From positions 496,001-560,000 of the forward strand of contig NZ_RKRA01000001.1 of the NCBI RefSeq assembly GCF_003814705.1: a stretch of 64,000 bases of DNA, read 5' to 3'. Shown piece by piece: positions 1-64,000 of this stretch. A program made the position numbers and the translations under genes. Position 1 is the first letter of the stretch. Every line of letters begins with the position of its first letter. This DNA comes from Georgenia muralis. GTDB taxonomy: Bacteria > Actinomycetota > Actinomycetes > Actinomycetales > Actinomycetaceae. A model generated the notes under the pieces. The model searched no databases and was not told where the DNA came from. It saw nothing but the letters and a program-made list of their open reading frames with translations.

Positions 1-1265
1 TTGCGGAAGCCGCGGGCGATGCGGCGGTGGAGCTCGATGATCCCGTTCAGGGCCTCGGTGCCGCCGTTGCTGGCGCGGTTGGTGGTGAAGTAGCCGAGGA
101 ACTGGGTCTTCCACCGGCGCAGGGTCCGGCCCAGGCGGGCGACCTCGGGGACCGGGCAGGTGTGGAAGGTGGCGACGATGTGCTCGGCGACCTTCCTCGC
201 CTCCGCGAGGTCGGGAAGGTGGTAGACCGAGCGGAGGCGCTGGTAGCACTGCCAGGCCAGGAGGACCTCACCGTCGGGGTCGCCAGCGGGTAGGTCCCGT
301 TCGAGGCGGTCCCACTGCCGGCTGGTGAGCCGGTCCGCGCCGGCGCGCAGGACGTTGCGGACCTTGTACAGCGGGTCGTCCCGGCGGCCGCGGTGGCCGG
401 TGGTGTGCTGCTGGACGCGGCGGCGGACCTCGTCCACGACGTCGACACCGAGCTTGGTGACGTGGAAGGCGTCCAGCACCGCGGCGGCGTCCTCGAGCTC
501 GGCGTCGATGGCGTTCTGGTACCCGCGGAAGGGGTCCAGGGTCGCGACCTTGACCCCGGCGGTGAAGGTAGGCCCGCGGTCCTGGAGCCACTTCTCGTAG
601 ACCTTCCCCGACCGGCCTGGCACCAGGTCGAGCAGCTTCGCCCGGGTGCGGCCCGTGGCGTCGCGGGTCAGGTCGACCATCCCGGTCATCTCTTTGGGGC
701 CCTTGTCCTTGATCCGGTGCGGGGTGTGGTGCCACACGTGCTCGTCCACTCCCAAGGCGTTGACGCCGGCGAAGCGGGACTCGTCCTTCGCCATCGCGTC
801 GAGCTCGGGGCGGACGGTGTCCCACAGGGTGTGCCAGTCGACGCCGAGCTGGCGGGCCAGGCCGGCGATGGAGGCGTGCTCGCGGCGCAGCTGTCCGATC
901 GCCCACCGCACCGCCCGGGCGGTCAACTTGGCCCCACCGATGACGAGGTCGGCGACGTCCTCCGAGAACGAGCCGGCCGGGCAGCCCGGGTCCGGGCACA
1001 CCCAGGTCCGCCGCCGCCACACCACCGTCACGGGCGCGGCGTGGGAGGGGACGTCGTGCAGGACCCGGACCCGCCGGCCGTGCCCGACCGCGACCACACC
1101 GCACCGTCGGCACCCCTCGACCCGCGGCGGTGTCTCGACTGTCAGCACCAGACCGGTCTCGGTACGTCGGACGTCTGTCACATGCACGCCCGCGATGCCG
1201 AACAGGGTGTCAGTACGCGAGCAGTAGGTGCCGCCGCGAAGGCAGCACGACGTAGGGTGATCCAC
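1..1265 (-). CDS. ISL3-family transposase (3' end outside window)
   Basis: This is a DDE transposase that moves the ISL3 element. The reading frame runs from a GTG at 1265 (AGAGGA about 7 bases upstream) to the window edge without a stop, giving about 421 residues, nearly the family's full length. Visible features are an N-terminal zinc-binding stretch with Cys pairs (GCRRCG, then CPDPGC), a helix-turn-helix region, the first acidic motif GVDEHVWHH, the second DAFHVTK, and the C-terminal SNGGTEALNG that carries the third acidic residue. Only the last few residues are missing, so it may be functional. Confidence 0.88.
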   Translation of the reverse strand, partial: MDHPTSCCLRGGTYCSRTDTLFGIAGVHVTDVRRTETGLVLTVETPPRVEGCRRCGVVAVGHGRRVRVLHDVPSHAAPVTVVWRRRTWVCPDPGCPAGSFSEDVADLVIGGAKLTARAVRWAIGQLRREHASIAGLARQLGVDWHTLWDTVRPELDAMAKDESRFAGVNALGVDEHVWHHTPHRIKDKGPKEMTGMVDLTRDATGRTRAKLLDLVPGRSGKVYEKWLQDRGPTFTAGVKVATLDPFRGYQNAIDAELEDAAAVLDAFHVTKLGVDVVDEVRRRVQQHTTGHRGRRDDPLYKVRNVLRAGADRLTSRQWDRLERDLPAGDPDGEVLLAWQCYQRLRSVYHLPDLAEARKVAEHIVATFHTCPVPEVARLGRTLRRWKTQFLGYFTTNRASNGGTEALNGIIELHRRIARGFR

Positions 1266-1387
1266 CGTCGAGGTCCTCTTCGAACAGGTTGCTTGGTCGC
1301 TCCTGATCGTGAGGACCTCGACCCCTATTCAGATGGAACTCGTCCCAGTCGGCGTGTCACCCCACCCCACCGATTCTCCGAAGAGCC
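1..1387 (-). mobile_element. ISL3-family insertion sequence, truncated by window edge
   Basis: The inner end of the element is visible at 1378-1387. Read on the minus strand it begins GGCTCTTCGGAGAATCGG, which fits the terminal repeats of ISL3-family elements. The transposase gene starts about 120 bp inside this end. The end lies exactly where the neighbouring IS3 element stops matching its intact second copy, so the ISL3 element inserted into IS3. The other end and the 8-bp target duplication typical of the family lie outside the window. Confidence 0.85.
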
Positions 1388-2058
1388 CAGATACCGGTCC
1401 GGCCCAGCGAGCGGCGGACATGGTGACGCCGGCAGAATTTGTCGAAATCCTTGGACGTGTATTGCGTGCCGCGGTCGCTGTGAAAGATCACCCCCTTGGG
1501 TGGGCGGCGGTGAGCGATGGCCATCTCCAGGGCATCGGTGACCAGCTCGGTGCGCATGTGGTCCGCGAGGGCCCAGCCGATGACCATGCGCGAGTGCAAG
1601 TCGATGACGGTGGCCAGGTAGGCCCACCCGTCCCAGGTGCGCACGTAGGTGATGTCCCCGCACCAGCGGGTGTTCGGCTCGGCGGCGGTGAAATCCCGGC
1701 CGATCAGGTCCGGGGCGCCCACGGGGTTCTCGCCGGGCACCGTGGTGCGCTTCCAGGCCTTGGGATGGCGGCCCTTCAGGCCCGCGGCGCGCATCAGCCG
1801 CCAGACCCGCTTGTGGGAGACCTTGTGGCCGGCGGCCGCCAGGTGGGCGCGCAGGCGCCGCACCCCCGGCCGGCCGTTGAGGTGGTCGTAGTGGTGCTTG
1901 ATCAACTCGATCAGCTCGGCGTCGGCGACCTCACGGGCCGAGGGGGCCTTGCCGCGCCACTTGTAGTACCCCGAGGTCGACACCCCGAGCTGGTCGCACA
2001 TGAACGACACCGGGAACGCATTCGAGTCAGCCCAGTCCGCGATCGCAGCAAACTTCAC
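1357..2058 (-). pseudogene. IS3 transposase orfB, 3' truncated
   Basis: This is the catalytic half of the IS3 transposase, starting with GTG at 2058 where it overlaps the orfA stop. The first two DDE acidic residues are present (CGDITYV and HSDRGTQY). Homology stops after RRSLGRTGI and the frame runs about ten codons into the ISL3 end before a stop at 1357. The segment with the catalytic Glu (NAVAESF in the intact copy) is gone, so the protein should be inactive. Confidence 0.9.
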
Positions 2059-2413
2059 CGCTGGTCTTTCGCGAACCAGGTCGCCACTTTTTTTGCGAAC
2101 TCCGCCTCCATGCGCAGCCGCTTGTTCTCCTCGCGCAGGCGCTCGAGCTCGGCCCGCTCGTCCTCGTTCAACGGACGCTCGGGCTCTTTCCCCTCGTCCC
2201 GGGCCTTCTTCACCCATTTCCCCAATGTCATCTCATGGACGCCGATGCTCCGCGCCACCTCGGCGATCGCTCGGCCATCATTCAGGACCAAACTAACAGC
2301 GTTGGCCTTGTACTCCGGGGTAAAGCTGCGACGGGTTGATCCCACGGTCGACTCCCTTCGTTCAGGGAACTCGCGTTACGGACCCCACTGTCCACTTAAC
2401 CGGGAACGGTCCA
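1388..2413 (-). mobile_element. IS3-family element, copy 1, 246 bp deleted by the ISL3 insertion
   Basis: The outer terminal repeat is at 2388-2413 (minus strand TGGACCGTTCCCGGTT and onward), identical to the left end of the intact copy at 15915. The match to that copy covers its first 1026 bp and stops abruptly at 1388, where the ISL3 end starts. As far as I can see the two copies encode identical proteins, which implies recent transposition. The element sits inside a tyrosine recombinase gene whose tail continues at 2414. Confidence 0.9.
2055..2345 (-). CDS. IS3-family transposase orfA
   Basis: This 96-residue DNA-binding subunit has an N-terminal helix-turn-helix (SFTPEYKANAVSLVL to HEMTLGKWV) followed by a leucine-rich coiled coil (ELERLREENKRL). 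It is identical to the orfA at 15983. A run of seven A near its end is the -1 frameshift site used by this family to make OrfAB. Its orfB partner is truncated, so this copy can act only if OrfAB is supplied by the other element. Confidence 0.9.
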   Translation of the reverse strand: MGSTRRSFTPEYKANAVSLVLNDGRAIAEVARSIGVHEMTLGKWVKKARDEGKEPERPLNEDERAELERLREENKRLRMEAEFAKKVATWFAKDQR

Positions 2414-2543
2414 CGGCGCCGGTCTGGTCGCGATCAGCCAGGTCCTGCGCCATCAGGACCTGGCCACCACTGCCCTCTACGCCAAAGTCGACCTGGACAC
2501 GCTGCGCCACGTTGCCCAGCCCTGGCCGGGAGCGGCGCGATGA
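2414..2543 (+). pseudogene. tyrosine recombinase C-terminal remnant (first gene of the recombinase trio)
   Basis: Only the last 42 codons remain. They read GAGLVAISQVLRHQDLATTALYAKVD and onward, which is the tyrosine recombinase C-terminal box with the nucleophilic Tyr in TALYAKVD. The upstream part is replaced by the IS3 terminal repeat, so the gene was broken by that insertion. Its stop overlaps the next recombinase start (ATGA), as expected for a co-translated trio. The rest of the gene may lie beyond the left edge, past both IS elements. Confidence 0.82.
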
Positions 2544-3484
2544 GTGCCCTGGAGCAGGACCTGGCCGAGTACCTGCGGCTGCGGCGTTCACTGGGCCACG
2601 AGCTGGCCGAGGCGGGGTGGCTGCTGCCCAGCTTCGTGGCCTACCTCGACGCCCACGGATCACCGACGGTGACCATCGGCGCGGCACTGGCCTGGATCCA
2701 CGAGGCCAGCACCGACTCTCAGAGCACCGTTGCGCCACGGCGGATGACGGCCGTCCGCGGCTTCGCCCGCTACCTGGCCGGCATTCACGCCGACACCGAG
2801 ATTCCGCCGCTCGGGTTGGTGCCGTATCGGCAGCGGTGGCGGCAACCGTTCATCTACTCGGCGGCCGACATCGATGCGGTGATGGTCCGGGCCCGATCCT
2901 CGATCGCCTCGCCGCTACGGGCCGCGACCTACGACACCCTCATCGGGCTGCTCGTAGCAAGTGGCCTGCGGATAGGCGAGGCGATCAAGCTCGACCGCAG
3001 TGATGTCGACTGGACTCACGGCGTGTTGTTGATCCGCGAGTCCAAGTTCGGCAAGACCCGCCTCGTTCCCCTGCACGAGACCAGCATGCGGTCCCTGGCC
3101 GAGTACGCCGCGTTGCGTGACGACGTCCAACCCCGCCCGGAGGACGGCAGCTTCTTCGTGTCTCTGACTCGTCACCGGCTGTGCTACGCCGTCGTGTCGC
3201 AGACCTTCCGGCAGTTGGTCGACACCGCCGGCGTCGGAGCCGCCGCCCCCGCCGCACCGAGGCTTCACGACCTGCGCCACACCTTCGCGGTCCGCACCCT
3301 GCTCGGCTGGTACCAAGCTGGTGAGGACGTGCAGGCGAAGATTCCCTCGCTGTCGACCTACCTCGGGCATCGCGAGCCGTCCTCCACCTACTGGTATCTC
3401 TCCGCCGCGCCCGAACTGCTCGCCCTGGCCGCCGGTCGTCAGCACACCGCCTGGTCGGCGGCTCGACCAGGAGCCCAGCCATGA
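2540..3484 (+). CDS. tyrosine recombinase, second gene of a RIT-like trio
   Basis: This is a site-specific recombinase of 314 residues with a SAM-like N-terminal DNA-binding region and a catalytic C-terminal domain. The visible catalytic signatures are SGLRIGEA (first Arg), a beta-strand Lys region (ESKFGKTRLVPL), HDLRHTFAVRTL (His and second Arg) and the C-terminal YLGHREPSSTYWYLS with the candidate Tyr. It overlaps the preceding remnant and the following recombinase by ATGA junctions. Three consecutive overlapping tyrosine recombinases define recombinase-in-trio (RIT) elements. The start at 2540 is chosen because of the overlap; an in-frame extension upstream would run through the IS3 end. 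Confidence 0.88.
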   Translation: MSALEQDLAEYLRLRRSLGHELAEAGWLLPSFVAYLDAHGSPTVTIGAALAWIHEASTDSQSTVAPRRMTAVRGFARYLAGIHADTEIPPLGLVPYRQRWRQPFIYSAADIDAVMVRARSSIASPLRAATYDTLIGLLVASGLRIGEAIKLDRSDVDWTHGVLLIRESKFGKTRLVPLHETSMRSLAEYAALRDDVQPRPEDGSFFVSLTRHRLCYAVVSQTFRQLVDTAGVGAAAPAAPRLHDLRHTFAVRTLLGWYQAGEDVQAKIPSLSTYLGHREPSSTYWYLSAAPELLALAAGRQHTAWSAARPGAQP

Positions 3485-4470
3485 CCCTGATCGCGCCAAC
3501 CCTGCAGGCGTTCTTCTCCGACCGCCTCACCCAGCAGCGACAGGCCAGCCCCCGCACCATCGCGGCGTACCGAGACACCCTGCGGCTGCTGCTCGGATTC
3601 GTACACACCAAGACCGGCAAGATGCCCGCCCAGCTCGACTGGGACGACCTGGACGCCGCGACGATCTCCGCGTTCCTCAATCACCTGGAAAACGAGCGTC
3701 GCAACAGCATCCGCACCCGCAACGTCCGGCTGACCGCGATCCGGTCACTGTTCTCCTACGCCGCCCTGCGCCACCCCGAGCACGCTCTCCTCATCCAGCG
3801 CGTCCTGGCCATCCCACCGAAACGGTTCGACAAACGGGTCATCACCTTCCTGACCCCGCTCGAGGTCGACGCCCTCGTCGCAGCCCCGGACCAGTCCCGG
3901 TGGGAAGGACGACGAGACCGGGCCCTGCTGATGCTGGCCGTCCAGACTGGCCTTCGGGTATCCGAGCTCACCGGGTTGAACTGCCGCGACGTCACCCTCG
4001 GCACCGGCGCGAACATCCGCTGCGAAGGCAAAGGCCGCAAGCAACGCGCAGTCCCGCTCACCGCCCCAGTCACGGCACTGCTTCGAGCCTGGATGGCCGA
4101 GCGAGCCGGACTTCCCCACGACCCACTATTCCCTACCCGCACCGGGCGGCGCCTCAGCCGCGACGCCGTCGCGCTTCGGGTCAGCACCCACGCCGCCACC
4201 GCAGCCCGGGACTGCCCCACGCTGCTGGGCAAGCGAGTCCACCCCCACGTCCTCCGCCACAGCTGCGCGATGTCGCTCCTACAAGCCGGCGTCGACACCT
4301 CGGTGATCGCTCTCTGGCTCGGCCACGCCGGCGTCCGCTCTACTGACGCCTACATCCACGCCGACATCACGATCAAGGAGAAAGCACTCGCCCTCACCAC
4401 ACCCGCCTCCGCGAAGCCAGGACGCTACCGCCCCACAGACAAGGTCCTCGCCTTCCTCGAGAGCCTGTAA
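3481..4470 (+). CDS. tyrosine recombinase, third gene of a RIT-like trio
   Basis: This 329-residue integrase has an N-terminal core-binding domain (TLQAFFSDRL to ENERRNSIRTRN) and a catalytic domain with TGLRVSELTGL, a GKGRKQRAVPL strand, HPHVLRHSCAMSLLQAG and LGHAGVRSTDAYIHAD. All R-K-H-R-H-Y positions therefore appear to be present. Residues look XerC-like, but the tandem setting fits a mobile trio rather than a chromosome dimer resolvase. It starts inside the stop of the second gene. Downstream, within 125 bp of its stop, lies a 26-bp palindrome that may be its target. Confidence 0.88.
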   Translation: MTLIAPTLQAFFSDRLTQQRQASPRTIAAYRDTLRLLLGFVHTKTGKMPAQLDWDDLDAATISAFLNHLENERRNSIRTRNVRLTAIRSLFSYAALRHPEHALLIQRVLAIPPKRFDKRVITFLTPLEVDALVAAPDQSRWEGRRDRALLMLAVQTGLRVSELTGLNCRDVTLGTGANIRCEGKGRKQRAVPLTAPVTALLRAWMAERAGLPHDPLFPTRTGRRLSRDAVALRVSTHAATAARDCPTLLGKRVHPHVLRHSCAMSLLQAGVDTSVIALWLGHAGVRSTDAYIHADITIKEKALALTTPASAKPGRYRPTDKVLAFLESL

Positions 4471-4566
4471 CTATGCCGAGGCGGCCAGCGTCGGCAGGCG
4501 CGCGAACCCCGCGCGACCTCACCGCCGCCCGCACCGAACGATCAGGGCCCTCGACATAATCGCCGT

Positions 4567-4592
4567 ATCGGCATAGGTCGACTTATGCCGAT
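4567..4592 (+). repeat. 26-bp palindrome, candidate recombination core site of the RIT element
   Basis: Arms ATCGGCATA and TATGCCGAT flank an 8-bp spacer containing the palindrome GTCGAC. Such a two-arm site with a 6-8 bp spacer is the usual form of a tyrosine recombinase core. A related half-site (GCATAGGTTGAC) follows at about 4597-4608, and TATGCCGA also occurs just after the third recombinase stop (4472). The position between the recombinase and the truncated istB suggests the element's right terminus. Function is inferred. Confidence 0.6.
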
Positions 4593-4602
4593 GTCCGCAT
4601 AG

Positions 4603-4881
4603 GTTGACGAGGTCGGCTACCTACCCTTCGAGCAAGACGCCGCGAACCTGTTCTTCCAGCTCGTCTCCAGCCGCTACGAGCACGCCTCGCTGATCCTGAC
4701 ATCGAACCTGCCCTTCAGCGGCTGGGGCGGTGTCTTCGGCGACCAAGCCGTCGCCGCCGCGATGATCGACCGCGTCGTACACCACGCCGACGTCCTGACC
4801 CTCAAGGGCGCCAGCTACCGACTACGCAACCGCGGCATCGACACCCTGCCCAGCATCAGAACCCAAGACACGGCAAACTAA
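4603..4881 (+). pseudogene. IS21-family istB (ATP-binding helper) 3' remnant
   Basis: The last 92 codons of an IstB/DnaA-like AAA+ helper remain. They start at VDEVGYLPF (Walker B strand) and run through SSRYEHASLILTSNLPFSGWGGVFGD and the C-terminal RLLHH-like DRVVHHAD, ending in a TAA. The Walker A half is missing. The break coincides with the candidate right end of the RIT element, so the recombinase element or a related rearrangement probably removed the 5' part. Confidence 0.85.
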
Positions 4882-5075
4882 CCAGCACGAACCGGTGGCC
4901 TCGATTTCGACCGTCGGATCGGCCTCACATTCGAGCGTTGCCGACAGGAGGTCCGCAAGCGCTTCGCCACGTAGCTCCGGCCCGATCGCATGGCATGGCT
5001 GGGTGTACGGATCTGCCGCCGTCCGAGCGCGTCGCACCACGCGCACCGCCCCTCTCGCTTCGCCCCCGTGGGACG

Positions 5076-5651
5076 ATGTGCAACATGCTGAACCGCTTCG
5101 CGCTGGTCCCGGGGAGCGCACTCAACGGCGCGGCGTACTACTGGGAGCCGTCAGTCGACGGACACCTGCTTCGTTCCCTCTTGAAGCTTACGGTCGACGA
5201 GGCATCCCTCGACACAGCAGGGCTCGGACCAGTCGGCGAGAACGTTTCTGTCCTCGTTCACAGTTGGCCTGTCGGCATGACGCCCGATGCGCTCGTACTC
5301 CTGGGCGATCGCCCGTCTGAGTTGCCTGACGGACGTGCCGCCATTTATGTGTGCGCCCAGTGCGGTGATATTGGATGCGGCGCCATTTCGGCGGTGATCG
5401 AGCGGACCGCCACGACGGTTGTGTGGCGAGACTTCCGATGGGACGACGGCCTCCAGTACGAGGAACACGACAACACCGCCATCACCGGCGGGCCCTTCGT
5501 GTTCGATCCCGAGGAGTACGACGCTGAACTGCGTCGATTCATCGAAACCTTTACATCCGTGCGCAATTCTTTGCCTTTCGGAGTCATCACCCGAACGGCG
5601 GATACCCCAAGCCACCGCCGGACTCGTCGGTGGCCGTGGTCTAGCCAATAG
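5076..5651 (+). CDS. hypothetical protein with CxxC-x4-C motif
   Basis: This protein has about 191 residues if it begins at ATG 5076; ATG 5085 is equally possible. It is not secreted and has no membrane segment. A central segment reads YVCAQCGDIGCGAIS, a likely zinc or disulfide knuckle, followed by a beta-rich part (TTVVWRDFRWDD) and GPFVFDPEEYDAELRRF near the end. I recall a broad family of unnamed bacterial proteins with this YVC-x2-CGD-x-GCG pattern but no established function. It stands alone between the istB remnant and the SIR2 gene. Confidence 0.7.
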   Translation: MCNMLNRFALVPGSALNGAAYYWEPSVDGHLLRSLLKLTVDEASLDTAGLGPVGENVSVLVHSWPVGMTPDALVLLGDRPSELPDGRAAIYVCAQCGDIGCGAISAVIERTATTVVWRDFRWDDGLQYEEHDNTAITGGPFVFDPEEYDAELRRFIETFTSVRNSLPFGVITRTADTPSHRRTRRWPWSSQ

Positions 5652-6463
5652 AGGCGTAGTGCTCCACTGCTATACGGCGAGCACGTCCCGACATGCCGCC
5701 GTCCGCGCGGTCGTGCCGATCGGCGCGGCTTAGGGACGCGCCGGCGAACCGGCGCGTCCCCCGGACTCGGCCCGGCTCGAACGGACTGCCACCCTCTCCG
5801 TGCTGCTGGGTCCGGTCATCCGGAGCCATCGGACCTTGGGCGAGGACGAGGGAGAGGGTATGGGGGATCGTCCACCCATGCCGCGTATGGTGCGCGCCTA
5901 TCCCGCGGAGAGGTCCTAATCCGAGATGGAGGCGGCGCGCCGGCAAGGCAGAGCGGGCTTACCAATCGTGGGTCTTCTTGCTGGTAACGTGCCATGCGCC
6001 GGGGTGGTCAGAAAAGCACGGATGGATGGACCTGACTGCACGACCTGACAATCGAAGGTAGAGCAGGGCTCGTCGCGCGAGCCAGCGGTTTGCGTAAGGG
6101 ACCTTGGTGCACATGGCGCCTCCAACGAAGATGACCGGTTGGAGTGGCGCCTCGCTCATCGACGAACGACACAACGGCGGTGTGCTTCATGCACCCGGCT
6201 CACCCGCATTCTAAGGTCCACAGAGCCGGAGGGACGGGGCAAGGCTAGCAGCGAGCGGCGCGGCTCCGCAGCCCGCCGCGGTCGTGCCGATTAGCTGCCG
6301 CAGATAGCGGCGCTGCGGCATCCGCATCTGCCGCTGCCAGTACGGCATGGCGTGCCCCTTCACGCCGCTGGGACTGCATCGCCCGAGTTCGCTAGGGCCC
6401 AAGCACAGTCTTCGAGTCGTCGCTCCCCGACGATTGTCAGGTAGCCGCAGTACGGTCCTGCAC
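5652..6463. other. 812-bp stretch with no convincing gene
   Basis: Open frames here are short, overlap each other on both strands and resemble no family I know. The stretch holds the perfect hairpin at 5733-5760 and otherwise no repeats or RNA gene that I can recognise. It probably contains the promoter of the SIR2 gene and decayed island DNA. Confidence 0.5.
5733..5760 (+). terminator. perfect 12-bp stem hairpin
   Basis: GGGACGCGCCGG, loop cgaa, then CCGGCGCGTCCC. It lies 80 bp downstream of the CxxC protein gene. There is no T-tract, which is common for actinobacterial hairpin terminators, so its role as a terminator is inferred from position. Confidence 0.5.
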
Positions 6464-9400
6464 ATGTGGATCCGACAAGTCGAGGTGCCCGACGAGCTCG
6501 TCGGGGCCGCCCGCGACGGACGACTGGTGATCTTCGTAGGCGCCGGCGCATCCCGCGACGCGCCCTCCTCCCTGCCCGACTTCAAGCAGCTGGTCACCGA
6601 CATCGGCACACAGGTGAGCTCGGTTCCAACCGAGCTGCAGCTGAAACGGCCGGACGTGTTCCTTGGCGACCTCGCCGACATGGGGGTCAACGTCCACGCG
6701 CTCGTCGCCAAGGCCATCGACCCACCGGGAAGCGCGCCCAACCGACTTCACCACGCCATCATGTCGCTGGCCGCCGTCCACCCGCCGCTGCGCGTCGTGA
6801 CCACCAACTATGACCAGCATCTCGAGATCGCCGGCAGAATCGACCACTCGGACGTGGAGGTTTTCCGTGCCCCTGCCCTGCCGATAGGAGATGACTTCAC
6901 CGGCGTCATCCACCTGCACGGCTCACTTGGACAGCATCCTCGTCACCTGGTGGTCACCGACGCTGACTTCGGCCACGCCTACCTACGCGAGGCGTGGGCC
7001 GCACGCTTCCTGGAGCGCATGTTTTCCGTTTACACCGTCCTGTTCATCGGTTACAGCCACGGTGACGTCGTTATGCAGTACCTGGCCCGCTCTCTTGGAC
7101 GAGAAGGACGCCGCTACGTTCTGACCGACGACGCTGGCAGCGGCGCCTGGGCCCGGCTGGGACTCACGGCGATTAGTTACCCCGTGGTCGAGAAGTCACA
7201 CGTCGCACTCGCCGACGCCCTCGAGCGTTGGGCAGAACTCACAGCCTGGGGCCGACTCGATCACCGTCGTCGCATTGCCGCACTGGTCGAGCAGGAGCCA
7301 CCCAGCATTCCCGAGGAGATCTCTTACCTCGAACGAGCCCTCGCCCACCCAGACCACGTACGCTTCTTCACTGAAAGCGCCACGACCGCCGCCTGGCTCC
7401 AGTGGGCGGCAACCCGTCCCGAGTTCACCCTGCTCTTCACCCCACCCCCGACCGGTGACTCCGTCGCTGAGGCCCTGTCCCGGACCCTGACCCGGTGGTT
7501 CATCGACAACTTCGCGTGCGTCGCAGAGCACTCGCCGGCCGCCCTGCGACTGGTGCGCGACCGTCCATGGACGGTCCAGACCTGGGAAGCGCTGGTGCAC
7601 CGGCTCTTCGCCCAGAAGGAACCGATCGAGGACTGGCAAGTGCCCTGGCTTGTCATTGCTCTCCACCGTGCACCTGAAGGTCGACACCACCTCCTCGACA
7701 TGATGCTGGCCGAGGACAGATGGCGGGCGCGCCCAGCCCTAGCGTTCACGCTGCTGGCACACCGCACCAACCCGATCCCCCGAGCCGGTCTCGACCTCGA
7801 CTCGACCGACGGCGCCCCTCGGTTTGAGGTCACCCTCACGGGTGAGGAGTACTGGCTCACCGAGGCATGGAAGAACGTGTTCACCCCGATGCTGACCGAC
7901 CACGCATCGGACCTGCTTGACCTCGGGGTTCGCCAGATCCGAGCGACGTACCGGCTCGCGAATCTTCTGCAGCCGGGATTTGATCCCATCGGGTTCGGAC
8001 GCTCCGCCATCGAACCGCACCCTCAAGACGAGTTCCGCGACCCACACGACATGCTGATCGACGCGGTCCGCGACAGCCTCGAGCACCTCTTGCACGCCGA
8101 GCCTCAGCACGCCGCCCGGCAGATCGACCTCCTCACGTCCGGCCCTGAGGCGGTGCTCCGACGACTTGCTGTGCACGGCTGGCGACTTCGGACCGACGCC
8201 ACGGCCGACGCCAAGGTCAGATGGGTACTCGACCAAGACTTGGTGTACGACCTCGACCTCCAGCACGAGGTGTACCTGCTGCTCCAGGACGCCCTGCCAT
8301 CCACCGAGCCAGGCACCCGCGAACAGTTGCTCACAACCGCCGACCTAGGGCCCTCACCCGAGGCGGGGGCCACCGACTCCCCGTACCGCCGCTACAACCT
8401 TCTTGCCTGGTTGCACCAGACCTTGCCGACCGACCCACGCATCACCGCGGCGTTCAATGCCGTCCAGAGGGCCCATTCCGACTACCAAACCCGCGAGCAC
8501 CCCGACCTCAACATGTATATGACTTCCGGGTTCGTCGAAGACGCCGAACCGTTCTCCCCCGACGAACTCCATAGCTCCATCACGGACGACCCCGCCGCCG
8601 CCCTGGCACGACTCCGCGAGTTCGCCACGGCCGACGAGTTACGACTGACCGGCCCCACGTGGACCGGCGCCCTCGCGGCAATGCGAGGTTGTGTGGCGCG
8701 ACACCCGCTTGACGGTATCCGCGTCGCCGGGCACCTCCTAATCGATGATGACGAGCTCCGTGGCGCCCTGATCCGTGGCTGGAGCGCCGCACAGCTCGCG
8801 GACGCCGACCAAGGCCTACCCGACCAGGTGATCTCTCTTATCGGCACGTGGGACCTCGGATCGATCAGAAGCCAAGCGGCAACCCTCCTGGCCAACGGTG
8901 GCCAGGCCGACCACCCGACCCGATGGCACGACCTCGCAAGCGCCCGCGACCTTGCTCGTAGGCTGTGGCCCCAAGACGAGGTGACCGGGAACGTGGTTAG
9001 CGACAGCGACACGTACCTCGAGGCCATCAATCATCCAGCGGGCGACCTCGCCCAGTTCTGGACCAAAGTTACGGCCGCGGAGTGGAGCCGCCAAGGTGAC
9101 AGGTGGGCCGGCTTGATGCCCCTCATCGAGACCGAACTCGACCGCATGATCGACCAGCCCGGACGCAATGGCCTCCTGGCACGCTGCGTCCTTATCGCCA
9201 GTCTCCGCTTCTACCACGGCGCAGCCCCCGAATGGGCGCGCGCCCGACTCCTCCCGCTCCTGTCGTGGGCCTCTGACGACAAGAAGCAAGTCGCGGCCAT
9301 GTGGCGAACGTTCCTGATGCACGGTCAGTACGACGACTCCCTCTTGCGCGCTGGCCTCCTCGACTCCTTCCTCACCACCCTCGAGCACGAATCGGATGTC

Positions 9401-9985
9401 AACGACGAGCGCGCCATGGAGATTCTGGGACGGCAGATGGCCGCTATCGCTGTACGGTCCGACGATCCGCCCACCCCATGGTTACCCCAGCTGACCACCA
9501 AGGCGTCGCGAATGGTTCGGCTCGCCTGGACGCGGTCCGTGGGGCGCCAATTGCGGGGCATCGAGGCCAGCGAGGCCCATGCCCAGTGGGAGCGGTGGAT
9601 CGAGCGCTACTGGCGCGGCCGCGTCGAATCCATCCCGCGACCCTTCACCCACGACGAAGCCTCGGCCATCGCAGGGTGGGTCCTCGGTTTGCCCTCGGTA
9701 CGCGCCGAAACCATCGGCTTGGTCGAGCAGGCGCCAGCCGGTCTTGAACGCGACGACCGCATTCTTGGCGCACTGACACATTTGGACCTCCGTCCAGACG
9801 CGTCGCTGTGGGCTCGGTACCTGGCCCATCTGCTTCAAGGGACGCCAGCTGACGAACCGTGGATGATCTGCCACCATCTGGCCGACATAGTTCCCGCCTT
9901 GCACGACGGTGGCTCTAGAGAGGTGGTCTCGCCCGTGATCGAACAGGCATTGCGCCTCGGCTGCTCGGCCGCCCCCGACTGGTAG
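6464..9985 (+). CDS. large SIR2-domain protein, candidate anti-phage NADase effector
   Basis: This protein has 1173 residues. The N-terminal 290 form a SIR2-like Rossmann domain with FVGAGAS (25-30), TTNYD (113-117), HLHGS (150-154, candidate catalytic His152) and FIGYS (194-198). These match the Asn/His pair used for NAD hydrolysis in defence sirtuins such as ThsA and DSR proteins. The remaining 880 residues are soluble, Trp-rich and alpha-helical. The last 170 (WERWIERYWRGRVESIPRPFTHDEA and onward) resemble DUF4020 as I remember it. No AAA+/STAND P-loop is apparent. It is a single-gene locus in a mobile island, which fits a phage-defence cell-suicide protein, but activity is inferred. Start ATG 6464 is chosen because homology-like sequence begins at once after it. 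Confidence 0.82.
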   Translation: MWIRQVEVPDELVGAARDGRLVIFVGAGASRDAPSSLPDFKQLVTDIGTQVSSVPTELQLKRPDVFLGDLADMGVNVHALVAKAIDPPGSAPNRLHHAIMSLAAVHPPLRVVTTNYDQHLEIAGRIDHSDVEVFRAPALPIGDDFTGVIHLHGSLGQHPRHLVVTDADFGHAYLREAWAARFLERMFSVYTVLFIGYSHGDVVMQYLARSLGREGRRYVLTDDAGSGAWARLGLTAISYPVVEKSHVALADALERWAELTAWGRLDHRRRIAALVEQEPPSIPEEISYLERALAHPDHVRFFTESATTAAWLQWAATRPEFTLLFTPPPTGDSVAEALSRTLTRWFIDNFACVAEHSPAALRLVRDRPWTVQTWEALVHRLFAQKEPIEDWQVPWLVIALHRAPEGRHHLLDMMLAEDRWRARPALAFTLLAHRTNPIPRAGLDLDSTDGAPRFEVTLTGEEYWLTEAWKNVFTPMLTDHASDLLDLGVRQIRATYRLANLLQPGFDPIGFGRSAIEPHPQDEFRDPHDMLIDAVRDSLEHLLHAEPQHAARQIDLLTSGPEAVLRRLAVHGWRLRTDATADAKVRWVLDQDLVYDLDLQHEVYLLLQDALPSTEPGTREQLLTTADLGPSPEAGATDSPYRRYNLLAWLHQTLPTDPRITAAFNAVQRAHSDYQTREHPDLNMYMTSGFVEDAEPFSPDELHSSITDDPAAALARLREFATADELRLTGPTWTGALAAMRGCVARHPLDGIRVAGHLLIDDDELRGALIRGWSAAQLADADQGLPDQVISLIGTWDLGSIRSQAATLLANGGQADHPTRWHDLASARDLARRLWPQDEVTGNVVSDSDTYLEAINHPAGDLAQFWTKVTAAEWSRQGDRWAGLMPLIETELDRMIDQPGRNGLLARCVLIASLRFYHGAAPEWARARLLPLLSWASDDKKQVAAMWRTFLMHGQYDDSLLRAGLLDSFLTTLEHESDVNDERAMEILGRQMAAIAVRSDDPPTPWLPQLTTKASRMVRLAWTRSVGRQLRGIEASEAHAQWERWIERYWRGRVESIPRPFTHDEASAIAGWVLGLPSVRAETIGLVEQAPAGLERDDRILGALTHLDLRPDASLWARYLAHLLQGTPADEPWMICHHLADIVPALHDGGSREVVSPVIEQALRLGCSAAPDW

Positions 9986-10248
9986 CAGACTGCAATGTCC
10001 GGGGACCTCCGCATTGGTGCGGATGCCATGCGCTGCTGACAAACGCGGACCGTCCGCTCATTGCCGCGCGGATCGTGCGCGCGGCGCGGCCGTCGGCGCG
10101 CCGGCTCCCGGTCCTGCCGGGTTGGGAACGATGGCGACGGCCCCCGCGTACGGAACGCGCCTGCACGAGTCTTAGAGGAAGCACTTCCGGAGATCAATCC
10201 TCAGATCGAGCGTCCATAACGCGCGACGACGCCACATGTGAGGGCGCG

Positions 10249-10815
10249 CTATCCCCGGACGATCAATCCAGCCTCACGGAAGTATCGGTCGAAATCATCG
10301 TTGCTGCCGGAGTCGATGAGACGCGCGAGACTCGTTTGCCATTGCGTGGCGCTGTACTCCCACATCGGCGCGACGTTCTGCCGGTCGGCTCGCCAGTCCT
10401 CGGCGTTCACCATCGTGCGTGTGCCAAGCGGTAGCCACGCGCGGAAGCCGTCGACGCCAACCACACGTTCGCGGTCGACCAGAGCACCTCGCCAGAAAAT
10501 GTCAACAAGGACGATACCGATACTCATGTCGGGGAAGGTAGCCGAGTCCCAGATGTCCTCGAGTTGCTTTACCCGGCCCGTGTGACTGCGATCGTCCATT
10601 CCCCACTGAATGGTGAGGTCCACGTCAGGCGTGTAAACGAGCAGATCGGAGTGCTGACGAAAGGTGTCTTCATCGATGTCGGGAGCGTCTGTGAAGTACG
10701 GGCCAGCACCGAGACTGTGCCACACATCGGGCTGCGTCTGGCGATCGTCAGAATCAATGATGAAGCGGCGAATCTCGTTGAGGGTCGTCATCGGCGGCAC
10801 CAACCTTCCATCCAT
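10249..10815 (-). CDS. hypothetical protein, island cargo
   Basis: This gene encodes up to 188 residues. ATG 10815 gives the longest form, and ATG 10791 (MTTLNEIRRF) is a plausible alternative behind a GGAAGG stretch. The protein is acidic and soluble, rich in Asp and Trp (DVDLTIQWGMDD, GIVLVDIFWRGALVDRERVVGVDGFRAWL), with no motif I recognise. It converges on the SIR2 gene with a 263-bp spacer, so it is not in the same operon. Codon third positions look less GC-rich than in the core genes, as for the SIR2 gene. Confidence 0.6.
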   Translation of the reverse strand: MDGRLVPPMTTLNEIRRFIIDSDDRQTQPDVWHSLGAGPYFTDAPDIDEDTFRQHSDLLVYTPDVDLTIQWGMDDRSHTGRVKQLEDIWDSATFPDMSIGIVLVDIFWRGALVDRERVVGVDGFRAWLPLGTRTMVNAEDWRADRQNVAPMWEYSATQWQTSLARLIDSGSNDDFDRYFREAGLIVRG

Positions 10816-11005
10816 CCACCAGCGAGAGACTGCGACACTAGCGGGCGGTGGTATCTCAGGTCGAGAACTAACCTTCTACCCACTGATGGCGTTTCCCTCG
10901 TTGGGTGCCCACGCATCTGACTGCGCGTGAACACGCGGAGACACGCGCACACGCTCATGTCCCGCCCGGGCGCTCCGCCACGTCCGCTCATGGCTTCCCT
11001 CTGTG

Positions 11006-12179
11006 TCAAGACACGGCGGGGAGGGCGGTCGTAGGCTCGGTTGTGACGGGTCCGGGACGTGACTGATCCGAAGTGCCGGTGTGGGGATGTGAGCCGGCCG
11101 CGCTGGATTGAAGTGACGTTCCCCGGTGTCCTCCCGGGCCCGCCCTCAACGCCGCGAGGTCGTCCAGCATCGTCCGGTACACGATGTCGGACAAGCGTCG
11201 TTTCAGGCAGCGCATCGCCTCCGTCGACGTCTTCCCGTCGGCCTTCTTGCGGTCGTAGTAGTCCCGACCGATGCCGGGATTGCGCAGCTGGACGGTGGCC
11301 ATGATGTGCAGGACCCGGTTGATCTGACGGTTCCCGCCGCGAGAGAGCCGGTGACGCACGTGGTCGCCGGAGGACGCGTCGATCGGCGCGGTCCCGGTCC
11401 AGGACGCGAAATGGGCCCGGTCGGGGAACCGGGTGATGTGCCCGACCTCGACCAGCATCCGCGCCGCACCAGAGGGGCCGATGCCGGTCAGGTCCAGCAG
11501 GCTGGTGCCGGTGGCCCGCGCGAGCTCGATGAGCACCTTGTCCGCGGCCTTCTTGCGCCGGTTGATCCGCTCAGGTCGGCGACGAGCTCGGCGGCGACCC
11601 GCCGGCGGACCTTCCCCGCGGCGTCACGCGGACGCACCTTGGCGAGGATCACCTTGGCCTGGGCCGCGGACAGGAACCGCTTCGCACCGCCCGGGAGGAG
11701 TTCGAGGAGCAGGTGGTGCAGCCGGGCGACCATGCGGGTGTGCTCCTCACCGAGGGAGCGGCGCCGGTCGACCAAGGTCCGCAGCACCGCGAGCTGCTCG
11801 TCGCCGACCACCGGGCGCAGGCCGGCCATCCGGGTGCCGACCAGCGCAACGGAATGGGCGTCGGTGGCGTCGGTCTTGCGGCCCTGCCCGGTCGCGAACA
11901 CCCGCGCCCGCGCCGACAACTTCGGTGGGACGTCGAGACCTCTTGACCGTCGGCCAGCAGCCGCAGAGCGACGTGGCGGCCAATGCCGTTGCACCCCTCG
12001 ATCGCCCAGACGTGGTGCGGCCACTGCGACACGTACTCCAGCAGCGCCTGGTACCCGGCGGTGTCGGTGGCGAACCGGCCCCCGCCCAGCACGGCTTCGT
12101 CCCCGGCCATCACCTCGATCGTCACCGACCTCTTATGCGGGTCCATCCCGATGACCACGCGCTCTGACCGCACCACCAT
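11006..12179 (-). pseudogene. IS110-family transposase with two frameshifts
   Basis: The gene begins at ATG 12179 with GGAGGA about 5 bases upstream. The RuvC-like DEDD domain is recognisable: Asp in GMDPHKRS, Glu in AIEGCNGIG and the Asp pair in TDATDAHSVALV. The C-terminal Tnp20 domain has DLTGIGPSGAARMLVEVG and FASWTGTAPIDASSGDHVRHRLSRGGNRQINRVLH. The frame changes near 11935 (after ADGQEV, resuming at DVPPKLSARAR) and again near 11565 (after VAADLVADL-like sequence, resuming at RINRRKKAADK). Unless these are sequencing errors, the transposase is dead. Confidence 0.85.
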
Positions 12180-12425
12180 GACCGTCCTCCGCTGCTCAAA
12201 CCGATGTGGGTGTGTCGAGCGAGGAAGGGCACCGCTACTTCGAGCCGAGCAAACCCCTCTTGAGCCTCTCCCTGCCCTGGCGGCACCCGGGCAGCGCAGG
12301 CCATGTGAGAACCACACGACGAATCGTGGGCAGCCGCCGTGAGAGCGTCAGCCCGGGGGCCTGGACCGAGCCTCGCCAGGCACCAGTCCTAGGTCAATGG
12401 AACAAGTAGCCGCCGATCGAAAGTC
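12180..12425 (-). other. IS110 upstream non-coding end, possible bridge-RNA region
   Basis: IS110-group elements carry a structured guide (bridge) RNA in the non-coding end before the transposase. This 246-bp stretch upstream of the frameshifted IS110 gene has no coding potential and contains several short GC-rich self-complementary stretches. The outer boundary of the element is not visible because this family lacks clear terminal repeats. The assignment rests on position only. Confidence 0.35.
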
Positions 12426-13004
12426 CTAACGACTCCCCGTCCAAGCTCTCGCGGAATCTGCCATGCGTTGCCGAGCGTCCCGAAGTCGGTCTCTCGGCTC
12501 GCCGACGTGAGTGAGGTTCAGTGGAGGTCGGAGTCGCGAGATGACCCCACGTTCAATCTCACGTAGGTGCGCGCCCTCGGACTTGCTCCAGGTGGCCAAA
12601 GAGAGTTGCTGCGCCATCCAACTGCTCAGCCGATCCTCGCTCGGACCATCCAGGCCGAAGTGGGAGCTACCATCGGGCTTGGTGATGTTGCGCGGGATCG
12701 CCACAAGGGCGAGCTCGTCAACAAGCAGAGCAGCGAGACTACGTCTGACCGTAGATGAGCCGGTCCTCCCAGCGGCAAAGTGAGTGCTCACGTCGCGACC
12801 TATCAGACTGCTTTCTGCCTTGCCGACATAGAGAGGCTGCTCGGCGAAGGCGCGACTTACCCCAAGTTGGTCCCACGCCTCGTCATCGCCGTAAAACGCA
12901 TAGATGCCAGGCGCCGCCGGCACGAGTCGGACCGCGTCCGCATATCGGTGCCGAGTGCCAGCTAACGCCCGGAGCACTGCGAACAGTTCGTCGTCATGCG
13001 TCAT
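12426..13004 (-). CDS. stand-alone GIY-YIG-like nuclease domain protein
   Basis: This protein has 192 residues. After about 30 residues it shows PGIYAFYGDDEAW and then PLYVGKAESSLIGRDVSTHF, the two strands and the downstream Arg of a GIY-YIG fold. Later comes ALVAIPRNI and, near the C-terminus, EIERGVISRLRPPLNL, which could supply the metal-binding Glu and the Asn of the active site. There is no UvrC or homing-endonuclease appendage. ATG 13004 is preferred; an extension to 13151 has no clear ribosome site and low-complexity Arg/Gly sequence. It sits between a dead IS110 and ychF, so it may be island cargo. Function unknown. Confidence 0.75.
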   Translation of the reverse strand: MTHDDELFAVLRALAGTRHRYADAVRLVPAAPGIYAFYGDDEAWDQLGVSRAFAEQPLYVGKAESSLIGRDVSTHFAAGRTGSSTVRRSLAALLVDELALVAIPRNITKPDGSSHFGLDGPSEDRLSSWMAQQLSLATWSKSEGAHLREIERGVISRLRPPLNLTHVGEPRDRLRDARQRMADSARAWTGSR

Positions 13005-13371
13005 GCTCTCAGTCTTACCCCGCGGGCACCTCCAAGAGCGGGATCCCCTCCGCCCCCCCCCGGCAGGCCCGCACCACCTGAACGCGACGAGCATCCGGAC
13101 TTGCCGCGACTGGTGCGTGTTCGCACCTGTGGGACGTCTTCCGCTGCGCATGGCATCGACGCGACTCAGCGGCTGCGGCCGCGGTCAGCACGTCGAAGGG
13201 ATGCGTCACGCGGCCCGCCAGCGTCCGCTCCCAGACGTACCAGCCGAAGGCGCCGGCTCCACAAATCTTGCCTCCAGAGCTCCCCCCTCGAGCCACAAGG
13301 CGAATACTCTTGCGGACTGTGTGCGGACTGGGAGCATCCAGCAGCGCTCTGACCTGCGCAAATGCTCCGAT
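13005..13371. other. 367-bp intergenic stretch, no gene seen
   Basis: It includes a run of nine C at about 13052 and otherwise only overlapping short frames. It marks the change from island to core DNA, because ychF begins at its right side in reverse orientation. Confidence 0.5.
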
Positions 13372-14457
13372 TCACACGTTGAAGCGGAAATCCACCACGT
13401 CGCCGTCGGTCATGACGTAGTCCTTGCCCTCGATGCGCACGCGCCCGTGCGCCTTCGCCTCGGCCATCGACCGGTACTTGACCAGGTCGTCGTAGGAGAC
13501 GATCTCGGCCTTGATGAAGCCGCGCTCGAAGTCGGTGTGGATGACCCCAGCGGCCTGCGGTGCGGTCCAGCCCTTGTGGATGGTCCACGCGCGGGACTCC
13601 TTGGGGCCTGCCGTGAGGTACGTCTGTAGCCCGAGGGTGTGGAAGCCGACGCGCGCGAGCTGGTCCAGCCCCGGCTCGCTCTGACCGGTCTCGGCGAGCA
13701 TCTCGGCAGCCTCGTCCGGCTCGAGCTCGACGAGCTCGGACTCGAACTTGGCGTCGAGGAAGATCGCGTCGGCCGGCGCCACGAGCTCGCGCAGCTCGGC
13801 CTGCATGGCCTCGTCGGCCAGGCCGGCGTCGTCGGTGTTGAAGACGTAGATGAACGGCTTGGACGTCATGAGCTGGAACGTCGCAAGGATCTCCGGGTCC
13901 AGCCCCGCCGCGCCGGCCCCCGCGGACAGCAGCGTGCCCTGCTCCAGCAGCGCCACGGCCCCCTTGGCCGTCTCGAGGACCTGGGCGTCGGTCTTCTTTC
14001 CCCGAACCTCCTTCTCGAGCCGGGGAATCGCCTTCTCCAGCGTCTGCATGTCCGCGAGGATCAGCTCGGTGGAGATGGTCTCGATGTCGTCCTTGGGGTC
14101 GACCCGGCCCTCGACGTGGACGACGTCGGAGTCCTGGAACGCCCTAGTGACCTGGCAGATCGCGTCGGCCTCGCGAATGTTGGCGAGGAACTGGTTGCCC
14201 AGCCCCTCCCCCTCGGACGCACCCTTGACGATGCCGGCGATGTCGACGAACGAGACCGTGGCGGGCACCGTCCGCTCGGACTTGAAGATCTCGGCGAGCT
14301 CGTCCAGTCGCGGGTCCGGCAGCGGGACCACGCCGACGTTCGGCTCGATCGTCGCGAACGGGTAGTTGGCCGCGAGCACGGTCGCCCGGGTCAGGGCGTT
14401 GAACAGGGTCGACTTGCCGACGTTGGGCAGGCCGGCGATTCCGATGGTGAGTGCCAC
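13372..14457 (-). CDS. ychF: redox-regulated ATPase YchF (Obg-like)
   Basis: This is a P-loop ATPase of the Obg family that binds ribosomes. It has 361 residues, the usual length. The start is GTG 14457, directly before TIGIAGLPNVGKST, the Walker A motif at residues 9-16. Further motifs are VSFVDIAGIVKGASEGEGLGNQFL (G3 and switch), YVFNTDD (G4 position) and a C-terminal TGS domain ending in HTDFERGFIKAEIVSYDDL to GKDYVMTDGDVVDFRFNV. It is the first core gene to the right of the island, and an ISKra4 element has inserted about 95 bp upstream of its start, possibly affecting its promoter. Confidence 0.97.
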   Translation of the reverse strand: MALTIGIAGLPNVGKSTLFNALTRATVLAANYPFATIEPNVGVVPLPDPRLDELAEIFKSERTVPATVSFVDIAGIVKGASEGEGLGNQFLANIREADAICQVTRAFQDSDVVHVEGRVDPKDDIETISTELILADMQTLEKAIPRLEKEVRGKKTDAQVLETAKGAVALLEQGTLLSAGAGAAGLDPEILATFQLMTSKPFIYVFNTDDAGLADEAMQAELRELVAPADAIFLDAKFESELVELEPDEAAEMLAETGQSEPGLDQLARVGFHTLGLQTYLTAGPKESRAWTIHKGWTAPQAAGVIHTDFERGFIKAEIVSYDDLVKYRSMAEAKAHGRVRIEGKDYVMTDGDVVDFRFNV

Positions 14458-14603
14458 GTGGGCCGAGTCTACGTTGCGCGCCGACGGCGTCGTGCCCCGC
14501 TGCCGCCCCGTCCAACCCGGGCGCCACACCATCTCGTTGTCGGCGATGTCGGGGGTGTGAGTCGTGGCCGTGTCGTTGAGGGTGTTTGTGCTGGTGGCTC
14601 CAT

Positions 14604-14632
14604 ATGCTGATTGTGGGTCACATAATCAGCAT
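14604..14632 (+). repeat. 9-bp inverted repeat before the ISKra4 first gene
   Basis: ATGCTGATT and AATCAGCAT, separated by 11 bases (gtgggtcacat), end 12 bases before the first start codon. It is AT-rich relative to its surroundings. It could be an operator, a transposase site or a hairpin in the leader; only the symmetry is certain. Confidence 0.5.
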
Positions 14633-14644
14633 CAGGGGGTAGTG

Positions 14645-15070
14645 ATGGGCAAGGACTACTCGAGGAAGAGCGAGCGGGAGCTCGCCGAGCTGCGCTCGTT
14701 GGTTCTGGACCGGATCGCCGCGGTGCCGGCGTTCCGGCGCGGGTCGTTGCAGGTCGGTTACCGCAGGTGCGGGCGGGCGACGTGCCGGTGCGCCCGCCCG
14801 GGCGAGCAGGGCCACGGGCCGCGCGGGTTGTGGACCCGTACGGTCAAGGGCGAGGGTTCGCGCGGGCAGTACGTCCCGGTCGACCAGATCGACCAGGTCC
14901 GCGCCGAGCTGGACCACTACGCCGAGTTCGCGGCGCTGGTGGAGGACTACGTGGAGATCAACGAGGCGTTGTGCCGGGCCCGGGTCGGGCCCCCGGGGCC
15001 TCGCTCGCGCCGCGTCGCCCCTTCCGGGACGGACGGGAAAAAAGGGGGCTCTGCGACCCCGAAGAGCTGA
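14645..15070 (+). CDS. ISKra4 accessory protein (DUF6788-like)
   Basis: This 141-residue basic protein starts at ATG 14645 (GGGGGT just upstream). The sequence PPF-like VPAFRRGSLQVGYRRCGRATCRCARPGEQGHGPRGLW has the Cys/Arg-rich pattern of small proteins found beside ISKra4 transposases, probably a zinc-binding DNA-contacting module. A helical C-terminal part follows (QVRAELDHYAEFAALVEDYVEINEALC). The stop lies within the start region of the transposase frame, so the two are translationally coupled. Intact here. Confidence 0.7.
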   Translation: MGKDYSRKSERELAELRSLVLDRIAAVPAFRRGSLQVGYRRCGRATCRCARPGEQGHGPRGLWTRTVKGEGSRGQYVPVDQIDQVRAELDHYAEFAALVEDYVEINEALCRARVGPPGPRSRRVAPSGTDGKKGGSATPKS

Positions 15071-15914
15071 GCGTCCTGGCCGAGCGGGTCGGCGAGCTCG
15101 CCGCGGCCGAGGCCCGCCGGCTGGTCCATGGCGCGGCCGGCCTGCTGCACGGCGGGGAGCAGGGCGTGCTGGAGGCGATCGAGCGCGCCGCCCAGCAGGC
15201 CGGGGCACGGATCGGGCTGGCCGCGCTCGCCGGGGTCATCGACTGGGCCGGCCAGGACACCCCGACCCAGGCGCCGTGCCCGGGCCAGGGGCACGGCGCG
15301 CGGTTGGTCACCCGCGGCGCGCCCGGACGGTCCGGACCCTGCTCGGCGCCCTGCAGCTCAGCCGTGGCTACTACCACTGCGCCACCTGCCGGGAGGGGTT
15401 CGCCCCCCTGGACCTCGTCCTGGACGTGGCCGGCACGAGCCTGTCACCGGGCCTGTCCCGGGCTTGCGCGCTGGCCGGGGCCGAGATGCCGTACGAGAAG
15501 TCCAGACAGTTCATCGCCACCGTGACGGGGCCTGGACCTGGCCTCGACCTCGACCCTGGCCCGGACCACCCGGGCCCAGGGACGACGGGCCCGGGTCCTG
15601 ATCGGCGCCGAGCACACCACCGCGGCCAGAGCCACCGCCACGCCCGCGCCCGCACCGGGTGAGGGCCCGGACGTGTGCTACATCGTGCTGGACGGCACCG
15701 GCGCCCCCATGCTGCCCAGCGAGACCACCGGCCGGCCCGGCAAGGATGGCGGCAGAGCCGGGACGCGGGAGGTCAAGATCGGCTGCTTCTTCACCCAGTC
15801 CGGCCGCGACCCGGCCACCGGCGAGCCCGTGCAGGACCCCGACTCCGCGACCTACATCTCCACCTTCGAACCCGCCGCCACCTTCGCCACCCACGCCAAG
15901 GCCGAGTACCACCG
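15068..15914 (+). pseudogene. ISKra4-family transposase, 5' part, two frameshifts
   Basis: Recognisable blocks are LSVLAERVGELAAAEARRLVHGA, then RTVRTLLGALQLSRGYYHCATCREGF with a zinc-type Cys pair, LSPGLSRACALAGAEMPYEKS, and DVCYIVLDGTGAPMLP with the first catalytic Asp. The frame shifts near 15322 and again near 15532, each by one base. The 3' end is cut at codon-internal position 15914 by IS3; joining to 17190 restores AEYHRRGFDHIRQ in frame. The gene was thus a normal transposase before these events, though frameshifts could also be sequence errors. Confidence 0.85.
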
Positions 15915-15982
15915 TGGACCGTTCCCGGTTAAGTGGACAGTGGGGTCCGTAACGCGAGTTCCCTGAACGAAGGGAGTCGACC

Positions 15983-16273
15983 GTGGGATCAACCCGTCGC
16001 AGCTTTACCCCGGAGTACAAGGCCAACGCTGTTAGTTTGGTCCTGAATGATGGCCGAGCGATCGCCGAGGTGGCGCGGAGCATCGGCGTCCATGAGATGA
16101 CATTGGGGAAATGGGTGAAGAAGGCCCGGGACGAGGGGAAAGAGCCCGAGCGTCCGTTGAACGAGGACGAGCGGGCCGAGCTCGAGCGCCTGCGCGAGGA
16201 GAACAAGCGGCTGCGCATGGAGGCGGAGTTCGCAAAAAAAGTGGCGACCTGGTTCGCGAAAGACCAGCGGTGA
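15983..16273 (+). CDS. IS3-family transposase orfA
   Basis: This 96-residue helix-turn-helix protein (SFTPEYKANAV ... EVARSIGVHEMTLGKWV) carries a C-terminal leucine-zipper-like coil. It binds the terminal repeats and, as the N-terminal half of the OrfAB fusion, directs transposition. The start GTG at 15983 follows AGGGAG by seven to eight bases. Its stop overlaps the GTG of orfB (GTGA). Confidence 0.93.
   Translation: MGSTRRSFTPEYKANAVSLVLNDGRAIAEVARSIGVHEMTLGKWVKKARDEGKEPERPLNEDERAELERLREENKRLRMEAEFAKKVATWFAKDQR
16234..16240 (+). promoter_or_regulatory. A7 programmed -1 frameshift site
   Basis: Seven consecutive A lie in the orfA frame GCA-AAA-AAA-GTG. Slipping back one base at this run joins the frame continuing KKSGDLVRERPAVKFAAIADW, which leads straight into orfB. 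This is the standard mechanism of IS3-family OrfAB production. Confidence 0.8.
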
Positions 16274-17154
16274 AGTTTGCTGCGATCGCGGACTGGGCTG
16301 ACTCGAATGCGTTCCCGGTGTCGTTCATGTGCGACCAGCTCGGGGTGTCGACCTCGGGGTACTACAAGTGGCGCGGCAAGGCCCCCTCAGCCCGTGAGGT
16401 CGCCGACGCCGAGCTGATCGAGTTGATCAAGCACCACTACGACCACCTCAACGGCCGGCCGGGGGTGCGGCGCCTGCGCGCCCACCTGGCGGCCGCCGGC
16501 CACAAGGTCTCCCACAAGCGGGTCTGGCGGCTGATGCGCGCCGCGGGCCTGAAGGGCCGCCATCCCAAGGCCTGGAAGCGCACCACGGTGCCCGGCGAGA
16601 ACCCCGTGGGCGCCCCGGACCTGATCGGCCGGGATTTCACCGCCGCCGAGCCGAACACCCGCTGGTGCGGGGACATCACCTACGTGCGCACCTGGGACGG
16701 GTGGGCCTACCTGGCCACCGTCATCGACTTGCACTCGCGCATGGTCATCGGCTGGGCCCTCGCGGACCACATGCGCACCGAGCTGGTCACCGATGCCCTG
16801 GAGATGGCCATCGCTCACCGCCGCCCACCCAAGGGGGTGATCTTTCACAGCGACCGCGGCACGCAATACACGTCCAAGGATTTCGACAAATTCTGCCGGC
16901 GTCACCATGTCCGCCGCTCGCTGGGCCGGACCGGTATCTGCTATGACAATGCCGTCGCGGAATCATTCTTCGCGACCTACAAGAAGGAACTTATCCACAC
17001 CCGCCCCTGGCCGGCCATCACTGACCTGAAGAAGGCCACGTTCACCTGGATCGAGGAGTACTACAACCGCGCCCGACGCCACTCCACCCTCGGGTATTTG
17101 ACACCAGCAGAGTATGAACTAGGATTACGACACATCAACGAACTCGCGGCGTAA
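16270..17154 (+). CDS. IS3-family transposase orfB (DDE integrase domain)
   Basis: This protein has 294 residues if initiated at GTG 16270; it is normally made as OrfAB by frameshifting. It has a HTH_21 region (YYKWRGKAPSAREVADAELIELIKHHY, VRRLRAHLAAAGHKVSHKRVWRLMR) and an rve integrase core with the catalytic triad in WCGDITYV, FHSDRGTQY and NAVAESFFATYKKE. It ends with YYNRARRHSTLGYLTPAEYE, the usual IS3 tail. The copy is intact and could mobilise the truncated copy's remaining end. Confidence 0.95.
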   Translation: MKFAAIADWADSNAFPVSFMCDQLGVSTSGYYKWRGKAPSAREVADAELIELIKHHYDHLNGRPGVRRLRAHLAAAGHKVSHKRVWRLMRAAGLKGRHPKAWKRTTVPGENPVGAPDLIGRDFTAAEPNTRWCGDITYVRTWDGWAYLATVIDLHSRMVIGWALADHMRTELVTDALEMAIAHRRPPKGVIFHSDRGTQYTSKDFDKFCRRHHVRRSLGRTGICYDNAVAESFFATYKKELIHTRPWPAITDLKKATFTWIEEYYNRARRHSTLGYLTPAEYELGLRHINELAA

Positions 17155-17186
17155 TTCCCCGAGTCCACTTTTTCGGGAACACTCCA

Positions 17187-17733
17187 CCGGCGCGGCTTCG
17201 ACCACATCCGCCAACCCATCGTCCTGGGCGACGGCGCCAAATGGATCTGGAACATCGCCGATACCCACTTCACCCACGCGACCCAGATCGTGGACTACTT
17301 CCACGCCCGCGAGCACCTCGCCGACCTGACCAAGCTCCTCACCCTCGTCCTGGACGACCCCGGCGCGTTCGAGGCCGACCTCGTCGACCAGCTCGACCTG
17401 GGCCACACCGCCGCGATCGCCGCCGCCGTCGACCGCCTCGACCTATCCGACCACGCCCCCGACCTGGCCCGCCCCGCCGCCACCGAGGTCGCCTACTTCA
17501 CCACCAATCACCACCGCATGCAGTACGCCGATTTCCGCGCCAACGGCTACTACATCGGCTCCGGACCCGTCGAGGCCGCCTGCAACACCATCGTCAAACA
17601 ACGCGCAAAACGAGCCGGCATGCACTGGACCATCCACGGCCTCGACCCCGTCCTCGCCCTCCGCACCCTCCACCAATCCAGACGCGACGACCTCCTCTGG
17701 CCCACGACCACGAGCCCGACACCACAAACCTGA
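17187..17733 (+). pseudogene. ISKra4-family transposase, 3' part
   Basis: The continuation after IS3 reads RRGFDHIRQPIVLGDGAKWIWNI (second catalytic Asp in GDGA), HFTHATQIVDYFHAREHLADL, and GYYIGSGPVEAACNTIVKQRAKRAGMHW with the third catalytic Glu. It ends at TGA 17733, inside the element's right terminal repeat. It has no start of its own. It should not be read as a separate ISL3 gene. Confidence 0.88.
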
Positions 17734-17773
17734 CGCACACCCGATGTCGGTGGGGGCTGGGAGGGTGGCATGC

Positions 17774-18976
17774 ATGGAGACGACGACGTGGATCGTGGCG
17801 CTGGTCGCCCTCGCGGCCGGCCTGGTGGCGGGCTTCGCCGTGGCAGCGGTCCGGGCGGCCGCCCGGGTGGGCGAGGCACGCGAGGAGCGCGCCGGTGAGC
17901 TGGCCGACCTGCGTGTGGAGGCAGCGACCGCGCGGGCCCGGGCGGACCGGCTCGCCGAGGAGGTCGAGGGGCTGCAGGAACGGGCCCGCCAGGACCAGGA
18001 CGTCCTGCGCGCGCTGGCGCCGGTCCAGTCGGCGCTGCACCAGGTCGGGGAGCACGTGGCGCTGCTCGAACGTGAGCGCACCGAGCAGTTCACCGTGCTC
18101 ACCGAGCAGCTCCACCACGCGCGCCGGGCCGACGCCGAGCTCCAGCGCACGACGGCGCAGCTGGAGTCGGCGCTGCGGTCGACATCGGCACGAGGACAGT
18201 GGGGTGAGGTCGAGCTCCGCCGGGTGCTGGAGGCCTCAGGGATGATGCGCCACGTCGACTTCGTGGAGCAGCGGGCTCTCGCGCCGAGCGGGGCGGCCCG
18301 CGGGGCCGGGCGGCCCGACGTCGTCGTCCACCTGCCCGGGGAGCGCTACGTGGCGATCGACGCGAAGGTCCCCATGGACGCCTACCTCGAGGCGAGCGCG
18401 ATCGGACCACGGGCCACGGGCGCCGACGCCGAACGCCGCGAACGCCTCCTCGCCGCGCACGCGAAGGCGCTGCGGGCGCACGTCGAGGCCCTCGCGAAGC
18501 GGCGCTACCACGAGCAGCTCCCGGGCTCGCCCGAGCTGGTCGTGCTGTTCGTGCCCTCGGAGGGCCTGCTGGCCGGCGCCCTGGAGGCAGATCCCACGCT
18601 GCTCGAGCACGCCCTGCGGCTCGGGGTGGCGCCGTGCTCGCCCTCGTCCCTCCTCGCCCTGCTGCGCACGACGGCGTCGATCTGGTCCGCGGAGCAGGTG
18701 GCCGACGAGGCCAAGGAGCTCCTCGAGCTCGGCCGGACCCTCTACGAGCGTCTCGGTGTCGTGGCCGGGCACGTCAGCGCGCTGGGCCGCTCGCTGCGGG
18801 CGAGCGTCCAGCACTACAACAAGGTCGTCGCCTCGGTGGAGCAGCGCCTCCTCGTCACGGCCCGCGACTTCGAGTCCCTCGCCGGGGACTCCCTCGCCGT
18901 GGCGCCCGTCTCGTCCGACGACGGTCAGGTGCGCGAGTTCACCGCGCCGGAGCTCGTCACGGAGCGCAGCGCCTAG
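17774..18976 (+). CDS. rmuC: DNA recombination protein RmuC
   Basis: This protein has 400 residues. An N-terminal transmembrane helix (residues 5-27) precedes a long Arg/Glu-rich coiled coil (to about 140). The RmuC nuclease-like domain follows: GQWGEVELRRVLEASGM, RPDVVVHLPGERYVAIDAKVPMDAYLEA and LPGSPELVVLFVPSEGLL, the restriction-endonuclease-like core with conserved Asp and Lys (IDAKVP). ATG 17774 follows GGGAGGGTG. The ISKra4 target duplication lies 24 bp upstream, so the insertion separated this gene from its former promoter region. Confidence 0.95.
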   Translation: METTTWIVALVALAAGLVAGFAVAAVRAAARVGEAREERAGELADLRVEAATARARADRLAEEVEGLQERARQDQDVLRALAPVQSALHQVGEHVALLERERTEQFTVLTEQLHHARRADAELQRTTAQLESALRSTSARGQWGEVELRRVLEASGMMRHVDFVEQRALAPSGAARGAGRPDVVVHLPGERYVAIDAKVPMDAYLEASAIGPRATGADAERRERLLAAHAKALRAHVEALAKRRYHEQLPGSPELVVLFVPSEGLLAGALEADPTLLEHALRLGVAPCSPSSLLALLRTTASIWSAEQVADEAKELLELGRTLYERLGVVAGHVSALGRSLRASVQHYNKVVASVEQRLLVTARDFESLAGDSLAVAPVSSDDGQVREFTAPELVTERSA

Positions 18977-19055
18977 CCCACCCGCCGCCGTGGTGGGGTG
19001 CGGCGGGGGCGGAGCTCCGTGCCCGCCCCCGTGCGAGAGCATCGGCGCGGTGGGC

Positions 19056-20159
19056 TCAGCCCTCCGCGCCGGCCACGGCCCGCTCACGACGCGCGCGGTG
19101 AGGACGGTCCGGCTGCTCGCCGGCGCTCTTGAGGTCCGCGCGAAGGTTCTTGGGCAGGGAGAACATGATGTCCTCCGTGGCGGTGCGCACCTCCTCGACC
19201 CCGGTGAACCCGAGCTCCTTGAGCCGGTCGACGACCGTGCGCACGAGGATCTCCGGCACGGAGGCCCCCGAGGTCAGCCCGACGGTGGTCGCGCCGGTGA
19301 GCCAGGCCGGGTCGATCTCGTCGGCCTTGTCCACCCGGTAGGCGGCGCCGGCGCCGGCCTCGAGCGCGACCTCGACCAGACGCACCGAGTTCGAGGAGTT
19401 CGCCGACCCCACGACGATGACGACGTCGGCGTTCGGTGCCAGGCGCTTGACGGCCACCTGCCGGTTCTGGGTGGCGTAGCAGATGTCGTCGCTGGGCGGG
19501 TCCTGCAGGTGGGGGAATCTCTCGCGCAGGAGCGCGACCGTCTCCATGGTCTCGTCGACGCTGAGCGTGGTCTGGGAGAGCCAGATGACCTTCTCGGGGT
19601 CCCGGACCTGGACCTGGCCCACCTCGTGGGGACCGTTGACGACCTGGATGTGCTCGGGCGCCTCGCCCTGGGTGCCCTCGACCTCCTCGTGCCCGTCGTG
19701 GCCGATGAGGAGGATGTCGTAGTCGGACGACGCGAAGCGCACCGCCTCCTTGTGCACCTTCGTCACCAGGGGGCAGGTGGCGTCGATCGTGGCCAGGTGC
19801 CGTGCGGCGGCCTGGGCGTGGACGGCCGGGGAGACGCCGTGCGCGGAGAAGACGACGCGGGCACCCTCGGGCACCTCGTCGGTCTCCGCGACGAAGATCG
19901 CCCCCCGCTCGGTGAGGGTCTCGACGACGAACTTGTTGTGCACGATCTCCTTGCGCACGTACACCGGCGCACCGTAGAGCTCCAGGGCCTTCTCGACGGC
20001 GTCGACCGCCCGGTCCACGCCGGCGCAGTACCCGCGGGGCGCGGCCAGGAGGATCCGCTTGCCCTCCGGCGACGGCTCGGACGACACCGGGGCGGGGAAC
20101 GCCGAGGCGCCGGCGAGCGAGGAGGTCGCCGGGGCGGGGGTCGTCTGCGCAGAAGTCAC
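19056..20159 (-). CDS. ispH: 4-hydroxy-3-methylbut-2-enyl diphosphate reductase
   Basis: IspH performs the last step of the MEP pathway, making IPP and DMAPP by an iron-sulfur enzyme. It has 367 residues from GTG 20159, with a 33-residue Ala/Pro/Ser-rich extension before [18 protein letters not shown]. The three cluster Cys are in GYCAGV (Cys45), [13 protein letters not shown] and [21 protein letters not shown] and [11 protein letters not shown] are substrate-binding motifs. The extension suggests a possible later start. It is divergent from xseA, with which it is often linked in actinobacteria. Confidence 0.97.
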
Positions 20160-20378
20160 CCACCCAGGGTACGTGGGGCCCGCCGGGCGGGGCATCCTGC
20201 GCCCGCTCCCGCGGCCGTGACCTGCGTCGCGGACGACCGGGACCGTGCAACGACCGCACCGAGGGCCGCCCCAGGGGTGCACACCGAGGACTGCCCCGTG
20301 GGTGCACCATCGAGGGCTGCCGGTAGAGGTGCCGCGGCGGCACCGTGCCCCGTGGGCGCCGGGTGAGAGGGTGGGACC

Positions 20379-21674
20379 GTGAGCAGCCAGAGCCCGCCCG
20401 CCCCACGCCGCCTCGCCGCCCGGGCGCTGGAGACGACCCCGGAGAACCCCTGGCCGGTTCGGCTGCTGTCGTCGAAGATCACCGAGTACGTCTCACGGAT
20501 GTCCCCGCTGTGGGTCGAGGGGCAGGTCGTCCAGCTCAACCGCCGCCCGGGCGCGTCGCTCGCGTTCATCACGCTTCGCGACCCCGCGGCGGACATGTCG
20601 CTGCCCGTCGCGGTGGACGCCCGGGTGGTCGGCGCGCTGCCGGCGCCCCTGGAGGAGGGCTCCCACGTCGTCGTCCACGCCCGGCCGACCTTCTGGCCGA
20701 AGCGCGGCACGCTGCAGCTGCAGGCGGACGACATCCGTCCCGTGGGCGTCGGTGAGCTCCTCGCCCGCATCGAGCAGCTCAAGCGCGTCCTGGCGGCCGA
20801 GGGCCTCTTCGACGCCGGGCGCAAGCGCCCCCTGCCCTTCCTCCCCGGCCGCGTGGGTCTGGTGTGCGGCCGTGAGTCCAAGGCCGAGCACGACGTGGTC
20901 GTCAACGCCCACGCGAGGTGGCCGGCGCTGCGTTTCGAGATCCGGGAGGTCGCCGTCCAGGGCGCCCGTGCCGTGACCGAGGTGTGCGCGGCCCTGGCCG
21001 AGCTCGACGCCGACCCAGCAGTGGAGGTCATCGTCCTCGCCCGGGGCGGCGGCTCCGTGGAGGACCTCCTGCCGTTCTCCAACGAGGCGCTGGTCCGGGC
21101 GGTCGCCGCGTGCCGCACGCCGGTCGTCTCGGCGATCGGGCACGAGACCGACACGCCTCTCGTGGACCTCGTCGCCGACCACCGTGCCTCGACCCCGACC
21201 GACGCGGCCAAACGGATCGTCCCCGACGTCGCCGAGCAGCGACGCGGCGTCCTGCAGTCGCGTCAGCGCATCCGGGCGGCGGTCGCCGGGCGGGTCGCGG
21301 CCGAGCAGCGCGGCCTGGACGCGGTGCGCTCGCGTCCGGTCCTCGCCGAGCCGACGACCCTCGTGACCCGCCGCGCCGAGGAGGTCGCTCGCCTCACCGC
21401 CGGTGCCCGCCGCGCGTTCACCTGGCGCACCGAGCGGGCCGGCGCCGAGCTCGACGCCCTCCACGGCCGGCTGGTGGCCCTCTCCCCCGCCGCGACGCTC
21501 GCCCGGGGGTACGCGGTGCTCCGCACGCCGGAGCGGGTCGTGCGCTCCGCCGACGAGGTGGCGGTCGGGGACCGGCTCGAGGCCCTCCTGGCCGGCGGCC
21601 GGCTCGACGTGGACGTCGTCGGCTCCCACCCGGGCGGACCCGCCGGTACGCGGGGCGGCCCGTCCTCGGGGTGA
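20379..21674 (+). CDS. xseA: exodeoxyribonuclease VII large subunit
   Basis: This 431-residue protein has an N-terminal OB fold ([25 protein letters not shown]), a nuclease core with the family signatures [41 protein letters not shown] and [25 protein letters not shown], and a long coiled-coil region and C-terminal barrel ([20 protein letters not shown]). With XseB it forms the ssDNA exonuclease of mismatch and crosslink repair. It is followed 84 bp later by xseB. Confidence 0.97.
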
Positions 21675-21758
21675 CCGCCGGAGGCGAACCAGCGGGTGCA
21701 CGTCCACGGCCGGGGGGCGACGCTGCGGATGTCCCCGGGCTGCGGCAGACTGTGCCGC

Positions 21759-22070
21759 GTGAGCCCCAGCGACGACCGTTCCGAGGTGTCCGCACTCAGC
21801 TACGAGCAGGCGAAGGAGGAGCTGGTCGAGGTGGTGCGCCGCCTCGAGACCGGCTCGGCCTCCCTCGAGGAGTCCCTCGCCCTGTGGGAGCGCGGGGAGG
21901 CCCTCGCCGCGCACTGTCAGGAGTGGCTCGACGGCGCCCGTCGACGCCTGGACTCGGCCCACTCGGCCGTGGCGCCGGAGGAGACGGCCGCCGGCACCGA
22001 GACCCCGGCGGACCGTGAGGCCGCCCTGGACGACGCCGCTGCCGGCGTACCCGAGGAGGACGAGCGATGA
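21759..22070 (+). CDS. xseB: exodeoxyribonuclease VII small subunit
   Basis: This 103-residue protein begins at GTG 21759. The conserved core [52 protein letters not shown] is the two-helix XseB fold that coats the large subunit's coiled coil. It is followed by an acidic, unstructured tail of about 35 residues. The stop overlaps the next start by ATGA, so the sugar kinase is translationally coupled. Confidence 0.95.
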
Positions 22071-23203
22071 CCACCCCCGCGCCCGACGGTCCCGCCCCGG
22101 TCGGCCCCACCCCGCCGCCGGACGGTCCCGTACCCGGCCCGGAGGAGCCCGTGCAGCGCTCCTCCCGCGCTCCCGCCGAGCACGACCCCTTCCGCCCCGC
22201 GCACGACCCCGAGCTCGACGCCCGTCCGAAGCCCCCCACGACCGAGGCCTACGGCGCCGATCAGCACGGCCTCCCCGGCGACCACGACGGCGGCGGTGCC
22301 CTCGTGATCGGCGAGGCCCTCGTCGACATCGTCGAGCGCCCTGGCGAGGAGCCGGTCGAGCACCCCGGCGGGTCACCCGCCAACGTCGCGGTCGGTCTGG
22401 CCCGACTGGGTCGTGACGTCGAGCTGGTCACCTGGTTCGCCGCCGACGACCGAGGCGCGACGCTGCGCGCGCACCTGGAGCTGGAGAACGTCCGGCTCTC
22501 CGCCGGATCGAGCCGCGCGGCGCGCACCTCCACGGCCCGGGCCCGGCTCGACGGGTCCGGCTCGGCCAGCTACGAGTTCGACCTCGACTGGTCGCCCGAG
22601 GCCCCTGCGGAGCTCGGCCGGCCCGTGCTCGCCCACACCGGCTCCATCGCCGCGGTCCTCGAGCCGGGCGCCCGCACCGTGGCCGCCACGCTCGACGCCC
22701 TGCGCGGCACGGCGACGATCTCCTACGACCCCAACGCCCGCCCCGACCTCATGGGCGACGCGGCCACCGCCCGGCAGACGGTCGAGCGCCTCGTCGCCGG
22801 GGCCGACGTCGTCAAGGTCTCCGACGAGGACCTTGCCTGGCTCGCCCCGGACGAGGCACCCGAGGACGTCGCCCGCCGTTGGCTGACCACCGGTCCGGCG
22901 CTCGTCGTCGTCACCCGCGGCGGGGAGGGCGCCTGGGCCGTGGCCGCCTCGGGCGAGGTCACCGTTCCCGCCGAGCGCGTCGACGTCGTCGACACCGTCG
23001 GCGCCGGCGACTCCTACATGGCCGGCATCCTTGACGGGCTGTGGGCGGCTGGCCTGCTCGGTGCGCACCGCCGCGAGGCGCTGCGCGCCATCGACGCGGA
23101 CACCGTCACCCGGGTGCTGCGCGCGGCGGCGACGATCGCCGCGATCACCGTCTCGCGGGCCGGGGCGAACCCGCCCACCAGGGCGGAGCTCACCGCCCGG
23201 TGA
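22067..23203 (+). CDS. PfkB-family carbohydrate kinase (fructokinase-like)
   Basis: This 378-residue protein starts with about 75 Pro/Asp-rich residues that look disordered. The ribokinase fold then begins at [38 protein letters not shown] (substrate-binding GG). The C-terminal signature [14 protein letters not shown] has the catalytic Asp near residue 315. The N-terminus before ALVIGE may be overcalled, but the ATGA overlap with xseB supports it. The substrate is unproven; the ABC sugar importer encoded convergently next door would be a logical supplier. Its last codons lie inside a 17-bp tandem repeat. Confidence 0.88.
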
Positions 23204-23294
23204 GTCTGGCCGCCCGGTGAGTCGGGCCGCCCGGTGAGTCGGGCCGCCCGGTGAGTCGGGCCGCCCGGTGAGTCTGGCCGCCCGGCGACCGGGG
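23193..23294 (+). repeat. 17-bp tandem repeat, five units plus a decayed sixth
   Basis: The unit is ccgcccggtgagtcggg; units 1 and 5 carry one change (tctgg). The first unit contains the stop codon TGA of the PfkB kinase, so expansion began at the end of a coding sequence. The array lies between the convergent kinase and ABC ATPase genes. Unit length is not a multiple of three and there are no spacers, so it is not CRISPR. Confidence 0.93.
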
Positions 23295-23313
23295 GTGCTG
23301 CCGGCGCCTGCCG

Positions 23314-24606
23314 TCAGCCGGCGGCCGGGGCGTCCCCGGCGCCGGCCAACGCCTCGTTCTTGCCGTGGCGCTTCTGGGCCCGTTCCAGGGCGCGGCGACG
23401 CATCTCGCGGGCCTGCTCCTCGAGCTCGTCGGCGCGCGCCTCGTCCCGGGTGAGGTTGGCCCCCGACTCGGGGTCGAACACGTGCATCGCGCCGGGGTCG
23501 AACCACAGCTCGGCGGTGTCGCCGTCGCGAACGGTCGAGAGGGACTCCAGCGCCACGACGAGCTGGGTGCGCATGCCCTCGCCGTCGAGGTCACGGTCCA
23601 GCTCCTCGAGCTTGCCCCGCACCGCCTCGTGGGTCTCGAACGGGATGTAGGCGTAGAGGACCTCGCCCAACCACTCGGTGACGTCGACATCGGCCTCGAA
23701 GAGGAGGCCCTTGCTGCGCTGGTCGCCGGTCATCGTCTCGGCGTCCTCGAAGGAGTCGGGCCGGATCCCGACGATCACGATCTCCCTCTCGCCCACCGCG
23801 GACCGCAGCCGGTCGTCCATGGGCACGTCGACGAAGGGCAGGTGGAGAACGTCCCCGCGGGCCATGCCAGGGACGAAGTTCATCGGCGGGGACCCGATGA
23901 ACCCGGCCACGAAGAGGTTGACCGGCTGGTCGTACAGGCCCCGCGGGCTGGCCACCTGCTGCAGCTCGCCGCGCCGCAGCACCGCGACCCGGTCGCCGAG
24001 CGTCATCGCCTCGGTCTGGTCGTGGGTGACGTAGACCGTGGTCGTGGCGAGGGTGCGCTGGAGGCGGGCGATCTCGGTGCGCATCTGCCCGCGGAGCTTG
24101 GCGTCGAGGTTGGACAGCGGCTCGTCGAAGAGGAACGCCTTGGCCTCACGCACGATGGCGCGGCCCATGGCGACCCGCTGGCGCTGGCCGCCGGAGAGGT
24201 TGGCTGGCTTGCGCTCGAGGTGCTCGTCGAGCTCGAGCAGGGTGGAGGCCCGGCGCACCCGCTGGTCGATCTCGTCCTCGGTGAACTTTCCCTTGGTCAG
24301 GCGCAGCGGGAAGGCGATGTTCTCGTAGACGGTCAGGTGCGGGTAGAGGGCGTAGTTCTGGAAGACCATCGCCAGGTCGCGGTCGCGCGGCGCCTTGTCG
24401 TTGACGACGACGTCGTCGATCCTCAGCTCGCCGTCGGTGATGTCCTCCAGTCCCACGATCATCCGCAGCAGGGTGGACTTCCCGCAGCCGGAGGGCCCGA
24501 CGAGGATGACGAACTCGCCGTCGGCGATGTCGAGGTCGATCCCCTTCACGGCGGTGAACCCGTCGGGGTAGGTCTTCACGACGTTGTCGAGGGTGATCGA
24601 AGCCAT
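23314..24606 (-). CDS. ABC transporter ATPase, MsmK/UgpC type
   Basis: This 430-residue ATPase powers carbohydrate uptake. Walker [10 protein letters not shown] (37-45), Q-loop [10 protein letters not shown], signature LSGGQRQR (137-144), Walker B LFDEP (159-163) and H-loop VTHDQTEA are all present. The C-terminal half contains the MOP/TOBE regulatory domain ([30 protein letters not shown]). It ends in an extended charged helix, with about 45 residues more than MsmK. It is the last gene of the importer operon, 37 bp after the second permease; such ATPases often serve several importers. Confidence 0.95.
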
Positions 24607-24643
24607 CGGGGCCTCTCCTTCGTGGGTGCGGGTCCGCGGGGCC

Positions 24644-25492
24644 TCAGCCCTTGACGGCGCCCTGGGTCAGACCGGAGACGATGCGGCGCTGGAAGAGCAG
24701 GACGATGATGACGACGGGCACGGTGACGACGACGGCGGCCGCGGAGATCGCCCCTGTGGGCTCCTCGAACTGCGAGGCCCCGGTGAAGAACGCGAGCGCG
24801 GCCGGCACCGGCCGGGCCGCCGACGTCGAGGTGAGCGAGATGCCGTAGACGAAGTCGTTCCACGCGATGAAGAAGGCGATGATCGCCGTCGTGAAGACGC
24901 CGGGGGCGGCGAGCGGCACCACGGCCTTGCGGAACGCCTGCCACGTGGTCGCGCCGTCGACCTGCGCGGCCTGCTCCAGCTCCCACGGGATCTGCTTGAA
25001 GAACGCCGTGAGGGTCCAGATGGAGATCGGCAGCGTCAGGGAGAGGTAGGGGATGATCAGGCCCAGCCAGGTGTCGTACAGCCCGATGTTGCGCCAGAGG
25101 TTGAACAGCGGTGTGACGATGGAGATGACGGGGAAGATCGACACCGCGAGCGCCGTCGTGAGGATGAGCCGCTTGCCCGGGAAGTCCAGCCGCGCGATGG
25201 CGTAGGCGGCGAAGGTCGCCAGGACGACGGCGATGAAGGTCGAGATGAGCGAGATGCCGATCGAGTTGCGCAGGGCGGGCAGGAACAGGTCCTGCGCGCT
25301 GCCGCCGGGGGCGAGGATGGCGGCGTAGTTCTCCCCCGTCCACTCCTGGGGCAGGAACGTCCCGGAGAAGAGTCCCTCCTGGGTCTTGAACGACGTCATG
25401 ATGATGGACAGGACCGGGAAGAGGGACCACACCAGCACCGCCACCGCGATGGCGGCCCAGCCGACCTTCTGCCTCGTCGTCAGGGCACCCAT
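24644..25492 (-). CDS. carbohydrate ABC transporter permease, MalG type
   Basis: This 282-residue membrane protein has six predicted helices. The binding-protein-dependent transport EAA loop reads [26 protein letters not shown]. The N-terminus ([27 protein letters not shown]) and the periplasmic loop with GENYAAIL are typical for sugar permeases of the MalG class. Its ATG is two bases after the stop of the other permease, so the genes are co-translated. Substrate not defined by sequence. Confidence 0.95.
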
Positions 25493-25493
25493 G

Positions 25494-26486
25494 TCACTCC
25501 CCTCCCCGGGCGCTGGCCAGGTCGACCTTGAAGCCCTTGACCGCGACGAAGCTGATGAGGATCACGCACAGGAACAGCAGCACGGAGATCGCCGAGCCGA
25601 GCCCGATCTCCAGGCGCCCGATCGACGTGCGGTAGGCCAGCAACGACAGGACCTCGGTGCCGTTGGCGCCGTTGGTCATGATGAAGACGTTGTCGAAGAT
25701 CCGGAACGCGTCCAGGGCCCGGAACAGCACGGCGACCATGATCGCGGCCTTCATGTTCGGCAGGATCACCCGCTTGAGCACCTGCCAGGAGGTCGCACCG
25801 TCGACCTTCGCCGCCTCCTCGAGGTCCCCCGGCACCTGGGCCAGGCCCGAGAGGAGCAGCAGGGAGATGAAGGGCGTGGTCTTCCACACCTCGGAGGCGA
25901 TGATGACGAAGAGCGACGTCCCCTGGGCGGCGAACCAGTTGAGGTTCTCGTCGACGCCGGGCACCCAGTCGAACCAGTTGTTGACGAATCCGCCGGAGTT
26001 GATGTCGAAGGCGTAGAACCAGGCGAAGGCCGAGACCACCGTGATGATGCCGTACGGCACGAGGATCGCGGTGCGCAGCCACCCGCGCAGGGTCGTGATC
26101 GCGCGGTGCATGACCATCGCCAGGGCGAAGCCGAGCACCAGCTCGATCGCGACGGTGACGACCGTGATGAGCAGGGTCACCCACAGGCTGTCCCAGAAGA
26201 CCGCGTCGGTCAGCACCACGGCGTAGTTGCCGGCACCGACGAACTCCCGGGCGTCGGGGTCGGTGAGGCGGAAGTTGAAGAGCGAGTCGAAGACGGCCTG
26301 GAGGATCGGGTAGAGGGTCACGGCGAGCATGACGACGAACGCGGGGCCGGCGAGCATCCAGCCCAGGCGCACCTCGTCGCGCGCCCGGTCCGAGCGGCGC
26401 ACCCGCCCGGTGGTCGGCTTCCGACCCGTGGCGCTTCGCTCCCGGGTCCGGTCCACCCCGACCGGTGGCATGGCCTCGGTGCTCAC
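25494..26486 (-). CDS. carbohydrate ABC transporter permease, MalF type
   Basis: This protein has 330 residues from GTG 26486, chosen because GGGAGAGG lies seven bases upstream and the codon overlaps the binding-protein stop (GTGA). After a basic cytoplasmic tail of about 35 residues come six membrane helices starting at LGWMLAGPAFVVMLAVTLYPILQAV. The EAA loop is EEAAKVDGATSWQVLKRVILPNM. It forms the heterodimeric channel with the MalG-type permease. Confidence 0.95.
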   Translation of the reverse strand: MSTEAMPPVGVDRTRERSATGRKPTTGRVRRSDRARDEVRLGWMLAGPAFVVMLAVTLYPILQAVFDSLFNFRLTDPDAREFVGAGNYAVVLTDAVFWDSLWVTLLITVVTVAIELVLGFALAMVMHRAITTLRGWLRTAILVPYGIITVVSAFAWFYAFDINSGGFVNNWFDWVPGVDENLNWFAAQGTSLFVIIASEVWKTTPFISLLLLSGLAQVPGDLEEAAKVDGATSWQVLKRVILPNMKAAIMVAVLFRALDAFRIFDNVFIMTNGANGTEVLSLLAYRTSIGRLEIGLGSAISVLLFLCVILISFVAVKGFKVDLASARGGE

Positions 26487-27748
26487 AGCAGCCTCTCCCC
26501 TCGCAGCACGGCGGTGATGAGGGACGTGGCCTCCTCCGGGCTGGAGTCCGGGCTGACCGCCGACGGCGGGTGCCACGTCTCCTGGAGGCCCAGGGTGACC
26601 TCGTTGTACCGGGGGGTCTGGGGCCGCGGGACCGCCAGGTCGAGGGAGTCCCTGATCGTCTCCCACATGGGGAAGTCCTCGGCCACGCGCGGGTCCTCGT
26701 ACGCCTCGACCGAGGAGGGCGGGTTGCCGTTGGTGACGAAGTACTCCGCCTGGTTCTCCGGGGCGACGATGCACTCCACCGCCTGGTACGCCAGGTCGAC
26801 GTCGTCGCTGAACGCACCGACCCCGAGGTTGATCCCACCGACCGGGGGCGCGGCGTCGGCCCCCTCCTCGACCTGGGGGTAGATCGCCCAGCCCATGTCC
26901 TCGACGACGTCGGGGCTCGCCTCGCCCAGCGCCGCCCACACGAAGGGCCAGTTGACCATGAAGGAGCCGTCGTCGGAGGCGAAGAGGTTCATCGAGGCGT
27001 TCTCGTCGGCGGTGGGCAGCCCGGGCCCGCCGAGCCCCTCGTCGCCGATGCGGCCGATGATGTCCGCCGCGGCCCGGCCGGCGTCGGTGTCCAGCCCCAG
27101 CTCGACCTCGTCCGCCGGTGCCTCGGGGTTGGCGATGATCTCGCCGCCCGCGGAGGCGACCAGTGCGTTGATCCACACGGTGAGGGACTCGCCCTTGGTG
27201 CCCTGGACACCGAGCAGCTTGTCCTGGCTCCGGGCCGCCTCGATGATCTCGTCCCAGGTGACCGGCTCGGTCATGTCCAGCCCGGCCGCCTCGGCCACCG
27301 ACTCGCGGTACCAGAGGAGCTGGGTGTTGGCCCAGAAGGGGATCGTCACGAGCTCGCCGTCCCACATCGCGGAGTCGACCGCGCCCTGGACGACCCCCTC
27401 GGTCCCCAGGGCCTCGAGCTCGGCCGGGACGGGTGCGAGGAACCCCGGCTCGGCGAGCTCGGGGATGAAGGGCGGGTCCAGGCTCATGATGTCGATCGAG
27501 CCGTCCTGCGCCGCGAGGCGCCGGGCCAGCTGTTCGCGCTGGGAGGCGGCGTCGCGCGGGAGCAGTGACGTCTCGATGACGTACGCGCCGTCGGCGGCCT
27601 CGGTGCACGACTGGGCGATCGCCGCCTGCCCCCCGGCGTCGGGGTTGATGTACCAGGTCAGCGTCGGAGTGCCGCTCTCGCCCGAGCAGGCGGCCAGGGC
27701 AGCACCGACGGCCAGAGCCGTGACGGTGGCGAGTATGCGTCGTCGCAC
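26483..27748 (-). CDS. extracellular sugar-binding lipoprotein of ABC importer
   Basis: This family 1 solute-binding protein has 421 residues. GTG 27748 follows GAGGGGG. The signal peptide RRRILATVTALAVGAALAACSG ends in the lipobox LAAC, so the protein is a lipid-anchored receptor. The mature part shows TLTWYINPDAGGQAAI, SIDIMSLDPPFIPELAEPGFL and TIPFWANTQLLWYRESV, features of the maltose/trehalose-type cluster. It leads the operon binding protein - MalF - MalG - ATPase. No regulator gene is adjacent. Confidence 0.93.
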   Translation of the reverse strand: MRRRILATVTALAVGAALAACSGESGTPTLTWYINPDAGGQAAIAQSCTEAADGAYVIETSLLPRDAASQREQLARRLAAQDGSIDIMSLDPPFIPELAEPGFLAPVPAELEALGTEGVVQGAVDSAMWDGELVTIPFWANTQLLWYRESVAEAAGLDMTEPVTWDEIIEAARSQDKLLGVQGTKGESLTVWINALVASAGGEIIANPEAPADEVELGLDTDAGRAAADIIGRIGDEGLGGPGLPTADENASMNLFASDDGSFMVNWPFVWAALGEASPDVVEDMGWAIYPQVEEGADAAPPVGGINLGVGAFSDDVDLAYQAVECIVAPENQAEYFVTNGNPPSSVEAYEDPRVAEDFPMWETIRDSLDLAVPRPQTPRYNEVTLGLQETWHPPSAVSPDSSPEEATSLITAVLRGERLL

Positions 27749-27878
27749 GTGGACCCCCTCGATCAGCTGTGACCCAGCCAACACGAGACACGCACACCCT
27801 GCCACCGGAGGAGACCGTGCCGCGAGATCACGGAGGCCACCTTGCCGGATCCCCGCGCACGCCTGCCAGGATGGCCGG

Positions 27879-28532
27879 GTGAACACCGACGACACCACCC
27901 TCTCCCCCGCCCAGGCGTGGGCGCGGCTGCGCGCCGGCAACGCCCGCTTCGCCGCCGACGCCATGGAGCACCCCTCGCGGGGCGCGGCCCGTCGCGCCGA
28001 GCTGGCCGGTGGCCAGCATCCCTTCGCGGTGGTCCTGGGCTGCTCGGACTCCCGGGTGCCGGCCGAGCTCGTCTTCGACCAGGGCCTCGGCGACCTCTTC
28101 GTCGTCCGGACCGCCGGGCACGTGCTGGACCCGGCCGTCATCGGCTCGGTGGAGTACGGCGTGGCGGTCCTCGGCGCCCCCCTCGTCGTGGTCCTGGGGC
28201 ACGAGGGCTGCGGCGCGGTGCGCGCCGCCACGGATGCCCTGGTGAGCGGTGCGTCGGCACCGGGCTTCGTCGGCGAGGTCGTCGACCGCCTCGTGCCCTC
28301 GCTCGTCACCGAACCCGGCTCGCCCGTCGCCGCCGGGGCCGGCGCCGGCGAGCTGCCCGGGCAGGAGGAGCTGCGCCGCCGGCACGTGCGCGCCACGGTC
28401 CGGCGCCTGCACGGGCGGTCCGCGCTCGTCGCCGCCGAGGTGGCCGAGGGCCGCTGCGCCGTGGTCGGGGCCGACTACGCCCTCACCGAGGGCACGACCG
28501 TGCTCGTCGAGTCGGTGGGCGCGCTCGGCTGA
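27879..28532 (+). CDS. beta-carbonic anhydrase
   Basis: This 217-residue cytoplasmic enzyme interconverts CO2 and bicarbonate. Zinc ligands are visible: Cys55 and Asp57 in LGCSDSRVPAE, His108 and Cys111 in GHEGCGAV. GTG 27879 follows GGATGGCC only weakly, but the family sequence begins within a few residues (SPAQAWARLRAGNARFA). It is divergent from the sugar importer and convergent with phoH, with which it shares a terminator. Confidence 0.95.
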   Translation: MNTDDTTLSPAQAWARLRAGNARFAADAMEHPSRGAARRAELAGGQHPFAVVLGCSDSRVPAELVFDQGLGDLFVVRTAGHVLDPAVIGSVEYGVAVLGAPLVVVLGHEGCGAVRAATDALVSGASAPGFVGEVVDRLVPSLVTEPGSPVAAGAGAGELPGQEELRRRHVRATVRRLHGRSALVAAEVAEGRCAVVGADYALTEGTTVLVESVGALG

Positions 28533-28570
28533 CGGCCCGGCGCCCCTGTCGGCGGTCCCTGCCAGGAAGT

Positions 28571-28613
28571 CCGCGGGCCGGGTCCCGGCGGCGCGCCGGG
28601 ACCCGGCCCGCGG
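28571..28613. terminator. bidirectional terminator, perfect 19-bp stem
   Basis: The left arm 28571-28589 (CCGCGGGCCGGGTCCCGGC) and its exact reverse complement at 28595-28613 enclose a 5-base loop (ggcgc). It lies between the convergent carbonic anhydrase and phoH genes, 39 and 8 bp from their stops, so it can serve both. There is no U-tract. Confidence 0.8.
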
Positions 28614-28620
28614 CCGCCGC

Positions 28621-30063
28621 TCAGATCTCGACGCCCTCCAGCAGCTCGGTGACCAGCGCCGAGACCGCCGAGCGCTCGGACCGGGTGAGCGTGACGTGCG
28701 CGAAGAGCTCCTTGCCCTTGAGCGCCTCGACCACCGCGGCGATGCCGTCGTGGCGCCCCACCCGCAGGTTGTCGCGCTGGGCGACGTCGTGGGTGAGGAC
28801 CACCTTGGAGTTCTGGCCGATGCGCGAGAGCACGGTGAGCAGGACGTTGCGCTCGAGCGACTGGGCCTCGTCGACGATGACGAAGGCGTCGTGGAGGGAC
28901 CGGCCCCGGATGTGGGTGAGCGGCAGCACCTCGAGCATCCCGCGGGCGATGACCTCGTCGAGGACCTCCTGGGCGACGAGCGCGCCGAGGGTGTCGTAGA
29001 CCGCCTCGGCCCAGGGGTTCATCTTCTCGTGCTGGTCCCCGGGCAGGTACCCCAGCTCCTGCCCGCCGACGGCGTACAGCGGCCGGAAGACGAGGACCTT
29101 GCGGTGCTCCCGACGCTCCATGACCGCCTCCAGGCCGGCACACAGCGCGAGGGCGGACTTGCCCGTCCCGGCCCGCCCGCCGAGGGAGACGATGCCGACG
29201 TCCGGGTTGAGGAGGTGGTCGATCGCGATCCGCTGCTCGGCCGACCGGCCCCGCACGCCGAAGACCTCCCGGTCGCCCCGCACGAGGTGCAGCCGCCCGC
29301 CCGCGGCGGTGGTCGCCAGCGCCGAGCCGCGTGGGGAGTGCAGGACCACGCCCGTGTGGACCGGGGCGTCGGCGAGCCCGTCCGGGGTGGCGAGGTCGTC
29401 GACGACGAGGGACTCGGCCCCCCACAGGTCCGCCATCTCGGACTCGGTCAGCTCCGCCGTCGCCATCCCCGTGTAGCCGGAGTCCACCACCTGCTGGGCG
29501 CGGTACTCCTCGGCGTTGAGGCCGACGGCTGAGGCCTTGACCCGCATCGGCAGGTCCTTGGAGACGACGGTGACGTCGTTGCCCTCCGCGGCGAGGTTGG
29601 CGGCCACGGAGAGGATGCGGGTGTCGTTGTCCCCCAGCCGCAGCCCGGAGGGCAGGACCTGGTCGTTGGTGTGGTTGAGCTCGACCCGCACCGTCCCGCC
29701 GTCGTCGCCGACCGCGACGGGGTGGTCGAGCCGGCCGTGCTTGATGCGCAGGTCGTCGAGCAGGCGCAGCGCCGAGCGGGCGAAGTAGCCCAGCTCGGCG
29801 TGGTGACGCTTGCCCTCGAGCTCGGTGATGACCACCACTGGCACGACGACGTCGTGCTCGGCGAAGCGCAGGATGGCCCGCGGGTCGGAGAGCAGCACGG
29901 AGGTGTCCAGCACGTAGGTGCGCAGCGCGGTGCCGGTCGGCTCGGCGACGCCGAGCTCGGCCGCGACGTCGGGACCGGACTCGGCCGGGGCGGCCGCGGT
30001 GGCGGCGGGGCGGGTCCGGGCGGTGACCTGCTGCGGGGCGCTGGAAGTGCGGTTGAGGCTCAC
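28621..30063 (-). CDS. PhoH-family PIN-helicase protein (PhoH2/YlaK type)
   Basis: This 480-residue protein has an N-terminal PIN domain (about 48-185; [31 protein letters not shown] and [12 protein letters not shown] supply the acidic metal ligands). It is followed by a PhoH ATPase with Walker A GRAGTGKS (296-303) and Walker B VIVDEAQS (395-402). This fusion is a sequence-specific RNA helicase/RNase in mycobacteria (PhoH2). The first 45 residues are Ala/Pro-rich and probably disordered. It is monocistronic, ending at the shared terminator. Confidence 0.95.
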
Positions 30064-30382
30064 GAGGGCTCCCTCCGGCGCCGTGGCGCCGCGTCAGCTG
30101 CTCGGGTGATGGGCGCGGAGCGCGCCCGACCCGGCGGTGGTGGGGGCGGTGGGCCGGCCCGTGAGGGACCGGCGGCCCCTCCCGTCCGCAGCTGGCTGCT
30201 GCATGGGCTGACCTCCCGGAGGACGGCCGGTGCGCCGTCCTTCAGAGCGAAACTACGACCGGCGCGGGCCCTGTCCACCGCGACACACCGCAGCGCGCGG
30301 TGGTGTTCACACGCCCGACACACGACGTTCGGCCGCGGCCGAGCCCCGAGGCGGCGGTCCTCAGCCACCGAGGCGGCAGACC
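30064..30382. other. 319-bp intergenic region between uppS and phoH
   Basis: No convincing frame on either strand. It is very GC-rich, with several short complementary stretches near 30120-30190, and presumably holds the phoH promoter and leader. I see no RNA family signature. Confidence 0.45.
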
Positions 30383-31144
30383 TCAGCGGCCGAGGCGCCG
30401 CTCCCGCTGGGCGTAGTCGCGCAGCGCCCGCAGGAAGTCCACCCGACGGAAGTCGGGCCAGTAGACCTCGCAGAAGTAGTACTCGCTGTGCACGGACTGC
30501 CACAGCAGGAAGCCGCCGAGGCGCTGCTCGCCGGAGGTGCGGATGACGAGGTCGGGGTCGGGCTGCCCCTTGGTGTACAGGTGCTCGGTGATGTCGTCGA
30601 CGCCGATCTCCGCGGCGATCTCCTCGATGCTCTGCCCGGCGGCGGCGCGCTCGAGCAGCAGCGACCGCACCGCATCGGTGATCTCGTGGCGGCCGCCGTA
30701 GCCGATCGCGACGTTGACCGCCATGCCGTCCAGGCCGTCGGTGCTGGCCTGGGCGGCGCTGAGCCTGGCCGCGAACGCCGGCGGGAGGAGGTCGAGGGAG
30801 CCGACCACCCGCAGGCACCAGCGGCCCGTCCGCGCGAGCTTCTCGACCGTGCCGGTGATGATCTCGAGCAGGTCCGCGACCTCGGCCGGGTCCCGCTCGA
30901 GGTTGTCGGTGGAGAGCATCCACAGGGTCACGACCTCGACACCGGTCTGCTCCGACCAGTGGAGGAGCTCGGAGATCTTGTCCGCCCCACGCCGGTGCCC
31001 GTGGACCACCGGGCTGCCCAGCGCCTTGGCCCAGCGCCGGTTGCCGTCGAGGATGACGGCGACGTGCCGGGGGATGCGCTGCCGGTCGAGGTCGGCGACG
31101 AGGCGCCGTTCGTACAGGGTGTACAGCAGATCCGGCGTGCGCAT
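30383..31144 (-). CDS. uppS: isoprenyl transferase (short-chain cis-prenyltransferase)
   Basis: This 253-residue cis-prenyltransferase condenses IPP onto allylic diphosphates to make polyprenyl carriers. Motifs: HVAVILDGNRRWAKALG with catalytic Asp33, HGHRRGADKISELLHWS, TLWMLSTDNLERDPAEV, and PDPDLVIRTSGEQRLGGFLLWQSVHSEYYFCEVYWPDFRRVDF. ATG 31144 is chosen over an upstream in-frame start because homology begins soon after. Location beside a divergent hemolysin III gene matches the Z-farnesyl diphosphate synthase of M. tuberculosis (Rv1086), so it may make short chains rather than undecaprenyl. Confidence 0.93.
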   Translation of the reverse strand: MRTPDLLYTLYERRLVADLDRQRIPRHVAVILDGNRRWAKALGSPVVHGHRRGADKISELLHWSEQTGVEVVTLWMLSTDNLERDPAEVADLLEIITGTVEKLARTGRWCLRVVGSLDLLPPAFAARLSAAQASTDGLDGMAVNVAIGYGGRHEITDAVRSLLLERAAAGQSIEEIAAEIGVDDITEHLYTKGQPDPDLVIRTSGEQRLGGFLLWQSVHSEYYFCEVYWPDFRRVDFLRALRDYAQRERRLGR

Positions 31145-31259
31145 CGACCGACAGTCACTCTCCTCGCCCCTGCGGCTTCGCCGCCCTGCCGCGGGGAGGT
31201 CCCCCGGTGGCTGCTCGGAGGTTACCGCCGTCACGTGCCCCGTCGAACCGCGAGGGCCA

Positions 31260-31279
31260 AACCTACGCTACCGTAGGTT
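31260..31279. promoter_or_regulatory. 20-bp palindromic operator candidate between uppS and trhA
   Basis: AACCTACGCTACCGTAGGTT: two perfect 8-bp arms around CTAC. It lies 32 bp before the trhA start and about 115 bp before uppS. Symmetry of this size and AT-rich ends is typical of TetR-family operators, but no regulator gene is nearby. Confidence 0.6.
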
Positions 31280-31310
31280 GTCTCGTCCGACTTCGCCCCG
31301 GAGGCGTCCC

Positions 31311-31982
31311 ATGTCCCCAGTCCCGGACCGCACGGCCGGCGTCGCCGACGCGATCAAGCCGAGGCTGCGCGGCTGGCTGCACGCCGTGACCGCTCCCCTC
31401 GCGCTGGTCACGGGTGTCGTCCTGGTCCTCCTGACCCCTGCGGGGGCCGGCCGGGTCGCGGTCGCCGTCTTCGCCCTCGCCGGCGTCGTGCTGTTCGGCA
31501 CGTCGGCGGTCTACCACCGCGGCACGTGGTCGCCTCGTGCCGCGGCCACGCTGCGCCGGACGGACCACTCGAACATCTTCCTGCTCATCGCGGGCACCTA
31601 CACCCCGCTCGCCGTCCTGCTGCTGGAGCGGTCCACCGCCACGATGCTGCTCACGGTGGTGTGGGGCGGGGCCGTCCTGGGCATCCTCGCCCGGGTCGTC
31701 TGGCTCTCGGCCCCGCGGTGGGTCTACGTGCCGATCTACATGGCGCTCGGATGGGTGGCGGTGTGGTTCATGCCTGCCTTCTGGGCCGGTGGTGGCCCGG
31801 CCGTCGTCGCGTTCGTCGCCGCCGGCGGGCTGGCGTACACCGTCGGTGCGATCGTCTACGCCCTCAAACGGCCCAACCCCTCACCCCGGTGGTTCGGCTT
31901 CCACGAGATCTTCCACGTCGGCACGGTCGTGGGCTGGGGCTGCCACGTCGTCGCTGTCGCCCTGGCGGTGGCGCAGGCCTGA
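31311..31982 (+). CDS. trhA: hemolysin III / TrhA-family membrane protein
   Basis: This 223-residue protein has seven predicted transmembrane helices of the PAQR/hemolysin III superfamily. The conserved metal-site motifs are SAVYHRGTWS, RTDHSNIFLLIAGTYTPLA and FGFHEIFHVGTVVGWGCH. In other bacteria the family influences membrane fluidity and lipid homeostasis; direct haemolysis is not established. A palindrome in the promoter region suggests repression. The gene is divergent from uppS, as in mycobacteria. Confidence 0.93.
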   Translation: MSPVPDRTAGVADAIKPRLRGWLHAVTAPLALVTGVVLVLLTPAGAGRVAVAVFALAGVVLFGTSAVYHRGTWSPRAAATLRRTDHSNIFLLIAGTYTPLAVLLLERSTATMLLTVVWGGAVLGILARVVWLSAPRWVYVPIYMALGWVAVWFMPAFWAGGGPAVVAFVAAGGLAYTVGAIVYALKRPNPSPRWFGFHEIFHVGTVVGWGCHVVAVALAVAQA

Positions 31983-32092
31983 CCGACCGGCCGCCGCACC
32001 GGCTGCCCGCCCGCCCCGGGGGGCCTCGCCGGCGCGCGGACCTGCGGCAACGGCCCTACGCTCGGTGCCACCCGGACCGAGGAGGAACCGTC

Positions 32093-33094
32093 ATGGCCGA
32101 CGACGCCGAGAACCTGTGGACCGCCGACCCGCGGCGGCTGCTGCGCCCGGGCCCGGAGTTCAACCTCGCCTCGGTCGACCGCGCCGGGACCCCCGGGTGG
32201 TCGGGCGACAAGGACGACGCCAAGGAGCTCATGCTCCGGCGCGGCGAGCTGCTGTCGGAGCTGCAGGAGCGGCTCTTCGCCCACGGCCGCACCGGCGGGG
32301 ACCGGTCGGTGCTGCTCGTGATCCAGGGCCTGGACACCGCCGGCAAGGGCGGCATCGTCCGGCACGTCCTGGGCATGGTCGACCCGCAGGGCGTAGCCCT
32401 ACGCTCCTTCGGCGTCCCGACCGAGGAGGAGCGCGAGCACCACTACCTGTGGCGCATCCGCAACGCGCTCCCGCGCCCGGGCCAGATCGGCGTCTTCGAC
32501 CGGTCCCACTACGAGGACGTCCTCGTCGTGCGGGTGCAGGGCCTCGTCGAGCGCGAGGTCTGGGAGCCCCGGTTCGAGGAGATCAACCGCTTCGAGGAGG
32601 AGGTGGTCGAGTCCGGCACGACGATCGTCAAGGTCGCCCTCATGGTCTCGGCGGAGGAGCAGGGGATGCGCCTCATGGAGCGGCTCGACCGGCCGGACAA
32701 GCACTGGAAGTACAACCCATCCGACGTCGACACCCGGCAGCGCTGGTACGACTACCAGGCCGCCTACGCCGACGTCCTCGCCCGGACGAGTACCGACGTC
32801 GCGCCCTGGTACGTCGTGCCCGCCGACAAGAAGTGGTACTCCCGCCTGGTGGTCACAGAGCTGCTCACCCAGGCGCTCATCGACCTCGACCTCACGTGGC
32901 CCCAGGCCGACTTCGACGTCGAGACCGAGCGGGCCCGGCTGGCCGCCACCATGCAGCCACAGGTCCTGGCCGCCGCGGAGCAGGCCGGCGAGCAGGCTCG
33001 CGCCAAGCACGTCGACGGCGAGGAGTCCTACCGCGAGGCGCTCGCCGAGGCGGGCTCGCTGGACGACCTCCCCGGCGACGACGGGGACGACTGA
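32093..33094 (+). CDS. polyphosphate kinase 2 family protein
   Basis: This 333-residue PPK2-type enzyme transfers phosphate between polyphosphate and nucleotides. Walker A GLDTAGKGG (79-87), GVFDRSHYEDVLVVRV (Walker B with the conserved Asp-Arg), and the lid region MRLMERLDRPDKHWKYNPSDVDTRQRWYDYQAAYADVLARTST are clear. The double YVVPADKKWYSRLVV motif is typical of the class that phosphorylates NMP or NDP. ATG 32093 follows GAGGAGGAA. The acidic tail is not conserved. Class cannot be set from sequence by eye. Confidence 0.92.
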   Translation: MADDAENLWTADPRRLLRPGPEFNLASVDRAGTPGWSGDKDDAKELMLRRGELLSELQERLFAHGRTGGDRSVLLVIQGLDTAGKGGIVRHVLGMVDPQGVALRSFGVPTEEEREHHYLWRIRNALPRPGQIGVFDRSHYEDVLVVRVQGLVEREVWEPRFEEINRFEEEVVESGTTIVKVALMVSAEEQGMRLMERLDRPDKHWKYNPSDVDTRQRWYDYQAAYADVLARTSTDVAPWYVVPADKKWYSRLVVTELLTQALIDLDLTWPQADFDVETERARLAATMQPQVLAAAEQAGEQARAKHVDGEESYREALAEAGSLDDLPGDDGDD

Positions 33095-33134
33095 CGTCGG
33101 CTCGTCGCCTCACGGTCGGAGCCCGACGGCCGGT

Positions 33135-33458
33135 CTAGCGACCCGCCGCCGCGTCGTCCTCGGCGGTCGTGGCACGATGCTCGACGACCGTGGCCGGGCC
33201 GTCCTCGACGACCGTCACCCGGCGGTCGTCGGCGGGGCCGCGCACTGCGTCGTCCGCGGCGGCGGCCGCCTCGGCCTCGTCCCGGAGCCGCGCGTTGCGG
33301 TCGACGCGGCGCATGTGCCGGGTCATCGACCAGAACAGCGGGATCGCCGCGACGGCCAGGAGGAAGAACCCCCAGAAGAAGCCCTCGAGGCCGGGGCTGA
33401 CGACCCACGCCTCCATCTCCACCGGTGTGGGGGTGGGCGCGGCGGGCAGGAGGATCAC
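33135..33458 (-). CDS. small membrane protein encoded with mca
   Basis: This 107-residue protein has one transmembrane helix (FFWGFFLLAVAAIPLFWSMTR) followed by an acidic and Arg-rich cytoplasmic tail. GTG 33458 overlaps the mca stop and is preceded by AAGGTGGGG; an internal ATG (MEAWVV) is the alternative. A small protein after mca also occurs in other actinobacteria as I recall. Function unknown. Confidence 0.75.
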   Translation of the reverse strand: MILLPAAPTPTPVEMEAWVVSPGLEGFFWGFFLLAVAAIPLFWSMTRHMRRVDRNARLRDEAEAAAAADDAVRGPADDRRVTVVEDGPATVVEHRATTAEDDAAAGR

Positions 33459-34366
33459 GACCCCACCTTCCCACGTCCTGCGGGGACCTCGGCGCCGCCG
33501 GGCCGGACGCCTGCGAAGAGGTCGTCCTCGAGTCCCTCGGGCGTGCCGACCCGGGACCGGGCGAGCTCGAACTCCTCGTACGGCCAGGTCTCGGCCTCGA
33601 TGTCGCGGGGCACCTGGAAGAAGAACCCGTCGGGGTCGATCTGGGTGGCGTGCGCACGCAGCGCGGCGTCCCGGGCGGGGAAGTGCTCGGCGCAGCGGAC
33701 CCGCGCCGTCGCCGGCCGCCGGGGCCGGTCGCGGCGCCGCTCGAACCACTCCTCGAAGGGCGAGCTGAGCCCGCGCTCCTGCATCGCGGTGTGCACCGCC
33801 TCGATCCGCGCGAGCGAGAACGAGATGTCGTAGTACAGCTTCTGCACCGCCCAGGCCGGACCCGCCTCGGGGTAGGCGTCGGGGTCGGCCGCCGCCTCGT
33901 AGGCGGCCACCGCCACCTTGTGGGCCATGATGTGGTCCGGGTGGGGGTAGCCGCCGTTCTCGTCGTAGCAGGTCATGACGTGCGGCTGGAACTCGCGGAT
34001 CTGCCGCACGAGCGCGCCGACCGGGACCTCCAGCGGCTCCAGGGCGAAGCAGCCCTCGGGCAGCGGCGGCAGCGGGTCGCCCTCGGGCAGGCCCGAGTCG
34101 ACGAACCCGAGCCAGACGTGCTCGATGCCCAGGGCCCTGGCCGCCTCGGCCATCTCGCGCCGGCGGTAGCCGGGCAGGTCGCGCAGGATCTCGGCGTCGC
34201 CCTCGAGGCGCGGGTTGAGGATGTCCCCGCGCTCGCCCCCGGTGCAGGTCACGACGCGGACGCGGTGCCCCTCGGAGGTGTACTTCGCCATGGTGGCCGC
34301 GCCCTTGCTCGACTCGTCGTCGGGATGGGCGTGGACGGCCATGAGCCGGAGGGACTGGTCGGGCAC
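33455..34366 (-). CDS. mca: mycothiol S-conjugate amidase
   Basis: This 303-residue zinc amidase cleaves mycothiol conjugates to release mercapturic acids and GlcN-inositol. The LmbE-like fold shows AVHAHPDDESSKG (14-22, metal ligands His and Asp), VTCTGGERGDILNP, and CYDENGGYPHPDHIMAHKV with the third ligand His. Marker for a mycothiol-producing actinobacterium. It overlaps the small membrane protein gene downstream and is divergent from the DUF4307 gene, the same arrangement as in Mycobacterium. Confidence 0.95.
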   Translation of the reverse strand: MPDQSLRLMAVHAHPDDESSKGAATMAKYTSEGHRVRVVTCTGGERGDILNPRLEGDAEILRDLPGYRRREMAEAARALGIEHVWLGFVDSGLPEGDPLPPLPEGCFALEPLEVPVGALVRQIREFQPHVMTCYDENGGYPHPDHIMAHKVAVAAYEAAADPDAYPEAGPAWAVQKLYYDISFSLARIEAVHTAMQERGLSSPFEEWFERRRDRPRRPATARVRCAEHFPARDAALRAHATQIDPDGFFFQVPRDIEAETWPYEEFELARSRVGTPEGLEDDLFAGVRPGGAEVPAGRGKVGS

Positions 34367-34490
34367 GGCGAGGTTCCTCTGCTGGGGTGGGCGGTGGCCG
34401 GACGGCGGCCTGGTCTGCGGGACAATGGTCTCGCATCACCGCCGGGTTTGGCGACGCAGGGCCCGGCAGCCGCACCGAAGGAAGGCCACC

Positions 34491-34943
34491 ATGTCCGCCA
34501 GCCCCCAGCACGACGCCGGCCCACCGGTCCGCGGGCCCGTGGACGAGGACGTCGTGGCCGCGCGGTACGGCCGGGGCCCGTCGTCGGCGACGCGCCGTCG
34601 CCGCCTCGTGGCCGCCGTCGTGGCCGTGGCCCTGCTGCTGGCCGCCGCGGTCGCGCTTCAGGCCGCGTCCCTGCGCGAGCCGTCGGTCCAGGTGGAGAAC
34701 CTCGGCTTCACGGTCGACGACGCCTCCCGCACCACCGTCCGGTTCTCCCTCCTCACCGCGCCGGGCACCACCGCCTCGTGCACGCTCGTCGCCCTCAACG
34801 AGTCCTTCACCCAGGTGGGGTTCCGCCAGGTCACGGTCGGTCCGGTCACCGGCCAACGGACGTCGCACGAGGCGGTCGTGACCACCACCGAGCTCGCCAC
34901 CACCGGCAGCGTCGAGAGCTGCCGGGTCGTGGACGCGGGCTGA
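34491..34943 (+). CDS. DUF4307 membrane-anchored protein
   Basis: This 150-residue protein starts with a cytoplasmic stretch containing ARYGRGP, the short motif heading this family. One transmembrane helix follows (RRLVAAVVAVALLLAAAVALQ), then an extracytoplasmic beta-rich domain with two Cys (ASCTLVALN and VESCRVVD). ATG 34491 follows GAAGGAAGG. It lies between mca and greA, its usual neighbours in actinobacteria. Function unknown. Confidence 0.9.
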   Translation: MSASPQHDAGPPVRGPVDEDVVAARYGRGPSSATRRRRLVAAVVAVALLLAAAVALQAASLREPSVQVENLGFTVDDASRTTVRFSLLTAPGTTASCTLVALNESFTQVGFRQVTVGPVTGQRTSHEAVVTTTELATTGSVESCRVVDAG

Positions 34944-35088
34944 CTCCCCCGTTGCCCTTGATATACTCGTTCCTTTACACGCCGCCCCGGACGCGGCACG
35001 CGAGTGCAGACGCACGGGGCGGAGATTCCCTTTGCCTCGGCCGCGCGGGTGCGCGGACCGGGGCACGAACTTATGTGGAGGAGGAGCC

Positions 35089-35574
35089 GTGACGCAGACG
35101 AGCACCACCTGGCTCACCCAGGAGGCGTACAACCGGCTCAAGGCGGAGCTCGAGCACCTCACGGGCGCCGGCCGGGCCGAGATCGCCGAGAAGATCGACG
35201 CGGCCCGTCAGGAGGGCGACCTCAAGGAGAACGGCGGGTACCACGCCGCCCGCGAGGAGCAGGCCAAGCAGGAGGCCCGCATCAACCAGCTCACCGAGCT
35301 CCTGCGCAACGCGCACGTGGGCGAGGCCCCGCCGGACGACGGCATCATCGAGTCGGGCATGGTCGTCACCGCCAAGGTGGCCGGCAAGGAGCGCACCTTC
35401 CTCCTGGGCTCGCGCGAGGGGGCGCCGGACCTGGACATCGAGGTCTACTCCGAGTCCTCCCCGCTCGGCAGCGCGCTGGTGGGGAAGAAGGAGGGCGACA
35501 CCGCCTCCTACGACGCACCGAACGGCTCGACCATCACCGTCGAGGTCACCTCGGTCAAGCCCTTCCAGGGCTGA
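35089..35574 (+). CDS. greA: transcription elongation factor GreA
   Basis: This 161-residue protein rescues backtracked RNA polymerase. The N-terminal coiled coil holds the acidic tip DAARQEGDLKENGGYHAAREEQ, where Asp-Leu-Lys-Glu-Asn is the catalytic signature. The C-terminal FKBP-like domain includes SPLGSALVGKKEGDTASYDAPNGSTITVEV. GTG 35089 follows GGAGGAGGAG. A TATACT hexamer at about 34961-34970 could be a -10 box. It ends at a strong hairpin. Confidence 0.96.
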   Translation: MTQTSTTWLTQEAYNRLKAELEHLTGAGRAEIAEKIDAARQEGDLKENGGYHAAREEQAKQEARINQLTELLRNAHVGEAPPDDGIIESGMVVTAKVAGKERTFLLGSREGAPDLDIEVYSESSPLGSALVGKKEGDTASYDAPNGSTITVEVTSVKPFQG

Positions 35575-35585
35575 CAGGCACCGCC

Positions 35586-35623
35586 CGGACGGGCCGTCTC
35601 CTCACGGGGAGACGGCCCGTCCG
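35586..35623. terminator. terminator between convergent greA and ilvA, 16-bp stem
   Basis: CGGACGGGCCGTCTCC, six-base loop (tcacgg), then its perfect reverse complement. It begins 12 bases after the greA stop and ends 29 bases before the ilvA stop, so it may act in both directions. Confidence 0.78.
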
Positions 35624-35651
35624 TCGTCGCGCCGGCCCGGAGCCGCGACGG

Positions 35652-36854
35652 TCAGTGGCGCAGGATCGTGTAGCCGTGGCCGCGGAGCTCCTCGAGCACC
35701 GACTCGCAGTGCTCGGGCCCCTTGGTCTCCAGCTCGACGGTGATCTCCACCTCGTCGACGGCGAGGCCGGCCGCGGTGCGCGCGTGCTCGATGTTCACCA
35801 CGTTCCCGCCGCTCTCGGCCAGGCGCTGGAGCAGCCGCGCGAGGTTGCCGGGGGTGTCCTTGAGCAGCACGCGCATCTGCAGGTACCGCCCGGCGGCGGA
35901 CATGCCGTGCCGGATGATCCGCAGGAGCACCAGCGGGTCGACGTTGCCCCCGGAGAGGACGACGACGACCGGCCCGGCGAAGGCGTCGGGCTCGGCCAGC
36001 AGGGCGGCCACGCCCGCCGCCCCCGAGGGCTCCACCACCAGCTTGGCACGCTCCACCACGTGCAGGACGGCGCGGGAGAGCTCCTCCTCGGAGACCGTCC
36101 GGACCGAGGCGACGTGCTCGGCGATGAGCCGGAACGGCACCTCGCCGGGCATCCCGACCGCGATGCCGTCGGCCATCGTGTGCAGCTCCCGGCGCAGCAC
36201 CGGGTGCCCCTGCGCCAGCGACGCGGGGTAGGCCGCGGCCGCCGCCGCCTGCACGCCGACCACCGCCACGGTCGGGTCGACGGCGTGGACGGCGGCCGCG
36301 ACACCCGCGAGCAGCCCCCCTCCCCCGGTCGGGACGAGGATCGTGCGCACCCCGGGCACCTGCTCGAGGACCTCCAGGCCGATCGTGCCCTGACCGGCGA
36401 CGATGTCGGGGTGGTCGTAGGGGTGGATGAGCACCCGGCCGGAGTCGTCCGCGGTCGCGGCGGCGAGGCACTCGGTGAGGTCGGCGCCGGTGAGCACCAC
36501 CTCGGCGCCGTACTGACGGGTCGCGGCGACCTTGGGCAGGGCGGCGTCGACCGGCATGAAGATCCGCGCGGAGATCCCCAGCTCCCGCGCGGCCAGGGCC
36601 ACCCCCTGGGCGTGGTTGCCCGCGGAGGCCGCCACGACCCCGCGGGCCTTCTCCTCGGTGGTCAGCCGGGACATGCGCACGTAGGCGCCGCGGACCTTGA
36701 ACGAGCCGGTGCGCTGGAGGTTCTCGGCCTTGAGCCAGACCGGCGTCCCGACGAGGCGGGCCAGGGTGGTCGACTCCTCGACCGGGGTCACCCGGGCGAC
36801 GGCGGCGACGGTCCGCGCCGCCTCGCTGAAGGTCTCCAGGTCGAAGGCGCTCAT
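35652..36854 (-). CDS. ilvA: threonine ammonia-lyase (biosynthetic/catabolic short form)
   Basis: This 400-residue PLP enzyme converts threonine to 2-oxobutyrate, the precursor of isoleucine. The PLP lysine is Lys53 in RTGSFKVRGA; the phosphate-binding loop is PTGGGGLLAG; AASAGNHAQGVA is the substrate loop. A single ACT domain occupies the last 80 residues (RVLLKDTPGNLARLLQRLAESGGNVVNIEHART), so feedback control is plausible. The start overlaps the stop of the upstream transporter gene (ATGA), giving a two-gene operon. Confidence 0.95.
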   Translation of the reverse strand: MSAFDLETFSEAARTVAAVARVTPVEESTTLARLVGTPVWLKAENLQRTGSFKVRGAYVRMSRLTTEEKARGVVAASAGNHAQGVALAARELGISARIFMPVDAALPKVAATRQYGAEVVLTGADLTECLAAATADDSGRVLIHPYDHPDIVAGQGTIGLEVLEQVPGVRTILVPTGGGGLLAGVAAAVHAVDPTVAVVGVQAAAAAAYPASLAQGHPVLRRELHTMADGIAVGMPGEVPFRLIAEHVASVRTVSEEELSRAVLHVVERAKLVVEPSGAAGVAALLAEPDAFAGPVVVVLSGGNVDPLVLLRIIRHGMSAAGRYLQMRVLLKDTPGNLARLLQRLAESGGNVVNIEHARTAAGLAVDEVEITVELETKGPEHCESVLEELRGHGYTILRH

Positions 36855-38332
36855 CGTCCCGGCCCGTCCCGGCCGGCGTCGGGCCGGTCCCGTCCGTCAC
36901 GGCCGTGATCGTCCCGGCCGTCGTCGCCGCCGCGGTGGCCCTGGGCCGCCCGGTCGTGGGCTGTCCGGTCGTGGGCGCCCGGGTGCCCGCCGCCGGCAAC
37001 AGTCGCGGTGGCGGGGCTGACCGTCGCCGGCCGGCCCTCCTCGTCGACGATCGAGCCGTCCTCGGCGACCTGCAGCTCGACCTCGGGGTAGGAGGCCTCG
37101 ATCGCCTCGGTGACCGCCCCCGGCGGGCCGCCGGGCCGGTTGAGGTCGTCGGCGATCTCGGGGTACTTGTCGTGCCCGTTGAGGTAGAGCAGGACGGTGT
37201 TGAGCACGGCGGCGACCGGCACCGCGAGGAGGGCGCCGAGGATCCCGGCCACACCGGTGCCGGCGGTGACCGCCAGGAGGATGGCGATGGGGTGCAGCGA
37301 GAGGGCGTTGCCCTGCAGCCAGGGCTGGAGGAGGTTGCCCTCGATCTGCTGGACGAGCAGCACGATGGCGAACATGATCAGGCCCGTCACCGGCCCCTGG
37401 TCGACGAGGGCGACGAGGACGGCGACCGCCCCGGTGAGGAACGCACCGACGATGGGGATGAACGCACCGAGGAAGACCAGCACCCCGATGGGCAGGGCGA
37501 GCGGGACGCCCAGGATGAGCGCGCCGGCGGCGATGCCGACGGCATCGACGAAGGCCACGAGGATCTGGGTGCGGGCGTAACCGCCCACCGTGATCCAGGC
37601 GCGGATCCCGGACTCGTTGATCCGCTCCCGCGCCGGCCGCGGCGCGAGCCGGACGAACCACTGCCAGATGCGCCGGCCCTCCTTGAGGAAGAAGAACAGG
37701 CAGAAGATGGCGATGACCGCGCCGGTGAGGACCGACGTGAGCGAGCCGGTGGCGTTGACCACCCCGTTGATGAGGACGTCGGAGTTGTCCCGCACCTGAC
37801 CGGTGACCTGCTCGAGGACCTGGTCGATCTGGGCCTCGTCGATGCCCAGCGGGCCGTCGGACAGCCACGCCAGCAGCTGGTCGAAGCCCGCCACGGCCTG
37901 CTCGGTCAGGGCGCCGAACCCGTCGACGATGGACCGGCCGGCGAGGACGAGCAGGGCGACGAGGGTGGCGAGCGTGGCGACGATCGCGGTGAGGGAGGCG
38001 AGCGCACGCGGGAACCGCAGCACCCGCCGCAACCAGGCCGCCAGGGGGTCGAGGAGCACCGCGATGATGATGGCGAGGAGGAACGCCACGACGATGGTCT
38101 GGAAGGTGATGACGAGGTAGCCGAGGATCGCCAGCGCTGCGGCGACGACGATGAACCGCCACGCCCACGCGGCCGATGCCCGCAGACCGAACGGCACCAC
38201 GCCGGAGGGGTCGGACGCCGCCGAGGACGCCGCTGCGGCGCGACCGGTCGTGACACCGCCCGGCCGGCGACCGACCGGCCGGTCCGGCCGCGAGGGGCTC
38301 AGGCGCGTGCGCCAGGTGCTCAGGTCCGGCAT
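36851..38332 (-). CDS. AI-2E family transporter (TqsA/PerM-like)
   Basis: This 493-residue polytopic membrane protein has about eight helices, with the family's [49 protein letters not shown] region and [34 protein letters not shown] 38332 follows GAGGAG; longer frames upstream are unsupported. The last 50 residues are a His/Asp/Arg/Gly-rich tail ([16 protein letters not shown] and onward) not found in the family core. Substrate unknown despite the family name. Confidence 0.9.
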
Positions 38333-38486
38333 GGTCTCCTCGCTCGCTGCGGCCGATCGTGCCGCTAGCGTACGGGCCGGGCGCGCCGCGTCCGGACGGG
38401 CCCTCCCGCCGCGCCGGGACGAACCGGACGGAACACGGCGGGGGGCGCACGGCGTTGCACCGTGCGAGACCAACACAGGAGGACCG

Positions 38487-39218
38487 ATGTTCGGACGCAA
38501 GACCGAGATGGTGACCCCGCACGAGGCGCTGCCGGGCCGCACGGGGTACCCGTTCCGGGTGCCCACCACCCACGAGGTGCTCGGCACGCCGCTGCAGGGC
38601 CCGTGGCCCGAGGGCGCCGAGGTCCTCTACGTGGCCATGGGGTGCTTCTGGGGGGCCGAGCGGATCTTCTGGCGCCAGGAGGGCGTGGTCTCCACCGCCG
38701 CCGGTTATCTCGGCGGGTACACCCCGCACCCCACCTACGAGGAGGTCTGCACGTCCCGGACCGGGCACACCGAGGCGGTGCAGGTCGTCTACGACCCGAC
38801 GCTCACGGACCCCGAGCTCCTGCTCAAGGCGTTCTGGGAGAACCACGACCCGACCACCGCGAACCGCCAGGGCAACGACGTCGGCACGCAGTACCGCTCC
38901 GGGATCTACTGGACCACGCCCGGTCAGGAGGCTGCCGCCCGTGCCACCCGCGACGCGTTCCAGGACGTCCTCACCGCGCACGGGCACGGCGCCATCGCCA
39001 CCGAGCTGCGGCCGTTCGCGGACACGACGGCGGACGGCGCGGTCGTGCCCGGCGCCGGACCGTTCTACTACGCCGAGGACTACCACCAGCAGTACCTCCA
39101 CAAGAACCCGGGCGGGTACTGCAACCACGGGCCCAACGGCATGACGTGCCCGGTCGGCCTGGTCCGTCAGGACCAGGTGCCGGCCCAGGTCGACGTCGCA
39201 CCGCCCGTCGACGCCTGA
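38487..39218 (+). CDS. msrA: peptide-methionine (S)-S-oxide reductase MsrA
   Basis: This 243-residue protein repairs oxidised methionine. The catalytic Cys53 is in [20 protein letters not shown] and [24 protein letters not shown] carry substrate contacts and the recycling Cys, with a further Cys in GMTCPVG. The N-terminal 40 residues match the long form common in actinobacteria. AGGAGG lies six bases before ATG 38487. Confidence 0.96.
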
Positions 39219-39373
39219 GCGGGACGGACCCACGAAGGACGACGGCGAGGGGCAGCCAGGTTCTCCCGCGCCCGGCAGATGACCAGCCCCGTCGCGCGGG
39301 GGCCCGCCGCGCCGCCGTACTGTGGACCGCGGCCCCGGCTCCCCGGGTGACCGACCGGACCAGAGAGGACGCC

Positions 39374-39778
39374 ATGAGCAACGAGCTCCCCACCGCCACC
39401 GGCGGCTTCGGCGAGAAGCCCGAGCTGACCTTCCCCCCGACCGGGGCCCCGGAGGGTCTTCAGGTCAAGGTGCTCGAGCAGGGCGACGGCGCCGCCGTGG
39501 AGGCGGGCCAGACCATCGTCGTGAACTACCTCGGCCAGACCTGGGGCGGCCACGTCTTCGACAACTCCTACGACCGCGGCAGCTCCATCTCCTTCCCGAT
39601 CGGGATGGGCGTCGTCATCGGTGGCTGGGACGACGGGCTGGTGGGCCGCCAGATCGGCTCACGCCTGCTGCTCTCGATCCCGCCGGAGGACGGCTACGGC
39701 CCGGCCGGCGTGCCCCAGGCCGGCATCAAGGGCGGCGACACCCTCGTCTTCGTCGTCGACATCCTCGGCGTCGAGTAG
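39374..39778 (+). CDS. FKBP-type peptidyl-prolyl cis-trans isomerase
   Basis: This 134-residue single FKBP domain has no signal peptide. Family strands are visible: VKVLEQGDGAAVEAGQTIVVNYLGQTWGGHVFDNSYDRGSSISFPIGMGVVIGGWDDGLVG and SRLLLSIPPEDGYGPAGVPQAGIKGGDTLVFVVDILGV. A cytoplasmic prolyl isomerase is likely. Start ATG 39374 follows AGAGGA. A 14-bp hairpin terminates it. Confidence 0.94.
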   Translation: MSNELPTATGGFGEKPELTFPPTGAPEGLQVKVLEQGDGAAVEAGQTIVVNYLGQTWGGHVFDNSYDRGSSISFPIGMGVVIGGWDDGLVGRQIGSRLLLSIPPEDGYGPAGVPQAGIKGGDTLVFVVDILGVE

Positions 39779-39791
39779 CCCCGCACCACAC

Positions 39792-39823
39792 GACGGCGCC
39801 CGGTCACCCGACCGGGCGCCGTC
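39792..39823. terminator. hairpin terminator after the FKBP gene, 14-bp stem
   Basis: GACGGCGCCCGGTC, loop accc, then GACCGGGCGCCGTC, about 14 bases after the FKBP stop. No T-tract. It may also serve the convergent GNAT gene. Confidence 0.72.
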
Positions 39824-39911
39824 GGCGTCTCCGCTATGGCCCTCCTTCGGCGTCTCCGCCGTGACCCTCAGACGCGGTCTCCGTGCCCGCTTCAGGCGGG
39901 CGGCGCTGGCT

Positions 39912-40964
39912 TCAGGCGGGCGGCACCGGGACGTCGCGGTGCCACGACTCCGTGCGGTACGCCGTCACCCAGCCGAGCGAGGCGTAGAGACCGTCGGCCC
40001 CGGTGGGCGAGTCGGCGTCGACCTCGAGGCCCACCCTGCTGCGCCCCCGGCTCGCGGCGTCGGCCACGACCGTGCTGAGCAGCGCCTTGGCCACGCCCCG
40101 CCCGCGGGCCCGGCGGTGCACGCCGATGTAGTCCACGTAGCTGCCCGGGGCGTCGTCGGGACCGGTGACGGACCCGACGAGCGCGCCGGCGGGCACCTCC
40201 TCGCCGTCGATCTCGACGCTCGCGATCCACCAGTGGTCCCACCGGTGCCCCGGGTCCTGGCGGAGCCGCTGGACGAACTCCGGGAACGACTCGCGGTAGG
40301 AGTTGAAGTGGTCCTCGAAGGACTCCTCGAGGATGCGGTGGACGGTGCGCAGGTCGTCGGCGACCGGCATGCCGTCCTCGTGCTTGCCCACCGCCCGCAC
40401 CCGGACACCCGGGCGGACCGCGCCGGGCAGGCCCTCGGCGTCGGCCGCGGTGACCGGCCTGCTCATCTGGAGCCAGGTGCGCGCGTGCCGGTACCCGGCG
40501 CCGGCGAGCCACCGGCGCTGGTGCTCGTCGTCGGCGTACGCCCCCGCGTCGAGCTGGGTCTCGGCCAGGCCGCGGTGGGACGCGGCGACGACGGCGGCCC
40601 CCTCGGCCCAGGTGAGGAGCGCGGCGGCGAGCGGGCCGGCCCCCTCCACGTCGGGGTGGACCGTCACCGCGACCACGGCGCGACCCGCGGCGCGGTCGTG
40701 GACGCTGGCGCGGGCGCGGAGGGCGCCGGCAGGGTCGAGGACCAGCAGGTGGGTCCGGGTCCAGGACCCCTCCCCCACGAGCTCGGCCGTCAGCGTCCGG
40801 GTGTCCACCGACGCGGCTCCCCGGGCGGCGAGCTGGTGCGCCCGGAGCAGGTCCGCGACGGCCGCGACGTCGGCGGGGAGCGGGGGACGCGCCGTCCACC
40901 CGGGAGGCAGCTGCGCCGCCAGGGTCGCGCCGGTGACGTCGGGCAGGTCCGCGGAGGTGCTCAC
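39912..40964 (-). CDS. tandem GNAT acetyltransferase
   Basis: This protein has 350 residues built of two GNAT-like halves. The C-terminal half has the acetyl-CoA loop VHRRARGRGVAKALLSTVVADAASRG and the beta-bulge end GLEVDADSPTGADGLYASLGW. The N-terminal half (VAVTVHPDVEGAGPLAAALLTWAEG) is degenerate. The layout resembles mycothiol synthase MshD, but the first domain's loop and the length differ, so I call only the family. It is monocistronic. Confidence 0.8.
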   Translation of the reverse strand: MSTSADLPDVTGATLAAQLPPGWTARPPLPADVAAVADLLRAHQLAARGAASVDTRTLTAELVGEGSWTRTHLLVLDPAGALRARASVHDRAAGRAVVAVTVHPDVEGAGPLAAALLTWAEGAAVVAASHRGLAETQLDAGAYADDEHQRRWLAGAGYRHARTWLQMSRPVTAADAEGLPGAVRPGVRVRAVGKHEDGMPVADDLRTVHRILEESFEDHFNSYRESFPEFVQRLRQDPGHRWDHWWIASVEIDGEEVPAGALVGSVTGPDDAPGSYVDYIGVHRRARGRGVAKALLSTVVADAASRGRSRVGLEVDADSPTGADGLYASLGWVTAYRTESWHRDVPVPPA

Positions 40965-40987
40965 CCGTCCAGTCTCCCAGGGAACGA

Positions 40988-41026
40988 CGACGGCGGCCGT
41001 CCCTGGGGGGAGGACGGCCGCCGTCG
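40988..41026 (-). terminator. terminator after the Bax-inhibitor-1 gene, 15-bp stem
   Basis: CGACGGCGGCCGTCC and its exact reverse complement are separated by nine bases. It starts 18 bases beyond the stop of the YccA-like gene (minus strand) and lies just upstream of the GNAT start. Confidence 0.75.
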
Positions 41027-41043
41027 GGTCAGGGCTGCGGGCG

Positions 41044-42015
41044 TCAGTCGCTGCCGCGCAGGATGGCCAGGAGCCGGAGGAACTCGATGTAGAGCCACAC
41101 CAGGGTCACCGCGAGCCCGAAGGCGGCGGACCAGGCGAACCGGGCCGGGACGCCGGCGTCGACGCCCCGCTTGATGGCGTCGAAGTCCATGATGAGGCTC
41201 AGCGCGGCGAGACCCACGGCGAAGATGCCGAGGAAGACGCCCAGCGGGATGCCCATGATCTCCACGCCGGTGCGCAGACCCCACGCGTCGTCGGAGGCGC
41301 CGGTGACCATGAGGACGACGTTGACGAGGGAGAACAGCGCGTAGCCCACGAGGGCGATGAGGACGAAGCGGGTCAGCTTGGGCGTGACGCGCACCGTGCC
41401 GGACTTGTACAGGAACAGGGCGGCGACGAACGTCGCGGTGGTGCCCAGCACCGCCTGGAGGACGATCCCCTCGTACATCGCGCCGAAGACGGCGGAGATG
41501 CCGCCGAGGAAGAGACCCTCGGCCGCGGCGTAGGCCAGGATCAGGGCCTTGGACGGCTCCTTCTTGAAGGCGTTGACGAGGCCGAGCACGAGGCCGACGA
41601 TCGCGCCGCCGAAGGTCAGCAGGGGGTTGGCCCCCATGACGACCCAGTTGAACGCGGCGGCCACGACGATGACCCCCAGCACGAGGCCGGTCTTGACGAT
41701 GACGTCGTCGTAGGTCATCCGCCCGGTGTCCGCGGGCGCGGCCGCGGGACCGCCGTAGGCGCGCTCGAGGTCCTCGACGCCGCCGGGCCGGCCGTAGCCC
41801 TGCTGGGGCTGGCCGTAGCCCTGCTGGGGCTGGCCGTAGCCCTGCTGGGGCTGAGCGTAGCCCTGCTGGGGCTGGGCGTAGCCCTGCTGCGGCTGGGCGT
41901 AGGTGGTGCCCGACCCCGGCGCGTAGCCGGGGTAGGTCGGGTAGCCCGCCGGGGTGCGTCCGCCCTTGCGGTTCTCCCCGAAGTACGGGCTGTTCTGGAA
42001 CACGGGGTTGGTCAC
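41044..42015 (-). CDS. Bax inhibitor-1/YccA-family membrane protein with QPQQGY repeats
   Basis: This 323-residue protein has a cytosolic N-terminus of about 95 residues, rich in Gly, Tyr, Pro and Gln. It contains five heptads of the type QPQQGYA/G. Seven membrane helices follow from TGLVLGVIVVAAAFNWVVMG, including the family patterns ALILAYAAAEGLFLGGIS and GLAALSLIMDFDAIKRGVDAG (acidic residues that gate ion flow in BsYetJ). Actinobacterial members commonly carry such a tail. ATG 42015 follows AGGAGGCACCAC. Confidence 0.92.
   Translation of the reverse strand: MTNPVFQNSPYFGENRKGGRTPAGYPTYPGYAPGSGTTYAQPQQGYAQPQQGYAQPQQGYGQPQQGYGQPQQGYGRPGGVEDLERAYGGPAAAPADTGRMTYDDVIVKTGLVLGVIVVAAAFNWVVMGANPLLTFGGAIVGLVLGLVNAFKKEPSKALILAYAAAEGLFLGGISAVFGAMYEGIVLQAVLGTTATFVAALFLYKSGTVRVTPKLTRFVLIALVGYALFSLVNVVLMVTGASDDAWGLRTGVEIMGIPLGVFLGIFAVGLAALSLIMDFDAIKRGVDAGVPARFAWSAAFGLAVTLVWLYIEFLRLLAILRGSD
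41797..41900 (-). repeat. 21-bp coding tandem repeat, five units
   Basis: The + strand unit is about tagccctgctggggctggc (21 bp with the next base pair), each encoding QPQQGYA or QPQQGYG on the minus strand. Units are nearly identical, so the number may vary by slippage while keeping frame. Confidence 0.85.
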
Positions 42016-42330
42016 GTGGTGCCTCCTGGTCGCGGCGTCCGGTCCATCGTGTGGTGCCGGGCCGATGTCGCTGGCCTGTCGCCCATCCTAGGGGTGCCCG
42101 GTCGGGCGGTCCCGGGAAGGGTCGCTGCCATGTCCAACGCGGCGGACCCGGCGCGTGTTCCACCCGGGCCGTCCGTCCCTCGGATCTCATCCTCGGGGAT
42201 GAGGCCCTCGGCCGGACGGTGGAGCCTGGACGCCTCGCGGCTCGGTCTGGGCGCCGATCCCCCCGCACCGGTCGGCCCGTAGCGTCGAGGACGTCCCCAG
42301 CCGCACGCAGGCACCATCGAGAGGTTCACC
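42016..42330. other. 315-bp divergent promoter region
   Basis: This separates the minus-strand YccA-like gene from the plus-strand ABC operon. No frame here has a credible start or family resemblance. It should hold both promoters; no clear boxes can be singled out. Confidence 0.4.
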
Positions 42331-43269
42331 ATGATCGAGGCACGCGGCCTCACCAAGCGCTACGGCAGCACCACCGCCGTCGACGGCATCAGCTTCACGA
42401 TCCCCCCGGGCACCGTCACCGGGTTCCTCGGGCCCAACGGCGCCGGGAAGTCCACGACGATGCGGATGATCGTCGGCCTCGACCGGCCGACGGCGGGCAC
42501 CGTCACCGTCAACGGGCGGCCCTACGCCGAGCACCGCTCCCCCCTGCGCGAGGTCGGCATCCTCCTCGACGCCAAGGCCGTGCACCCGGGGCGCACCGCC
42601 CGCTCGCACCTGCGCACCATGGCCGCCACCCACGGCATCGCGGGCAGCCGGGTGGACGAGGTCATCGAGATGACCGGGCTGTCCGCCGTCGCCGGCAAGC
42701 GGGTGGGCGGCTTCTCCCTCGGCATGGGCCAGCGGCTGGGCATCGCGTCGGCGATGCTCGGCGACCCGCAGACCCTCATCCTCGACGAGCCCGTCAACGG
42801 TCTGGACCCCGAGGGCGTCATGTGGGTGCGCAACCTGGTGCGCTACCTGGCGAGCGAGGGCCGCACCGTCTTCATCTCCTCCCACCTCATGAGCGAGATG
42901 GCCCAGACGGCGGACCACCTCCTCGTCATCGGCCGCGGTCGCATCATCACCGCCGGCCCGGTGCAGGAGGTCGTCGACTCGGTCCAGGACACCACCGTGC
43001 TGGTCCGCTCCCCCCGCGCCGGCGAGCTGGCGGACCTCGTCACCGGCGCCGGCGGCCGGGTCAGCTCCGACGAGGCCGGGGTCCTGCAGGTCCACGGCCT
43101 CTCCGCCGAGCAGATCGGCGACGCGGCCGCCGCCGCGGGCATCGCCCTGCACGAGCTGAGCCCGCGCCGCACCAGCCTCGAGGAGGCCTACATGACCTTG
43201 ACGCAGGACGCCGTGGAGTACCGGTCCGACTCCTTCCACCCCACCGCCCAGGAGGGCGAGAACCGATGA
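42331..43269 (+). CDS. ABC transporter ATPase (DrrA/antibiotic-type exporter)
   Basis: This 312-residue ATPase has Walker A GPNGAGKST, Q-loop, the signature variant FSLGMGQRLGIASAM, Walker B LILDEPVNGLDPEG and H-loop SSHLMSEM. The C-terminal 90 residues (RSPRAGELADLVTGAGGRVS) are the usual DrrA-type extension. The stop overlaps the permease start (ATGA). With the following two-component genes it forms a four-gene operon, a common layout for exporters tied to cell-envelope stress. Confidence 0.94.
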   Translation: MIEARGLTKRYGSTTAVDGISFTIPPGTVTGFLGPNGAGKSTTMRMIVGLDRPTAGTVTVNGRPYAEHRSPLREVGILLDAKAVHPGRTARSHLRTMAATHGIAGSRVDEVIEMTGLSAVAGKRVGGFSLGMGQRLGIASAMLGDPQTLILDEPVNGLDPEGVMWVRNLVRYLASEGRTVFISSHLMSEMAQTADHLLVIGRGRIITAGPVQEVVDSVQDTTVLVRSPRAGELADLVTGAGGRVSSDEAGVLQVHGLSAEQIGDAAAAAGIALHELSPRRTSLEEAYMTLTQDAVEYRSDSFHPTAQEGENR

Positions 43270-44123
43270 GCACCGTCACCACCGACGTCCCCGCGGCCCA
43301 GGGCCGCACCCACCGCTCCGCCGTCGGCGCCGACCTCCGCTTCACGGGGGTCCTGCGGGCGGAGTGGATCAAGATGTTCTCGCTGCGCTCGACGTGGTGG
43401 ACCCTCGGCGCCACCGTCGCCGTCATGGTCCTCGTCGCGCTGCTCCAGGCGACGTCCGTGCAGCTCCTCATGGACCGGCCCGAGATGGCGGGCCTGGAGG
43501 AGTTCAGCATGCACGGCGCCGAGATCGTCAGCGCCGGGTACCAGTTCTCCATGGTGACGATCGGTGTCCTCGGCGCCCTGCTCGTCACCGGCGAGTACGC
43601 GACCGGCATGATCCGCTCGACCCTGGCCGCGGTGCCCACCCGGCTGCCGGTCCTCGCCGCCAAGGCGATCGCGCTGGCCGGGGTCACGGTCGTCGTCTCG
43701 GCGGTCTCGCTGGCCCTCGCCCACCTCGTCACGGCGCCGGTCCTCGCCCGCCACGACCTCGTCCCGGACCTGGCCGACGCGCAGACGTGGCAGGTCTTCG
43801 GCGGCATGGTGTACTTCCTGGTCATGGTGGCTCTTCTCGCCCTGGGGCTCGGCACGGTGCTGCGGCACTCCGCCGGCACCATCACCGGCGTGCTCGGGCT
43901 CCTGCTCCTCCTGCCGATCGCGCTGCAGCTCATCAACCTCGACTGGGTGCAGGACGTCATGACGTACCTGCCCCTCCCGGCCGCCACCGCGTTCCTCGCG
44001 GTGAACCCGGAGTACTCGATGGCCGGCGGCCTCACCGCCGGGCAGGGCGCCGCCGTCGTGGCGGCCTACAGCGTGGTGGCGCTCACCGCGGGCGCCGTGG
44101 CGCTGCGCCGCCGGGACGCCTGA
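43266..44123 (+). CDS. ABC-2-type exporter permease
   Basis: This 285-residue protein has a cytoplasmic N-terminus with the family pattern RAEWIKMFSLRSTWWTLG, then about six helices. GALLVTGEYATGMIRSTLAAVP is the typical ABC-2 motif. It ends at GAVALRRRDA and is followed two bases later by the kinase ATG, so the four genes are coupled. Substrate unknown. Confidence 0.92.
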   Translation: MSTVTTDVPAAQGRTHRSAVGADLRFTGVLRAEWIKMFSLRSTWWTLGATVAVMVLVALLQATSVQLLMDRPEMAGLEEFSMHGAEIVSAGYQFSMVTIGVLGALLVTGEYATGMIRSTLAAVPTRLPVLAAKAIALAGVTVVVSAVSLALAHLVTAPVLARHDLVPDLADAQTWQVFGGMVYFLVMVALLALGLGTVLRHSAGTITGVLGLLLLLPIALQLINLDWVQDVMTYLPLPAATAFLAVNPEYSMAGGLTAGQGAAVVAAYSVVALTAGAVALRRRDA

Positions 44124-44125
44124 GC

Positions 44126-45514
44126 ATGACCGTCCACCCGGGCCGTGCGCCGTCGGCGCACCGCCCGGGTGCGCCCGCAGGGACGGACGCGCCGGCCACC
44201 ACGTCCGACGGCACGGCCGAGGCGTGGCTGCGCCCGGGGCCGGTCTCGCGGCTGATGCGCGCCCACCCCTGGTGGGTGGACGGCCTGCTGGCCGCCGCCT
44301 ACCTCGCCCTGGGCGTGGGCGACTGGCTCGTCCAGGCGGAGATCCTCGACGCCCCCCGACCGCGCGGCGAGCTGGTCCTCACCGCGGTCTTCACCGTCCT
44401 CGTCCTCCTGCGCCGGTACGCGGCCGTCCTGGGGGTGGCGGTGGTCGCCGTCGCCGTCCCGCTCCACCGGTACCTCGTGGCCGGCCTCGAGCGCAACGGC
44501 CTCGAGCCGGGCTTCGGGGACGGCACCCTCCGGCTCGGTCTCAACGTCACCGCGTACGACGCCGGCACGATGGCCCTGCTGCTCTACGCCGTCGCGGTCT
44601 ACCGCACCGCGCGGACCGCCTGGGTGAGCATGTCGGGCGCGATCGTCGCGGTGACGGCGAGCGTCCTGACCTTCGCCGACTCCTGGGCGTGGGTCACCGA
44701 GATCGTCGCGTCCTCCGCGCTGCTCGTCGTCGCCACGGTGGTGGGTCTGCAGGTCCGGGCCCGCCGGCGACGCATGCTGGAGATGACCGACCGCGCGCGC
44801 CAGCTCGCGCTCGAGCGGGACCAGCGCGAGCAGCTGGCGGTCTCCGCCGAACGCACCCGCATCGCCCGCGAGATGCACGACGTCGTCGCGCACTCCCTCA
44901 CCGTCATGGTCACCCTCGCCGAGGGTGCCGCGGCGAGCCTGGACCGCAGCCCCGACCAGGCGCGTCGCGCGCTGGCCGAGCTCGCCGAGACGGGCCGCAC
45001 GGCGCTGACCGACACGCGCCGCATCGTGGGGGTCCTGCGGGCCGACCTGCCCGCATCGTCCGACGGCGCGGGGATCACCGGACCGGCCGGCACCGCCGTC
45101 GGCGAGCCACCCCTGGCCCCCCAGCCGGGGCAGCACGACGTCGCGGGGCTCGTCGACCGGTTCCGCAGCGCCGGCCTGCCGGTGCGCCTGGTGGAGCAGG
45201 GGCCCGCGCTGCCCGACGAGCCCGGGCTCCAGCTCGCCGTCTACCGGATCGTGCAGGAGGCCCTGACCAACGTGCTGCGCTACGCCCGCCTCTCGCCGCG
45301 GATCGACGTCTCCCTCGTGCGTTCGGCCGGGGCGGTGGTCGTCGAGGTGGACAATGACGCCGGCGGTGCGGGGACCCCCGCGGCCGGCAGCGGTCACGGC
45401 CTCATCGGCATCCGGGAGCGCGCCGCCGTCTACGGCGGGACCGTGGACGCCGGCCCGACGCCTCACGGGTGGCGGGTGCGGGCGACGCTGCGGTGGGACG
45501 AGGAGGACGGGTGA
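44126..45514 (+). CDS. sensor histidine kinase, NarL/LiaS class (HisKA_3)
   Basis: This 462-residue protein has four or five membrane helices between residues 55 and 210, then a coiled linker. The phosphoacceptor region is RTRIAREMHDVVAHSLTVMV with His near residue 251, and the ATPase domain has AVYRIVQEALTNVLRYA (N box), DNDAGG and GHGLIGIRERA. It lacks an extracellular sensor domain, so it probably senses the membrane or the exporter. The stop overlaps the regulator start (GTGA). Confidence 0.94.
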   Translation: MTVHPGRAPSAHRPGAPAGTDAPATTSDGTAEAWLRPGPVSRLMRAHPWWVDGLLAAAYLALGVGDWLVQAEILDAPRPRGELVLTAVFTVLVLLRRYAAVLGVAVVAVAVPLHRYLVAGLERNGLEPGFGDGTLRLGLNVTAYDAGTMALLLYAVAVYRTARTAWVSMSGAIVAVTASVLTFADSWAWVTEIVASSALLVVATVVGLQVRARRRRMLEMTDRARQLALERDQREQLAVSAERTRIAREMHDVVAHSLTVMVTLAEGAAASLDRSPDQARRALAELAETGRTALTDTRRIVGVLRADLPASSDGAGITGPAGTAVGEPPLAPQPGQHDVAGLVDRFRSAGLPVRLVEQGPALPDEPGLQLAVYRIVQEALTNVLRYARLSPRIDVSLVRSAGAVVVEVDNDAGGAGTPAAGSGHGLIGIRERAAVYGGTVDAGPTPHGWRVRATLRWDEEDG

Positions 45515-46242
45515 CGGACCAGGGCCGACGGGTGGGCGAGCAGAACCCCGCCGCGCCGGGACGGGCGGACCGACCGGTCCGCGTGCTCCTGGCCGACGAC
45601 CAGTCGCTCCTGCGCATGGGCTTCCGGATGGTGCTCGAGGCCGAGGACGGGATCTCGGTCGTGGGCGAGGCCGCCGACGGCGCCGCCGCGGTCTCCATGG
45701 CCGAGGCCCTGCACCCGGACGTCATCCTCATGGACGTGCGCATGCCCGGGATGGACGGCATCGCCGCGACCGAGCAGATCGCGGCCCGCCGGCCCGAGAG
45801 CCGCATCCTCATCCTCACCACGTTCGACCTCGACGAGTACGCCTTCGCGGGACTGCGGGCGGGTGCCAGCGGGTTCCTCCTCAAGGACACCCGGCCCGCC
45901 GACCTCGTCCAGGCGATCCGGACCCTCGCCGCCGGCGACGCCGTCGTGTCCCCGCGCGTCACGCGGCGCATGCTGGAGATGTTCGGCTCCCACCTGCCGG
46001 CCGGCGCGCCCGAGGGCCCACCGGGCCAGGATCCCCGGCTGGGCGGGCTCACCGCCCGCGAGCTCGAGGTCCTCACCCTGGTCGCGGAGGGGCTGTCCAA
46101 CGCCGAGATCGCGGGGCGGCTCTTCGTCTCGGAGACGACGGTGAAGACCCACGTGGGCAACCTGCTGTCCAAGCTGGACCTGCGCGACCGGGTGCAGGCG
46201 GTGGTGCTCGCCTACGAGACCGGGCTCGTCCGGCCCGGCTGA
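45511..46242 (+). CDS. response regulator, NarL/LuxR class
   Basis: This 243-residue regulator has a receiver domain RVLLADDQSLLRMGFRMVLEAEDG with phosphoacceptor Asp75 in ILMDVRMPGMDG and Lys in GFLLKDTRP, and a C-terminal LuxR helix-turn-helix LTARELEVLTLVAEGLSNAEIAGRLFVSETTVKTHVGNLLSKL. GTG 45511 is set by overlap with the kinase. It probably controls its own operon. Confidence 0.95.
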   Translation: MTDQGRRVGEQNPAAPGRADRPVRVLLADDQSLLRMGFRMVLEAEDGISVVGEAADGAAAVSMAEALHPDVILMDVRMPGMDGIAATEQIAARRPESRILILTTFDLDEYAFAGLRAGASGFLLKDTRPADLVQAIRTLAAGDAVVSPRVTRRMLEMFGSHLPAGAPEGPPGQDPRLGGLTARELEVLTLVAEGLSNAEIAGRLFVSETTVKTHVGNLLSKLDLRDRVQAVVLAYETGLVRPG

Positions 46243-46295
46243 GCCGTGCTCCGCCGGGTCCGGCCCGCGCGGCCGGTGGCGCGGGGCCCTGACGG

Positions 46296-47792
46296 CTACT
46301 GCGTGCCCGAGGGCTGCTTCCCGCCGGGCAGGGCGGCCGCCCGGTCCTCCGCGGGGCGGCCGTCGGTCGCTGCCGCGGCCTCGAACGCCGCGCGCGGGTC
46401 GTGCATCGCGCCGAGGGAGACGAGCTCACGACGGAAGAACAGCGCCTCGGTCCAGTCGGCCAGGATGCGGACCTTGCGCTCGAACGAGGGCATCGCCAGC
46501 ACGTGGTAGCTGCGGTGCATGAACCACGCGAGCGGCCCGCGGAACTTGTAGCCCTTGAGCTGGGCGACCCCCTTGTACAGCCCGAGCGAGGCCACGGTGC
46601 CGATGTTCTCGTGGCGGTACTCCGCGGGCGCCTCGCCGCGCAGGGCGAGGGCGAGGTTCTTGCCGAGCTGCTTGCCCTGGCGGACGGCGTGCTGGGCGGT
46701 GGGGGCGGTCGTGACCCCGGGGTCCTGGGTCAGGTCCGGGACGGCGGCGCAGTCACCGGCCGCCCACGCGTCGGGCACGACGTTGCCCTCGGCGTCGGCG
46801 ACCTGGAGGGTGGCGAGGGTGCGGACCCGGCCGCGCTCGTCCAGGGGGAGGTCGGTGCGGGCCAGGACCGGGTTCGCCTTGACCCCGGCGGTCCACACGA
46901 TGGTGTCCGCCTCGAACGACTCGCCCGTGGAGAGCTCGACCTTCCCGTCGACGCACGACTGCAGGAAGGTGTTGAGGTGGATCTCGACGCCGCGGTCGCG
47001 CAGCTGCTCGAGGGCGTAGCCGCCGAGCTCCTCGCCGAGCTCGGGCAGGATCCGCCCCGCCCCCTCGACGATGACGAAGCGCAGGTCCTCCGGCTCGAGG
47101 GAGGAGTACTCCTTCGTGGCCGCGCGGGCCATGTCCTCGACCTCGCCGATGGCCTCGATGCCGGCGAAGCCGCCACCGACGAAGACGAACGTGAGCATCC
47201 GGCGCCGCTTCTCGGGGTCCCACGTGGAGTCGGCCAGGGCCATGGTGTTGAGGACCTGGTTGCGCAGCGCCGTGGCCTCCTCGATGTGCTTGAAGCCGAT
47301 GGCGTTCTCCGCGAGCCCGGGGATCGGCAGCGTCCGCGCGACCGAGCCGAGCCCGACGACGAGGTGGTCGTAGGTGACCTCGTACGGCTCGTCCCCGTTG
47401 ACGGGTGCGATGACGGCCTTGCGTTCCGCGTGGCGGATCGAGGTGATGTTCCCCGTCAGGACGGTGGTGCCGCTCAGCTCGCGCCGCAGCGACGTCACGA
47501 CGTGGCGCGGCTCGATGGAGCCCGCCGCCGCCTCGGGGAGGAAGGGCTGGTAGGTCATGTAGGGACGCGGGTCGACGACGGCGATCTCGGCGTCCGCGCG
47601 GCCGAGCTTCTTGCGCAGGGTGAAGGCGGTGTAGAGGCCGATGTACCCCCCACCGGCGATGAGGATGCGCGGGGTCCGGCCCTGGACCGGGCGCAGGTCC
47701 TCGGCGCGCCGGCCGGCGGTCCGGGCGGCGACGGCGCCGGCACCCGCGACGGCGGCGGCGGTGACGGCGAGGGAACGCGCGAGGGTGGCCAT
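46296..47792 (-). CDS. ndh: type II NADH dehydrogenase (NDH-2)
   Basis: This 498-residue flavoprotein passes electrons from NADH to menaquinone without pumping protons. An N-terminal hydrophobic stretch (ARSLAVTAAAVAGAGAVA) precedes the FAD motif RILIAGGGYIGLYTAF (47-52). The NADH motif is TFVFVGGGFAGIEAIGEVEDM, and AAGDCAAVPDL binds FAD again. PTAQHAVRQGKQLGKNL and a C-terminal amphipathic helix anchor it to the membrane. The tail is longer than usual by about 30 residues. ATG 47792 has a weak ribosome site. Confidence 0.95.
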   Translation of the reverse strand: MATLARSLAVTAAAVAGAGAVAARTAGRRAEDLRPVQGRTPRILIAGGGYIGLYTAFTLRKKLGRADAEIAVVDPRPYMTYQPFLPEAAAGSIEPRHVVTSLRRELSGTTVLTGNITSIRHAERKAVIAPVNGDEPYEVTYDHLVVGLGSVARTLPIPGLAENAIGFKHIEEATALRNQVLNTMALADSTWDPEKRRRMLTFVFVGGGFAGIEAIGEVEDMARAATKEYSSLEPEDLRFVIVEGAGRILPELGEELGGYALEQLRDRGVEIHLNTFLQSCVDGKVELSTGESFEADTIVWTAGVKANPVLARTDLPLDERGRVRTLATLQVADAEGNVVPDAWAAGDCAAVPDLTQDPGVTTAPTAQHAVRQGKQLGKNLALALRGEAPAEYRHENIGTVASLGLYKGVAQLKGYKFRGPLAWFMHRSYHVLAMPSFERKVRILADWTEALFFRRELVSLGAMHDPRAAFEAAAATDGRPAEDRAAALPGGKQPSGTQ

Positions 47793-47914
47793 GCGTTCAT
47801 GGTAGGAGCGCCGGACCGGACACTCCACGCGAGGGGGACTATTCGCCCCCGTGATACCGGACACGGGGCCTACCAGACGGTGCGCGGCGCCTCCGGGACC
47901 GACGTCCCGGACCG

Positions 47915-47991
47915 TGGTGCCCCCAACGGGATTCGAACCCGTACTGCGCCGGGTTTAAGCCGGCTGCCTCTGCCAGTTGGGCTATGGGGGC
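47915..47991 (-). tRNA. tRNA with anticodon UAA (Leu), short variable arm, CCA encoded
   Basis: Seven-bp acceptor stem (GCCCCCA with TGGGGGC), discriminator A and encoded CCA. The D-arm has the Leu-like loop AACTGGCAGA. A 5-bp anticodon stem (GCCGG/CCGGC) closes loop CTTAAAC, giving anticodon TAA. The T arm is ACGGG TTCGAAT CCCGT. Between anticodon and T stems there are only five bases (GCAGT), while bacterial tRNA-Leu normally has a long variable arm. The identity is therefore Leu by anticodon but atypical in class. Confidence 0.85.
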
Positions 47992-48225
47992 GCAGGGGGA
48001 CCCACGGGCCCCGGCGCCCCATCCTGCCGCACGAGCGTGGGCGCCTGCCGCACCACCGTGCGCGCGAGCGCGCCCCCGGCGGGACACGGGACGCCGGCAC
48101 GGGATCCCACCGGCGGCAACCTCCGGCAACGGTGCGGGCCGTCGCCGCGGCGCAACTATTCTGGGCCGCGAGCGTCCGGCGCCGGCACGACGGCGGACCC
48201 CCTCTCCGTCGTCGTAGGGAGCACC

Positions 48226-49488
48226 GTGAGCGCACAGCCGAGGACCGTCCGCGGGACGCACCACCACGGCGCACGTGTCGGCCCGCTCGGCCGGTACCGG
48301 CACCGGCTCCAGGACGAACGCTTCGCCGGTCTGGTCCTCATCCTCGGCGCGGCCGTCGCGCTGGTGTGGGCGAACTCCCCCTGGCGCGGCTCCTACGAGG
48401 CGCTGTCGTCCTACGTCGTGGGCCCGGAGGCGCTGCGCCTGGACCTGGCGCTGCACTCGTGGGCCTCCGACGGCCTGCTCGCCCTCTTCTTCTTCGTCGT
48501 CGGCCTGGAGCTGAAGACCGAGTTCGTCACCGGGTCCCTCCGGGACGTGCGACGGGCGCTCGTGCCGATCCTCGCCGCGGTCTTCGGCATGGCCGGTCCG
48601 GCCCTGGTCAACACCGTCGTCCAGGTGGTCTCGGGCTCCGGCGTCTACAACGGCTGGGCGATCCCGGTCGCCACCGACATCGCGTTCGCCGTCGCCGTGC
48701 TGGGGATCTTCGGTCGCGGCTTCCCGCCCGCGGTCCGGACCTTCCTGCTGACCCTGGCCGTGGTCGACGACCTCCTCGGCATCACGGTGATCGCGATCTT
48801 CTACACCGAGCGGATCGACGCCCTCGCCCTGGCCGGGTCGCTGGCCCTCATCGTCCTCTTCGGCCTGCTCGTCCGGCGCCGGCTCACCCACTGGTGGCTG
48901 CTCGTGCCGGTCGCACTCGGCGCCTGGGGACTCATGCACGCATCCGGCGTGCACGCCACGATCGCCGGCGTGCTGCTCGGGATGACCGTGCCCGCGCTGA
49001 CCGCGCGCGGTGAGCACGAGGCGCTCACGCACCGCTTCGTCAGCCTCATCCAGCCATGGTCCGCCGGGCTGGTCCTGCCGGTGTTCGCCTTCTTCGCCTC
49101 GGGCGTCAACGTCGTCGACACCGGCGGCATCGGCGAGATGCTCACCGACCCGGTCGCGGTCGGCGTCTACCTCGGCCTGCCGCTCGGAAAGCTGGTGGGC
49201 ATCTGGGGCGGGGTGGCCCTGCTGGTCACGTTCACCCGACTGAGGCTGGGCAACGGGGTGGACCTGGCCGACATCATGCCCGTCTCGCTCGTCGCCGGCA
49301 TCGGGTTCACCGTCTCGCTCCTCATCGCGTCGCTGTCCTTCGACGAGGCGGACCCGCAGTCCGCCCACGCGCGCATCGCCGTCATCCTGGGCTCGCTGGT
49401 CGCGGCGGTCCTCGGTGCGGTCGCGCTGCGGGTGCGCGCGTCGGCGCGGATCCGCGGCCGGGCCGCGCACACCCACCACGAGGACTGA
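48226..49488 (+). CDS. nhaA: Na+/H+ antiporter NhaA
   Basis: This 420-residue protein exchanges sodium for protons at the membrane. There are about 12 helices; the ion site is in TLAVVDDLLGITVIAIFYTE (paired Asp), with GLELKTEFVTGSLRD and GWAIPVATDIAFAVAVL as further family blocks. The His/Arg-rich N-terminus is cytoplasmic. GTG 48226 follows GGGAG. It is transcribed away from the tRNA. No regulator is seen. Confidence 0.96.
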   Translation: MSAQPRTVRGTHHHGARVGPLGRYRHRLQDERFAGLVLILGAAVALVWANSPWRGSYEALSSYVVGPEALRLDLALHSWASDGLLALFFFVVGLELKTEFVTGSLRDVRRALVPILAAVFGMAGPALVNTVVQVVSGSGVYNGWAIPVATDIAFAVAVLGIFGRGFPPAVRTFLLTLAVVDDLLGITVIAIFYTERIDALALAGSLALIVLFGLLVRRRLTHWWLLVPVALGAWGLMHASGVHATIAGVLLGMTVPALTARGEHEALTHRFVSLIQPWSAGLVLPVFAFFASGVNVVDTGGIGEMLTDPVAVGVYLGLPLGKLVGIWGGVALLVTFTRLRLGNGVDLADIMPVSLVAGIGFTVSLLIASLSFDEADPQSAHARIAVILGSLVAAVLGAVALRVRASARIRGRAAHTHHED

Positions 49489-49547
49489 GAGGGCTCACCG
49501 AGCCGGCCGGGCCCTGACGGGGTCGGCCTCGGCGCACGGGGGCGAGG

Positions 49548-50546
49548 TCAGGCCTCCGCGAGCGACAGGGCGATGCCGTCGAGGATGTCGTGCTCGCTCG
49601 TGACGACCGTGGACAGCTCGCCGCCGGCGGCGGCCACCTCGCGGCGCACCCGCTCGACGACCTCGGACCACACGAGCGCACCAGCGCCGATCACGTCGAC
49701 CCGGCCCGGGTGCATGAAGCCCATCGCGGCCCGCTCGGCGCGGGTCGAGCGGAGCAGCGCCCGGCAGGAGGCGAGGACCTCCGGCACACCCAGGACGGCG
49801 CCGTCGATCGCGGTCGGGTCGTAGACCGGGAGGTCGAGCGCGTGCGCCGTGACGGTGGTGACCGAGCCCGCCAGCCCGACCAGGGTCCGGGCCCTCCCGA
49901 GCGGCACCGCGGCGGCCGCCTCGTCCAGAAGCCGACGCACGTCCGCGCGCGCCGCCGCCTCCTCCTCGGCGGTGGGCGGGTCACCGAGGAGGTGCCGCTC
50001 GGTGAGCCGGACGCAGCCCATGTCCATCGAGGACGACGCCACCGGGGTGCGCTGGCCCAGGACCAGCTCGGTGGAGCCGCCACCGATGTCGACCACGAGG
50101 TGCGGGCCGCCGTGGACGTCGGTGTCCAGGACGCTCGCCGCTCCCCGGAAGCTCAGCTCCGCCTCCTCGGCGCCGCTGACGACCTCCGGCTCCACCCCGA
50201 GCGCCGAGCGCACGCCGTCGACGAAGTCCTGGACGTTCTCCGCGTCCCGCGTGGCCGAGGTCGCCACGAACCGGATCCGTTCGACGCCGTGCGCCTCGCA
50301 CAGGTCGGCGTAGGCACGGGCGGCCGTGAGCGTGCGCTCGAGCGCGACCGGGTCCAGGCGGCCGGTGCGGTCCACGCCCTGCCCCAGGCGCACCACCTCC
50401 ATCCGGCGCTCGACGTCACGCAGGCGCAGGACGGGCTCCCCGCCCGTGCCGGTGCACGCCGTGGCGCCCGTCCCGGCGCCGTCGGTGTCGGCGATGAGGA
50501 GCCGGATGGAGTTCGTCCCGCAGTCGATGGCAGCCACTCGAGTCAC
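49548..50546 (-). CDS. Ppx/GppA-family phosphatase
   Basis: This 332-residue exopolyphosphatase or guanosine pentaphosphatase has the ASKHA fold: AAIDCGTNSIRLLIAD (phosphate 1), VATSATRDAENVQDF, HLVVDIGGGSTELVLGQ (phosphate 2), GLAGSVTTVTA, and the C-terminal VIGAGALVWSEVVERV. It lacks the C-terminal HD domain of the long forms, as usual in actinobacteria. GTG 50546 is preferred over 50576. It follows DUF501 in the eno cluster as in M. tuberculosis (Rv1026). Confidence 0.93.
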   Translation of the reverse strand: MTRVAAIDCGTNSIRLLIADTDGAGTGATACTGTGGEPVLRLRDVERRMEVVRLGQGVDRTGRLDPVALERTLTAARAYADLCEAHGVERIRFVATSATRDAENVQDFVDGVRSALGVEPEVVSGAEEAELSFRGAASVLDTDVHGGPHLVVDIGGGSTELVLGQRTPVASSSMDMGCVRLTERHLLGDPPTAEEEAAARADVRRLLDEAAAAVPLGRARTLVGLAGSVTTVTAHALDLPVYDPTAIDGAVLGVPEVLASCRALLRSTRAERAAMGFMHPGRVDVIGAGALVWSEVVERVRREVAAAGGELSTVVTSEHDILDGIALSLAEA

Positions 50547-50614
50547 GGGGACAACCCTGCCACGTGGGACCGACACCGCCTCCGGAGGGACCTCACGCGC
50601 CTACGCTGGCGGGC

Positions 50615-51091
50615 ATGGACCCACGCGACGACGGCGAGGCGCGCGCCCTGGCGGCGCTGCAGGCCGCCGGCATCGGCTTCACCATCACCAGGCACGGCCG
50701 GGTCTCGAGCCTGGCGGAGGCGGCCGCCGCGCGCGGGGTCGCGCCGTCGGCCGTCATCAAGACCCTCGTGGTCCGCCGCGGGGAGGGCGACCACGTCCTC
50801 GTCCTCGTGCCGGGCGGCCGGACGATCTCCTGGCCCAAGCTCCGGGCCCTGCTGGGCGTGAGCCGGCTGTCGATGCCCGACGCCACGGTCGCGCGGGACG
50901 CCACCGGCTACGAGCGGGGCACCATCACCCCGTTCGGCTCGCTCACCGCCTGGCCGGTCGTCGCCGACGCGTCGATCAGCGGGACGGTCTCCATCGGCGC
51001 GGGCGCGCACGGCGTCGCGGCGACCGTGTCGGCCGCCGAGCTCGTCGCCGCGCTCGACGCACAGGTCGCCGACGTCACCGAGCCGGAGTAG
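50615..51091 (+). CDS. YbaK/EbsC-family trans-editing protein
   Basis: This 158-residue single-domain deacylase hydrolyses mischarged aminoacyl-tRNA (often Cys-tRNA-Pro). The family shape is clear: GIGFTITRHGRVSSLAEAAAARGVAPSAVIKTLVVRR with the catalytic Lys in VIKTLV, VLVLVPGGRTISWPKLRALLG, and TPFGS near the substrate pocket. ATG 50615 lies in the 68-bp gap from the divergent ppx. It is the only plus-strand gene in this block. Confidence 0.9.
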   Translation: MDPRDDGEARALAALQAAGIGFTITRHGRVSSLAEAAAARGVAPSAVIKTLVVRRGEGDHVLVLVPGGRTISWPKLRALLGVSRLSMPDATVARDATGYERGTITPFGSLTAWPVVADASISGTVSIGAGAHGVAATVSAAELVAALDAQVADVTEPE

Positions 51092-51139
51092 CCGCGAGGC
51101 CGGGCTGCGCCGTGAACGATCCGGCCGAGCACGCTGCGG

Positions 51140-51631
51140 TCAGCAGGTGCAGCGGTCGGGGCTCCAGACCCCGGAGAGGAGCTCCAGCGTCCGGTCCCCC
51201 ATCGGGTTGACGCCCGGGCCGACGGCGAGGGTGTGGCCGAGCAGCGCGTGCAGGCACTTGACGCGCGTCGGCATCCCCCCGGCGGAGACCCCGGCGATCT
51301 CGGGCACGTCACCGAGCTCGGACCGCCGGGCGAGGTAGTCCTCGTGGGCGGCGAGGTACGCCGCGCGCAGGTCGGCGTCCTGGGCCAGGGCCTCGTTCAT
51401 GCCCACCATCGCCCCCTCGGCCTCGAGGGTGCTCGCGGCCTTCACCGCGCCCGGGGAGGTGAGGTAGTACGTCGTCGGGAACGGGGTGCCGTCGTCCAGC
51501 CGGGGCGCCGTGCGCACGACGGTCGGCCGGCCGCACACGCACCGGGCGGCCACGGCGACGACGCCGCGCGGGACCCGGCCGAGCTGCTCGGCGAGGACCT
51601 CGAGGTCCCGGTCGGTGACGGTGGTGTCCAC
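51140..51631 (-). CDS. DUF501 domain protein
   Basis: This 163-residue protein has conserved blocks VAVAARCVCGRPTVVRTAPRLDDGTPFPTTYYLTSPGAVKAASTLEAEGAM and GDVPEIAGVSAGGMPTRVKCLHALLGHTLAVGPGVNPMGD, ending in CTC. Cys residues and His suggest metal binding, but no function is known. GTG 51631 follows GAGAGGGG. It sits between ftsB-like and ppx genes as in Mycobacterium (Rv1025). Confidence 0.92.
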   Translation of the reverse strand: MDTTVTDRDLEVLAEQLGRVPRGVVAVAARCVCGRPTVVRTAPRLDDGTPFPTTYYLTSPGAVKAASTLEAEGAMVGMNEALAQDADLRAAYLAAHEDYLARRSELGDVPEIAGVSAGGMPTRVKCLHALLGHTLAVGPGVNPMGDRTLELLSGVWSPDRCTC

Positions 51632-51782
51632 TGAGCCCCTCTCCGCCCGCGCCCCCGGCGGGCGCGGTCTGCTCGAGGCACGATATCCGGGATCGCCCGA
51701 CCGCCGGCCGCACAGCGTCCGGCGGTCCGGCGTGGTCGTCGTCACGGCGGTGCGCCACCGCAGGGTCGTCCGGGTCAGGCGA

Positions 51783-52430
51783 TCAGGGGGTCGCGGGGTC
51801 GGCGGGAACGGTCAGCCCCGAGGGGTCCTCCTCGCCCGGACCCGCGTACCCCGCCACCTGGACCGAGTCCCACATGCGCAGGTACCACGGGGTCGCCGAC
51901 GCGACCGCGGCGGCCCGTTCGGCGGCCTCCGCCTCGGCCGGGTCCTCCCCGCCCGTGACCGTCTCCGGGTCGACGACGACGTACGGCGTCTCCCCGGGCA
52001 TGACGTAGCCCAGCCGGTCCCGCGCCTGCGCCTGCACGTAGGCCGGGTCCTGCCAGCGCTCGAGCTGGGTCTCGAGCTCGTCGTTGCGCACCTGCGCGTC
52101 GGCGACCCGGGCGTTGAGGGCCCGCAGCTCCTCCTGCTGGGCCACGGCGTAGCGCAGCGTCGGGGCGAGCACGGCGAAGGCGACGAGCGCGACGAGGGAG
52201 AGGATGAGGGCGCGCAGGCTGACGGTCGGGCGGGGCTCCCCCCGCCGTCCCGGACGGCCCCAGGCCAGGGCGCGACCGGCCCGGGGCCCGCGGGGGTGAG
52301 CCGGCTCGTCCCGCGCCGCACCGGGTGCCGCCTCCGCCCTCGCGGCCGCGGTCCGGACCGTCGTCCGCCCCCGACCACGTGTCTGTCCCGGGGTGCCCGC
52401 GCGCGGCGCGGTGGGACGACGGCTGCTCAT
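51783..52430 (-). CDS. FtsB/DivIC-family septum formation initiator
   Basis: This 215-residue protein has a disordered Arg/Pro-rich cytoplasmic part of about 75 residues, one membrane helix (SLRALILSLVALVAFAVLAPTL) and an external coiled coil (QQEELRALNARVADAQVRNDELETQLERW). The conserved DPAYVQAQARDRLGYVMPGETPYVV follows. This is the divisome scaffold seen next to enolase across actinobacteria. ATG 52430 is chosen for a GGAGAA nine bases upstream; ATG 52448 is an alternative. Confidence 0.92.
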   Translation of the reverse strand: MSSRRPTAPRAGTPGQTRGRGRTTVRTAAARAEAAPGAARDEPAHPRGPRAGRALAWGRPGRRGEPRPTVSLRALILSLVALVAFAVLAPTLRYAVAQQEELRALNARVADAQVRNDELETQLERWQDPAYVQAQARDRLGYVMPGETPYVVVDPETVTGGEDPAEAEAAERAAAVASATPWYLRMWDSVQVAGYAGPGEEDPSGLTVPADPATP

Positions 52431-52516
52431 GACCTCATGTTCTCCCATGGCACGAGCGAACGCCGGGAGCCGTCGACGTGAGTCGCGGCCCCCGGCGTCC
52501 GGGGCGGTTCACCGTG

Positions 52517-52534
52517 GACGGGCGCTCGCCCGTC
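52517..52534 (-). terminator. short hairpin after eno
   Basis: GACGGGC, loop gctc, GCCCGTC. It lies 19 bases beyond the enolase stop on the minus strand and before the ftsB-like start. Modest stem, no T-tract, so readthrough is possible. Confidence 0.5.
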
Positions 52535-52552
52535 AGCGGTCGGCGGTGCGGG

Positions 52553-54492
<1,940 letters not shown>

Positions 54493-54593
54493 CGATGAAC
54501 CTCCGGAAGTCTCCCGGCGTACGTGCGCCGCCGGGTCGTGGCTGAGCTCACCGACCATCGTAGGGGGAACGGGGCCCGCTCCGGCCCGCCCGC

Positions 54594-54848
54594 TCAGGAC
54601 CGTTGCTGCTCGACGAACTCCGCCAGGCTGCCCACCGTCTCGAAGACGTCACCGGTGAAGCCCTCGTCGTCGATCTCGAACCCGAAGCGGTCCTCCAGAG
54701 CCGTGGCGAGGGACAGCACGGCCAGGGAGTCCAGCTCCGGCATGGCCCCGAAGAGGGGCGTCGAGGCGTCCAGCTCGCGGCCCTCGATGCCGAGGGTCTC
54801 GACGACGACGGCGATGACGCCGTCCAGGGTGGTGCTGCTGACGTCCAT
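54594..54848 (-). CDS. acyl/peptidyl carrier protein
   Basis: This 84-residue four-helix carrier protein has its phosphopantetheine attachment at Ser41 in MPELDSLAVLSLATALEDRFGFEI, the classic DSL motif. It is distinct from the fatty-acid AcpP and is encoded 19 bp after a PLP decarboxylase and close to an AMP-ligase, so it probably carries an activated amino or acyl group for that small pathway. Confidence 0.93.
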   Translation of the reverse strand: MDVSSTTLDGVIAVVVETLGIEGRELDASTPLFGAMPELDSLAVLSLATALEDRFGFEIDDEGFTGDVFETVGSLAEFVEQQRS

Positions 54849-54867
54849 GGGTGCCTCCGAGTAGCTG

Positions 54868-56124
54868 TCAGACGAGGACCTCGGCCGGTTCGGGGTGGCC
54901 GAGGAAGGCGGTGGGGCTGGCGGTCAGGCCGTACGCGCCGGCCTGGAAGATCACGAGAAGGTCGCCGATGTCCGCGTGGGGCAGGGCGACGGAGTCGCCG
55001 AGAAGGTCCAGCGGGGTGCACAGGCACCCGACGACGGTGACGGTCTCCTCCGCCGCCCCGTCCACCCGGGTGGCGACGGCGAGGGGGTAGTTGCGGCGGA
55101 TCACCTGGCCGAAGTTGCCCGAGGCGGCGAGCTGGTGGTGCAGCCCGCCGTCGACCACGAGGTACGTCCGCCCGCGGGAGACCTTCCGGTCCACCACCCG
55201 GGTGACGTAGACGCCCGCCTCCCCGACGAGGTAGCGGCCCAGCTCGACGACGACCCGCGCCTGCGGGAGCTGCGTGGAGATCCGCGACTCCACGAGCTGG
55301 GCGAGCCCTGCCCCCACGGCGGGGAGGTCCAGCGCGACGTCCTTCTCGAAGTAGGGGATGCCGAAGCCCCCGCCAAGGTTGAGGTAGCGCACCGGCCACG
55401 GCGCCCGCTCCGCGAGAGCCAGGACCAGGTCGACGGTCCGGCGCTGCGCCTCGGTGATGATCCCGGCGTTGAGGTTCTGGGAGCCGGCGAAGACGTGGTA
55501 GCCGATCACGTCGACGTCCGCGGCGGCGAGGTCGGCCAGCAGCGCGGGGACCTGCTCGGCGTCGACGCCGAACTGCTGCGGCCCCCCTCCCATGCGCATC
55601 CCCGACCCCTTGACCTGGAAGTCGGGGTTGACGCGCACGGCCACCCGGGGGCGAAGCGCGAGCCGGTCGCCCGCACGGACGACGCGGGCGGCCTCAGTCT
55701 GGGATTCCATCTCGATGGTCACCCCCGCGGCGACAGCCTGGGTGATCTCCGCCTCGGTCTTGCCCGGTCCCGCGAAGCTCACCCGGTCGGCGGGCACGGG
55801 GGTGTCCAGCGCCGTGCGCATCTCCAGCGCGGAGGCGACGTCGAGGGAGTCCACGAGCGCGGCGAGGTGCTGGACGACGGCGGGCATCGGGTTGGCCTTG
55901 ACGGCGTAGCTGAGCTCGACCCGGTCGGGCAGGGTGCGGCGCAGGAGGTCCACCCGGGCGGTGATGAGGGACCGGTCGTACGCGAAGTAGGGCGTGGCGC
56001 CGACCCGCTCGGTGAGCCGGTCGACGGGGACGCCACCGATCGTGAGGCGGCCGTCGAGGGCCCCGAAGGCGTCGACGGTCGACCGGCCGCCGCGGTTCCC
56101 GCTCACCGGGCCGGTCCCGCTCAT
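54868..56124 (-). CDS. PLP-dependent decarboxylase, alanine-racemase fold (group IV)
   Basis: This 418-residue protein is of the ornithine/DAP decarboxylase class. PLP Lys76 lies in ELSYAVKANPMPAV; the phosphate loop is YLNLGGGFGIPYF; the active-site Cys region VTVVGCLCTPLDLLGD and the final FQAGAYGLTASPTAFLGHP match the class. It resembles the decarboxylases annotated as exosortase-A-associated, but no exosortase is present here. It overlaps the AMP-ligase stop (ATGA). A carrier-bound or free amino acid may be the substrate; this is inferred. Confidence 0.9.
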   Translation of the reverse strand: MSGTGPVSGNRGGRSTVDAFGALDGRLTIGGVPVDRLTERVGATPYFAYDRSLITARVDLLRRTLPDRVELSYAVKANPMPAVVQHLAALVDSLDVASALEMRTALDTPVPADRVSFAGPGKTEAEITQAVAAGVTIEMESQTEAARVVRAGDRLALRPRVAVRVNPDFQVKGSGMRMGGGPQQFGVDAEQVPALLADLAAADVDVIGYHVFAGSQNLNAGIITEAQRRTVDLVLALAERAPWPVRYLNLGGGFGIPYFEKDVALDLPAVGAGLAQLVESRISTQLPQARVVVELGRYLVGEAGVYVTRVVDRKVSRGRTYLVVDGGLHHQLAASGNFGQVIRRNYPLAVATRVDGAAEETVTVVGCLCTPLDLLGDSVALPHADIGDLLVIFQAGAYGLTASPTAFLGHPEPAEVLV

Positions 56125-57731
56125 CGGGCCAGCTCCTCGCGCAGCAGGGCCCGATCGAGCTTGCCGTTGGGCGAGCGTGGGAGCTCCGGGCGCACGACCA
56201 CCTCCGAGGGGACCATGTACAGCGGGAGGCTGCGGCGCATCGCCTGCAGGAGGGCCTCCGCCGTGAACCCGTCCCTGGCGGCGGGGCTGGCGACGAGGAC
56301 CACCCGTTGCCCGAGCAGGTCGTCGGCGACGCCCAGGGCGACGGCGTCGCGGACCAGACCGGTGGTGTGGGCGACCTCCTCGACCTCGGCCGGGCTGACC
56401 CGGTACCCGGAGGTCTTGATCATCTCGTCCTTGCGGCCCACGAAGTAGAGGAACCCCTCCGCGTCGGCCACGACGGTGTCTCCCGACCACACCGCGATCT
56501 CCGGCGACCGCCACGCCGCGTCCCGCCCGGGCGCCGGGCGGAACCGCTCGGCGGTGCGCACCGGGTCGTTCCAGTACCCCAGGGCGACCAGCGCGCCCCG
56601 GTGCACGAGCTCGCCCTCCTCGCCGGGGTCGCAGCGGGACCCGTCGGGGCGGACCACGAGGATCTCGGCGTCGGGGATCGCCTTGCCGATGGACCCGGGG
56701 CGCCGGTCGACCTCCTCGGGGTCGAGGTAGGTGGAGCGGAACGCCTCGGTGAGGCCGTACATGAGGTACGGGCGGGCGGCGGGGAAGGTGGCGCGCAGCC
56801 GGTCCAGGGTGACCTTGGGCATCCGGCCACCGGTGTTGGCGAAGTACCGCAGGGGGCGCACGGCCTCCTCGGGCCAGTCGAGGTCGGCGATCTGGATCCA
56901 CAGCGGCGGCACGCAGGTCAGCCCGGTCACGCCGTGGCGGGCGCACAGCCGCGGGACGTCCCGGGCGAGAAGGTAGTTCATGAGGACCACGTGGGCGCCC
57001 ACGCTGAACGCGGTGGTGAGCTGGCTGAACCCCGCGTCGAAGCTGAGGGGCAGGACAGAGAGGATGACGTCGTCGGCGGTGTTGGCGAGGTAGCCGCTCA
57101 CGCTCTCCGCGCCCACGATGAGGTTGCGGTGGCTGAGCACCACCCCCTTGGGCTTCCCCGTGCTGCCCGAGGTGTAGAGGATGGCGCCGATGTCCTGGTC
57201 TATCCCGGCGGTCGGCGGGGCCTGCGGCCTGACCGCCGCGGTGAGCTCCAGCCAGGTGTGGACCCGGTACCCCGGGCCGGCCGGCGCGTCGTCGCGCTCG
57301 TCCGGGGCCGCCGGGGCGGACGGGCTGGCCGGGGTCCCTCCCACCAGGACGACGTGCTCCAGGGCCGGGCAGGAGGCGAGCTCCCCGGCGAGCAGCTCGA
57401 GCCGCTCGGGGGAGGTCACCAGGACGCGGACATCGCAGTCGGTGAGGATGTACGCGACCTGCTGCGGCCGCAGCAGCGGGTTCACGGGGACGAACGCACC
57501 GCCGGCCGCGGACGTGGCGAACACGGAGGCCACGGTCTCGATGCGCTTGTCGAGGAAGACGGCCACCCGGTCCTCGCGTCCCAGCCCGAGGTCCCGCAGC
57601 CCGCCGGCGGCGACCCGGACCAGGTCCCAGAGCTCGGCGTAGCTGCGGGTGGCGCTCTTGTCGGTCAGCGCCGGTGTCGTGCCGTGGCTCAGGGCGCGCT
57701 GCTCCAGCAGGTGGTGGACCTGGGTCCTCAT
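56121..57731 (-). CDS. AMP-forming acyl/amino acid ligase
   Basis: This 536-residue adenylating enzyme of the ANL superfamily has a P-loop ILYTSGSTGKPKGVVLSH (184-200), LMYGLTEAFRSTYLDPEEV (A5), WSGDTVVADAEGFLYFVGRKDEMIKTSGYRVSPAEVEEV (A7-A8) and the catalytic Lys in SPNGKLDRALL (A10). It would load a substrate onto the carrier protein two genes downstream. It starts at ATG 57731 and follows the GNAT gene by 28 bp. Substrate not predictable by eye. Confidence 0.93.
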   Translation of the reverse strand: MRTQVHHLLEQRALSHGTTPALTDKSATRSYAELWDLVRVAAGGLRDLGLGREDRVAVFLDKRIETVASVFATSAAGGAFVPVNPLLRPQQVAYILTDCDVRVLVTSPERLELLAGELASCPALEHVVLVGGTPASPSAPAAPDERDDAPAGPGYRVHTWLELTAAVRPQAPPTAGIDQDIGAILYTSGSTGKPKGVVLSHRNLIVGAESVSGYLANTADDVILSVLPLSFDAGFSQLTTAFSVGAHVVLMNYLLARDVPRLCARHGVTGLTCVPPLWIQIADLDWPEEAVRPLRYFANTGGRMPKVTLDRLRATFPAARPYLMYGLTEAFRSTYLDPEEVDRRPGSIGKAIPDAEILVVRPDGSRCDPGEEGELVHRGALVALGYWNDPVRTAERFRPAPGRDAAWRSPEIAVWSGDTVVADAEGFLYFVGRKDEMIKTSGYRVSPAEVEEVAHTTGLVRDAVALGVADDLLGQRVVLVASPAARDGFTAEALLQAMRRSLPLYMVPSEVVVRPELPRSPNGKLDRALLREELAR

Positions 57732-57759
57732 CGCCGCCCCTCCCTCGGGCCCGGGTCGC

Positions 57760-58623
57760 TCACCACGGCACGCACGTGAGCTCGCTGTAGAGGTAGTCGA
57801 CCTGCTCGGGGCGCAGGGTACGGCTGCGGTACATCTTCGACCTCGTCCTGGTCAGCCGGACGGCGGGTCCCGGCAGCGGACCGGTGACCCGGTCCTCGGC
57901 GAGGGTGAGGGGCAGGCCCCGGCCGAGCAGGTGCCGCCGGACCGGTCCCACGGCGGCGGCGAACAGCTCACGGTCGCTGACGTGCAGGATCGAGGCGAAC
58001 AGCGGCAGGCGCTTGCGGCGGTCGCGCCGGTAGATGACGTAGCAGGTCCGCTCCCCCTGGACGACGACGAGGTGGCGGGCGGCCGCCGCCCGGGCATGGT
58101 CCCGGTACACCTGCAGCTCCTGGCCGGTGAGCAGGCCGTCGATCTCCCGGGGCTCGGAGACCACCCGGGTCCCCGCCCTCGGCGGCCATGGCAGGTTGAG
58201 GACGAGGGACGCGCTCGTGTCCAACGCCGTGAACCCCAGCCGCAGGTTGAGCGGGACGACGTTGCCGCTGGGCGAGAGGTCGGTGAAGTGGTAACCCTTG
58301 CGGCCCAGCGCCGCCCGCAGGAGGCGGAGCCCGTGGGACCGGTACTCCTCCCCCACGCACCACGCGGCGAGGTTGCAGAACCGCTCGGTCGCGCCGCCGA
58401 TCTGCCGGACGGAGTAGAAGGCGAGGTAGGCGCCGACGACCTCGCCCGCCGCCCTGAGGAGGAACCCGTGGTCCGGCTCCGGTGCGGGCCAGGGGGGGAC
58501 CAGGGCGGCCGACCACTGCCGGGCGGAGAGCCGCTCGTTGAGGTGGGCGTGCAGGAACTCCCCCACCTCCTCCAGGTCGGCGGGGGTGATGCGGCCCAGC
58601 TCGACGGCTGGTCCTCCCGGCAT
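57760..58623 (-). CDS. GNAT-type N-acyltransferase, first gene of the ligase cassette
   Basis: This 287-residue protein has a single GNAT-like core: FLLRAAGEVVGAYLAFYSVRQIGGATERFCNLAAWCVGEEYRSHGLRLLRAAL, followed by FTDLSPSGNVVPLNLRLGFTALDTSASLVL. The C-terminal 130 residues (ILHVSDRELFAAAVGPVRRHLLGRGLPLTLAEDRV) are less typical and may bind the acceptor. It may use the acyl group from the carrier protein. ATG 58623 is chosen because upstream sequence is Arg/Gly-rich and overlaps mfd's end region. Confidence 0.82.
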   Translation of the reverse strand: MPGGPAVELGRITPADLEEVGEFLHAHLNERLSARQWSAALVPPWPAPEPDHGFLLRAAGEVVGAYLAFYSVRQIGGATERFCNLAAWCVGEEYRSHGLRLLRAALGRKGYHFTDLSPSGNVVPLNLRLGFTALDTSASLVLNLPWPPRAGTRVVSEPREIDGLLTGQELQVYRDHARAAAARHLVVVQGERTCYVIYRRDRRKRLPLFASILHVSDRELFAAAVGPVRRHLLGRGLPLTLAEDRVTGPLPGPAVRLTRTRSKMYRSRTLRPEQVDYLYSELTCVPW

Positions 58624-58715
58624 GCGGCCTAACGTACGGCGCGCTCCGCGTGGGCGGGACGGAATCGCGACATCCGCAGCCCCCGACGCCGGTCCGGCGC
58701 CGGCCACGAGCCGGC

Positions 58716-61700
58716 TCAGCCCGCCGTCGCACCCACCCCGGCGGCGGCCGCGACCGACCCGGCCAGCACGGCGTCGACGAGCTCGTCCACCCACGCCATG
58801 AGCGCGAGGTCCTTGAGCGGCTTGCCCGCGATCTTCGCGGTCATGGGGTAGGGCACGAGGATCGTGCGCACGGCGGGCTTGAGCACGGTCCCGGGGTAGA
58901 GCCGCTTGAGGCGCAGCTGCGCCGACTCGGGAAGGTCCACCGGGGCGAAGCGGACGTAGCGCCCCTGGCCGGTGATGTCGGTGAGGCCGACCCCGCGCGC
59001 CTTCTCCCGCAGCGCCGCGACGGCGAAGAGCCGCAGCACCGGCTCGGGCACCGGGCCGTAGCGGTCGGTGAGCTCCTCACGGATCGCCTGGATCGACGCC
59101 TCGCCCCCGGCCGCGGCGATCTTCGCGTAGGCCTCCAGCCGCAGCCGCTCGTGGGCGATGTAGTCGTGCGGGACGTGGGCGTCGATGGGCAGCTCGATCT
59201 TGACGTCCGCCTTCTCGGTCTCCTTCTCCCCCCGGTACTCCGCGACGGCATCGGAGACCATCCGCACGTACAGGTCGAAGCCCACCCCGGCGATGTGCCC
59301 GGACTGCTCCCCGCCGAGGAGGTTGCCCGCGCCGCGGATCTCGAGGTCCTTCATCGCCACCTGGATGCCGGCGCCGAGGTCGGTGTGCGCGGCGATCGTG
59401 GCGAGCCGGTCGTGCGCCGTCTCGGTCAGGGGCTTCTCCGGCGGGTAGAGGAAGTAGGCGTAGGCGCGCTCGCGCCCGCGGCCCACGCGCCCGCGAAGCT
59501 GGTGCAGCTGGGACAGTCCGAGCTGGTCGGCGCGCTCGACGACGAGGGTGTTGGCGTTGGAGATGTCCAGGCCGGTCTCGACGATCGTCGTCGTCACCAG
59601 GACGTCGTACTCCTTGTTCCAGAAGTCTTGGATGACCTTCTCGAGCTGGTGCTCGTTCATCTTGCCGTGCGCGACGGCGACCCTCGCCTCGGGCACGAGC
59701 TCGGAGAGGTGCGCGGCCACCTTGTTGATGGACTGGACCCGGTTGTGGACGTAGAAGACCTGCCCCTCCCGCAGCAGCTCGCGCCGGAGCGCCGCGGCGA
59801 TCTGCTTCTCCTCGTAGGGCCCGACGAAGGTGAGGATGGGGTGGCGCTCCTCGGGCGGCGTCGCCAGGGTCGACATCTCCCGGATCCCGGTGATGGCCAT
59901 CTCCAGGGTGCGCGGGATCGGCGTGGCCGACATCGCGAGGACGTCGACGTCGGTGCGCATCTGCTTGAGCGTCTCCTTGTGCTCGACGCCGAAGCGCTGC
60001 TCCTCGTCGACGATCACCAGGCCGAGGTCCTTGAAGCGCACCTCGCCGGTGATGAGGCGGTGGGTGCCGATGACGACGTCGACCGCGCCGGTGCGGGCTC
60101 CCTCGCGCACGGCCTCGGCCTCGGCGTCGCTCTGGAAGCGCGAGAGCGCCCGGACCGTGACGGGGAACCCGGCGTAGCGCTCGGTGAAGGTGTCCAGGTG
60201 CTGCTGGACGAGCAGGGTGGTGGGCACGAGGACCGCGACCTGCTTGCCGTCCTGGACGGCCTTGAACGCTGCCCGGACGGCGATCTCGGTCTTGCCGTAG
60301 CCCACGTCGCCGCTGATGAGGCGGTCCATCGGGGTGGGCTTCTCCATGTCCGCCTTGACCTCGTCGATGGTGACGAGCTGGTCGGCGGTCTCGGCGTAGG
60401 GGAAGGCGTCCTCGAGCTCGCGCTGCCACGGGGTGTCGGGGGCGAAGGCGTGGCCCTGGGTGGACATGCGCGCGGCGTAGAGCCGGATGAGCTCGCTCGC
60501 GATCTTCTTGACGGCCTTCTTCGCGCTGGCCTTCGTCTTCGCCCAGTCGCCGCCGCCCATCCGGCTCAGCGTGGGCGACTCGCCGCCGGTGTACTTCGTG
60601 ACCTGGTCGAGGGAGTCGGTGGGGACGAAGAGCCGGTCGCCGGGCTGGCCGCGCTTGGACGAGGCGTACTCGATGACCATGTACTCGCGGGTCGTGGCGT
60701 CCGCGCCGGTGCCCACGGTGCGCTGGACGAGCTCGACGAACCGCCCTACGCCGTGCTGCTCGTGCACGACGTGGTCGCCGGTGCGCAGGGCGAGGGGGTC
60801 GACGACGTTGCGCCGCCGCGAGGGCATCTTGCGCATGTCGCGGGTGGAGGTGCCGGCGCGCCCGGTGATGTCGGACTCGGTGAGCATCGCCAGCCTCAGC
60901 GCGGGCGCGACGAACCCGCGGCCGCTGCTCGCCGTCGTCACCAGCACGACGGCGGCCGGCGGCTCCTCCGCGACCTCGGCGACCAGCCGGGCCGGGACGT
61001 CCGCGGCGGCGAGCTGCTCGCTCATCCGCCGGGCGGGGCCGGGGCCCTCCGTGGTCAGGACCAGGCGCCAGCCCTCGCGGACGAGGTCACCGAGGTCCTT
61101 CAGCGCCCGCTCGACGTCGCCCTGGTAGCGCTCGACCTCGCGGGCGCCGACGACGAGCGCGGAGCTTCCGTCGTCCTCGAGGAGCTCGGCGTCGGTGGGC
61201 AGGGCCGTGAGCGACCACCAACCGAGCCCCCGGGTCAGCGCCAGGGCGCGGGCCTCGGCGAGGTCGGCGAAGGAGGCGGCCCGCAGGTCCAGCGGGACCT
61301 TGCCGCCCTGCGCGGCGGAGGTCCAGGCGGCGGCGAGGAACTCCTCGGTGGTGGCGGCGAGGTCGTGGGCGCGGCGGCGCACCCGCTCGGGGTCGGACAG
61401 CAGGAGGAGCGTGCCGTCGGGGACGAGGTCGAGGACCGGCTGCATCCGCTCGGTGAGGACCGGCGCGAGGGACTCCATGCCCTCGACCGCGATGCCCTCG
61501 GAGAGCTTCTCGAGCATGTCGACGGCGCCGGGCAGGTCCGCCATGAGGGCCTTGGCCCGGGCGCGGACGGGCTCGGTGAGCAGCAGCTCGCGGCACGGCG
61601 GCGCCCACAGGCCCTGCTCGGCGATCTCGAGCGAGCGCTGGTCGGCGACGGCGAACCAGCGGATCTCCTCGACGTCGTCGCCCCAGAACTCGATCCGCAG

Positions 61701-62345
61701 GGGGTGGTCCTCGGTCGGCGGGAAGACGTCGAGGATGCCGCCGCGGACGGCGAACTCCCCGCGCCGCTCGACCATGTCGACCCGGGTGTAGGCGGCCGCG
61801 GCGAGGCGTGCGGCGATCTCCTCCAGGTCGGCCTGCTGGCCGATGCGCAGCGAGACGGGCTCGAGGTCGCCCAGCCCCTCCACGACCGGCTGGAGCAGGG
61901 CGCGCACCGGCATGACGAGCACCCGGATCGGGCCGGCCTGGCCGCCGTCGGGGTCGGGGTGGGTCAGGCGGCGCAGCACCGCGAGGCGGCGGGCGACCGT
62001 GTCGCTGCGGGGGGAGAGCCGCTCGTGCGGCAGGGTCTCCCACGCGGGGAAGACCGCGACGTCGTCGTCGGGGAGGAAGTTGCGCAGCGCGCTCGCCGCC
62101 TCGTCGGCCTCCCGGCCGGTGGCGGTGACGACCACGACCGGGCGGCCGCCGTCCGCCCCGGACCGGTGCGCCGCGCCGTCGGGCGTGCCGTCCGCACCGG
62201 CGAGCTGGGCCACGAGCGGTGCGCGCACGCCGAGCGGGACGTCGACGGACACCATCGGAGCGAGGACCGGCTCGCGGGCGAGCTCGACGGCGGAGGCGAC
62301 GGCGGGGTCGGTGCGCAGCAGCGGGAGCAGTCCGGTGAGCTTCAT
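58716..62345 (-). CDS. mfd: transcription-repair coupling factor
   Basis: This 1209-residue protein removes stalled RNA polymerase and recruits UvrA. A UvrB-like N-terminal module (VVVVTATGREADEAASALRNFLP, RRGEFAVRGGILDVFPPTEDHPLRIEFWGDDVEEIR) is followed by the RNAP-interaction domain (GDHVVHEQHGVGRFVEL). The RecG-like motor has Walker A GDVGYGKTEIAVRAAF, VDEEQRFGVEHKE, SATPIPRTLEMA and TTTIVETGLDISNANTL, then a TRCF C-terminal domain. ATG 62345 follows AAGGA. It heads the minus-strand block that runs to ppx. Confidence 0.98.
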   Translation of the reverse strand: MKLTGLLPLLRTDPAVASAVELAREPVLAPMVSVDVPLGVRAPLVAQLAGADGTPDGAAHRSGADGGRPVVVVTATGREADEAASALRNFLPDDDVAVFPAWETLPHERLSPRSDTVARRLAVLRRLTHPDPDGGQAGPIRVLVMPVRALLQPVVEGLGDLEPVSLRIGQQADLEEIAARLAAAAYTRVDMVERRGEFAVRGGILDVFPPTEDHPLRIEFWGDDVEEIRWFAVADQRSLEIAEQGLWAPPCRELLLTEPVRARAKALMADLPGAVDMLEKLSEGIAVEGMESLAPVLTERMQPVLDLVPDGTLLLLSDPERVRRRAHDLAATTEEFLAAAWTSAAQGGKVPLDLRAASFADLAEARALALTRGLGWWSLTALPTDAELLEDDGSSALVVGAREVERYQGDVERALKDLGDLVREGWRLVLTTEGPGPARRMSEQLAAADVPARLVAEVAEEPPAAVVLVTTASSGRGFVAPALRLAMLTESDITGRAGTSTRDMRKMPSRRRNVVDPLALRTGDHVVHEQHGVGRFVELVQRTVGTGADATTREYMVIEYASSKRGQPGDRLFVPTDSLDQVTKYTGGESPTLSRMGGGDWAKTKASAKKAVKKIASELIRLYAARMSTQGHAFAPDTPWQRELEDAFPYAETADQLVTIDEVKADMEKPTPMDRLISGDVGYGKTEIAVRAAFKAVQDGKQVAVLVPTTLLVQQHLDTFTERYAGFPVTVRALSRFQSDAEAEAVREGARTGAVDVVIGTHRLITGEVRFKDLGLVIVDEEQRFGVEHKETLKQMRTDVDVLAMSATPIPRTLEMAITGIREMSTLATPPEERHPILTFVGPYEEKQIAAALRRELLREGQVFYVHNRVQSINKVAAHLSELVPEARVAVAHGKMNEHQLEKVIQDFWNKEYDVLVTTTIVETGLDISNANTLVVERADQLGLSQLHQLRGRVGRGRERAYAYFLYPPEKPLTETAHDRLATIAAHTDLGAGIQVAMKDLEIRGAGNLLGGEQSGHIAGVGFDLYVRMVSDAVAEYRGEKETEKADVKIELPIDAHVPHDYIAHERLRLEAYAKIAAAGGEASIQAIREELTDRYGPVPEPVLRLFAVAALREKARGVGLTDITGQGRYVRFAPVDLPESAQLRLKRLYPGTVLKPAVRTILVPYPMTAKIAGKPLKDLALMAWVDELVDAVLAGSVAAAAGVGATAG

Positions 62346-62477
62346 GGGTCCTTCGCAGGTGGGCGACCGGTGCGTGCTCCCCGGCCCGGGCAGCACGCAG
62401 GCCCCGCATCCGTGAGGGCTGCGGGGGCCGCGGACCAGTCTACGTTTCGGCCCTCGGTGGGCGCGCGGGGGCCGCCG

Positions 62478-63050
62478 TCAGCCGGCCTGGCTCGTGCCCA
62501 CGCCGCCCCACACCGACCGGGCGCCGCTCTCCCCCACCCGGTAGACCTGGAAGCCGGCGGCGAACGCCGCGACCACCGCCAGCGCGGCCACCACCGTCAC
62601 GGCCCCGCCGGCGGTGCGGGTCTCGCGCGACGTCGTCGCCGCCATCGCCCCCACGCCGCGCCGGGGGGCGGGGCGCCCGTCGTCGGCCGCGCGCCGGCCC
62701 GTGCCGGCCGCTCGTGGAGCGTCCGCCGGGACCGCGCGCCGGTCCATCACGACGAGCGCCCACAGCAGGAGCGCCATCGGCAGGACGAACCAGAGCAGCT
62801 GCCCGCCGAGCACCTGGTGGTCGCCCGCCGGCGCGCCGACCCGGGCCACGAGCGACTCGCCGCTCTGCGTCGCGACGGGCACCAGCGCGGTGCCGGCGGT
62901 CGTGACGAGTGCGACGAGGGGTCCGAACGTCCGGCGCCACCGGGGCACGAGGGCGACGGCGAGCGTGCCGGCGACCGCGAGGGGCAGCAGGACCACGACC
63001 GCGTGCACGACGAGGGGGTGCAGGGGCAGGCCCTGGATGGTGTCGAACAT
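62478..63050 (-). CDS. DUF2231 membrane protein
   Basis: This 190-residue protein has four membrane helices, with the family opening FDTIQGLPLHPLVVHAVVVLLPLAVAGTLAVALVPRW and a second pair flanking DHQVLGGQLLWFVLPMALLLWALVVMDRR. The His pair in LHPLVVHAVV suggests haem or metal contact in the family, unproven. ATG 63050 follows AAGGAG. It lies 132 bp upstream of mfd in the same direction. Confidence 0.9.
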   Translation of the reverse strand: MFDTIQGLPLHPLVVHAVVVLLPLAVAGTLAVALVPRWRRTFGPLVALVTTAGTALVPVATQSGESLVARVGAPAGDHQVLGGQLLWFVLPMALLLWALVVMDRRAVPADAPRAAGTGRRAADDGRPAPRRGVGAMAATTSRETRTAGGAVTVVAALAVVAAFAAGFQVYRVGESGARSVWGGVGTSQAG

Positions 63051-63573
63051 CTGGAGCTCCTTCGTCGGTGCGTCCCTTCCACGGCCGCGCCGGGGCGGGC
63101 GCCGTGGCCTGTGTGGGGTACGGCCGACAGCGCGCGCGGGATTGCCGGTCACTCACGCGGTGACCGCCCGACCGACGTCGGCCGGTCACCGAGGTGGCGA
63201 ACGCCCGGGCCCCGAGCACCCGGGCCCGAGCCCCAGAAGCACCCGGAAGCACCCGGAAGCACCCGACGCGCCCGCAGCACCCGCAGCACCCGACGCACCC
63301 GCAGCACCCGAGAGTCCGAGCGTCCGAGCGCCAGCCCGAGAAGCACCCGGAAGCGGAAGAATCCGTCAGGAATGTCCTGACGAAGTCTCCTGCTTCCAGG
63401 GGTCGGCTACGCCGCCACACGCCCCGCACCCCCGCCGGCCGGCCGCCGAACGCACGCCCGACCCCCGGCCGGCCGCCGAACGCACGCCCGACCCCCGGCC
63501 GGCCGCCACCCTCACGGCAGACCCGGGCCGGCCGCCACACGCACGCCAGGCCCGGGCCGCACGCCAGTGAACC
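63051..63573. repeat. repeat-rich spacer between the DUF2231 and ABC exporter genes
   Basis: No credible gene. It holds a nested hairpin at 63158-63191 (arms CGGTGACCG/CGGTCACCG around CCGACGTCGG), a run of AGCACCCG-type short repeats at about 63236-63310, and a 30-bp tandem repeat (ccggccggccgccgaacgca followed by cgcccgaccc) at about 63434-63566 with two perfect and two diverged copies. The hairpin may terminate the exporter operon on the minus strand. Confidence 0.75.
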
Positions 63574-64000
63574 TCAGGCGTGCTGGTGCGAGAACTGCGT
63601 CTCGTACAGCTCGGCGTACAGACCGCCGGCGGCGAGCAGCTCGGCGTGCGTGCCCTGCTCCACGATCCGGCCGCGGTCCACCACCGCGATGGAGTCGGCC
63701 TTGCGCACCGTGGAGAGCCGGTGGGCGATGACGATCGACGTGCGCCCGGCCATGGCGCTGTCCAGCGCCTGCTGCACGGCTGCCTCGGACTCGGAGTCCA
63801 GGTGCGCCGTCGCCTCGTCCAGCACGACGATCCGGGGTGAGCGCAGCAGGAGGCGCGCGATCGCCACGCGCTGCTTCTCCCCGCCCGAGAGACGATGCCC
63901 GCGCTCGCCGACCACCGTGTCCAGGCCCTCGGGCAGGCGCTGGATGAGCGGCTCGACGTGCGCGGCGCGCAGTGCGTCGAACAGCTCCGCCTCGGTCGCG
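63574..64000 (-). CDS. ABC exporter with fused ATPase, C-terminal end (5' outside window)
   Basis: The last 141 residues of an MsbA/LmrA-type half-exporter continue past the window edge. Visible are LPEGLDTVVGERGHRLSGGEKQRVAIARLLLRSPRIVVLDEATAHLDSESE (signature, Walker B), the H-loop VIAHRLSTVRKAD, and the usual ending VVDRGRIVEQGTHAELLAAGGLYAELY. The transmembrane part is not included, so substrate class cannot be judged. Confidence 0.93.
   Translation of the reverse strand, partial: ATEAELFDALRAAHVEPLIQRLPEGLDTVVGERGHRLSGGEKQRVAIARLLLRSPRIVVLDEATAHLDSESEAAVQQALDSAMAGRTSIVIAHRLSTVRKADSIAVVDRGRIVEQGTHAELLAAGGLYAELYETQFSHQHA

Follow-up and report, generated by a model that had tools for sequence, protein, structure and literature searches.

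What does a single 1,173-residue SIR2 protein do in Georgenia muralis, and how did its gene come to lie near ychF, a core gene? We analyzed a stretch of 64,000 nucleotides (the window; positions 496,001 to 560,000 of contig NZ_RKRA01000001.1) and consider it highly probable that this gene alone makes up an anti-phage system akin to DSR1; it comes from a deep and mainly actinobacterial branch and is carried as cargo at the 3' end of ychF. The gene occupies positions 6464 to 9985 of the forward strand and has no internal stop, so the single SIR2 protein announced in a preliminary description of the locus stands as an intact frame. The open frame reaches back to an ATG at 6347, but 6464 is the better start, since most full-length relatives of the branch begin at the equivalent position. 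The frame is far from a chance open reading frame (ORF), as it has full-length, collinear homologues in other orders and is under purifying selection: compared with a Nocardioides copy (L001), dN/dS was 0.165 overall, 0.150 for the SIR2 part, and 0.167 for the remainder, values that average the whole time since the split and say little about the recent past. The G+C content of the gene is 66.0%, and most kilobases to the right of window position 18000 have 70 to 79%.

We then analyzed the protein sequence. The SIR2 domain covers residues 1 to 264 (6464 to 7255, forward strand; Pfam SIR2_2, E value of 1.2e-19) and keeps the Asn and His of the SIR2 core in the motifs TTNYD (residues 113 to 117) and HLHGS (residues 150 to 154), with Asn115 encoded at 6806 to 6808 and His152 at 6917 to 6919. 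Both residues align with the catalytic N133 and H171 of DSR2, whose replacement by Ala lowers NADase activity, according to the accessible text of PMC10981675. The rest of the protein, from about residue 265 to residue 1173 (7256 to 9982, same strand), is a helical region homologous to that of DSR1. It contains the motif RSAIEPHPQD (residues 513 to 522; 8000 to 8029) and, at residues 1004 to 1093 (9473 to 9742), a Pfam DUF4020 match (9.6e-8; 32.4 bits, above the cut-off of 22.7). The preliminary description had noticed both catalytic residues, a likeness of the protein end to DUF4020, and a remainder devoid of a P-loop, and each of these points was borne out, the last by two P-loop patterns that found no match over the whole protein. 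Among 20 aligned proteins, N115, H152, N856, G860, W947, and W1042 are kept in all, and H519, Q521, R567, L568, and E602 in 19.

The PADLOC Dsr1 models matched the window protein at 1.2e-54 and the NCBIfam Dsr1 model (NF041818) at 2.6e-62, but the latter with 211 bits, against an equivalog cut-off of 1400 bits. Because much of the Dsr1 score comes from SIR2, we tested the halves apart, and PADLOC Dsr1 matched the C-terminal half alone at 4.3e-17. We ran hhalign with a query profile built from residues 300 to 1173 of eight relatives. Against the C-terminal halves of the E. coli and N. halophilus Dsr1 it gave 99.7% (E value of 5e-26, 682 columns), and against those of ten viral-contig proteins of the Dsr1 type 99.6% (1e-24, 616 columns). 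In controls for three targets, neither the reversed profile nor any of 10 column shuffles per target exceeded 0.3%. When blocks of 40 columns were shuffled instead, so that local motifs survived, 10 shuffles per target reached maxima of 85.2, 91.6, and 92.8%, but with much lower scores (60 to 68, versus 151 to 213 unshuffled). Separately, five pairings of unlike halves stayed at or below 2.5%. Taken together, the profile comparisons and shuffle controls show that the order of motifs is common to the C-terminal halves of the window's branch and of DSR1. The suggestion that the sensing region may be new did not survive this comparison: the roughly 900 residues are a highly diverged DSR1 C-terminal region, and we rejected a new sensor fold. 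Structure models were based on alignments of the window protein and related loci (A4 and A8, with 14 and 13 rows, respectively). Foldseek ranked DSR2 chains at the top for the whole model, with a TM-score of about 0.2 and an rmsd of 27 to 44 Å, whereas the C-terminal model alone retrieved eukaryotic HEAT-repeat proteins with low TM-scores, a general HEAT-like match, and no DSR2 among the best 50 rows listed.

Judged from its sequence, the window protein is a DSR1 in the wide sense, with a SIR2 domain carrying the predicted catalytic Asn and His and a C-terminal half homologous to that of DSR1. Like DSR1 (NF041818, PADLOC Dsr1), it is the product of a single gene, places SIR2 before a helical region of about 900 residues, is collinear in both halves, and has the DUF4020 match; it differs in being about 21% identical to the annotated E. 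coli Dsr1 and about 90 residues shorter. It shares with DSR2 the SIR2 fold, the catalytic Asn/His pair, a long helical region at the C terminus, and the single-gene format, but PADLOC Dsr2 matches only SIR2 residues 78 to 169. The match to ThsA of Thoeris ends at residue 265, and ThsA works with a partner gene; as the Pfam scan of the window protein returned no SLOG family at E values up to 10, an identity with Thoeris was rejected. Avs5 (SIR2-STAND; rows 9nc9 and 9jap) also has a SIR2 domain, but the absence from the window protein of any P-loop pattern and any Pfam NTPase family led us to reject this identity as well. The class is already known; what is new is the branch, its vehicle, and a wider use of the C-terminal array.

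We built an unrooted tree of 20 proteins, in which 14 of the 17 inner branches were starred. It included five viral-contig copies and left out most others, as well as SIR2-only or partial matches, a relative whose coding sequence falls into two frames (G307), and the entry L010, which is the same locus as L001. The nearest relative of the window protein is that of Nocardioides sp. Root240 (71% identity, 100/100), followed by G236 (56%) and then by the pair formed by G204 (50%) and G006 (48%). The tree adds a further difference from the E. coli type, whose 7 rows are split by a 100/100 branch from the 13 rows of the window's set, one of them from a viral contig. The window protein belongs to a deep branch of DSR1-like proteins that is mainly actinobacterial. 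G006 belongs to the same genus as the window, and its copy is just 48% identical although its ychF is 95% identical, so descent within the genus does not account for the gene; the nearest relative being in Nocardioides rather than in the same genus shows horizontal spread. Matches of any length were found in 7 of 149 relatives, in 13 of 394 genomes of the class, and, with a profile search, in 28 of 396 genomes of the phylum, many of these matches covering SIR2 alone.

The element that carries the gene adjoins ychF (13372 to 14532, reverse strand). At its right end, the ychF tail contains a 19-base repeat (13371 to 13389, forward strand; genome positions 509371 to 509389), all 19 bases of which recur at genome positions 471064 to 471082. 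Both copies have an arm-like repeat beside them, at 13308 to 13328 of the window (forward strand) and, as a near-copy, at genome positions 471209 to 471229. The 14-base core of the repeat occurs just twice in the whole genome, at these two element ends, and the DSR1-like gene lies within the 38.3-kb stretch between them. All nine genomes of the genus possess ychF and, beyond its 3' end, the edge of a core stretch (with genes that we take to be nitrilase-like and YidD-like). The two are separated by about 30 bp in G001; in kilobases, the distance is 1.9 for G003, 3.9 for G004, about 8.8 for G008 (in which the core query ends on another contig), 12.3 for G005, 19.8 for G002, 37.4 for G007, 44.3 for G006, and 46.4 for the genome of the window. 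Pairs of ychF-tail copies are also found in G002 (12.6 kb), G006 (40.8 kb, with a further 1.0 kb between the right copy and ychF), G007 (16.3 kb), and G008 (5.6 kb), and single copies in G003, G004, and G005. The gene is cargo of a mobile element inserted at the ychF 3' end, in agreement with the earlier proposal of a candidate defence gene carried into a core locus.

The contents of the site vary between genomes. A tyrosine integrase is 88 to 91% identical among G002, G006, and G007, and 283 residues of it are present in G005; a search of 50.2 kb in the genome of the window yielded no close copy (26 to 29% matches only), and the ychF stretches of G003, G004, G008, and G038 gave no match to it. 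The G006 element has the order integrase, DSR1-like gene, repeat and also encodes a relaxase. The same slot in G007 holds a subtilase matching IetS (5.7e-32) and an AAA ATPase matching IetA (1.5e-76), proteins unrelated to that of the window. None of four ORFs taken from the G002 and G005 slots had a Pfam family, and PADLOC returned a single weak row for them (0.0077). Some slot ORFs of G008 and G004 match families of metabolic, AAA, or HTH type, which means that the slot also houses genes other than defence genes. In G038, from another genus of the family, the DSR1-like gene starts 85 bp past the ychF stop, and a ychF-tail copy (VVEFKFNV plus stop) lies about 125 bp past the stop of the gene, with a BLAST E value of 0.021 only. 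The gene thus sits at ychF in three genomes of the family (window, G006, and G038); a fourth relative in the family (L032, in G031) is not at ychF, and ychF was seen in 2 of 12 neighborhoods of relatives (L026 and L030; mostly about 8 kb on each side). Our literature search found no description of the ychF 3' end as an insertion site in Actinomycetota, and the pneumococcal elements described in the accessible parts of PMC10383233 and PMC6375853 lie on the other, upstream side of ychF. With one congener carrying an IetAS-like pair, the ychF tail offers a simple place to seek more defence cargo.

Other mobile-element genes surround the DSR1-like gene in the window. Two tyrosine recombinases (2336 to 3484 and 3481 to 4470, forward strand) and a third just left of the window presumably form a RIT trio. 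On the reverse strand, we found an IS3-family copy (1388 to 2416) 99.9% identical to positions 15912 to 16940, an IS110-type transposase fragment (11006 to 11536) whose longer frame holds stops, and a GIY_YIG_2 gene (12426 to 13151) between the DSR1-like gene and ychF. The IS3, IS110, and recombinase parts of the debris listed in the preliminary description are thus present, whereas IS21 was absent from the 10 window ORFs scanned with Pfam. A 188-aa ORF (10249 to 10815, reverse strand) matched neither Pfam nor PADLOC, the ORF at 4938 to 5651 had no Pfam match, and PADLOC assigned no family to the latter or to the GIY_YIG_2 gene. For two further genes of the 38-kb stretch, of the MBL-fold and HATPase types, the PADLOC rows were weak, and no clear defence gene appeared among the neighbors scanned.

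The surroundings of relatives were surveyed through 10 chosen ORFs, and several relatives turned out to sit in gene sets that are BREX-like or otherwise defence-like. In L031, a PglX-like methylase of the Eco57I type and a PglZ gene flank the relative, as in a BREX-like set, and the gene of L032 adjoins a helicase with NOV_C, itself beside a DUF1156 gene. A KAP NTPase gene follows the gene in L030, a DEAD-box gene is near that of L028, the next gene in L001 has a weak NERD match, and a TrwC relaxase is encoded upstream in L026. The annotated E. coli Dsr1, on a plasmid, has restriction genes nearby.

On the basis of DSR1 and DSR2, we infer for the window protein a NADase activity, its inhibition by the array, a phage trigger, and a defence outcome. 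The C-terminal helical array would keep the N-terminal SIR2 inactive until it recognizes some part of a phage, presumably a protein, much as the tail tube is recognized by the array of DSR2; binding would open the SIR2 pocket, NAD+ would be hydrolyzed through Asn115 and His152, and infection would stop. The earlier designation of a candidate anti-phage NADase on a mobile island is supported by the DSR1 homology, the catalytic residues, the defence-like neighbors of relatives, and the repeat-bounded stretch at ychF. Both DSR1 and DSR2 act on phages (PMC10952713, PMC10973363, and PMC10981675, in the parts accessible), and DSR1, unlike DSR2, is described as stopping phage replication without cell death (PMC10952713, same limit), so the outcome in the window's branch may be either. 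We found no trigger named in the accessible portions of the DSR1 literature (including PMC12931631 and PMC10121019) and no paper on DUF4020. A distant branch with few kept C-terminal positions separates the array parts that are probably structural or regulatory from those that possibly face the phage.

The phylum profile search also matched proteins without a fused SIR2. Six such proteins of about 1,600 residues align together, with a DUF255 thioredoxin-like N terminus in the three scanned, and the A7 profile, which includes three SIR2-less rows, found DUF255-type proteins in six of eight genomes of that order. Long flank matches (341 to 775 residues at 75 to 82% identity) shared by 4 of 15 genome pairs suggest that these fusions are partly vertically inherited. 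A second set (L099, L101, L035, and L100) comprises shorter proteins, with no Pfam match in the three scanned. The window's branch aligned with the second set at 99.6% (1e-24, 805 columns) and with the DUF255 set at 98.9% (1.5e-17, 626 columns); the E. coli-type branch did so more weakly, at 95.9% and 74.8%, respectively, with ten rows and at 32.0% and 12.7% with two. The gene directly upstream of L101 encodes DUF3644, which we take to be HEPN-type, and lies beside an Eco57I-type methylase; an overlapping upstream frame of L100 encodes a SIR2_2 protein, so the two may form a split system or may be a single gene disrupted by a frameshift. PADLOC PDLC04166 (Dsr1) matched all six SIR2-less proteins scanned, so naming by this model alone can mislead. 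Drawing on samples of Actinomycetota, we tentatively suggest that the DSR1 C-terminal array could be an exchangeable recognition module in this phylum, joined by fusion to SIR2 or to a DUF255 domain, or paired with a neighboring DUF3644 gene and perhaps a neighboring SIR2 gene; within the family of the window, the DSR1-like version might travel in a swappable defence slot of the ychF-tail elements, in one genome as a 3.8-kb unit with little else. With the SIR2-less relatives, recognition could be assayed separately from the NADase.

The DUF255 fusions raise the question of a regulatory or housekeeping SIR2-array protein unrelated to immunity, as these partly vertical proteins may be. The preliminary description had named a match of the C-terminal region to a housekeeping family as a test, and the results bear on it to some extent: the DUF255 fusion, which carries this module and looks vertically inherited in part of an order, has no evident link to immunity. 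The frequency of the fusion in its order and its long conserved flanks would suit such a role, but the window version is patchy (the 7 of 149 relatives), horizontally spread, and on a mobile element, and we regard a housekeeping function as very improbable. The element itself suggests another target, namely plasmids or rival mobile elements rather than mainly phages: the array would sense an element protein and the NADase would kill or stall the recipient, to the benefit of the carrier element. The position of the gene between integrase and repeat in the relaxase-encoding G006 element and its recurrence at one site in three genomes fit this role; however, the characterized relatives DSR1 and DSR2 act on phages, in the accessible parts of their reports, and other relatives sit in BREX-like sets, which makes a plasmid guard unlikely. 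It is similarly doubtful that the gene is an unexpressed relic, stranded in an element without integrase among IS insertions: the missing integrase and the IS copies and broken genes around it point that way, but the frame is intact over 1,173 codons and dN/dS relative to the Nocardioides copy is low, albeit as an average since the split. An anti-phage system of the DSR1 kind remains our preferred reading.

Finally, we looked at plasmid and viral records. Among 72,556 plasmid records, 61 matched, and one match, from Rhodococcus ruber at 31% identity, spanned 80% or more of the query; 0 of 50,697 phage records matched. Viral contigs gave no close relative in a single-sequence scan and 45 pattern matches for SIR2-less relatives, none confirmed. 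A profile scan of viral contigs retrieved 28 loci, mainly proteins with an E. coli-type Dsr1 start, some cut or repeated; they also include shorter SIR2 proteins and a full-length protein, L036, that is nearer to the window's branch.

We found that an insertion point in the genus of the window's genome is the 3' end of ychF (window positions 13371 to 13389), where stacked insertions and arm-like repeats occur (genome positions 463013 to 509389); the site is near-empty in the congener G001. In another congener, G007, an IetA/IetS-like pair (L140:3310-6863) lies between an integrase and the ychF tail, in the slot that a DSR1-like gene occupies in the congener G006. The ychF island of G006 also encodes a single protein (L144:6552-9026) in which a TIR domain is combined with TPR repeats and a region that matches AAA/NB-ARC weakly.

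The 38-kb stretch of the window's genome that holds the DSR1-like gene contains, in a row, a metallo-beta-lactamase-fold gene, a small response-regulator-like gene without a Pfam match, and a gene for a protein with two HATPase domains (L142:14200-17896), which is possibly another defence set. Two IS3-family copies (window positions 1388 to 2416 and 15912 to 16940) are 99.9% identical and lie in opposite orientations.

Some proteins carry the DSR1-type C-terminal array without a fused SIR2 domain. Six of them (L093, L094, L095, L096, L097, and L098) have about 1600 residues, and in all three of these that were scanned a DUF255 thioredoxin-like domain is joined to the array. At L101:6993-11699, the neighbours of another SIR2-less array protein include an Eco57I-type methylase as well as a DUF3644 gene. 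A further array protein, at L100:3819-7729, shares about 60 bases at its start with a SIR2_2 frame, an arrangement that may represent either a split system or a frameshift. A relative in genome G307 (L014/L021) is divided between two frames, matching residues 5 to 361 and 509 to 1173, and is probably a broken copy.
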